NCBI GenBank assembly: GCA_017461285.1
Contig: JAFTYS010000151.1
Span: forward strand, 1 to 36,591
Length of the DNA stretch: 36,591 nucleotides
Direction: 5' to 3'
DNA from: Bacteroidales bacterium
GTDB lineage: Bacteria > Bacteroidota > Bacteroidia > Bacteroidales > UBA932
A program made the translations under genes and the position numbers. Below the pieces are notes generated by a model. It saw only the letters and a list, made by a program, of their open reading frames with translations. It searched no databases and had not been told where the DNA came from. The stretch's first letter is position 1, and each line of letters starts with the position of its first letter. Positions 1 to 36,591 of this stretch are shown in pieces.

Positions 1-1
1 C

Positions 2-1056
<1,055 letters not shown>

Positions 1057-1057
<1 letters not shown>

Positions 1058-1911
1058 TGAGAAGCAGACTCATAGCATTCATAATGATCGTCTTGCCGGC
1101 TTTGTCGTCGTGCAAGGCGATTTCATCCTTTTTTACCGGTGATGAAGTTGTTGCCGAGGTAAGCGGGGAGAAACTCTACCGCAGTGACCTTGAAAAGATT
1201 CTTCCGAAAGGACTCGCTCCGGAGGACAGCACCCGTCTTGCCATGCAGTATATTGCCACATGGGCGTCGGATCTTGTTTATATCAATATTGCGGAAGAAC
1301 AGCTTTCCAAATCGGAAAAGGACGTGACCAAGGAACTTGAGGACTACAGGAAGTCCCTCCTGAAATATCGTTATGAGCAGCTTTATGTAAACGAAAGGCT
1401 TGACACAGCGGTTACGGAAGAGCAGATCCGGGAATATTATGATACCCATCAGGATAAGTTCGTCCTTCGTCGTCCTCTTGTCAAGGCCAAGTACCTGAGC
1501 ATATTTTCCGATTCTCCGGCCAAGGAGCAGATCAGAAAAAGGATGTCCTCGTCTGACATAGATGTTCTTGTCGAGGCGGACAGCCTTGCATATTCTGCCG
1601 CTCATAAATATACAGGATGGAATGACGGATGGATAGATGTGTCCGTGCTGGCTCGTGAATATGGAATGGATTATGATTCCATGCTTGCCCTGAAGAAGGG
1701 AAACTGGATAGAATATGAGGGTGAGGACGGGCTTTCGCGCATTTCATATATTTCAGATATGGTGCAGGATGGAGAGCTTGCTCCGATCGAGTACGAATCG
1801 CAAAACATCAAGGATATGATCATCAGCACGCGGAAGCAGACACTTATTCTGACTTTGGAACAGGATTTGCTGAAGGACGCGCGCGATAATGGAAATTTTG
1901 TAATCTATTAG
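1057..1911 (+). CDS. SurA_N-like periplasmic lipoprotein (chaperone/PPIase-related)
   Basis: A 284-residue exported protein with a lipobox, LSSC, placing the lipidated Cys at 19. The N-terminal third, about residues 30-130, is helical and has the pattern of SurA/PpiC N-terminal chaperone segments: a short beta start (VVAEVSGEKLYRSDLEK) and then a helical bundle ending in EEQIREYYDTHQDKF, the usual link to a parvulin domain. I cannot see a convincing parvulin domain after it; the segment near 140-240 lacks the GGxLG signature. It may therefore be a chaperone-only protein or a degenerate isomerase. It overlaps guaB by one base and precedes surA by three bases, so a role in outer-membrane protein folding beside SurA is the likeliest reading. 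Family placement is moderate and activity is unproven. Confidence 0.75.
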
Positions 1912-1914
1912 GAA

Positions 1915-3315
1915 ATGAGATATTACCATGCTCTCAAAGGTGTGGCTGCATTAGCCTTTGCCGTCATTTCGACGGCTGTTTCAGCCCAGAGATATTCAAA
2001 CGGACTTATAGACAAGACTGTTGCCGTCGTCGGCAATGAAGTGATCATGCTCTCGCAGCTTGAGGAAGAAGTGCAGATGATGCGGGCATACGGCATGATG
2101 TCGGACAAGAACGGTCGTTGCGAGCTTCTTGAGTCGATGATGTCGTCTAAGCTCTTCCTGATGCAGGCTCGTCTGGATTCTCTCGAAGTGAACAGCGACA
2201 ATGTGGAAAACATGCTTTCACAGCAGGTTGACAGGATCCGTCAGCAGCTTGGAGGAGACAAGCAGGTTGAGGAGTATTTCGGAAAGCCACTGTATAAGCT
2301 TCGTCAGGAATGGAGAGAGACATTCAGGGATCAGAGCCTTACCCAGCAGATGCAGGGACAGATTGCCGAGAAGGTGCCTGCCCTGACACCGCATGACGTG
2401 CGTAAATATATCGAAAGGACTGATCCTGAGGATCTTCCGGTGGTTCCTGTCAAATATCAGCTGAGTCAGATATGTGTCTATCCGGACAGGGAGGCTGCCG
2501 GTCTGGCCGTGAAGGAAAGGCTGCTGAATCTCAGGGAACGTATCATCAACGGAGAGAGATTCTCTACCCTTGCCCGAATCTATTCGCAGGATCCGGGAAG
2601 TGCGATGAAGGGAGGTGAACTCGGAATGGCGCCTAAGTCTATCTTCTGGCCGGTGTTCTCCGATGCCGCCATGGCTCTCAAGCCGGGTGTCGTTTCCCAG
2701 ATTGTAGAGACCCCGGACGGATTCCACATCATAGAAGTGCTGGACAAGGACGGCGACATGTTCAATGCGCGCCATATTCTCCTCAAGCCGGAATATACTT
2801 CGGAGGACAGGGAGAAGGGATTCAAGCTCCTTGACAGTCTAAGGACAGAGATCAATGCCGGGAATATAACTTTCGAGGTGGCTGCATGGGCATATTCGGA
2901 GGACCTTCCTACCAGGACCAACGGCGGACAGATGGCCGATCCCACCACCGGTTCGTCATATTTCGAGATAGACGAGCTCAAGCCTCAGGACTATGCGGCG
3001 ATCCGTGACCTTGAACCGGGAGAGATTTCTACCCCTGTCGAATCTCTTGATAATGAGGGTGTTGAAGCAGGTCGTGACGGTAATCTCGTTTACAAGATAG
3101 TTAAGGTTGACAAGATAATCCCGTCTCATACGGCTTCATTCGAAAACGACTATACTCTCCTTCTTGACCAGGCCAAAGCCGAACTTTCCCAGAAGGCGAT
3201 AGATGACTTCATCGATTCCAAGATAAGGTCAACCTACATCATCATCGATCCTCTTTTCGGTGATTGCGAGTTCAAGAACAACGCATGGCTTGAAAAGGTC
3301 AGAAAACCTGAATGA
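1915..3315 (+). CDS. surA: Periplasmic peptidyl-prolyl isomerase / OMP chaperone SurA
   Basis: A 466-residue periplasmic folding factor for outer-membrane proteins. A Sec signal peptide ends near residue 24 (AVSAQ). The SurA N-terminal chaperone region spans about 30-165 and opens with the typical VAVVGNEVIMLSQLEEE. Two parvulin domains follow, about 178-277 (YSQDPGSAMKGGELGM, then DGFHIIEV) and about 282-410 (FNARHILL at the start, then a diverged GGQM). Length and order match the SurA family. The reading frame is packed between the SurA_N-like lipoprotein and the OstA-like gene, with an ATGA overlap at its 3' end, so these genes are almost certainly co-transcribed as an envelope-assembly set. 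Regulation is not visible, since the promoter must lie upstream of the window. Confidence 0.92.
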   Translation: MRYYHALKGVAALAFAVISTAVSAQRYSNGLIDKTVAVVGNEVIMLSQLEEEVQMMRAYGMMSDKNGRCELLESMMSSKLFLMQARLDSLEVNSDNVENMLSQQVDRIRQQLGGDKQVEEYFGKPLYKLRQEWRETFRDQSLTQQMQGQIAEKVPALTPHDVRKYIERTDPEDLPVVPVKYQLSQICVYPDREAAGLAVKERLLNLRERIINGERFSTLARIYSQDPGSAMKGGELGMAPKSIFWPVFSDAAMALKPGVVSQIVETPDGFHIIEVLDKDGDMFNARHILLKPEYTSEDREKGFKLLDSLRTEINAGNITFEVAAWAYSEDLPTRTNGGQMADPTTGSSYFEIDELKPQDYAAIRDLEPGEISTPVESLDNEGVEAGRDGNLVYKIVKVDKIIPSHTASFENDYTLLLDQAKAELSQKAIDDFIDSKIRSTYIIIDPLFGDCEFKNNAWLEKVRKPE

Positions 3316-6041
3316 TCCGGATGAAGCAGATCAGGAACACGTTAGCCGTTCTGTTTGCCATTCTGATGGCGATGCCGCTGATGGCGCAGCAGAAGAAAGA
3401 GCAGTCGGACAGTCTTGTCAGGCTGCTTAAGTCGCAGTCTGTGCAGATGGTTGATGTGGAGGGCGGACGCTATAGGAAAGTGGTAGGTCCGGCCAGATTC
3501 CTGCATAACGATACCTATCTTCTTTGCGATACCGCTTATTGGAACGTGGAGACCAATATAATCGATGCTTGGGGCAATGTCAGCATTCTTCAGGATGAGA
3601 CTGTCCTTACGAGTGACAAGCTCATCTATCTCGTGGAACAGGACCTGGCTCAGTTCCGGGGATCTGTGGTGCAGCTGACTGACAAGGACCATAACACTCT
3701 AAGGACCAGACATCTGGATTACAATACAAAGGATTCCGTCGCTGTGTTCATGAATGGAGGTGCTATGAGGGACAAGGACGGACAGATAATCGAAAGCCGG
3801 AACGGCACATATGACTCCAAGATAAGCACATTCACCTTTGACAATGATGTGAACATGTTCACGGATTCCATATTTGTCAGGACGCGCAGTCTCGTATATG
3901 AATCCGACTACAGTCTTGCAACCTTCGGCAAAGGGACCAATGCGTGGAAGGATGACAACATGCTGTCCTCCGAAAGCGGATGGTACGACAGTGAAGAGGA
4001 ACTTTTCCTTTTCACGGACAATGTACATGTCATGTCAGCCGATCAGGAAGGGTGGTGCGACAGTCTGTATTTCAACCGCATGACGACCGGTGTGGAGCTT
4101 CTTGGCAATGCTCAGGTTTCTGACACTACCCGCAATGTGTTTGCTCTTGCCGGCAGGATAGAATATGTCGATTCGGTCTCCAAGGTGACTCTGACACGCA
4201 AGCCGGCCGTCATCACTCAGACCGAGACTCAGGAAGGAGGTGTCGATACCGTATATCTCGGAGCGGACAAGCTGGTTTATTACACTATCAAGATGTGTGA
4301 TATCGCTCCGTATGTGGTAGAAGATGCAAAGAAACGTCTGGAGACTCTCGATGTGGATCCGGTCGGAACTTTCAGGAAGAAGGCTGCGGAAGAGGCCGCC
4401 AAGGCTGCAGAGGAAGCTGCAAAGAATGATCCGAATTATCGCCCTAAGCAACCGCCTAAGGCTTCGGCGGCTCCTTATCTGGGGCCGGTCCGGTCTGCAG
4501 CCGATTCTCTCATGGTCAGGAAGCAGGGCCTGGACAGTCTAAGGACCGTTCTTGCCGATTCGATGGCTGTCAGGAAATCTGCCATGCCGGATACTCTCGC
4601 TGCTGCTCCTTTCGGTCGCAATATGAAGTTATCGCCGGCTGCTGCCGCACCAGTCGATTCGCTTGTGGCATCGTTGGATTCGCTTTCAGTACCGCTTGAT
4701 TCACTTGCACTTTCCGACAGCACGGCATTGGCAGACACCACTGCCCTGATCGACAGCACGTCTCTCGTGCCGCCTGATACCACCAAGATAGGCTTTCTTG
4801 AAGCTCTCGGAGCGGTGAAGATATACAGGAAAGACATGCAGGTGGTGTGTGATTCCTTGCTTTACAGCGATCTGGATTCTCTTGCAAGGCTTTTCGACGA
4901 TCCTATCATATATCAGGACATCGTACGTCAGTACAGGGCGGACAGCATATATGTGGTTGTCGATGGAGGCGCTCTCGAGAAGGCGAGTCTCATGGCCAAT
5001 GCCTTCATAACCATTCAGGAGGACACTTCCCACTATGACCAGATAAAGGGCACGGAGATGATGGCCTATTTCGATGAAAAGGGAGGCCTCAAGAGATTTG
5101 ATGTGCTCGGAGGTGCATCTGCCTTGTTCTTCCTCGAAGAGAACGGCTCTCTGGCGACTGTGAACAAGACGGATTCCAAGATGCTTTCCGCTACTTTCAA
5201 GAACGGAGAGATACAGAGGATATATTACTTTGAATCTCCTAAGAATGACGGTTATCCGATAGTTCAGCTCAGCAAGGATGAGAGAGAACTGAAGGGTTTC
5301 AGATGGGATCCTGACAGAAGGCCTGCCGACAGGACTGCGGTGACTCCGTTGTCTCTGCGTCCGAGTCAGAGGGAAAGCTACTCAGCCCGTCCTCGTGCGG
5401 AGTTCAAGCAGACTGATATTTATTTCCCGGGTTATATTTCGGATATATATCGTCAGATTGAGGTTCGTGACTCACTGCGGGTTGTGCGCGAAAGAGAGCG
5501 TGCCATAGCTGAGCGTGAAGCGGCGGCCCGTGCCCGACTTGACAGTCTCGCTCTTGCCGATTCCCTTGCAAACGTGGCTTCCCTTGCCAAGGCTGATTCT
5601 CTTGCGAGGGCTGACTCTCTTGCAGCTGCATCCAAGGCACTTGCGGATTCGCTTGCATTGGCCGATTCGCTCAAGATCGCCGACTCGCTTGCCGTACCGA
5701 AGATTCTGACTCCGGAAGAAATACGTGCCGCTGAAAAGGCTGCCGCGAAAGAGGCTAAGGCAAAGCAGAAAGCTGAGGCTAAGGCCGCTAAGGAAGCGAA
5801 GAAAAAGGCGAAGCAGGAAGCTCTCGAAGCCAAATGGGCGGAAGCTGACAAGCGGGATGCGGACAAGGCTGCTGCCAAGGCCGCGAAGAAACTTGCCAAG
5901 GAGCGCGAGAAGAAACGCAAGGCTCTCGCCGATCAGGCCCGTCAGGAACAGAAGGACGCAGAAATCCTCGAACGTTATCGTCAGAAATACGAAAAGCGCA
6001 AGGCCCGCGAAATCAGCAAGGCTTCAAGGAAACAATCTTAA
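3312..6041 (+). CDS. Large OstA/LptA-like envelope protein with ADSLA repeats and a Lys/Ala-rich tail
   Basis: A 909-residue exported protein (signal peptide ending near MPLMAQQ; Met4 is an alternative start). Residues about 30-330 and 495-660 carry the repeating beta pattern of OstA/LptA domains (GPARFLHNDTYLLCDTAYWN, GNVSILQDE, FRGSVVQLTD, FTDNVHV), the fold that carries LPS across the periplasm. Between them, about 355-495, lies an Ala/Pro/Ser/Asp-rich spacer. The C-terminal part is unusual: about 743-797 is a degenerate ADSLA repeat, and about 797-909 is a Lys/Ala/Arg/Glu-rich probable long helix. E. coli LptA is about 185 residues, so this is a much larger, Bacteroidetes-style form. The start overlaps surA by four bases. 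A role in LPS transport is inferred from the domain; the tail has no assigned role. Confidence 0.8.
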   Translation: MIRMKQIRNTLAVLFAILMAMPLMAQQKKEQSDSLVRLLKSQSVQMVDVEGGRYRKVVGPARFLHNDTYLLCDTAYWNVETNIIDAWGNVSILQDETVLTSDKLIYLVEQDLAQFRGSVVQLTDKDHNTLRTRHLDYNTKDSVAVFMNGGAMRDKDGQIIESRNGTYDSKISTFTFDNDVNMFTDSIFVRTRSLVYESDYSLATFGKGTNAWKDDNMLSSESGWYDSEEELFLFTDNVHVMSADQEGWCDSLYFNRMTTGVELLGNAQVSDTTRNVFALAGRIEYVDSVSKVTLTRKPAVITQTETQEGGVDTVYLGADKLVYYTIKMCDIAPYVVEDAKKRLETLDVDPVGTFRKKAAEEAAKAAEEAAKNDPNYRPKQPPKASAAPYLGPVRSAADSLMVRKQGLDSLRTVLADSMAVRKSAMPDTLAAAPFGRNMKLSPAAAAPVDSLVASLDSLSVPLDSLALSDSTALADTTALIDSTSLVPPDTTKIGFLEALGAVKIYRKDMQVVCDSLLYSDLDSLARLFDDPIIYQDIVRQYRADSIYVVVDGGALEKASLMANAFITIQEDTSHYDQIKGTEMMAYFDEKGGLKRFDVLGGASALFFLEENGSLATVNKTDSKMLSATFKNGEIQRIYYFESPKNDGYPIVQLSKDERELKGFRWDPDRRPADRTAVTPLSLRPSQRESYSARPRAEFKQTDIYFPGYISDIYRQIEVRDSLRVVRERERAIAEREAAARARLDSLALADSLANVASLAKADSLARADSLAAASKALADSLALADSLKIADSLAVPKILTPEEIRAAEKAAAKEAKAKQKAEAKAAKEAKKKAKQEALEAKWAEADKRDADKAAAKAAKKLAKEREKKRKALADQARQEQKDAEILERYRQKYEKRKAREISKASRKQS

Positions 6042-6046
6042 AGCAT

Positions 6047-6928
6047 ATGATCATGCAGACATTGAAGAATGATATGCTGACTGTCGTGGTCAGCAGGCAT
6101 GGAGCAGAGCTCTCAAGTATCAGAAAAGGTGAAACCGAATATCTCTGGCAGGCAGATCCGAAGTTCTGGGCCCGTCATTCTCCTGTTCTTTTCCCGATTG
6201 TCGGTAGTGTGTGGGAAGGACATTATAGGGTGGCAGACAAGGATTTCGCTCTCGGTCAGCACGGCTTTGCACGTGATATGGACTTTACGCTTGTGGAGCA
6301 GAATGATGACATGCTCCGTTACCGGCTTGAATCCTGTGTAGAGACATTGGCAAAGTATCCGTGGCCATTCCGCCTCGAGATAGCTTACAGACTGCATGGC
6401 AACAAGATAGATGTCATCTGGGAGGTTTCCAACCCGGGATCTGAGGATATGTATTTCCAGATAGGAGCACATCCTGCATTCAATTATCCTGATTATGATC
6501 CTGCTGCGGATGCTCGCGGATATTTCTCTTTCGACAGGAAAGAGGGACTGGAGTGCATCAGGATAAAGGAAAAGGGTTGCGTGGATGCCGTCACGAAATA
6601 TCCGCTTGAACTTGATCCGGACGGCAGATATCCTCTCACAAGCTCTACTTTTGATGTAATAGATACCCTTATGCTTCAGGACAGCCAGTTGAGAAGGGTT
6701 ACTCTTCACCGCACTGACGGTACTCCTTGGCTGAGTCTCGACTTTACGGCTCCTGTGGTAGGACTCTGGTCACCGCCGACAAAGAATGCTCCGTTCATCT
6801 GCATAGAACCGTGGTACGGACGATGCGACAGGGCCGGATATGAGGGCGATTACCGCGAGAAGGACTGGATCAACCGTCTCGCCCCCGGCGAAACTTTCAG
6901 CAGCGTTTATACGATAGAAATACATTAG
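6047..6928 (+). CDS. Aldose 1-epimerase family protein (LacX-like)
   Basis: A 293-residue protein of the galactose-mutarotase fold, LacX-type branch, without a signal peptide and so probably cytosolic. Motifs match the family: LFPIVGSVWEG near 49-58, GQHGFARDMDF with His72, the putative catalytic His142 in GAHPAFNYP, and Glu254 in CIEPWYGRCD as the likely base. The family interconverts alpha and beta anomers of hexoses, but the substrate of LacX-type members is not well fixed. The start is five bases after the OstA-like gene stop, so it appears to be the last gene of that operon, although its function has no obvious link to envelope assembly. A second in-frame ATG six bases downstream is an equally possible start. 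Confidence 0.88.
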   Translation: MIMQTLKNDMLTVVVSRHGAELSSIRKGETEYLWQADPKFWARHSPVLFPIVGSVWEGHYRVADKDFALGQHGFARDMDFTLVEQNDDMLRYRLESCVETLAKYPWPFRLEIAYRLHGNKIDVIWEVSNPGSEDMYFQIGAHPAFNYPDYDPAADARGYFSFDRKEGLECIRIKEKGCVDAVTKYPLELDPDGRYPLTSSTFDVIDTLMLQDSQLRRVTLHRTDGTPWLSLDFTAPVVGLWSPPTKNAPFICIEPWYGRCDRAGYEGDYREKDWINRLAPGETFSSVYTIEIH

Positions 6929-6956
6929 AAGACTTTCGAGCATAGTTTTTGAGTTG

Positions 6957-6990
6957 CCTGCGTTTCGGTTAGTTATAATTAAAACGCAGG
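6957..6990 (+). other. Inverted repeat between epimerase and lipocalin genes
   Basis: Arms CCTGCGTTT (6957-6965) and AAACGCAGG (6982-6990) are perfectly complementary over 9 bp around an AT-rich 16-base loop. TTTATT and then the lipocalin ATG follow at once. It could terminate the guaB operon or be a hairpin in the lipocalin leader. The absence of any other terminator after 6928 favours the first reading. Confidence 0.5.
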
Positions 6991-6996
6991 TTTATT

Positions 6997-7536
6997 ATGA
7001 AACGTCTGATTCAAATCGCACTGGCGGCCATGCTGCTTCCAGTGCTCTCGTCGGCTCAGGAGCCGTATGACAATTCAACCATCTCAAGATTCGACCTGTC
7101 CCGGTATCTCGGCACATGGTATGAACTGGCCCGTTTCGACCACAGTTTCGAAAGAGGAATGGATAATGTCACTGCAGAATATTATCTTCGTGATGACGGC
7201 AAGGTAGATGTCATCAATTCAGGTTGGAAGGAAGGACGGTTCAAGGTTGCCGACGGAAAGGCCAAGCAACCTGATCCTCTTGCTGATCCGGCCCATCTGA
7301 AGGTTTCCTTCTTCCTTTTCTTTTACAGTGACTACAATATCATGATGCTTGATGACAATTATCAGGTCGCCCTTGTCGGCAGCAAAAGCCCTGATTATCT
7401 GTGGATATTGTCACGGAAGCCTGTGCAGCCGGATGCTGTCCTGAGCATCCTGGTCGAGGAGGCTGAAAGTCGGGGATATGACACTTCCAAGCTTATATGG
7501 GTCGATCAGACGATGAATGAAATAGTATTCGATTGA
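6997..7536 (+). CDS. Blc-like secreted lipocalin
   Basis: A 179-residue exported lipocalin. The signal peptide ends near LSSAQ at residue 21. There is no lipobox cysteine, unlike E. coli Blc, so it is probably soluble in the periplasm or anchored by other means. The lipocalin hallmark GTWYELARFDHSFERG begins at Gly39. Later strands match the bacterial family: VTAEYYLRDDGKVDVINSG, a lysine-containing LKVSFF strand, YQVALVGSKSPDYLWILSR, and a C-terminal helix. Known bacterial members bind fatty acids or lysophospholipids and act in membrane maintenance under stress; this is inferred here from family only. It stands alone between two hairpins, so it is probably a single-gene transcript. The only visible -7-like element upstream (TAGTTTTTG near 6943) has one extra T. 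Confidence 0.9.
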   Translation: MKRLIQIALAAMLLPVLSSAQEPYDNSTISRFDLSRYLGTWYELARFDHSFERGMDNVTAEYYLRDDGKVDVINSGWKEGRFKVADGKAKQPDPLADPAHLKVSFFLFFYSDYNIMMLDDNYQVALVGSKSPDYLWILSRKPVQPDAVLSILVEEAESRGYDTSKLIWVDQTMNEIVFD

Positions 7537-7543
7537 GAAACGG

Positions 7544-7573
7544 CAGGCACTACCTATTTGAGGGTAGTGCCTG
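7544..7573 (+). terminator. Hairpin terminator after lipocalin
   Basis: A perfect 11-bp stem (CAGGCACTACC at 7544-7554, GGTAGTGCCTG at 7563-7573) with an 8-base loop starts eight bases after the lipocalin stop. A clean U-run is lacking (TATGATTTAT follows), so termination strength is uncertain. Confidence 0.65.
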
Positions 7574-7648
7574 TATGATTTATCATAAAATATCGTGAAA
7601 ATTACCCTGCTTCTTCTTTGTTCCGTATCGCTGAATCATGAATTTTGA

Positions 7649-7669
7649 TATATTTGCGCTTCGCGCAAA
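7649..7669 (+). promoter_or_regulatory. Candidate feoB promoter with overlapping dyad
   Basis: TATATTTG at 7649-7656 is a perfect Bacteroidetes -7 box (TAnnTTTG), 23 bases before the feoB ATG. A good -33 TTTG at the usual spacing is not seen; the nearest, at 7617-7620, is 28 bases away. A perfect dyad, TTTGCGC (7653-7659) and GCGCAAA (7663-7669) around TTC, overlaps the box and the expected transcription start. Confidence 0.55.
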
Positions 7670-7679
7670 ACAATAAGAA

Positions 7680-10175
7680 ATGAAGTTGTCGGAACTTAAG
7701 ACAGGAGAACGTGGAGTGATCGTGAGAGTATCCGGTCACGGCAGTTTCCGCAAGAGAATAATTGAGATGGGCTTTGTAAAGGGCAATAAGGTGAAGGTGA
7801 TCCTTAATGCCCCTTTGAGGGATCCTATCGAATATGAAATAATAGGTTATAAGATTTCGCTGCGTCGCGAAGAGGCTGCGAAGATCGAGGTCATCAGCGA
7901 GGCAGAGGCAAAGGAGCAGATGAGCAGGGATGTGGCTCCCGAGGCTCTGCGTGCTCTTGAAGCCGATGGTGACTGGCTGGAAAAGGAAATGGATACCCTT
8001 GCGGAGGAGCGTCGCAAGCAGATCAGGGTTGCTCTCGTAGGTAATCCGAACTGCGGAAAGACCTCGCTTTTCAACATAGCTTCCGGCGGCCATGAGCATG
8101 TCGGCAATTACAGTGGCGTGACGGTGGATGCAAAGGAAGGCACATTCGAATACGGTGGTTACAGATTCCTTCTGGTCGATCTGCCGGGTACATATTCGTT
8201 GTCGGCATATAGCCCTGAAGAACTGTATGTCCGTCGCAACCTTGTGGAGGAGATGCCGGACGTCGTGGTGAATGTGGTTGACGCATCCAATCTTCAGCGC
8301 AATCTCTACCTTACCACCCAGCTCATCGATATGAACCTCCGCACCGTCATGGCCCTGAACATGTATGACGAGCTTCAGGAAAAGGGTGACAGATTGGACA
8401 TCAGGCAGTTGGGCTATCTTCTCGGAATGCCTGTTGTCCCGACCGTCAGCCGTACGGGCGAGGGCATAGACCGGCTTTTTGACACAGTGATACAGATCTA
8501 TGAGAAGAGCGATCCGCACCTGTCCCGTCATATCCACATCAATCATGGAGCCGAACTTGAGCACAGCATCGACAGGATCAAGCTGCTGATCCGGAAGAAT
8601 ACGGACATCAGATATAAATACTCCACACGTTATCTTGCGATCAAATATCTGGAAAATGACAAGGAGATAGAATCGGTGGTGGAAACGCTTCCTGACCGTG
8701 ATGAGATCATCGCGGCACGCTTCGAGGAGAACAGGAGGATCAACGGTATTCTCGGTTCGGGAATCGAGTCTGCCATAGTCGATGCCAAATATGCCTTCGT
8801 GCAGGGAGCTCTGGCCGAGACATACATGCCATATCAGGGAAAGAAGAAACGCAGTTCTCTGACCGACAAGATCGATGCGGTCGTGACGAACAAGTGGGCG
8901 GCATTCCCTATATTCTTCCTCATGCTCTACCTCGTCTTTGACGCTACCTTTGTCATAGGTGAATATCCTATGCGGTGGATAGAATGGGTGGTCGGGCATT
9001 TCGGGGCATTCATCGCCTCGGTCATGCCGGACGGATGGCTGAAGGATCTTGTCGTAGATGGAATCATTGGCGGTGTGGGAAGTGTCCTTGTATTCCTGCC
9101 CAACATTCTGATACTATATCTGTTCATATCCCTTCTGGAAGATTCCGGATATATGGCCCGTGCCGCATTCATCATGGACAGGCTCATGCATAAGATAGGC
9201 CTTCACGGAAAATCCTTCATCCCCATGATCATGGGATTCGGCTGCAACGTGCCGGCCATAATGGCCACAAGGACCATCGAGAGCCGCAAGAGCCGTCTAA
9301 TCACCATGCTCATCATCCCGCTGATGTCATGTGCGGGGCGACTTCCGGTGTTTGTCCTCATAGCAGGGGCATTCTTCCCGAAAGGAGCCGGTCTGGTGCT
9401 TGTGGGACTCTATGCCCTCGGAATCATCTTTGCCATCATTGCTGCAAGGATCATGAGCCGTTTCTTCAAGGATGACGATCTTCCTTTCGTGATGGAGCTT
9501 CCTCCATACCGCATCCCGACCGGAAAATCCGTGTTCAGACACACATGGGAGAAGGGACGTCAGTATCTTCAGAAGATGAGCGGCATCATCCTGATCTGTT
9601 CGATCGCGATCTGGTTCCTCGGATATTTCCCTGACCATAATGCATATGATTCAGTGCAGGAACAGCAGGAAAATTCATTCATCGGCTATATCGGCAAGAC
9701 CATGGAACCGGTGCTCGAGCCTCTCGGATTTGACTGGAGGATGGGTGTCGGCATTGTGGCCGGTGTGGGTGCCAAGGAACTGGTAGTCAGTACTCTCGGT
9801 GTGATGTATGCTGTCGAGGAACCGGTGTCTGCCGGTGATGGTTTTGCCGGAGGAGCTGCCGACGGAGGAACTGCTGTGAGCGGTGATGCCGGAACGGATA
9901 TCGCCGATGAGACCGTAGTGCCCGTTCCTGATGCGACGGACAGTTCCGGCGCCGATACACGTCTGCAGCGTGCGTTGGTAAAGACCGTTACCCCTGCGGC
10001 GGCCCTTGCCTATATGGTGTTCATCCTGCTCTACTTCCCGTGCATAGCTACCTTCGTAGCCATAAAGAACGAAAGCGGCGGCTGGAAATGGGCCATCATC
10101 ACCGCGGTCTATACCATCCTTCTCGCCTGGGTAGCCGCCTTCATCACCTTCCGTCTCGCTTCGCTCTTCCTTTAG
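7680..10175 (+). CDS. feoB: Ferrous iron transporter, FeoA-FeoB fusion
   Basis: An 831-residue inner-membrane Fe(II) importer. The first 72 residues form a FeoA (SH3-like) domain fused to FeoB, an arrangement common in Bacteroidetes. The GTPase domain follows: G1 GNPNCGKTS at 121-129, G2 Thr148 in GVTVD, G3 DLPG at 167-170, G4 NMYD at 227-230. The membrane part begins near 405 and holds the two gate motifs, GFGCNVPAIMATR near 519 and GVGAKELVVSTLG near 695. A Gly/Ala/Asp-rich insert of about 40 residues (about 715-756) separates the second gate from the last two helices. The start is fixed by the -7 box just upstream. A long opposite-strand open frame across the 5' half is an antisense shadow. 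Iron control is expected but no clear Fur box is visible. Confidence 0.96.
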   Translation: MKLSELKTGERGVIVRVSGHGSFRKRIIEMGFVKGNKVKVILNAPLRDPIEYEIIGYKISLRREEAAKIEVISEAEAKEQMSRDVAPEALRALEADGDWLEKEMDTLAEERRKQIRVALVGNPNCGKTSLFNIASGGHEHVGNYSGVTVDAKEGTFEYGGYRFLLVDLPGTYSLSAYSPEELYVRRNLVEEMPDVVVNVVDASNLQRNLYLTTQLIDMNLRTVMALNMYDELQEKGDRLDIRQLGYLLGMPVVPTVSRTGEGIDRLFDTVIQIYEKSDPHLSRHIHINHGAELEHSIDRIKLLIRKNTDIRYKYSTRYLAIKYLENDKEIESVVETLPDRDEIIAARFEENRRINGILGSGIESAIVDAKYAFVQGALAETYMPYQGKKKRSSLTDKIDAVVTNKWAAFPIFFLMLYLVFDATFVIGEYPMRWIEWVVGHFGAFIASVMPDGWLKDLVVDGIIGGVGSVLVFLPNILILYLFISLLEDSGYMARAAFIMDRLMHKIGLHGKSFIPMIMGFGCNVPAIMATRTIESRKSRLITMLIIPLMSCAGRLPVFVLIAGAFFPKGAGLVLVGLYALGIIFAIIAARIMSRFFKDDDLPFVMELPPYRIPTGKSVFRHTWEKGRQYLQKMSGIILICSIAIWFLGYFPDHNAYDSVQEQQENSFIGYIGKTMEPVLEPLGFDWRMGVGIVAGVGAKELVVSTLGVMYAVEEPVSAGDGFAGGAADGGTAVSGDAGTDIADETVVPVPDATDSSGADTRLQRALVKTVTPAAALAYMVFILLYFPCIATFVAIKNESGGWKWAIITAVYTILLAWVAAFITFRLASLFL

Positions 10176-10217
10176 TGACGCTGGCAGCTAAATGTCTGTC
10201 ACTCAGTCTTTTATGAT

Positions 10218-10249
10218 AATTCGCTGCTGCCTTCTGCCGGCAGCGAATT
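10218..10249 (+). terminator. Hairpin after feoB
   Basis: AATTCGCTGC (10218-10227) and GCAGCGAATT (10240-10249) pair perfectly over 10 bp around a 12-base loop, 42 bases after the feoB stop. No U-run follows, so the terminator role is likely but not certain. Confidence 0.55.
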
Positions 10250-10292
10250 TAGTGTAAGTTGTTGATGGTTAGGGATTTGGCTGCCAGTGGGT

Positions 10293-10347
10293 CCGCAATA
10301 TACCAACATATAGGGATTGCGGGAAAGGGAAATACGCGGTATCTTTG
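10293..10347 (+). promoter_or_regulatory. Bacteroidetes promoter with a dyad over the -33 element
   Basis: TTG at 10317-10319 and TATCTTTG at 10340-10347 are 20 bases apart, the usual spacing for this phylum. This is the best promoter in the window. A dyad, CCGCAAT (10293-10299) and ATTGCGG (10316-10322), covers the -33 element and looks operator-like. It is 214 bases from the hemerythrin gene and another terminator lies between, so it may drive a separate short transcript. Confidence 0.7.
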
Positions 10348-10352
10348 CACCT

Positions 10353-10448
10353 GAAGATTAGAAATAAGCCATTATAGTTATAGAAATAGCAAATCCTTTT
10401 AATTGTTGTATTCAGAAGAGGTCTTCCGCGATGGAACACCTCTTTTTC
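10353..10448 (+). ncRNA. Candidate small RNA between feoB and the hemerythrin gene
   Basis: A complete transcription unit of about 95 bases without a convincing ORF: the promoter at 10317-10347 upstream and an intrinsic terminator downstream. The terminator pairs AGAGGT (10417-10422) with ACCTCT (10438-10443) and TTCC with GGAA, with one C-C mismatch and loop GCGAT, and ends in TTTTT. Start and end positions are estimates. I do not recognise an RNA family. The alternative is an attenuated leader of the downstream hemerythrin operon. Confidence 0.4.
10414..10448 (+). terminator. Intrinsic terminator within the feoB-hemerythrin gap
   Basis: The stem AGAGGT/ACCTCT plus TTCC/GGAA (one C-C mismatch, loop GCGAT at 10428-10432) can extend outward by A-U and G-U pairs into the T-run at 10443-10447. 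This is a textbook terminator shape, placed before the second promoter at 10492. Confidence 0.65.
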
Positions 10449-10491
10449 GTTGGACGAAGCAAGCAGAATGACAATTAGTTAAAATAATCAT

Positions 10492-10499
10492 TATCTTTG
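10492..10499 (+). promoter_or_regulatory. -7 box for the hemerythrin-LuxR pair
   Basis: TATCTTTG at 10492-10499 is a perfect TAnnTTTG box, 61 bases before the hemerythrin start codon. No clear TTTG is seen at the -33 position, so it may need an activator. Confidence 0.55.
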
Positions 10500-10560
10500 A
10501 GGGCTGACTTCAGCCGGATTAAGAGCAGAAGGCGGCTTGAACAGACAAATATCATGAAAA

Positions 10561-11259
10561 ATGAGTACAGATAACGAAAGAATAGTATTCTCCGGGACGA
10601 TGAAGCTGGCGGACCTGATAGGAGCCAACTATCAGCTTCTGAATGTTCTGTCACGTATGGGCATTGGCCTCGGTTTCGGTGAACTTACCATCAATGAAGT
10701 GTGTGAAAGTCAGGGGATAGACAAAGATTCCTTCCTGCTGATATGTGATGTCTATACCTATGACGATTTCGTACCGTCAAAGGAAATTCTTGCTACGGCA
10801 GACCCTTCGACCCTCGTGGATTATCTTCATAATTCCCACGCCTTCTATCTTGACAAGGAATTCGCCTCATTGGAAAGAAATCTGAAAGCGATGGTGGAGC
10901 CGTGTGATTCCACGCAGAAGAAGATTGTGGAGAAATTCTTCAAAGGATACAAGAAGCAGGTAGAGAACCACTTCGCATACGAAGAGGATGTGGTATTCCC
11001 GTATGTACGTGCTCTTGTAAGAGGAGAGGTGCAGGAGAGTTATGCCATCGAGCAGTTCGAGGAAAACCATAGCAATATCGATGAGACTCTCAATGATCTC
11101 AAGAACATTGTGATGAAGTATCTTCCGGAGACCTGTGATACGGTTCTTCGCAATGAGGTCCTTTACAAGCTGTTCAGTCTTGAGGCCGATCTTGCCAAGC
11201 ACACTATTATAGAGGATACCGTGCTGATCCCGATTGTAAATAAAATGGAGGAACGATGA
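10561..11259 (+). CDS. Hemerythrin-domain protein (RIC/YtfE-like)
   Basis: A 232-residue cytosolic protein. Residues about 12-75 resemble the small helical ScdA_N/DUF1858-type domain found at the front of iron-sulfur repair proteins (MKLADLIGANYQLLNVLSRMG). Residues about 85-230 form a hemerythrin four-helix bundle with a plausible di-iron ligand set: His90, His93, His137 with Glu141, His170, and His214 with Glu218. Family members repair Fe-S clusters damaged by nitric oxide or oxygen, or sense these gases. The gene overlaps the following LuxR-type gene by four bases (ATGA), so the two probably work together, and it lies downstream of the iron transporter. The start at 10561 is used because the ATG at 10554 is out of frame. 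Ligand binding is inferred from residues only. Confidence 0.87.
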   Translation: MSTDNERIVFSGTMKLADLIGANYQLLNVLSRMGIGLGFGELTINEVCESQGIDKDSFLLICDVYTYDDFVPSKEILATADPSTLVDYLHNSHAFYLDKEFASLERNLKAMVEPCDSTQKKIVEKFFKGYKKQVENHFAYEEDVVFPYVRALVRGEVQESYAIEQFEENHSNIDETLNDLKNIVMKYLPETCDTVLRNEVLYKLFSLEADLAKHTIIEDTVLIPIVNKMEER

Positions 11260-11864
11260 AGTCTGCTTTAAAGAAAGTCTTGCTCATCATGCCTTCCAAG
11301 ATAGTTGCGAGAGGCATTGAGTCCGTGCTTGGCGAGCTCGGCGAGTTCCGTGTGGAAGGTATTCTGACCGATCTGTCCCGCACCAGTGAGTCTCATCTGA
11401 AGAATATGGACGTGGATGTCATCATCATCGACCCATGTGTATTTGATTATGTTTCGCGCGGAAGCGGCCGCAGCAGAATCGCTGAATATTCCGATGCAGC
11501 AGTGGTGGCACTCCAGACCATTCCGATGAATGCCGAGGACTTCAAGCCCTATGACGGGACGGTAAACATTTTCGATGACCCTGTCACTGTTGTCAGAAAG
11601 CTGCGTGAGGCATGCTCGTCCCATCATGAGAATCCTGATGCCGAGAGTCATGACCTGTCTGCAAGAGAGAAGGAAATCCTGGTCTGTGTAGCCAAGGGTA
11701 TGCTCAACAAGGAAATTGCGGATGTATGCAATCTGTCGATCCACACGGTCATCACCCACAGAAAGAACATAACACGAAAGACAGGCATCAAGACCGTGGC
11801 CGGCCTCACTGTGTATGCCCTTCTTCACAATCTTATCGATTCCAATTCGATCGAGCTGGAGTGA
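11256..11864 (+). CDS. LuxR-type response regulator with degenerate receiver
   Basis: A 202-residue DNA-binding protein. The C-terminal LuxR/FixJ helix-turn-helix spans about 134-197 (LSAREKEILVCVAKGMLNKE, then the recognition helix SIHTVITHRKNITRKTGI). The N-terminal half has the alternating strand-helix pattern of a receiver domain with a possible Asp59 (DVIIIDP). However, the acidic pair expected after the first strand is replaced by LLIMPSK, so phosphorylation is doubtful. Coupling to the hemerythrin gene through an ATGA overlap suggests that the hemerythrin protein, not a histidine kinase, may supply the signal; this is inference. Its stop codon directly abuts the stop of the convergent antiporter gene in a TGATCA palindrome. 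Confidence 0.87.
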   Translation: MKSALKKVLLIMPSKIVARGIESVLGELGEFRVEGILTDLSRTSESHLKNMDVDVIIIDPCVFDYVSRGSGRSRIAEYSDAAVVALQTIPMNAEDFKPYDGTVNIFDDPVTVVRKLREACSSHHENPDAESHDLSAREKEILVCVAKGMLNKEIADVCNLSIHTVITHRKNITRKTGIKTVAGLTVYALLHNLIDSNSIELE

Positions 11865-13241
11865 TCAGGAATATTTCCGCGGAAGTCTGAACAGGATCGC
11901 CCCGATGGCAAAGAGTCCCATCACGAAAGGGTAGTAAAGATACCCGATGATGGAAATCGACGGAACGCCCGCAAGCCCTGCGGCCATGAGCATCTGTGCG
12001 CCGTAAGGGATGAATCCCTGGATCAGACATGAGAATGTATCAAGCAGACTGGCTGTCTTTCGAGGGTCCAGCCCGAATCTTTCAGTGATGTCCCGTGCTA
12101 TCGTGCCACTCGTGATGATGGCTATGGTGTTGTTGGCGGTACATAGATTGGCCAATGAAACAAGTCCCGCTATGCTGAATTCGGCCCCGCGCCTGCCGCT
12201 TACCCTGCGTGTCATTCCGTTCACGATGAAGTCGAGTCCGCCGTTCACCTTTATCAGTTCCAGCATACCTCCGGCAAGCATTGTGACGATGATCAGATCG
12301 CCCATACCGCTGATGCCGCTTCCTATGCTTTCAAGCCAGCCGCTCCAGCCGAGACTTCCCGTTGAAAATCCTATCAAGGCATTTACGGCAAGTCCGATTG
12401 TAAGCACAGCAGTCACATCCATCCCCGAAATGGCCAGGGCTATGACCAATATATAAGGAATGAGCAGAATCCATTGTATATGACCTGTCTCCGGAGTGAC
12501 GTTGACCGAAGATCCGAGCACTACATAAAGAGCGGTCACGATTATTGCTGCCGGCCCGACAATCCTTACGTTGACCTTGAACTTGTCCGCCATCGAACAG
12601 CCCTGGGTGCGGGTCGCGGCGATGGTCGTGTCTGAAATGAAAGAAAGATTGTCACCGAAGAATGCGCCTCCCACTATGATGGCCGTGATGAAGGAAGGAC
12701 TGGATAATGAGCCTGAAAAGCCGCCGGAGGCCAGCTCTTCAGCAATTCCTGCAGCGACAGGAACGAGTGCGACGATGGTTCCGACGCTTGTTCCTATGGA
12801 CATCGATATGAAGCATGAAGCAAGGAAAAGTCCTGCATATATGAGGTTGCCGGGAAGAATGCGGAGGGCGAGGTTTACCGTGGCATCGATGGCTCCGATG
12901 GCTTCGGCTGTGGATGCGAAGGCCCCTGCAAGAACGAATATCCAGATCATCAGGAGGACGTTCTTGTTGCCTGCACCTTCGGAAAATATCGCGATCCGCT
13001 GCTCGATGCTCCTGCCTCTGCAGATGGCTATTGCATAGACAGAAGCTAAGAGGAAGGCTGCTGAGATCGGTATCTTGTAGAAATCATGCGCTATTATCGA
13101 AGAAATCAGATATACGCATAGAAACACGATGAGCGGACTGAGGGCCAGCCATCCGTTGAGGGGTCTGGCATCATATTCCGCCTTTTTTCTCAGAAGGCCG
13201 GCGGACCATTCCTTCATATATTTATCAGGAATTATTCCCAT
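11865..13241 (-). CDS. nhaC: Na+/H+ antiporter, NhaC family
   Basis: A 458-residue inner-membrane protein with about 11-12 hydrophobic segments and a short cytosolic N-terminus. Family signatures include the Ser/Thr/Gly-rich stretch SIGTSVGTIVALVPVA, the FFGDNLSFISDTTIAATRTQ block conserved in NhaC-type proteins, and CTANNTIAIITSGTIARDI near the C-terminus. NhaC members exchange sodium for protons and some relatives exchange malate/lactate, so the exact ions are not settled. The gene is divergent from queH and shares a symmetric promoter region with it. Its end is convergent with the LuxR-type gene with no intergenic base, so the two transcripts must overlap unless terminated within the genes. 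Confidence 0.9.
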   Translation of the reverse strand: MGIIPDKYMKEWSAGLLRKKAEYDARPLNGWLALSPLIVFLCVYLISSIIAHDFYKIPISAAFLLASVYAIAICRGRSIEQRIAIFSEGAGNKNVLLMIWIFVLAGAFASTAEAIGAIDATVNLALRILPGNLIYAGLFLASCFISMSIGTSVGTIVALVPVAAGIAEELASGGFSGSLSSPSFITAIIVGGAFFGDNLSFISDTTIAATRTQGCSMADKFKVNVRIVGPAAIIVTALYVVLGSSVNVTPETGHIQWILLIPYILVIALAISGMDVTAVLTIGLAVNALIGFSTGSLGWSGWLESIGSGISGMGDLIIVTMLAGGMLELIKVNGGLDFIVNGMTRRVSGRRGAEFSIAGLVSLANLCTANNTIAIITSGTIARDITERFGLDPRKTASLLDTFSCLIQGFIPYGAQMLMAAGLAGVPSISIIGYLYYPFVMGLFAIGAILFRLPRKYS

Positions 13242-13284
13242 GTCTGTTTAAGTTTCGCGAAGATGCTATTTGTCAAGTCGGGCG

Positions 13285-13312
13285 CAAAGTTACATAATTT
13301 CGCCTATCTTTG
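13285..13312. promoter_or_regulatory. Divergent symmetric promoter, nhaC/queH
   Basis: Two perfect -7 boxes face away from each other: TAACTTTG on the minus strand (13285-13292) for nhaC and TATCTTTG on the plus strand (13305-13312) for queH, separated by 12 bp. The outer ends make a GCAAAG/CTTTGC inverted repeat. The queH start codon is only 12 bases from its box, giving a very short 5' leader. Confidence 0.7.
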
Positions 13313-13324
13313 CAGACAATAATC

Positions 13325-14008
13325 ATGAAGAAGCAGAAGAATATCATAGAAGCGCCTTTGGGAGAAACAAAAGTTCTTCTCCACACCTGCTGCGCACCGT
13401 GCTCGAGCGCAATCATCGAGGCCATGATGAAGAACGGGATCACTCCCGTTATTTATTATTGCAATCCCAACATCTATCCTGTGGAAGAGTATGAGATAAG
13501 AAAGAACGAGTGTAAGCGATATGCAGAGGCCCTCGGCCTTGAAATCGTTGATGCCGACTATGACCATGACAACTGGCTCCTTCAGATGAAGGGACTTGAA
13601 GATGAGCCGGAGAGGGGAGGGAGATGCCTCAAATGTTTCAAGTTCAGGCTTCTTCGCACGGCTGAGTATGCGCGTGACCATGGTATCAAGGTTATCACCA
13701 CCACTCTCGCTTCTTCCCGCTGGAAATCCCTCGACCAGATCAATGAAGCCGGCTTCTGGGCCTGTGATCAGGTCACCAACCGCTACTTATCCACCGAAAC
13801 CTCCGTTTCCGTGGATAACCCTCACAATTCCCGCCACTTATCCACCGAAACCCCTGTTTCCGTGGACAAAACGAACGACGGACCTGTCTGGTGGCCATAT
13901 AATTGGAAAAAAGGCGGCCTTCAGGAACGTCGCCTTCAGATTATCAAGGAATATGATTTCTACAACCAGCAGTACTGCGGCTGCGAATTCAGCATGCGCA
14001 ACAAGTAA
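13325..14008 (+). CDS. queH: Epoxyqueuosine reductase QueH with a repeat-encoded insert
   Basis: Reduces epoxyqueuosine to queuosine in tRNA wobble position 34, in the cytosol; the non-cobalamin alternative to QueG. Signature cysteines are present: HTCCAPCSS (Cys22, 23, 26), CLKC (Cys101, 104) and YCGC (Cys218, 220), as needed for Fe-S and metal sites. TTLASSRWK and WKKGGLQERR are typical of Bacteroidetes members. I start at the ATG at 13325, because the in-frame TTG at 13310 lies inside the -7 box. Residues 153-186 are an unusual insert of two 17-residue units (core STETSVSVD and STETPVSVD) encoded by a palindromic DNA repeat, placed between ACDQVTN and the conserved WPYNWKKGG region. All catalytic motifs are intact, so the enzyme is probably functional. 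Confidence 0.93.
   Translation: MKKQKNIIEAPLGETKVLLHTCCAPCSSAIIEAMMKNGITPVIYYCNPNIYPVEEYEIRKNECKRYAEALGLEIVDADYDHDNWLLQMKGLEDEPERGGRCLKCFKFRLLRTAEYARDHGIKVITTTLASSRWKSLDQINEAGFWACDQVTNRYLSTETSVSVDNPHNSRHLSTETPVSVDKTNDGPVWWPYNWKKGGLQERRLQIIKEYDFYNQQYCGCEFSMRNK
13781..13869 (+). repeat. Two in-frame copies of a palindromic repeat inside queH
   Basis: Two 38-bp units (13781-13818 and 13832-13869) lie exactly 51 bp apart and are identical at 34 of 38 positions; the 13 bases after each differ. Within each unit 32 bp form a hairpin. Unit 1 pairs TTATCCAC (13787-13794) with GTGGATAA (13811-13818), and GAAAC with GTTTC, around loop CTCC with one C-C mismatch. Unit 2 (13838-13869) ends GTGGACAA and has one more mismatch. 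The spacing of 17 codons keeps the frame open. Confidence 0.9.
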
Positions 14009-14025
14009 TCCGGCTTTTCAGATGC

Positions 14026-16572
14026 TTATCTGGTCCTGATTGTAATTCCGGATTTCTTTACTCCCTTTCCGGATACTTCCACGATGATGTCACCTGCCTC
14101 CGTGCAGCTTTGAACCAGAACGGTCAGCTGTCCGCTGAAAAGGTGCATCTGAGGCTGCTGGAACGGTTCAAGACATGTAGGATCGCCGTTGGCGATGGCC
14201 TTGAAAGAGCCTGCACCGCTGACTTTCACCTTCACGAGCCTGTTGTCGCATGGAACAGGATTGCCGTCCTTGTCGATGAGACTTACATTCACATAGCATA
14301 AATCCTCTCCGTCAGCTGAAAGTTCCGTGCGGTCCGGAGTGAGCTTGATTGCGGCGGCCTTTCCTGCGGTGCGGACAATTTTCTCGGCAACGGCATTGCC
14401 TTCAGCGTCATATGCCACGACCCTTATCTCACCCGGCTGGTAGGTCACCTCGTCCCACATGAGGCGGTAGCGTTCCATCGCCGCACGTCCCAGACACGGT
14501 GTGTTGCCGTCCGAAGTTTTCTTTGTACGTATTCCCTGTGAAATACCGTTCACGAAAAGTTCGGCCGAAGGATAAGAGGTATAGACGAATACAGGTGTCA
14601 CTTCGCCTTCGCGGCCTTCCCAGTTCCAGTGCGGCAGGACGTGCAGGGTCTCGTCATCTCTGTTCCATACGCTTCTGTAGAGGTAGTATCTGTCCTTTGG
14701 AATCGAGGCGAGGTCGATGATTCCGAAAACGGAAGAATGGTTCGGCCACGCATCCGTGTCATATGGCGAAGGTTCGCCGAGATAGTCGAATCCTGTCCAT
14801 ACGAACTGGCCGATGCACCAGTCGTAATCCTCGTCGGCAGCGAAGTCGTTGTCCGGAATATTGGACCAGAAACAGTACTCCGTGTCGTATGAAGAGGACT
14901 GATGGTCCTCGTTGAGGATGTCGTTGCCCAAGGTTACAGGGAAATGATAGACTCCTCGTGAACTTACGGTAGAAGCCGTCTCGCTTCCGAGGATTATTCT
15001 CTGAGGAAGAAGATTGTATGCAGGGATGTATCTGTCAACCTTGTAATTGAATCCGACCACGTCAAGCTGCGCTGCGAATCCGTTTTCCACAACTGCATTG
15101 TACTGGTCCATTCCGCAGGTCACAGGCCTTGTAGGGTCGAGCCTGTGGCAGATGTCCTGCAGCCATGCGGCCACTTCAAGACCACCCTCTGCCCATTGCG
15201 ACGGCACTTCGTTGCCTATGCTCCACATCACGACGGAAGCGTTGTTGCGGAAATGCCGGAGCATGTTTATCATATCCTTTTCCGCCCATATCATTCCGTC
15301 TCCGCTGTCTTCGTTGAAGAAACGGTGATAGCCGTTCTCGCATTTGGCCGCGTCCCATTCGTCGAAATTCTCGACCATGAGCATGATTCCCATCTCGTCA
15401 CAGAGTTCGACAAGTTCCTCAGCAGGCATGTTATGGGACGTGCGGACTGCATCGCATCCCATATCCTTGAGCATCGTAAGCTGGCGGCGCAGGGCTGCCT
15501 TGCTGACTGCTGCACCGAGGGGACCGAGATCGTGATGCAGGCAGACTCCGCGGAACTTGCGCATTTCTCCGTTGAGGAAGAAGCCTTTGTCCGGGCGTAT
15601 CTCTATGGTCCTGATTCCGAAGCGGGTGCTGACCTTGTCCAAAGGCTCTGTTCCTGCCTTTATGCTGATGGCCGGTCTTGCCATATCCCAGTCTGTGTCT
15701 ATGCTCCCTCCTGTATATATTTCAGTTTCAGCATGATATAATACAGGATTCTCCGGTGACCATAGCTGAGGGTCATCGACTGTGATGATCTGCTCCACCT
15801 CTCCATTGATGAGTCTGCGTGTGTCTGTCCTCTCGGCTACGGTCTTTCCTTCCGCGTCGATGATGCGGGTCTTGAGAGTCATCACCGAACCATCTTCCGC
15901 TCCCTCGACTGTGGTCCTGACGCTTACGCTTGCATAGTCCTTTCCTACATAAGGAGTGGTTATATATGTCCCCCAGACAGGTACATGCACTGCAGGCATT
16001 GTCAGATGACGTACCTTTCTATAGAGTCCGGCTCCCGGATACCAGCGGCTCGACTGCGGCCTGTTCTCAAGAAGTACGGCAATCTCGTTGGCACCGTCCT
16101 TCAGGCTGCCGGTGATATCCACGGAGAAAGAATTGTAGCCGTATGGCCAGAAGCAGACCTTCTCGCCGTTCACGAATACCTGCGCCTCGCTCATCGCTCC
16201 GTCGAAAAGGAGGATGTGGCGGCGTCCGTCCAGCGTGCCCTGAGCTATTTCAAGGTTTCTCCTGTATGCGCCTTTGCCCATATACGGAAGGCCTCCCGTC
16301 CGTCCGGTCTTTTCAGTCGCCGTCTTTTCTCCGTTCTGTACGACAGCTACCTTCTGAAGGTCATTGCCGCGGTCAAAAGGCCCGTAAATCGCCCAGTCGT
16401 GAGGGACAGTGACCTTTTCCCATCCTTCCGTCGCTTCGATGTCATGACCTCTTCGGAATTCCCATTCCTTAAGGAGGGTTTCGCTCCGTACGCTCTGCGC
16501 GGATGCTGAAATGGTGCAGCTTGCTGCCGCCAAAAGCAAGATTATTCTTTTCATATGGTTGTTTCTTTTCAT
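14026..16572 (-). CDS. GH2 family beta-galactosidase-like glycosidase
   Basis: An 848-residue exported glycoside hydrolase. A signal sequence ends near SASAQ (residue 26); Cys19 in AAASC makes a lipoprotein signal possible too. The order is a sugar-binding jelly-roll domain (about 30-190, VTVPHDWAIYG), an immunoglobulin-like domain (about 195-325), a TIM barrel (about 325-640), and C-terminal beta domains (about 650-848) of the DUF4982 and Big type. The acid/base is Glu455 in WSIGNEVPSQW and the nucleophile is Glu531 in ILGSETAST; RTSHNMP is also typical. Most relatives cleave terminal beta-galactosides, but GH2 also holds glucuronidases and mannosidases. The start overlaps the GH53 stop by four bases, so one transcript with the galactanase and a galactan-degrading role are likely. 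Confidence 0.9.
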   Translation of the reverse strand: MKRNNHMKRIILLLAAASCTISASAQSVRSETLLKEWEFRRGHDIEATEGWEKVTVPHDWAIYGPFDRGNDLQKVAVVQNGEKTATEKTGRTGGLPYMGKGAYRRNLEIAQGTLDGRRHILLFDGAMSEAQVFVNGEKVCFWPYGYNSFSVDITGSLKDGANEIAVLLENRPQSSRWYPGAGLYRKVRHLTMPAVHVPVWGTYITTPYVGKDYASVSVRTTVEGAEDGSVMTLKTRIIDAEGKTVAERTDTRRLINGEVEQIITVDDPQLWSPENPVLYHAETEIYTGGSIDTDWDMARPAISIKAGTEPLDKVSTRFGIRTIEIRPDKGFFLNGEMRKFRGVCLHHDLGPLGAAVSKAALRRQLTMLKDMGCDAVRTSHNMPAEELVELCDEMGIMLMVENFDEWDAAKCENGYHRFFNEDSGDGMIWAEKDMINMLRHFRNNASVVMWSIGNEVPSQWAEGGLEVAAWLQDICHRLDPTRPVTCGMDQYNAVVENGFAAQLDVVGFNYKVDRYIPAYNLLPQRIILGSETASTVSSRGVYHFPVTLGNDILNEDHQSSSYDTEYCFWSNIPDNDFAADEDYDWCIGQFVWTGFDYLGEPSPYDTDAWPNHSSVFGIIDLASIPKDRYYLYRSVWNRDDETLHVLPHWNWEGREGEVTPVFVYTSYPSAELFVNGISQGIRTKKTSDGNTPCLGRAAMERYRLMWDEVTYQPGEIRVVAYDAEGNAVAEKIVRTAGKAAAIKLTPDRTELSADGEDLCYVNVSLIDKDGNPVPCDNRLVKVKVSGAGSFKAIANGDPTCLEPFQQPQMHLFSGQLTVLVQSCTEAGDIIVEVSGKGVKKSGITIRTR

Positions 16573-17666
16573 TTACCAAACGGATCCAAGGCGGCAGTAG
16601 GCCGTCCGTCTGCGAATGCCCCAAGCGAATATGCATTCCATCCGAGTGCCGCATAGCTCGAAGGCTTCCACTTGCCGTCGGTCTGCGGTTCCCAGTAGAA
16701 TACACCGTGGCAGTCCTTGATCTTTCGCGCTCCGTCAAGAATATACTGCATCGCCTCCTTTGCCATCTGAGGCTCGCTCACAGGCATGCCGGTCTCGCAT
16801 ATGATTACAGGCTTTCCGTATCTGTCGCTGAAAGATGCGATGTTCGTCAGGCAGGCTTCAGCGGTGCCGCGCCAGTCGCTCCATCCTCCGTTTTCCCACC
16901 AGGACGGGTACAGCGACATGCCTATGATGTCATATTTCAGATTCAATCCCTTCATCCGGCTCAGAAACCAGTCGAATTCATCTGTCTGATGACCGTTGCT
17001 TCTGTGCAGGATCACCTTCGCCTTCGGATAGATGCTCTTTACTGCATCGTATCCGGCATTGAAGAATTTAAGGAAGTTGAGCCGGTTCTCTTCTTTGTCG
17101 ATATTACCTTCGGGATGCAGCATTCCGTTGTTGACCTCATTCCCGACCTGCACCCATTCCACGTCGATGCCGTTGTCCTTCAGCAACTGCAGCACCTGAG
17201 AAGTGTGGCCGGCAACAGCTTCGGCAAGTTCTTGTTCCGTGAGACCGGACCATGATGCAGGCTTGACCTGCTTCGATGGATCCGCCCATGAATCGCTGTA
17301 ATGGAAGTCTATCATGATCCTCATTCCGAGTTTCTGTGCCCTTCCGGCCTTGACCAGCACGTCCTCCTTTCCGCACCAGCCTCCCTCAGGATCGACCCAT
17401 ACGCGCAGCCTGATGGAATTCATCCCGATTTCCTTCATCAGGGCCGTGCATTCGGTCTCTGCGCCATCTGCGTCGCGGAACTTCACTCCGTCATCTTCCA
17501 TCTGTGTGACCCAGCTGATGTCCGCTCCTTTGGCGAATTCTCCCTTTTCGATTACGTTTTCATCTTTCCCGTTGTCGGGAACATGGCCGGTGGCTCCGTA
17601 AGGATTGTCTTCACAGGATGATGCTGACATTAAGATCAGGACAGCTGCGATATGCTTCAGATTCAT
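16569..17666 (-). CDS. GH53 endo-beta-1,4-galactanase lipoprotein
   Basis: A 365-residue lipoprotein (lipobox SASSC, Cys18), probably at the cell surface or outer membrane, that cuts beta-1,4-galactan, the side chain of pectin and type I arabinogalactan. The GH53 barrel covers about 42-360: GADISWVTQMED at the start, RLRVWVDP, IDFHYSDSWADP, acid/base Glu177 in VQVGNEVNNG, and nucleophile Glu291 in VIICETGMP. Length matches the family. It is the first gene of a minus-strand pair with the GH2 enzyme, which would release galactose from its products. A -7 box lies 24 bases upstream. The pair is divergent from the regulator of the plus-strand locus, so both arms may answer to it; that is inference. 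Confidence 0.95.
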   Translation of the reverse strand: MNLKHIAAVLILMSASSCEDNPYGATGHVPDNGKDENVIEKGEFAKGADISWVTQMEDDGVKFRDADGAETECTALMKEIGMNSIRLRVWVDPEGGWCGKEDVLVKAGRAQKLGMRIMIDFHYSDSWADPSKQVKPASWSGLTEQELAEAVAGHTSQVLQLLKDNGIDVEWVQVGNEVNNGMLHPEGNIDKEENRLNFLKFFNAGYDAVKSIYPKAKVILHRSNGHQTDEFDWFLSRMKGLNLKYDIIGMSLYPSWWENGGWSDWRGTAEACLTNIASFSDRYGKPVIICETGMPVSEPQMAKEAMQYILDGARKIKDCHGVFYWEPQTDGKWKPSSYAALGWNAYSLGAFADGRPTAALDPFGK

Positions 17667-17689
17667 ATATGTTCTTTTAACTTGTTTTA

Positions 17690-17723
17690 CAAACTTACTT
17701 ATTTTTGCGCATATCGGAACAAA
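17690..17723 (-). promoter_or_regulatory. GH53-GH2 promoter candidate
   Basis: On the minus strand TAAGTTTG (17690-17697) is a perfect -7 box, 24 bases before the GH53 start codon, with TTTG (17720-17723) 22 bases further upstream as a -33 element. On the plus strand TATTTTTG at 17700-17707 also fits a -7 box and may serve the regulator gene, but without a good -33 partner. Confidence 0.55.
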
Positions 17724-17792
17724 ATCTTGACCTTTTTTGAAAAAATGACTTAATTTGTAAGAAACCGTTCAAGAAACAGTTTATGAATTTTA

Positions 17793-17845
17793 TCATCAGA
17801 AATGACATGATGTGTTTTCCGAAAAGACACATGACATACTGATGA
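17793..17845 (+). promoter_or_regulatory. Nested dyad in the leader of the DUF6377 regulator gene
   Basis: The outer arms are TCATCAG (17793-17799) and CTGATGA (17839-17845). The inner arms are ATGTGT (17810-17815) and ACACAT (17827-17832), with TTT/AAA stacking inside. ATGACAT also occurs twice as a direct repeat (17802-17808 and 17831-17837). It ends 31 bases before the start codon. It could be an autoregulatory operator or a leader RNA structure. Confidence 0.45.
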
Positions 17846-17876
17846 GAAAGCAGCAGTCTCAACAAATAATATTTAT

Positions 17877-19487
17877 ATGTCCGCTTCCGTTTATCGTAAC
17901 ATAATCGTCCTTTCGACCCTCATTTCCCTGGCATCCTGCAATATCATTCATCAGAGTCCCTTCGAAGATGACCTTCGGAGACTGGATGAAGCCTTGGACA
18001 TGTCGGAAGAGTATCAGCATGCCAAGTCACAGAAGATCAGCACCATAGAGAATATGCTGAATTCGCGCGGCGTGGCCGACCTTCAGAAATACCATATCTA
18101 CGGCCAGCTGTTCCAGGAGTATGCGGCATATCAGTTCGATAAGGCAAAGGAAATGCTGGAGCATCAGGAAGAAATTGCCAGGCGTCTCGGCAATATTTCC
18201 CTTGTGAATGATGCATTGCTTGACAAGGCTCTTCTCTACATCAATGCAGGTCTGTATCTCGAAACGGAGAACATATTCGGGCAGATGGACACCCTCGCCT
18301 TCGACAAGGGACAGCAGATAGAGTGGTGTAATGTCAGACAGAAGTATCTGTCCGATTATGACGAGTATGTCCGCAGTTCGGGTGTCAAGGTCAAAGGAGT
18401 GGAAAAGGTGCAGTATTATCAGGACAGGATACTTGCAGAGACTCCTGATTCCTCTCCGGAGAATCACAACATACGCGTGCTCAGGCTCATCAGCCAGGGA
18501 GATTATGACAAGGCTCTGGCGCTTAACGGCCAGGTGCTTGAGAATATGAACGTCAATTCACGCGAATACGCGATCAGGGCATATTGGCAAGGTGCAATCT
18601 GTGACCTTCAGGGCAATACCCTCGGAGCTGTCCACTGGTGGACCGAGTCAGCGGTCTGTGACATCAAGGGAGCGATCAAGGATAATGCTTCGCTGGCCTC
18701 TCTTGCCCAGAAACTCATTTCACCTCAGGATACCGACCGTGCGTTCAGATATATACGTTTCAGTCTCGATGACGCCGTGTTCTATAACGCCAAGCTCCGC
18801 AAGGTGCAGATCGCATCGGTCTTTCCTATGATCGAGAAGGCCTATACAGACAGCAAGCTGGAGAGGGACAGAGAGAGAAAGACTCTTCTCAACTGGATTT
18901 CCGCGATCGCTCTGCTTCTTCTGCTCCTCTTCATCTATGCCGTGAGACTCTTCATCAAGGCCAGGTCGGGTGCGCGTGAGATAGAAAAGAAGAACGAGCA
19001 GCTTGCAGCATACTACAAGTCCATGGAGGCTGCAGAGAACGGCCTCAAGGAAACCAATCTGGAATTAGTCGAGGCAAATGCCGCGAAGGAAGAATATCTC
19101 GGCCTTTTCCTTTCGATGTGCTCAAGGTATCTCGACAAGCTGAAGAAGGCTTTGGGCAGGGAGCAGTACGAGGAGGAGCTCAAGAAATTCTACAACACTT
19201 TCGACACCTCCTTCCTCCAGCTGTATCCTACATTCGTCGATGAGTTCAATGCACTCCTGAGGGAATCGGAACGCATACACCTCAAGGACGGGGAAATGCT
19301 CAATACGGAGCTTCGCATCTTCGCCCTGATCAAGCTCGGAATAACACAATCCTCCCATATTGCGTCTCTTCTGAGGTACTCGGTAAACACCATTTATAAT
19401 TACAGGGCACAGGTCAAGAACGCAGCCCTGTCTGATAGAGAAAATTTCGAAGAATCTGTCCGGAAAATAGGCTCGAAGAGGTTGTAA
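17877..19487 (+). CDS. Membrane-anchored DUF6377-type transcriptional regulator
   Basis: A 536-residue protein. It has a signal or lipoprotein-like N-terminus (LASC, Cys21), an alpha-helical TPR-like sensor region of about 30-330, one strong transmembrane segment at about 337-360 (WISAIALLLLLLFIYAVRLF), a coiled coil at about 365-410, and a C-terminal region matching the DUF6377 family (LYPTFVDEFNALL, LNTELRIFALIKLGI) that ends in a helix-turn-helix (SHIASLLRYSVNTIYNYRAQ). The topology suggests a periplasmic sensor whose cytosolic tail binds DNA directly. There is no kinase or receiver domain, so it is not a hybrid two-component system. Its place between the GH53-GH2 pair and susC makes it the likely regulator of the locus. 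Family assignment is good; the ligand is unknown. Confidence 0.88.
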   Translation: MSASVYRNIIVLSTLISLASCNIIHQSPFEDDLRRLDEALDMSEEYQHAKSQKISTIENMLNSRGVADLQKYHIYGQLFQEYAAYQFDKAKEMLEHQEEIARRLGNISLVNDALLDKALLYINAGLYLETENIFGQMDTLAFDKGQQIEWCNVRQKYLSDYDEYVRSSGVKVKGVEKVQYYQDRILAETPDSSPENHNIRVLRLISQGDYDKALALNGQVLENMNVNSREYAIRAYWQGAICDLQGNTLGAVHWWTESAVCDIKGAIKDNASLASLAQKLISPQDTDRAFRYIRFSLDDAVFYNAKLRKVQIASVFPMIEKAYTDSKLERDRERKTLLNWISAIALLLLLLFIYAVRLFIKARSGAREIEKKNEQLAAYYKSMEAAENGLKETNLELVEANAAKEEYLGLFLSMCSRYLDKLKKALGREQYEEELKKFYNTFDTSFLQLYPTFVDEFNALLRESERIHLKDGEMLNTELRIFALIKLGITQSSHIASLLRYSVNTIYNYRAQVKNAALSDRENFEESVRKIGSKRL

Positions 19488-19489
19488 AA

Positions 19490-19682
19490 TCCACTTTTTT
19501 AAAACGGTTGAGATTGTGGATTCCGTTGTAAATCAATATGTTGATATACATCGGAATCCACTTTGTTTTTTGTAGCAGTCCCGTCTGCCTCGGACAGGTA
19601 TTCCCTTTATCCACTTTTTAACCCCTTTCCGGTGTTGTAAGTATTTGATATTCAGTGTTATTGGCTATGTTTGTCCACTTTG
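19490..19682 (+). repeat. Four direct TCCACTTT repeats upstream of susC
   Basis: TCCACTTT begins at 19490, 19557, 19610 and 19674, always on the plus strand and with starts 67, 53 and 64 bases apart. The preceding bases vary (AAA, GAA, TTA, TTG in front of the final TCCAC or its neighbour). The second copy is also the 3' arm of the palindrome at 19516-19561. Such spaced repeats between a regulator and its target could be binding sites, but this is not shown. Confidence 0.5.
19516..19572 (+). terminator. Long nested palindrome with T-rich tail after the regulator gene
   Basis: Arms GTGGATTCCG (19516-19525) and CGGAATCCAC (19552-19561) pair perfectly. Inside, TGTA pairs with TACA and ATCAA with TTGAT around loop TATG. 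In all, 19 of 21 positions pair over 46 bases, with only T-T and A-A mismatches. TTTGTTTTTTG follows. It lies 28 bases after the regulator stop and is the likely terminator. Confidence 0.75.
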
Positions 19683-19683
19683 T

Positions 19684-19737
19684 TGAGCCGCCCTGGCGTG
19701 CCCTCGGCTCAGTTAATGAAAAATCTTTTTAATTTTG
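19684..19737 (+). promoter_or_regulatory. susC promoter region with palindrome at -33
   Basis: TAATTTTG (19730-19737) is a perfect -7 box, leaving an untranslated leader of about 45-50 bases. No TTTG stands at -33. Instead a palindrome, TGAGCCG (19684-19690) and CGGCTCA (19705-19711), occupies that position. This fits an activator-dependent promoter. Confidence 0.55.
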
Positions 19738-19790
19738 GAATGCGAAACATGATTTCGTCCACATATACATTAACACACAAATACTAACCC

Positions 19791-22700
19791 ATGAAACACC
19801 TTACTCGTAAACTCGTCATGGCCTTCGTGGCAATGGCATTGAGCTGCGCCAGTGCGTTCGCTCAGCAAGTGAAAGGTACAGTTACGGATGCTTCCGGCTA
19901 TCCGGTGATCGGCGCCGCCGTCATCGTGGAAGGAACTTCCATCGGTACAACAGTTGACCTGGATGGTGCATTCGCTTTCAATGAAGCAGTGCCTTCAGAC
20001 GCCATCCTCGTTGTTTCTTCAATCGGTTACAAGACTGCCAGGATTCCTGTAGGGGGGGGCAACCTTAACATCGTTCTTGAAGAAGATACACAGATGCTCG
20101 ATGAGACTGTCGTAATCGGTTACGGCGTCCAGAAGAAGAGCGTCGTGACTGCAGCGATTTCTTCAATCACATCTGATGATCTCAAATCACAGTCAAACAC
20201 CCGTATCGACAACCTCCTTCAGGGTATGACTTCCGGTGTGACCGTAACCACATCATCAGGTGCTCCTGATGCTGGGTCGCAGGTACGTATCCGCGGTGTC
20301 GGTACGATCCACAATTCTGATCCTCTTTATATTGTTGACGGTATGCCTGTAGGTGGCATCGACTATCTCAACCCTGCCGACATCGAGCGTATCGAGGTCC
20401 TCAAGGATGCGGCTTCCGGTGCAGTCTATGGTGCTCGTGCGGCAAACGGCGTCATCCTCGTGACAACCCGTCAGGGCAAGGCCGGCAAGACATCTGTAAA
20501 CTATGACTTCTCATACGGATGGCAGAATCCTTGGCGCAAGCCTCAGGTGCTCAATGCGACAGAGTATGCGATCATGATGAACGAAGGCTCTATCAATGCA
20601 GGTGAGGGCCTGAGATATGAAGATCCTTATTCATTCGGTGAGGGAACCGACTGGGTGGCTGCAATCTTCAATGACAATGCACCTGTCATGAAACACGACC
20701 TCAACATCAACGGAGGTAATGACCGCGTACAGTATTCCACTTCAGCCGGCTTCCTCTCACGCGAGGGTACCATCGGAGGTAATTTCGGCCGTTCGAACTA
20801 CGACCGTTTCACTCTCCGTCAGGCAGTGAACGCTACACTTTTCGACAACAGCAACGACCGCAGCTGGCTCAACAAGGCCACAATGCAGACAAGCGTCTCT
20901 TACGCGCACATCAATGCTACCGGTATCTCAAACAACTCGGAGTTCGGTTCTCCTCTCGGTTCGGCACTCGGCATGTCGCCTATCGAAAGCATTTATGCAA
21001 CCGACGAGCAGGTGCAGCTTTACAGAGAATTATATAAAGGTAAGAACGGTGACGGTACAGACATCGACATCCTTCCATATCTCATCAAGGATTCACAGGG
21101 CCGTTACTATACTGTCGTTGACGGTGTGACCTACAACGAGCAGAACAACCCTCTTGCCATGCTCGAACAGCCGGGTACGAAGTATTTTACAGACAAGTTC
21201 GTTGCAAACGGCAATCTCGAACTCCAGATCTGGGACGGTCTCAAGTTCCGTACTCAGGTGGGTATAGATATGGCGTTCTGGGGCAATCATGGTCATAACG
21301 AGCCATATTTCCTTTCTTCAAAGAACTACAACTACGACAAGCTTTCAATCACAGAGGCTACCTGTCCTGACTGCAAGAAGGTCGTTTCTTCTGTAACAAA
21401 GACAGACTACGGTTCAGGAGCTTCCCAGGAAATGAACCGCTCGCTTTCATGGCAGGTCGAGAATATCCTTTCTTATGACAAGACTTTCGGACAGAACTCG
21501 ATCTCTGTAATCCTCGGACAGTCTGCTCTGTCATCATCTTCATCGAATGTCGGTGCATCCGCACAGGGCGTGAAGTATCTCTATGACGATTATATGATTT
21601 CCGTCAACAACACATACGGAAAGCTGGAGGACGGACATCGTAACGGCTGGGGTTCATGGAACTCGATCCCTTACAGACTCGCATCTTACTTCGGACGTAT
21701 CTCCTACAACTACGGCGAGCGTTACATGGCCGAGGTTACAGTACGTCGTGATGCATCAAGCCGCTTCGGTGACAACAACAAGTGGGGTACCTTCCCATCG
21801 GCATCCATCGGATGGAACATCAAGAACGAGTCATTCCTCAAGGATGTAAGCTGGCTTTCAGGCCTCAAGCTCCGTGCATCATGGGGTATCAACGGTAACG
21901 ACAACATCGGTAACTTCACCTATGCAGTCTATATGAACTCAGGCAACAACTATGTGTTCGGTTCAGGTGCCAACGGCACAGAGAGCATTACTCCGGGATC
22001 GAAGCCATCCGGTCTTGCTAACCCTGATGTGAAGTGGGAGCAGACAGCTCAGACCGACATAGGACTCGATGCCGCATTCTTCGGCAACCGTCTTACTTTC
22101 GTCGCTGACTGGTATCAGAAGAAGACTACAGGTATGCTTCTCTCGCTTCCTGTACCGGGCTATACAGGTGAATCATCACCTACAGGTAACCTCGGTGACA
22201 TGGTCAACAGCGGAGTTGAGATCGACCTCGGATTCCGTGACACATACGGTGACTTCAACTGGCATATTTCTGCAAATGCCACTTATAACAAGAACACTCT
22301 CACATATCTTGGTGACGACTCTTCATATCTTACTGTTTCGACACACAAGCTCGGTACCTTGAGCCGCGGTGTGGTAGGAATGCCTTTCCCATACTACTTC
22401 GGCTACAAGACTGACGGCGTATTCCAGAATCCTGAAGAAGTTGCCGCATATACAAATGCTGAGGGCGGTCTCATCCAGCCAAATGCAACTCCTGGAGACC
22501 TCCGTTTCGTTGACGTGAGCGGTGATGGAAAGATCGATGACGATGACCGTACATACATAGGCAAGGGAATGCCGGACTGGACATTCGGTCTCAATCTCGG
22601 CTTCGAATGGAAGGGAATCGACTTCAACATGCTCCTCCAGGGCCAGCTCGGTGCACAGGCATTCAACGTGACCCGTCGTACGGACCTTTATTATATCAAC

Positions 22701-23063
22701 CTTCCTAAGACCATCCTTCGACGTTGGACAGGCGAGGGTACTTCAAACAAGTATCCTAAGTTCGAGTTCGAGTCTGAAAACGGCAACCTTCTTGTTTCAG
22801 ACGTATGGGTAGAGGATGCTTCATTCCTCCGCGCACGTAACGTACAGCTCGGATATACTCTTCCGCAGAGCCTTACAAAGAAGTTCTTCGTTCAGCGTCT
22901 CAGAGTGTATGCTCAGGCTGAGAACCTCTTCACCCTCACAAGATACACCGGTTGCGATCCGGAAGTTTCTGGTGGCGGATCATATGGAACAGAGGCCGGT
23001 ATCGACCGTGGTGTATATCCACAGAACCGTACCTTCTCTGTAGGTGTCAATCTTACTTTCTAA
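19791..23063 (+). CDS. SusC/RagA-family TonB-dependent outer-membrane transporter
   Basis: A 1090-residue outer-membrane importer of oligosaccharides that forms a complex with the SusD-like lipoprotein. A signal peptide ends near ASAFAQ (residue 25). A CarboxypepD_reg-like domain covers about 27-105 (VKGTVTDASGYPVIGAAVIV). The TonB-box/plug region begins with MLDETVVIGYGVQKK near 105, and the plug carries the SusC-family motif RIRGVGTIHNSDPLYIVDGM. A 22-stranded barrel fills the rest and ends in aromatic Phe (VGVNLTF), as expected for BAM recognition. Substrate cannot be read from sequence; neighbouring GH16 and GH3 point to beta-1,3-glucan. An 8-base G run at 20052-20059 (residues 88-90) is unusual. 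It is followed 17 bases later by the susD-like gene. Confidence 0.96.
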   Translation: MKHLTRKLVMAFVAMALSCASAFAQQVKGTVTDASGYPVIGAAVIVEGTSIGTTVDLDGAFAFNEAVPSDAILVVSSIGYKTARIPVGGGNLNIVLEEDTQMLDETVVIGYGVQKKSVVTAAISSITSDDLKSQSNTRIDNLLQGMTSGVTVTTSSGAPDAGSQVRIRGVGTIHNSDPLYIVDGMPVGGIDYLNPADIERIEVLKDAASGAVYGARAANGVILVTTRQGKAGKTSVNYDFSYGWQNPWRKPQVLNATEYAIMMNEGSINAGEGLRYEDPYSFGEGTDWVAAIFNDNAPVMKHDLNINGGNDRVQYSTSAGFLSREGTIGGNFGRSNYDRFTLRQAVNATLFDNSNDRSWLNKATMQTSVSYAHINATGISNNSEFGSPLGSALGMSPIESIYATDEQVQLYRELYKGKNGDGTDIDILPYLIKDSQGRYYTVVDGVTYNEQNNPLAMLEQPGTKYFTDKFVANGNLELQIWDGLKFRTQVGIDMAFWGNHGHNEPYFLSSKNYNYDKLSITEATCPDCKKVVSSVTKTDYGSGASQEMNRSLSWQVENILSYDKTFGQNSISVILGQSALSSSSSNVGASAQGVKYLYDDYMISVNNTYGKLEDGHRNGWGSWNSIPYRLASYFGRISYNYGERYMAEVTVRRDASSRFGDNNKWGTFPSASIGWNIKNESFLKDVSWLSGLKLRASWGINGNDNIGNFTYAVYMNSGNNYVFGSGANGTESITPGSKPSGLANPDVKWEQTAQTDIGLDAAFFGNRLTFVADWYQKKTTGMLLSLPVPGYTGESSPTGNLGDMVNSGVEIDLGFRDTYGDFNWHISANATYNKNTLTYLGDDSSYLTVSTHKLGTLSRGVVGMPFPYYFGYKTDGVFQNPEEVAAYTNAEGGLIQPNATPGDLRFVDVSGDGKIDDDDRTYIGKGMPDWTFGLNLGFEWKGIDFNMLLQGQLGAQAFNVTRRTDLYYINLPKTILRRWTGEGTSNKYPKFEFESENGNLLVSDVWVEDASFLRARNVQLGYTLPQSLTKKFFVQRLRVYAQAENLFTLTRYTGCDPEVSGGGSYGTEAGIDRGVYPQNRTFSVGVNLTF

Positions 23064-23080
23064 TTTAACAGGATGATATT

Positions 23081-24583
23081 ATGAAAAAGATAATTATTGC
23101 AATAAGCGCATTGGCTGTCCTTCTGATGTCTTCTTGTACAAAAGACTTCGTTACGGTGCAGCATAATTCAGCAGAACCGATGGATGCTTATTTCATAGAT
23201 GAGTCAAGAATGTACGAGTCTCTGGTTGCTGCATACCATCCTCTCGGCTGGTTCGACTATTGTTTCGGTGCTTACAATGATCTCAGACTAGTTTCCGACA
23301 TCATGGCTGATGACGTTTACTGTGGCGGATCGAATGCAAGTGACCAGATAACATTGGTAAAGACACACTTCTACACCGCGACTCCGATCGAGCATTGCGG
23401 CGGTATCTGGACAGCGGCATATTCGGGTGTGAACCGCAGCTGTGTGGTTCTCGAGTATGTTGACGGAGTTCCAGGAATGTCAGAAGAGACCAAGGCTCTC
23501 TATAAGGCTGAGGCTACCGTCCTCAAGGCATGGTACTATACTCTTCTCTGGAAATTCTGGGGCAACATCCCTTACTATGATGTCAACCTTACAGCTCCAT
23601 ATACAGCTCCTCAGCTCCCGGCTGACGAAGTCTATACCAGGATCGTAACCAAGATCGAGGAGGCTATCGCAATGAATGCACTTCCTGCCGTTGCTTCCCA
23701 GAAGGGCCGTGTGACCAAGGATATGGCCTACATGCTTTACGCGGAGGTCGTGATGTATCAGAACGACGAAAGCCGTTACTCTACCGCTCTCAATTATATG
23801 AAGGAAATCATCGATTCAGGCCGTTATTCTCTCGTTTCTGACTTCAAGGGAATGTGGGAAGAGACCGGTGAATGGGGCCCTGAGTCAATCTGGGAGATCA
23901 ACTATACATCTGTTGGTGCAAACAGAGGATGGGACGGCGGACAGTCGATTGCTGCCGGTGGTTCAGTACTTCCTGTACTTTGCGGAATCCCAGGAGGAAC
24001 AAGCGAGTTCGTTGACGGTTGGGGATTCGGTCCTATTGCAGCACATGCCTATGAAATGTATGCAGAAGGTGACCAGCGTCGTGACGGCGGTATCTACAAC
24101 CATCTTGAAGTCGTAGGTGAATACGGATTCAATATCAACAACGGCCGCTGGCAGTCAACAGGTTACTTCAACAGAAAGACAATCGCGAGACTGAACGGTA
24201 ACCATGACGCGCTCGGTGACGGTAACCTTGCACACTGCAACAACTATCGCGTATATCGTTATGCGGAGACTCTCCTCAATGCTGCCGAGCTTGCGGTTCT
24301 GACAGGAGGTGACGGTTCCGCTTATCTCAAGCAGGTACGTGACCGTGCAGGTGCAAGCTATGAGGGCAATGACCGCGATTCGATTCTCGAAGAGCGCCGC
24401 AGGGAGTTCCTCGGTGAGGGCAAGCGTTACTGGGATCTCGTGCGTTCAGGAAAGGCTGCAGAGGTTCTCAAGGCTGCAAATCATGAGTATCGTGAAACAG
24501 ACTGGACTGTCGATAAGAAGTACTGGCCTATCCCTCAGTCGGAAATCGACAAGGATCCGGCACTTGTACAGAATAATTACTAA
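23081..24583 (+). CDS. SusD/RagB-family surface glycan-binding lipoprotein
   Basis: A 500-residue surface lipoprotein (lipobox MSSC, Cys19) that closes over the SusC barrel and binds glycan. The SusD fold is visible as helical TPR-like segments: KAEATVLKAWYYTLLWKFWG with the family's conserved pattern near 145-165, RVTKDMAYMLYAEVVMY near 210, a central variable binding region rich in Trp and Gly (about 255-335), and the C-terminal signature YAETLLNAAELAVLTGG followed by ERRREFLGEGKRYWDLVRSG and WPIPQSEIDKDP. Length is normal. Trp and Tyr residues in the variable region are candidates for sugar stacking, but positions cannot be assigned without a structure. The gene is tightly spaced between the SusC and glycan-binding genes. 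Confidence 0.96.
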   Translation: MKKIIIAISALAVLLMSSCTKDFVTVQHNSAEPMDAYFIDESRMYESLVAAYHPLGWFDYCFGAYNDLRLVSDIMADDVYCGGSNASDQITLVKTHFYTATPIEHCGGIWTAAYSGVNRSCVVLEYVDGVPGMSEETKALYKAEATVLKAWYYTLLWKFWGNIPYYDVNLTAPYTAPQLPADEVYTRIVTKIEEAIAMNALPAVASQKGRVTKDMAYMLYAEVVMYQNDESRYSTALNYMKEIIDSGRYSLVSDFKGMWEETGEWGPESIWEINYTSVGANRGWDGGQSIAAGGSVLPVLCGIPGGTSEFVDGWGFGPIAAHAYEMYAEGDQRRDGGIYNHLEVVGEYGFNINNGRWQSTGYFNRKTIARLNGNHDALGDGNLAHCNNYRVYRYAETLLNAAELAVLTGGDGSAYLKQVRDRAGASYEGNDRDSILEERRREFLGEGKRYWDLVRSGKAAEVLKAANHEYRETDWTVDKKYWPIPQSEIDKDPALVQNNY

Positions 24584-24613
24584 CAGCAGTAATGCTATAT
24601 CAATGAATTGATT

Positions 24614-27115
24614 ATGAAGAATATTTTCAAATATATAGCCGTTGCCCTCGCAACATCACTGCTGGCACTCGGCTGTTATCCAGAGATCCTGGCACCGGAT
24701 CAGAATCAGCTTCCTTCAGCTGAGAATCTGGAGGTCGTGATCGATGTGGATCAGGCAACTAACTACGTGACCTTCACCGTGACCAACGAAGGTGTCGTGC
24801 CTATGTGGATCTTCGGTACCGAGGACAAGGTCGATGACGGAAAGGCTACAAAGAAATACGCATATACAGTAAACGGCCTTAAGCTTCGCGTCCGTGATGC
24901 AGGTACTCATCAGGTAGAGGTGAAGGCTTACAATGCAAACGGTGTCTCAGTAGGTTCGAAGATCGTGGAGTATTCTCTCGAGAACACATATCGCGATCCT
25001 TTCGATGCTGCTCCTTATATGAAGAAGCTGGCCAACAGATGGCAGTGGAACTTCGAGAAGGACGGTCACTTCGGATGTGGTCCTGATACAGGTGATCCAG
25101 CTTCGTGGTGGTCTGCAAAGGCTAATGAGAAGGCTGACTGGGGTATCTATGACGACGTCATGACTTTCACGGTTGACGGAAAATACAGCTTCGACCCTGG
25201 CAAGGATAACCTCGTGTATGTCAATGCGGGTTTCACTGCTCTCGGAACATCTCCTGACGGAGCTGACTTCTGTGTGGAGATCCCTGCATACGAGACTACT
25301 TATAAGGTAGAGAACAACTGGAACGATGCAGGTATCGAGGAAATCTGGCTTGAGCTTCCTGCACAGAAGAACCTCTCCTACATTCCAAACCAGACCGTAT
25401 ATGACACTCCTCGCTTCCTCATCACAGAACTCTCTTCCAAGGAAGTGAAGCTGTCTGCAATGAATGCACCTAACGGTGACGGTACAATCTCATGGCTCTA
25501 TAACTTCGTGACTGCAGGTGCTTCTCCTATGGAACTTCTCGCAGGAACAGACGGCAACGGCAAGGTATGGATCATGGATTCGGAGGCCAAGGGTCACCTC
25601 GGCTGCGGAGAGTCTGTAGAGAATCCTGCAGGATGGTGGTCTGCAAATGCAAACGAGAAGGCCGGCACTGGTATGTATGACGATGCAGTGACATTCTTCT
25701 CTGACGGCAAGTATGTCTATGACTCAGGTGAGGACGGCAAGATGTACATCAACTGGGGTGTGACTGCAATCGGTCCTAACCCTGGTGCAGAGCCTGATAT
25801 CGATATCGAGCAGGCAGACGTCGAGTCAACATTCACATTCGACGGCGAGACCATCACCCTCGGAGCGAACACTCCTATGGTATATGTCCCTTCTGACCTT
25901 GTATGGGGAACTCCGGTATTCCATGTGACAGAGCTTACTGAGACTACTCTCGTCGTTGTAGCCGAGAATCCTGGCTGCTACTGGCAGATGATCTTCAAGG
26001 CTCGTGACGTGAAGGCTCCTTCAGGTCCTACAATCAACGGTTCCGAGCTTCCTGTAGAACTTTCTGTGAAGCAGAATGAGGTACTTGCTCTCGGCAACAT
26101 CACCCCTGCTGACATCTGGGTTGACCCTGACTTCTTTGAGGTTTCGGGTGCAGGTCTCAAGTTCAAGGCAGTTGACGGTGACTATCAGTTCCAGTATGAC
26201 AAGAACGCTAAGTGGATCAAGGTTGTCCCTATGGTAAGCGGCAACAAGGCTACTTATGACACAGGAAAGGCTCTCTGGATCATCGGTGATGGTGGTGGAA
26301 AGCCTACAGTTGACAATCTTGTCGGCTGGAATACAGGAGAGGCTCCTCTTCCATTTGCAAAGACTGGTGAGAACACATACCAGATCACTCTTGCAATGAA
26401 GGGAGAAGGCGGATCTGTGAAGGTATTCGGTCAGTCAGACTGGGGTGTTGAGTGGAAGAGTGCAAACTACGGCACATTCAACGGAAACGGCCTCTTCAAG
26501 CTCGGTAACGGTACTGACGGTGATGATGGTAACATCTATCATACAGACTCACCTGCAGGCTACTATACATTCACAGTAGTTGACAACGACGGAACTCTTG
26601 ACATGACAGTCACCAAGATGGCTCAGACCGTCTGGGATCCGGCTGCTGCATCAAACCTCTGGCTTACGGCAAACCAGACAAACATGGAGTTCTATTCTGC
26701 TCTTACAGATGCGTGGAGCCCGAATGCCAATCCTGAGTATGTAGCCGACGGCAACCATTATACCTTGACCTTCCCGGCTGAGGTGGGTTCATTGCAGTGG
26801 CAGTGCCAGGTCAAGTACAAGACTCTCGGATTTGCGACAAGTGCTTCAAAGAATTATGATTTCCAGGTGAAGATTCTCTCCAATGAGGATCATCCGAGCA
26901 TCACCATCAAGCTTGTCAAGGAAGGCGACGACAACACATACTACTGTGCTGACAAGCACGCTGTCAAGGCTGATGAGGAATATGTTTACCGTCTTGACAA
27001 TGTTCCCGGCATAGACATGGATGATGTCCAGTTAGTCTTTGACTTCGGAGGTGCTGTGGGAGGTTCGACTCTCGAGTACTACGACATCATTATCCAGGAG
27101 CATCGTGCTGAATAA
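24614..27115 (+). CDS. Large multidomain surface glycan-binding lipoprotein (SGBP-B/SusE-like)
   Basis: An 833-residue lipoprotein (ALGC, Cys21) in the SusE/SGBP-B position. I use the ATG at 24614; an in-frame TTG lies six bases earlier. Residues about 38-125 look like a PKD-type beta domain. Two related modules follow, about 139-300 and 308-464. Both contain GHFGCG or GHLGCG, WWSA, NEKA, YDD and DGKY in the same order. Residues about 470-680 resemble SusF-like DUF5121/5125-type regions. The final 150 residues (NLWLTANQTNMEFYSALTDA, then ASKNYDFQVKI) form a beta jelly-roll-like domain that I associate with beta-1,3-glucan loci. No catalytic motif is seen. Capture of polymer at the surface is inferred from position and composition. 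Confidence 0.85.
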   Translation: MKNIFKYIAVALATSLLALGCYPEILAPDQNQLPSAENLEVVIDVDQATNYVTFTVTNEGVVPMWIFGTEDKVDDGKATKKYAYTVNGLKLRVRDAGTHQVEVKAYNANGVSVGSKIVEYSLENTYRDPFDAAPYMKKLANRWQWNFEKDGHFGCGPDTGDPASWWSAKANEKADWGIYDDVMTFTVDGKYSFDPGKDNLVYVNAGFTALGTSPDGADFCVEIPAYETTYKVENNWNDAGIEEIWLELPAQKNLSYIPNQTVYDTPRFLITELSSKEVKLSAMNAPNGDGTISWLYNFVTAGASPMELLAGTDGNGKVWIMDSEAKGHLGCGESVENPAGWWSANANEKAGTGMYDDAVTFFSDGKYVYDSGEDGKMYINWGVTAIGPNPGAEPDIDIEQADVESTFTFDGETITLGANTPMVYVPSDLVWGTPVFHVTELTETTLVVVAENPGCYWQMIFKARDVKAPSGPTINGSELPVELSVKQNEVLALGNITPADIWVDPDFFEVSGAGLKFKAVDGDYQFQYDKNAKWIKVVPMVSGNKATYDTGKALWIIGDGGGKPTVDNLVGWNTGEAPLPFAKTGENTYQITLAMKGEGGSVKVFGQSDWGVEWKSANYGTFNGNGLFKLGNGTDGDDGNIYHTDSPAGYYTFTVVDNDGTLDMTVTKMAQTVWDPAAASNLWLTANQTNMEFYSALTDAWSPNANPEYVADGNHYTLTFPAEVGSLQWQCQVKYKTLGFATSASKNYDFQVKILSNEDHPSITIKLVKEGDDNTYYCADKHAVKADEEYVYRLDNVPGIDMDDVQLVFDFGGAVGGSTLEYYDIIIQEHRAE

Positions 27116-27130
27116 TATCTGTTAATCTAT

Positions 27131-27174
27131 GGCAGGGACAAAAGTCAGTACCGGGCTTTGCCCCTGCCTTTTTT
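27131..27174 (+). terminator. Intrinsic terminator/attenuator inside the PUL operon
   Basis: GGCAGGG (27131-27137) pairs with CCCTGCC (27162-27168), with an inner GGGC/GCCC stem, followed by six T (27169-27174). It lies 15 bases after the glycan-binding gene stop and 14 bases before the GH16 start. No clear promoter follows, so partial read-through is expected. Confidence 0.8.
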
Positions 27175-27187
27175 ATAATTGCACTTC

Positions 27188-28696
27188 ATGATGAAGATCA
27201 TACTTGGACTTTTATTCTCGTTTATGGCCCTTAACGGCTGTAAGGAGCCGGAACCTGTGGATAATCCTGAAACATCCCTGACTCTGAACGTCGAGGCGGT
27301 TTCCGTTCAGTACGAAGCGGCAGAGGTAGTCATCTCTGTCACTTCAGACGGTGACTGGGGCGTTTCGTCGCAGGACAAGACATGGGTCAATGTTTCACCC
27401 GGAGGAGGCGGATCCGGTACTTCCGATGTCACGGTAAAGATCGATGAAAACAAGACCGGGGATATCCGCGAGACGGAGCTCATATTCAGAACTGCTTCCG
27501 CCAAGATGTCGGTTCCTGTCAGACAGAACTACAAGATCGACGAGGTCGCCATATCCGATGCCGGCTTCAAGGCGGCTCTTGTCAGGGAATATGACGCCGA
27601 CGGAGACGGAATTCTCAGCACCAAGGAGGCGGCAGTGATCACAGAGATCAAGGTGCCCGGCTGCGGGATCAAGGCCATGCCGGAGCTGAACACGACATTC
27701 AAGGACATCACTTATCTTGACTGTTCGGACAATGAACTTACCGTACTTGACCTGACAGGCATGGCGAAACTGAAATATCTCGACTGCTCAGGCAACAGAC
27801 TCACGGAACTGGATCTCATGCATCAGGTAGGACTCGAGACCATGGATGCCACCGGCAATCCTGATCTTGCGAAGATCTATGTGTGGACTCTCTTCGAGGC
27901 TCCGAAGGGATTTTCAAAACCTGATACTGCCGAGTATGTGGAGCCGGAAATATCGACTCCTGCAGGTTACACTCTGGTATGGCAGGAGGAGTTCAATGCT
28001 TCCGAAACCGGACTTCCCGATACGGAAAAATGGTGGTACGAGACAGCCGAGCCGGGTTGGGTGAACAACGAACTTCAGACTTATATCGCCGGTCGCAAAG
28101 GTGATATCGTCACTGCTGACGTAAGCAACGGAACCCTCAAGATCCGTGCGATCAAGGATGGTGACAGAGTATATTCTGCCAGAGTGAACACACATGAAGG
28201 ATGGACCTACGGATGGTTCGAGGCAAGTCTCAAGCTCCCTGAAGGCAAGGGAACATGGCCTGCATTCTGGATGATGCCTACGGTATGGTCCGGATGGCCT
28301 GACGGAGGTGAGATCGACATCATGGAACATGTCGGCTGCGTGCCTACGGAGGTTTCCTCTTCAATCCACTGCAAGCAATACTACCATGCCATCGGCACTC
28401 AGAAGACAGCCGCACGCAAGATCGCAAGCGTGATGGAAGAGTTCCATGTCTATGCTCTCGAGTGGACTCCTGAGTACATCAGGACCTATGTTGACGGTGA
28501 ACTTCTCTTCGAATACAATCCGGACAGGTATCCTGCAGGCAGGAATGAAAAGACCTGGCCGTTCAACAAGCCTTTCCAGCTCAAGCTCAATCTCGCATGG
28601 GGCGGCGACTGGGGCGGAATGTATGGAGTCGATGAGAGCTGTCTGCCGGCTACTTACGAGATCGACTATGTACGTGTATTCCAAAAACCTGAATAA
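27188..28696 (+). CDS. GH16 endo-beta-glucanase lipoprotein with BACON and LRR-like regions
   Basis: A 502-residue surface lipoprotein (ALNGC, Cys18) that should cut beta-1,3- or mixed-linkage glucan. The start is the ATG at 27188, since the in-frame TTG at 27179 is next to the terminator. Domains: BACON-like (about 30-112, ending VPVRQ); a helical segment with an EF-hand-like loop, DADGDGILSTKEA, near 136-148; a short leucine-rich stretch (about 170-235, LDCSDNELTVLDLTGMAKLK); and the GH16 catalytic domain (about 258-502). Its active-site motif GEIDIMEHVG gives nucleophile Glu375, helper Asp377 and acid/base Glu380. EFNASETGLPDTEKW and DYVRVFQK are typical laminarinase-type ends. It is followed eight bases later by GH3. 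Confidence 0.94.
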   Translation: MMKIILGLLFSFMALNGCKEPEPVDNPETSLTLNVEAVSVQYEAAEVVISVTSDGDWGVSSQDKTWVNVSPGGGGSGTSDVTVKIDENKTGDIRETELIFRTASAKMSVPVRQNYKIDEVAISDAGFKAALVREYDADGDGILSTKEAAVITEIKVPGCGIKAMPELNTTFKDITYLDCSDNELTVLDLTGMAKLKYLDCSGNRLTELDLMHQVGLETMDATGNPDLAKIYVWTLFEAPKGFSKPDTAEYVEPEISTPAGYTLVWQEEFNASETGLPDTEKWWYETAEPGWVNNELQTYIAGRKGDIVTADVSNGTLKIRAIKDGDRVYSARVNTHEGWTYGWFEASLKLPEGKGTWPAFWMMPTVWSGWPDGGEIDIMEHVGCVPTEVSSSIHCKQYYHAIGTQKTAARKIASVMEEFHVYALEWTPEYIRTYVDGELLFEYNPDRYPAGRNEKTWPFNKPFQLKLNLAWGGDWGGMYGVDESCLPATYEIDYVRVFQKPE

Positions 28697-28704
28697 GCTT
28701 TAAA

Positions 28705-30915
28705 ATGAAGATAAAGAATATGATCATGGGAGCCTTGGCTATGCTTGTGGCAGCATCCTGCACTCCCAAAAGCGAAATTGACAGGAAGGTCGATGACCTC
28801 CTGAAACAGATGACCCTTCGCGAGAAGATCGGCCAGATGAACCAGCTTTCGGGCGGTGCATGGGTGGCGGACCAGGCTGCGAAGGGAGAAGTCGGATCCA
28901 TCCTCAACTGCGTGGATCCTGCAGAGATCAATGCGGTGCAGAAGGCAGCGGTGGAGCGGAGCCGTCTCGGAATCCCGGTATTGGTGGCACGAGATGTCAT
29001 CCACGGATTCCACACGATGTTCCCTATCCCTCTCGGCCTTGCCGCAACCTTCAACCCTGATGTTGTGGAGCAGGGGGCGCGTGTCGCTGCCGTGGAAGCT
29101 ACTGCAAGCGGCGTGAGGTGGACATTCTCTCCTATGCTTGACGTGGCACGCGATCCACGTTGGGGCCGTGTGGCAGAAGGCTCGGGAGAAGATCCGTATC
29201 TCGATGTGCAGATGGGTCTTGCGATGGTGCGTGGCTATCAGGGCGATGACCTCGGAGACCCTACAGCCCTCGCAGCCTGCATCAAGCATTTTGTAGGCTA
29301 CGGTGCGGCTGAAGGCGGCCGAGACTACAACACAACGGTGATAACAGAACGCATGCTCCGCAATACATATTTCCCTGCGTTCAAGGCGACAGCAGAGATA
29401 GGTGCAGCTACTCTCATGACTTCGTTCAACGAGATTGACGGCATCCCTTCAACGGGCAACAGATGGCTTCTCAAGGACGTTCTCCGCGATGAGTGGGGAT
29501 GGGCCGGAATGGTCGTGACCGACTGGAATTCCGCCGGAGAGATGATCGCGCACGGATTCTCGCGTGACCTTAAGCACACCGCAGAGCAGGCTATCAATGC
29601 AGGTGTCGATATGGATATGATGTCATACGGCTTCATCCAGTATGCCGAAGAACTTGTAAGGGAAGGCAAGGTGTCCGAGAAGGAGATCGACCGTGCGGTT
29701 CGCAATATCCTCAAGCTCAAGTTCGAACTCGGTCTCTTCGAGAATCCTTATGTTGACGAGACCCTTTCGGCGAAGGTTGACTATGCACCTGAGCATCTTG
29801 CCGCAGCGAAGCAGGCGGCTCTCGAGTCTGCAATCCTTCTCAAGAATGACGGTGGCGTGCTTCCTCTCGACAAGGCAAGGACCATTCTTGTGACCGGACC
29901 TCTTGCCGATGCTCCGTATGAGCAGATGGGAACCTGGGCGTTCGACGGCCAGAAGGAACGCACCGTGACTCCGCTCGCGGCTCTTCGCGAGGAGTACAAT
30001 GTCATCTGGGTTCCGGGTCTGGACTACAGCCGTGACAAGTCGAAGGCTCAGTTCGCTAAGGTGCGTTCTGCCGCTTCAAGAGCTGATGCGGTGGTTGTTG
30101 TGGTCGGAGAAGAGGCCATACTTTCAGGTGAAGCCCATTCACTCTCGGATCTCAACCTTCAGGGTGCTCAGAGCGAGCTCATTGCCGAGGCAAAGAAGGC
30201 AGGAAAGCCTGTTGTCGTGGTGGTTATGGCAGGTCGTCCGCTCACAATCGAGCGTGATCTCGCGAACTGCGACGCAATGCTTTACTCATATCATCCGGGC
30301 ACGATGGGAGGTCCGGCCATTGCAGACCTGATCAAGGGCAAGGCCGTTCCTTCAGGAAAGTCTCCTATGACATTCCTCCGCGATGCGGGACAGGCGCCTT
30401 TCTATTACAATCATAACAATTCAGGACGTCCTTGCAACGGTACAGAGACTCTTCTTGATGACATTCCTATTGCAGCGGGTCAGACATCCCTCGGATGTAC
30501 ATCCTATTATCTTGACACGGGATACGGCCCTCTCTTCCCGTTCGGATACGGCCTCAGCTACACCACATTCGAGTATGGCACTCCTGTGCTTGAGAAGTCC
30601 GAACTCGGAAAGTCGGATGTCCTCAAAGTCAGCTTCGACCTTAAGAACACAGGAAAGAGAGCGGCGACTGAAGTGGCTCAGCTCTATGTCCAGGACTGTG
30701 TGGGTTCGGTTGTACGCCCTGTGAAGGAACTCAAGAGATTCGAGCGTGTGGAGCTTGCTCCGGGCGAGACAAAGACCGTGACTTTCGAACTTCCTGTGGC
30801 CGAGCTTGCATTCTGGAACTTCGATATGGAATATGTAGTCGAGCCGGGTGACTTCAGACTTTGGGTGGCAGGTGACTCGGCTTCCGGAAATCCTGTTGAC
30901 TTTGCAGTCAGGTAA
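28705..30915 (+). CDS. GH3 beta-glucosidase lipoprotein (BglX-like)
   Basis: A 736-residue exported glycosidase with a lipobox (VAASC, Cys19), so membrane-anchored, probably facing the periplasm. The TIM barrel spans about 22-350: the start QMTLREKIGQMNQL, RDVIHGFHTMFPIPLG, the KHFVGYGAAEGGRDYN loop, and nucleophile Asp273 in MVVTDWNS. The alpha/beta sandwich covers about 370-570, with the likely acid/base Glu in GEEAILSGEAHS. A C-terminal fibronectin-III-like domain spans about 640-736. Family members remove glucose from beta-glucan oligomers. The context, eight bases after GH16 and five bases before the CotH gene, supports a beta-1,3-glucan pathway, although beta-1,4- or beta-1,6-linkages cannot be excluded. 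Confidence 0.95.
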   Translation: MKIKNMIMGALAMLVAASCTPKSEIDRKVDDLLKQMTLREKIGQMNQLSGGAWVADQAAKGEVGSILNCVDPAEINAVQKAAVERSRLGIPVLVARDVIHGFHTMFPIPLGLAATFNPDVVEQGARVAAVEATASGVRWTFSPMLDVARDPRWGRVAEGSGEDPYLDVQMGLAMVRGYQGDDLGDPTALAACIKHFVGYGAAEGGRDYNTTVITERMLRNTYFPAFKATAEIGAATLMTSFNEIDGIPSTGNRWLLKDVLRDEWGWAGMVVTDWNSAGEMIAHGFSRDLKHTAEQAINAGVDMDMMSYGFIQYAEELVREGKVSEKEIDRAVRNILKLKFELGLFENPYVDETLSAKVDYAPEHLAAAKQAALESAILLKNDGGVLPLDKARTILVTGPLADAPYEQMGTWAFDGQKERTVTPLAALREEYNVIWVPGLDYSRDKSKAQFAKVRSAASRADAVVVVVGEEAILSGEAHSLSDLNLQGAQSELIAEAKKAGKPVVVVVMAGRPLTIERDLANCDAMLYSYHPGTMGGPAIADLIKGKAVPSGKSPMTFLRDAGQAPFYYNHNNSGRPCNGTETLLDDIPIAAGQTSLGCTSYYLDTGYGPLFPFGYGLSYTTFEYGTPVLEKSELGKSDVLKVSFDLKNTGKRAATEVAQLYVQDCVGSVVRPVKELKRFERVELAPGETKTVTFELPVAELAFWNFDMEYVVEPGDFRLWVAGDSASGNPVDFAVR

Positions 30916-30920
30916 CAAAT

Positions 30921-32588
30921 ATGAAGAAAGTCATGTCATATATCATTCTGGTCTCCTTCATTTCTCTATTCCTTTCATGTGAAGAAGAAATGAAGGAGGC
31001 TGAAAAGCTGCAGCCCGAAGGTTTTGTGGAACTCGTTGAGGCATATGAGGCCGGCAAGGTGTTTTCATCTTCGAAGCATGCTTCCGGCGCATGCGCCCTG
31101 TCATTCGATGACGGTACGGTCCTGAATATTGCAGAAACGGCATTCCGGATTCATGACTGCACATCCTCCAATCCGTCTGTGGTGAGCAGGAACGGAGGCT
31201 GGTGGTGTGTGGGCGGCGTGACCTTCCCGATAGAAGTACTCGATGGAGTTCCTGCATCGCAATCCTTTCCTGTCTATGTCTATTTCGATTCCATGACTCT
31301 CTATGTACATGCCAGCAACGGAGAAATCCTGAAGTTCCCGAGCGTAGCTATGAAAGAGCAGGATGAACAGGAAAAGGAGAATGCGAAGCTGCAGAACATC
31401 CCGGTGGTACGTATAACTACGGCCGGGGGAGCCGGAATATATGACAAGAAGAACTATGTTGACGGTACGATCACCATCACTGACCCTGAGAAGATGTACA
31501 GCGATGTGACCGAATTCACCGCCGACATGGGCATTCGCGGGCGCGGCAATTCCACATGGGGATGGCCGAAGAAGCCTTGGAAGGTGAAGCTCGACGAGAA
31601 GGCATCGCTTCTCGGCATGCCGGCTGACAAGGAGTGGGCTCTGTTGGCAAATTATTCAGACAGGACCCTTCTGCGCAACATAGTGGCCATGAAACTTTCC
31701 GAGATATGCGGCTTCTCATGGACACCCCGCATGCGCAGTGTAGAGGTCTATCTTAACGACAAGTATCAGGGCGTATATACTCTCTGTGAGCACAAGAAGG
31801 TCTCCAAGGACCGTGTGAACATAGATGTGGCCGGTGAAAATGACAATGATGCAGAGGCAGTTACAGGCGGCTATTACCTCGAGATAGAGGAAAATCAGGA
31901 CGAAACGACATGCTGGTGGACGGGAATGGAAGTACCGATGATGTTCAGCGATCCTGAGGAGCCGACCCCTGCACAGTATGTATATGTCACAGGCCTTTTC
32001 GAAGAGTTCGAACAGGTGCTTCAGAGTTCTTCCTTCGCAGATCCGTCGGAGGGATACCATGCCTATATCGACGTGGATTCTTTCATCGATTTTTACATTG
32101 TGCAGGAACTGACCAAGAATATTGACGGCAATATGCGCAAGAGTTCCTTCATTACCATCGAGAGGGGAGGGAAGATGGAAATGTATCACCTCTGGGACTT
32201 CGATCTCACCCTCGGTAACTGCGGCTATTTTGACGGACGTGTCGGAAACGGTCCTGAAGGATTCTGGATCAGGGACTTCAACTCCAAAGGAGTATATGGC
32301 AAGGGATGGTTCCACAGACTTTTCGAGGACCCGGCCTTTATCGATGCCGTTCAGAAAAGATGGAACGAGCTGATGCCTGAATTTGAAAAGATTCCTGAGT
32401 TCATCGATGACCAGGCATTCCGCCTTGAACCTGCCCGCAAGCGCAATTTCGAAAAATGGAACATAAACGAGTCCGTTGACTGGGTGAATTTCCCTTCACT
32501 CGGATCTTATGAAAAGGAACTCGAATATCTTAAGGACTTCTATTCCGACCGTCTCGAATGGCTCGATACGGAATTGAACAGATTATAG
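30921..32588 (+). CDS. CotH kinase-domain lipoprotein
   Basis: A 555-residue exported lipoprotein (FLSC, Cys20). Residues about 30-145 form a small N-terminal region of a type often seen before surface domains. The CotH domain covers about 160-500: GIRGRGNSTWGWPKKPWKVK near 204-223, EWALLANYSDRTLLRN near 238-253, YQGVYTLCEHKKV, and the metal/catalytic-type motif HLWDFDLTLGN near 423-433 (Asp426, Asp428). In spores CotH is an atypical kinase that phosphorylates coat proteins; the Bacteroidetes surface members have no settled function. As last gene of the PUL transcript, five bases after GH3 and before a strong terminator, it is probably co-expressed with glucan use. Whether it acts as a kinase, a carbohydrate-active protein or otherwise is unknown. 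Confidence 0.88.
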   Translation: MKKVMSYIILVSFISLFLSCEEEMKEAEKLQPEGFVELVEAYEAGKVFSSSKHASGACALSFDDGTVLNIAETAFRIHDCTSSNPSVVSRNGGWWCVGGVTFPIEVLDGVPASQSFPVYVYFDSMTLYVHASNGEILKFPSVAMKEQDEQEKENAKLQNIPVVRITTAGGAGIYDKKNYVDGTITITDPEKMYSDVTEFTADMGIRGRGNSTWGWPKKPWKVKLDEKASLLGMPADKEWALLANYSDRTLLRNIVAMKLSEICGFSWTPRMRSVEVYLNDKYQGVYTLCEHKKVSKDRVNIDVAGENDNDAEAVTGGYYLEIEENQDETTCWWTGMEVPMMFSDPEEPTPAQYVYVTGLFEEFEQVLQSSSFADPSEGYHAYIDVDSFIDFYIVQELTKNIDGNMRKSSFITIERGGKMEMYHLWDFDLTLGNCGYFDGRVGNGPEGFWIRDFNSKGVYGKGWFHRLFEDPAFIDAVQKRWNELMPEFEKIPEFIDDQAFRLEPARKRNFEKWNINESVDWVNFPSLGSYEKELEYLKDFYSDRLEWLDTELNRL

Positions 32589-32611
32589 GTTAGTAATACG
32601 GTTAGAACGCG

Positions 32612-32645
32612 ACCGGCTCTGCCTGTGAGGGTAGAGCCGGTTTTG
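32612..32645 (+). terminator. Intrinsic terminator ending the PUL operon
   Basis: A 12-bp stem (ACCGGCTCTGCC at 32612-32623, GGTAGAGCCGGT at 32630-32641, one G-U pair) with a 6-base loop is followed by TTTT. It lies between convergent CotH and recO genes. Confidence 0.85.
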
Positions 32646-32652
32646 CTGTCAA

Positions 32653-33306
32653 TCAGCTGAACAGTTCGCGCAATACCTTGAGGGAATTGATGTTGACTGC
32701 AGATTCGCTGTGGAATTCTATGTATCTTAGGATACCCTCTGCTATTTCATTCCTTACCGCTCCGGAAAGAGGGATCAGCATTGATCCGGCAAAAGATTCC
32801 TGCATGAATCTTTCCACTGTCCTGTGGTGCTCTCCTGTGAACGGTCTCATGTCCTGTGATTCGGGACTGAATCCCAGAGACACGGCAAGTTCCAGCAGGA
32901 ACCTGATGTGGAAATTGCTGAAATCGCTTTCCATCGAATCCAGGAGCTGAATGCTCTTTTCGCACCATTCATACAGTCCCTGCTCATTGCCTCCTTCCTT
33001 TACCACCCTGTAGAGGACTTCGCTCATGAACAGGGTCATGGTGTTCTTGAACATGTTGCTCCTGATCCCGTTCAGAGGATACTTCGGAGTGAGGTTCCTT
33101 GCTGTGTAAAGTCTTGATTTAGAGGTTTCCGTTATGTCGGCCTCAAGTATGGTGAGAGGAAGAAAAAGCGAGGCCATCGGCTTTCTGCCGATTCCCCGCA
33201 CTAAAAATCCACGCCTTCCATACTCCTTGCTCAGAGTATGAAGCACAACCGAATTCTCGCCGAACTTGGTGGTATGCAGAACGATCAATTCGGTGTTTGT
33301 CGTCAT
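32653..33306 (-). CDS. recO: DNA repair protein RecO
   Basis: A 217-residue recombination mediator that works with RecR to load RecA onto SSB-coated DNA, in the cytosol. The N-terminal OB-fold covers about 1-80 (ELIVLHTTKFGENSVVLHTL, then FLVRGIGRKP). A helical domain follows (MFKNTMTLFMSEVLYRVVKE, then FLLELAVSLGFSPES). The zinc-binding cysteines found in many RecO proteins are absent; only one Cys is present, which is common in Bacteroidetes members. It is a little shorter than the usual 230-250 residues. It lies 26 bases downstream of rdgB on the same strand and is probably co-transcribed with it. Its 3' end is convergent with the PUL operon terminator. Confidence 0.9.
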   Translation of the reverse strand: MTTNTELIVLHTTKFGENSVVLHTLSKEYGRRGFLVRGIGRKPMASLFLPLTILEADITETSKSRLYTARNLTPKYPLNGIRSNMFKNTMTLFMSEVLYRVVKEGGNEQGLYEWCEKSIQLLDSMESDFSNFHIRFLLELAVSLGFSPESQDMRPFTGEHHRTVERFMQESFAGSMLIPLSGAVRNEIAEGILRYIEFHSESAVNINSLKVLRELFS

Positions 33307-33332
33307 GTCAGGATGTTTTGATCCTCAGTTGG

Positions 33333-33962
33333 TCAGGCGTTCTCCTTCAGCCACTTGGCCATTGCCCTGAGAGCCTTGCCCCTGTGGGATATTTCGTTCT
33401 TCTGTTCTTCAGTGATGTCCGCAAGTGTCTTGCCCGGATATTCGTCCGGAATGAAAATCGGGTCATAGCCGAAGCCTCCGTTTCCGGATTTTGCCCGTGA
33501 GATCTCTCCTTCGAGAGTTCCTTCGAACAAGTGGGTTTCACCTTTGAATATCAATGTGATGACGCTCTTGAAGCGTGCCTTCCTTGATGCCGGTCTGGTC
33601 TGGAGACCATATTCCTGGGCCATCTTTCCTGATGATTCGAGGACGCTTAGCTCATAAAGCACCTTGTCCATATTGCGGTTGAAGTCCTTGTCCTCACCGG
33701 CATATCGTGCCGTATGTACTCCGGGCTCTCCACCGAGAGCATCGATTTCCAGTCCCGTGTCATCTGCGAAGCAGTCGCAGCCACACCTTTCGAATAAGTA
33801 TTGAGCCTTCTGTAATGAATTGGCTCTTAATGTCTTACCTGTCTCCGGAATATCCTCTGTAATTCCGACTTGAGCGGGGGTAACGAGCTCGAATCCCTCG
33901 CCTAAGATTTCTGACGCTTCACGTAATTTTCCGCTGTTGCCCGTTGCAAAAATAATCTTCAT
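33333..33962 (-). CDS. rdgB: dITP/XTP pyrophosphatase RdgB/HAM1
   Basis: A 209-residue house-cleaning enzyme that hydrolyses dITP, ITP and XTP to monophosphates. The start is set at the ATG giving MKIIFATGNSGK, because a longer in-frame extension would begin inside the -7 box at 33987-33994. Family motifs in order: ATGNSGK at 6-12, the metal-binding ADDTGLEIDALGG near 66-78, the substrate loop GGFGYDPIFIP near 148-158, and SHRGKAL near 182-188. Length is normal for the family. It is divergent from the S41 peptidase gene, sharing a symmetric promoter region, and leads a short operon with recO. Confidence 0.96.
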   Translation of the reverse strand: MKIIFATGNSGKLREASEILGEGFELVTPAQVGITEDIPETGKTLRANSLQKAQYLFERCGCDCFADDTGLEIDALGGEPGVHTARYAGEDKDFNRNMDKVLYELSVLESSGKMAQEYGLQTRPASRKARFKSVITLIFKGETHLFEGTLEGEISRAKSGNGGFGYDPIFIPDEYPGKTLADITEEQKNEISHRGKALRAMAKWLKENA

Positions 33963-33986
33963 ATCATTAACTACTAAAAACCGCTG

Positions 33987-34014
33987 CAAAGGTATAAATT
34001 ATTTTGTAATTTTG
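33987..34014. promoter_or_regulatory. Divergent symmetric promoter, rdgB/S41 peptidase
   Basis: TACCTTTG on the minus strand (33987-33994) and TAATTTTG on the plus strand (34007-34014) are perfect -7 boxes separated by exactly 12 bp, pointing away from each other. The geometry equals that of the nhaC/queH region. Start codons lie 24 bases (rdgB) and 44 bases (peptidase) beyond the boxes. Confidence 0.7.
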
Positions 34015-34027
34015 TGGCACTGTATGT

Positions 34028-34046
34028 GCAGCGACAGCCTCGCTGC
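34028..34046 (+). other. Leader hairpin before the S41 peptidase gene
   Basis: GCAGCGA (34028-34034) and TCGCTGC (34040-34046) pair perfectly around loop CAGCC, within the predicted 5' leader and 12 bases before the start codon. The role is unknown; it could protect the mRNA end or affect translation. Confidence 0.4.
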
Positions 34047-34058
34047 AAAATTTATGCA

Positions 34059-35678
34059 ATGATGAAACGATACCTTATCATACTCCTGACAGTGGCGGCC
34101 GCCCTGTCATTCCCGGTGCAGAATGCTTCTGCTCAGACCAAGAACTTCAAGTTAGGCCAGTGGGCCGAGATCCATAATTCCATAATCATGGAACTCAACC
34201 GGTCTTATGTCGATTCACTCCCGCTTGACAGAATAATGAGGGCAGGAATCGATGCCATGCTCGAGGAACTCGACCCATATACGATTTATATTCCGGAAGA
34301 GGAGAACGAGGACCTTCAGTGGATGCTCAACAACACCTATGGCGGAATAGGAGCCATAATCCACAAGAAGAAGGAAGAAAATGTGATAATCAATGAGCCG
34401 TATGCGGGTTCGCCGGCGCAGAAGTACGGTCTTGTATGCGGTGACGAGATTCTTGAAATTGACGGACTTTCGGTCAAGGGACTTGAAAGCAAGGAATGCA
34501 GCGACAGGATGAAGGGCAAGCCGGGCACCACCGTCGTGTTCAAGGTCAGGAAGGTGCGCACCGGCGACACGCTCGATGTGCCTGTCGTGCGCGAGAGGAT
34601 CCATCTGCCCGATGTGGAGTATGCAGGCATGCTGGATGACACGACCGGATATGTCCTTCAGACCGGATTCACGGAAGGTGTGGCAGCAGATGTCCGCAGG
34701 AACTTCCTTTCGCTCAAGGAACGCGGCATGAAGCGCTTTGTGCTCGATCTCCGCGGAAACGGCGGCGGACTTATGAATGAAGCTGTGGAGATAGTTTCGC
34801 TTTTCGTCCCGAAAGGTTCACTTGTCGTCACTTCCAAAGGACCGGGTGCCGTACGTGAATACAAGACCTCATCAGAGCCTGTCGATACGGAGATGCCGAT
34901 AATAGTGCTTATTGATTCCGGTTCCGCTTCGTCTTCGGAAATCGTTTCCGGAGCCCTCCAGGATATGGACCGTGCGACGATAATGGGCAAGAGAAGTTAT
35001 GGAAAGGGACTTGTGCAGTCGATTATCCCGCTTGCCTATGACGGACAGATGAAGATCACTACCGCCAAATATTATACGCCGAGCGGACGCTGTGTCCAGG
35101 CCATAGACTATTCCAACAGGAACGAGGACGGCAGTGTGGGACATATTCCTGATTCGCTGACACGCGAATTCAAGACGGCCTCGGGCAGAATCGTACGTGA
35201 TGGCGGTGGAATCACTCCTGATGTCGATGTGGATGTTCCTCAGTACAGCAGACTTGTGTATTCTCTTGTCCTTGGAGGAGTGATCGATCAGTATGCTCTG
35301 GATTATGTCCGCAGACACGACTCGATTCCTGCAGTGGATGATTTCTATTTCTCGGACGAGGACTTCGAGGACTTCATCAGATTCGCCAAGACTCAGGAAT
35401 TCGATTACCGCAGCAGTGCCAGGACTCTTTATGATCAGATGAAGAAGGAACTCGAAAGGGACGGCCTGGCAGAAGCTATGTCTGAGGAACTTGCTGCCCT
35501 GGAAAATGCTCTGGAGATGGATAAGGAAAGGTTCATCCGACTCAAGAAGGATGAGATAATCCCGTTCATCGAGGAGGAACTTGCGGTGCGCTACTGGTTC
35601 CAGGAAGCCGGAATCAAGGTGCGTCTGCGTTACGATGACCAGTTGAAGGAGGCGCTCACCAAGCCTCTCGCGGTCTGA
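34059..35678 (+). CDS. C-terminal processing peptidase, S41 family, with PDZ domain
   Basis: A 539-residue exported serine protease (signal peptide ending near NASAQ, residue 26). A GTG at 34014 would extend the frame but belongs to the -7 box; the ATG pair at 34059/34062 fits the signal peptide. The order is a helical N-terminal region (about 30-70), a PDZ domain (about 75-165, GGIGAIIHKKKEENVIINEP and GDEILEIDGLSVKG), and the S41 core (about 170-370) with FVLDLRGNGGGL, the serine motif DSGSASSSEIVSGALQD and the lysine motif GKRSYGKGLVQS. The C-terminal part is helical and Glu/Lys-rich. It resembles CtpA/Prc-like proteases that trim envelope proteins from the C-terminus. Substrates are unknown. 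The HAD gene follows after 51 bases. Confidence 0.94.
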   Translation: MMKRYLIILLTVAAALSFPVQNASAQTKNFKLGQWAEIHNSIIMELNRSYVDSLPLDRIMRAGIDAMLEELDPYTIYIPEEENEDLQWMLNNTYGGIGAIIHKKKEENVIINEPYAGSPAQKYGLVCGDEILEIDGLSVKGLESKECSDRMKGKPGTTVVFKVRKVRTGDTLDVPVVRERIHLPDVEYAGMLDDTTGYVLQTGFTEGVAADVRRNFLSLKERGMKRFVLDLRGNGGGLMNEAVEIVSLFVPKGSLVVTSKGPGAVREYKTSSEPVDTEMPIIVLIDSGSASSSEIVSGALQDMDRATIMGKRSYGKGLVQSIIPLAYDGQMKITTAKYYTPSGRCVQAIDYSNRNEDGSVGHIPDSLTREFKTASGRIVRDGGGITPDVDVDVPQYSRLVYSLVLGGVIDQYALDYVRRHDSIPAVDDFYFSDEDFEDFIRFAKTQEFDYRSSARTLYDQMKKELERDGLAEAMSEELAALENALEMDKERFIRLKKDEIIPFIEEELAVRYWFQEAGIKVRLRYDDQLKEALTKPLAV

Positions 35679-35695
35679 TATAAACCCTTTTGGAC

Positions 35696-35712
35696 GCTCA
35701 GGTGCACTGAGC
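35696..35712 (+). other. Small hairpin between the peptidase and HAD genes
   Basis: GCTCAG (35696-35701) and CTGAGC (35707-35712) pair around GTGCA, 17 bases after the peptidase stop. No U-run follows, so it is probably a read-through or processing hairpin rather than a terminator. Confidence 0.3.
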
Positions 35713-35729
35713 ATGACCGAAGCAGGATT

Positions 35730-36344
35730 ATGATAGTATTATTCGATTTCGACGGTGTCCTCATCGATACTGAAACCCAATATTCCCGATTCTGGGACCG
35801 CATAGGTCTCGATTTCCTGGGAATCGAGAATTTCGGCTGGACCATCAAGGGACAGACGCTCAAGGATACTTATGCCAGATTTTTTCCTTCACCTGATCTC
35901 CAGGAGAAGATCACCCCGCTGCTTGACGAGTTTGAGCGGAACATGTCATATGACTTCCTTCCCGGTGCTGCAGACTTCCTGAATGCACTGCGTTCGGCAG
36001 GAATCCGGACCGCCATTGTCACAAGCTCCAATGAAAAGAAGATGGCAAATGTTCATCAGGCTCATCCTGAACTCTCCGGTATGGTCGATATGATTCTGAC
36101 GAGCGAACATTTCAGGAATTCCAAACCAGATCCCGAATGCTTCCTCAAAGGCATGGAACTCCTTGGAGGCAAGCCGTCCGAGACAGTAGTCTTTGAAGAT
36201 TCCCTTCACGGAATCGCCGCAGCCCGTGCAGCAGGAGCCAGAGTGATAGGACTCGCCACCACCTTTCCTGCAGACACCATAGCCCCTCTCTGCGACAAGG
36301 TGATCCCCGATTTCACCGCCCTCACCCTCGCCGATCTGGCCTGA
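35730..36344 (+). CDS. HAD-superfamily hydrolase (beta-phosphoglucomutase-like)
   Basis: A 204-residue cytosolic HAD protein of subfamily I with a helical cap. Motif I is DFDGVLIDTE, with nucleophile Asp6 and acid/base Asp8. The cap covers about 16-80, motif II is IVTSSNEKK near 95-103, motif III Lys is in SKPDPECF near 130-137, and motif IV is VFEDSLHGIAAARAAGARVI near 153-172. This set is typical of beta-phosphoglucomutase and small sugar-phosphate phosphatases. The substrate cannot be told apart by sequence alone. It probably shares a transcript with the upstream peptidase, although a small hairpin lies between them. Confidence 0.9.
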   Translation: MIVLFDFDGVLIDTETQYSRFWDRIGLDFLGIENFGWTIKGQTLKDTYARFFPSPDLQEKITPLLDEFERNMSYDFLPGAADFLNALRSAGIRTAIVTSSNEKKMANVHQAHPELSGMVDMILTSEHFRNSKPDPECFLKGMELLGGKPSETVVFEDSLHGIAAARAAGARVIGLATTFPADTIAPLCDKVIPDFTALTLADLA

Positions 36345-36387
36345 TCCTCCGCACCCTGACATAGGCATCAAGTGCAAAAACATAGTC

Positions 36388-36433
36388 AAAGTGCTCGCGA
36401 TACCCCTGAAAAAGATGGTATCACGAGCACTTT
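36388..36433. terminator. Convergent bidirectional terminator hairpin
   Basis: A 17-position stem (36388-36404 with 36417-36433) pairs AAAGTGCTCG with CGAGCACTTT and GATACC with GGTATC, with one C-A mismatch and a 12-base loop. It lies between the HAD gene and the 3' end of a minus-strand gene and can serve both. Confidence 0.75.
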
Positions 36434-36463
36434 CACTACAAAACCGCACCCGGTTTATCTGAA

Positions 36464-36591
36464 TTATTCTGTAGGACTTGTAAATGTGATGTACTGGAAA
36501 CTTGTAGTTACAGCACCATCTTTGGTACCATCTTCTTTAAGTCCGTATGCGTATATCATATACTCGACACCGGGTTTCACTCCCTGATGAC
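36464..36591 (-). CDS. 3' end of an unidentified minus-strand gene
   Basis: Reading the minus strand from 36589 gives an open frame of 41 codons to a TAA at 36464-36466, running off the window edge. The peptide contains GVKPGVEYMIYAYGLKEDGT and ends YITFTSPTE. The pattern KPGVEYMIYAYG resembles the strand-turn of fibronectin-III-like or surface lipoprotein domains common in Bacteroidetes. The stop is followed by the hairpin at 36388-36433, which supports a real gene end. The full product cannot be named from this fragment. Confidence 0.65.
   Translation of the reverse strand, partial: HQGVKPGVEYMIYAYGLKEDGTKDGAVTTSFQYITFTSPTE

Follow-up and report, generated by a model that had tools for sequence, protein, structure and literature searches.

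A doublet of REP-like palindromes in frame within queH of a Bacteroidales bacterium and its likely relation to a RAYT clade of gut Bacteroidales

The DNA analysed here (36,591 nucleotides of a Bacteroidales genome; hereafter the window) carries the gene queH, and two copies of a short palindrome were found inside its coding region (Table 1). The gene product was identified as QueH by its profile match to Pfam PF02677 (E 3.4e-58), and the frame stays open across both palindrome units, as claimed in the original prediction made from the sequence. The same prediction described two 38-bp units, identical at 34 of 38 positions, with a period of 51 bp, and both values were reproduced on recomputation (90% match over 39 nt between 13780-13818 and 13831-13869; start-to-start distance, 51); the 38-bp repeat is real, but the palindromes proper measure 32 bp, the larger figure taking in flanking bases. 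The predicted folding of each unit into a hairpin was also confirmed, with an RNA MFE of -14.9 kcal/mol (z -6.8) for unit 1 and -11.2 kcal/mol (z -4.5) for unit 2, for neither of which was an equal found among 200 dinucleotide shuffles. Allowing up to 2 mismatches, TTATCCACNGAAAC occurs 5 times in the 36.6-kb window (expected, 0.7; 0 of 100 shuffles reach 5), the occurrences being the four arms and a weaker 14-base match at 23015 (2 mismatches). A chance palindrome was rejected on this arm enrichment and on folding far better than that of shuffles, and a known RNA family was rejected after an Rfam search of the window and of loci L104 and L127 gave 0 matches. The reading of TTATCCAC as a DnaA box, to which we take it to bear some likeness, was dropped because other palindrome types of the same build are without TTATCCAC.

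Table 1. Features of the queH locus in the window
Feature	Position	Strand	Remarks
queH, epoxyqueuosine reductase	13325..14008	+	intact, 227 aa; ATG at 13325, stop at 14008
palindrome unit 1, 32 bp	13787..13818	+	arms 13787-13800 and 13805-13818; encodes LSTETSVSVD
spacer separating the two palindromes, 19 bp	13819..13837	+	18-20 bp in doublets and arrays of relatives
palindrome unit 2, 32 bp	13838..13869	+	arms 13838-13851 and 13856-13869; same orientation as unit 1; encodes LSTETPVSVD
whole doublet, 83 bp (32+19+32)	13787..13869	+	about residues 155-182 of QueH

A second open frame of 147 codons (13596-14039 of the window) crosses the insert in a different phase and is probably a by-product, because the palindromes are stop-free in two of the three frames. 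Other inverted repeats were noted in the window. A 56-bp repeat at 36383-36438, with 22-nt arms that are 91% complementary, is REP-like or a terminator, and its core pattern was found in 0 of the 245 loci fetched. A 46-bp repeat at 19516-19561, GTGGATTCCG...CGGAATCCAC, has TTATCCAC 46 bp beyond it. One of the 245 loci contains the first 10 bases of this repeat, which possibly represents another palindrome family.

The doublet sits between the conserved QueH blocks SRWKSLDQI and K-GLQERR, and the eight cysteines that are invariant in a 49-row QueH alignment all lie outside the insert, in good agreement with the predicted placement between conserved blocks with the cysteines spared. AlphaFold predicts the insert to be a disordered loop, with pLDDT below 50 for residues 159-182. 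The statement that most QueH proteins are without such a segment holds for the rows compared: the block-to-block segment is exactly 21 residues long in 42 of the 45 rows L036-L080, against 55 residues in the window QueH. Over all 200 QueH rows (120 protein matches plus 80 genome loci) it ranges from 21 to 135 residues, the proteins being the best 120 of 8000 scored with a query that contained the insert and being, for this reason, enriched for inserts. Using regular expressions, by which some rows receive two classes and the 46 of 80 genome rows unmatched by the loop expression (short-segment) are scored as without A, B or C, we assigned 29 of the 200 rows to class A (window type), 20 to class B (SGK...PD) and 36 to class C (a longer repeat). 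Segment length moves in 17-residue steps, through 38, 55 and 72 residues for A and 42, 59 and 76 for B. The B palindrome type was found in queH of four further genomes.

After trimming of QueH to a core (from just before HTCCAPC to CGCEF, with the loop removed), identical cores were found to carry unlike inserts, here given as class and copy number (P0017 A1 and P0019 C; P0006 A3 and P0025 C; P0009 A2 and P0043 none of A, B and C), or unlike copy numbers of one insert (P0011 A2 and P0014 A1; P0090 B1, P0035 B2 and L002 B3), with the caveat of assembly error for these metagenomic proteins; P0001 is present on 8 contigs, and P0001, P0002, P0004, P0011 and P0019 are on contigs longer than 70 kb. 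The same loop of queH is thus a recurrent site, occupied in different lineages by two palindrome types and one longer repeat. A weakly supported tree of QueH cores, with 11 label changes for A, 10 for B and 25 for C, of which strong branches force 5, 2 and 10, respectively, is no more than suggestive of inserts having been gained or lost repeatedly. Within the genus of G004, 37 of 400 genomes gave a queH match at E <= 1e-60 (best identity, 81%). No DNA-level insertion was seen between two close strains. As to other kinds of insert, Element C (about 136 bp; L104 1501-1636, also L105-L115) shows internal hairpins by eye, is present in 1-5 copies in 5 of 6 genomes and stands in frame in several queH loops, L104 giving no Rfam match, and the queH loop of P0072 carries a short LGMTDE/LGMTGE peptide repeat.

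A second host gene is metH. An in-frame B doublet occupies residues 376-403 of the translated metH frame of genome G011; the homocysteine S-methyltransferase domain (31-368) precedes it and the pterin-binding domain (426-664) follows. A metH match was obtained in 10 of 12 further genomes, and the linker measures 29 residues with one unit (G006, G004), 46 with two (G560, also G011) and 63 with three (G002); linkers without a recognised unit measure 25 (G300, G005), 27 (G009), 28 (G311), 29 (G312) and 53 residues (G001). The G001 linker (L236) carries a different 17-residue repeat, NTGHFLA ... KSGLFLA, perhaps from another palindrome family.

In support of the prediction that the insert is a defined palindromic element, present twice and able to spread and to enter coding genes, palindromes of the same build were identified outside queH in related genomes. 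They have a TCC...GGA core, spacers of 18-20 bp and a period of 50-52 bp, and most are not contained in long reading frames. The TCCGG-type (B) pattern, with up to 2 mismatches, gave matches in all 12 relatives, up to 35 per strand versus 0-2 per strand for a reversed-pattern control; the excess is clear in 7 (G001, G002, G004, G006, G007, G011, G311) and small or uncertain in the other 5 (G003, G005, G009, G012, G312). Many of these matches form doublets or arrays of 32-bp units, and among the 20 loci fetched for arrays, units lie wholly inside a frame of at least 250 codons in one (L127), and the L126 doublet runs into the end of a long frame. Within the genus of G004, 8 of 121 genomes contain the window-type (A) core, and none of the 121 the control pattern. 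Four of the eight (G009, G353, G349, G366) are likely to belong to the type, and in G009, G353 and G349 the units form doublets at a distance of 50-51 bp; the remaining four (G347, G380, G384, G299) gave one hit each, inside a reading frame and without a partner, which may be a chance match. In the family of G009, a longer A pattern hit a single genome out of 299; both A patterns miss 25-bp cores such as those of L199. Many units of the relatives start with TCGTCC or CCGTCC, inconsistently.

RAYTs are transposases linked to REP palindromes. RAYT-like genes were detected with PF01797 in all 18 genomes searched (8 of 8 and 10 of 10, 8 of the latter 10 above the cut-off). Among 44 such loci, at least 2 similar palindromes were present in 23, on both sides in 18, and a TCC-type doublet was found in none, with a single TCC-type match in two. 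The relevant clade was reached not via PF01797 but via ORFs adjoining palindrome arrays: at L130, a 315-codon RAYT-like ORF adjoins a TCCGG-type (B) doublet or array, carries the motifs NHIH and YVHRNP, and matches RAYTs that hit PF01797, itself giving no Pfam hit and a sub-threshold NCBIfam match (17.3 bits; cut-off, 80). A search with this RAYT gave matches in 15 of 15 genomes, and in a tree of 71 distinct RAYTs the L130 clade comprises 20 members from 14 of the 15 genomes, with support of 99/98. Similar palindromes 50-52 bp apart stand beside 14 of the 20 members, two of them (L191, L194) labelled by eye, the other 6 being without such a doublet; 2 of the 16 RAYT rows with 51-bp spacing (L167, L173) fall outside the clade. 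A palindrome spacing of 71-75 bp was observed in 10 of the 71 rows (loci L136-L220), all outside the L130 clade.

TCC-type units adjoin 9 of the 20 clade RAYTs, being of the TCCAC type beside L199, L204, L201 and L210, TCCGG beside L130 (= L191) and L195, TCCGT beside L192 and L207, and TCCAAG beside L194. They stand on both sides in 4 of the 9 (L192, L195, L201, L207) and on one side, in some cases at contig ends, at L199, L204, L210, L194 and L130; at L130 the two units are weakly paired and did not pass the similar-palindrome test. The closest correspondence to the window was found at L199, with five units TCCACC[A/G]AA...GTGGA in a 50-bp period, of which the third has arms, TCCACCGAA and TTTCCGTGGA, identical to those of the window queH, including the C-C mismatch. 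In genome G353, doublets are dispersed (L156, L163) and one RAYT (L204) is of the TCCAC type. Palindromes of the same type beside a RAYT gene, as for RAYT-associated REPs, were thus observed in relatives only. Of the 71 RAYT loci, 31 could be scored for the orientation of their flanking copies, which are direct at 23 and inverted at 8; for the relevant clade 5 of 20 are scorable, all direct (L208 narrowly), and the TCCAC-type members are unscorable.

Taken together, we consider it likely that the queH insert represents a doublet from a REP-like family associated with this RAYT clade of gut Bacteroidales, and that it entered a permissive surface loop of QueH with the reading frame preserved. 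The support is limited by the rarity of window-type units in relatives, 8 of 121 genomes, 4 of these looking like chance. We describe the element as a REP-like variant rather than a canonical member because it lacks the constant tag of textbook REPs and its flanking copies, where scorable, are mostly direct rather than inverted; the 32-bp queH units lie within the 20-40 bp of imperfect REP palindromes, start with TTATCC and have neither GTAG nor CGTC at one end.

A different account would have the palindromes moved by a non-RAYT system, with RAYT genes landing in pre-existing arrays. Such an origin would explain the same units in the same orientation on either side of L207, L192 and L201, as if a RAYT had been inserted in an array, and also G001, which is rich in TCCGG-type matches and yet has TCCAC-type units beside the one clade RAYT seen there (L199). 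It is unlikely, in view of the spacing label following RAYT phylogeny with 1 change against a shuffled mean of 8.1, as judged from the 26 labelled rows (45 of 71 being unlabelled) and with the change on a branch of 77/33 support.

The units within coding DNA were then compared with those in arrays. At DNA level, five sequences each of queH and metH gave 20 units, counted only if at least 6 of 9 pairs were present, and all stand in one frame. The spacing is 51 bp in 10 of 10 coding intervals versus 16 of 28 in the arrays of relatives, the other 12 being 50 or 52 (Fisher p 0.016, only a guide, as coding units are non-independent and array intervals were counted by hand, leaving out three long gaps of 112, 112 and 104). 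The fifth stem position over 78 units is G-C in 28, C-G in 18 and T-A in 14, and for the inner stem (positions 4-6; one unit per locus, n=30) 65 of 90 were paired, against a shuffled mean of 40 with 0 of 5000 shuffles reaching this value, a pairing figure inflated by partial selection of the units for pairing. This covariation across the family and the good folding of both units agree with hairpins kept for a role in mRNA or DNA (translation pausing, transcript stability or protein binding), the coding copy being regulatory, but a transposase that reads the hairpin would be expected to produce stem covariation in any case, related QueH proteins exist with 0, 1, 2 or 3 copies, and the queH insert of L039 keeps the 17-residue period with no unit passing the pairing test; we regard a regulatory role as very unlikely.

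Peptide searches with the window insert (17 candidates, 16 of 16 hits QueH) and with the TCCGG-type insert (9 candidates, 6 of 6 hits QueH) found no other carrier within a limited protein length and with several shared 5-mers required, settings under which the metH carrier was missed. The QueH-only hits, together with the repeated spacer NPHVSC in the three-copy P0006, as slippage would leave, are what an ordinary lineage-specific loop would give, that is, a 17-residue peptide repeat expanded in queH by tandem duplication with the palindrome incidental, but this has hardly any probability and a plain private queH loop was rejected, given that relatives carry palindromes of the same type away from queH and next to RAYT genes, that metH holds a related type with the same frame and ladder, and that unrelated inserts occur on identical trimmed cores.

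For the RAYT-linked doublet, we infer a course of RAYT movement of the unit, a frame filter on the survivors and a tolerated peptide. The RAYT would recognise the single-stranded hairpin and then copy or move the unit; 51-bp steps would later be gained or lost, probably through slippage; in coding DNA only frame-neutral events would survive, the peptide presumably being tolerated rather than selected; and old copies may have lost the palindrome with the 17-residue period kept. A more far-reaching and rather doubtful possibility is that the 51-bp period acts as a ratchet of protein evolution, in which one transposase clade repeatedly seeds frame-neutral units in permissive loops of housekeeping enzymes (queH, metH), with copy number stepping up or down by 17 residues, as a standing source of length variation for these bacteria.

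Coding palindromes are best known from Rickettsia, and become linked here to a RAYT clade in gut Bacteroidales. The natural series of 0, 1, 2 and 3 units on matching or related cores of two enzymes makes testable both the entry of palindromic mobile DNA into proteins and the multiplication of RAYT-REP units, and length variation of QueH and MetH in these MAGs may reflect mobile DNA rather than assembly error. Literature searches, with subscription papers mostly beyond their scope, gave no report of the present element or of palindromic queH inserts; within that reach, two things are new, namely arrays with a 51-bp period in a single RAYT clade and the corresponding 17-residue ladders in queH and metH.

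Known precedents, as far as the parts of the sources covered here go, are intragenic REPs, RPEs and the Bacteroidetes RAYT subclass 2.6. The present system resembles REP/REPIN and RAYT in its short palindromes, doublets, dispersed copies and adjoining gene for a Y1-type transposase (PMC2817692 and PMC6006769, in the parts covered). It departs from REP/REPIN in the period of its doublets and arrays, 50-52 bp (other RAYT clades show 71-75 bp), in the absence of a constant tag (GTAG or CGTC), and in its flanking copies, which are mostly direct where scorable, whereas the portion of PMC2817692 covered describes inverted REPs on the two sides of a RAYT. RAYTs of subclass 2.6, mostly from Bacteroidetes, are described in the part of PMC6006769 covered as having 'atypical secondary structures' copied elsewhere in the genome. 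Intragenic REPs lie inside ORFs, more than half as dimers or groups, and encode 20-30 aa, and two Xanthomonas species carry different REPs at about the same recB site (PMC3733652, in part); the queH palindromes are likewise in an ORF and dimeric, and like recB the queH loop takes different types. The covered parts of PMC3733652 list CGTC REPs for Bacteroidetes and say that these are without a dedicated transposase, and hold no queH, metH or 17-residue ladder in two genes; here, in contrast, a RAYT clade is linked. The original prediction compared the insert with RPEs, known here via the covered text of PMC3733652 (which equates RPE-4 and RPE-6 of R. conorii with CGTC REPs), and the likeness stands in so far as the queH doublet, too, is an in-frame palindromic insert in a protein gene; REP-like is, however, the better description, because, unlike RPEs, most of the copies read here are found outside long ORFs, and the type is associated with a RAYT clade.
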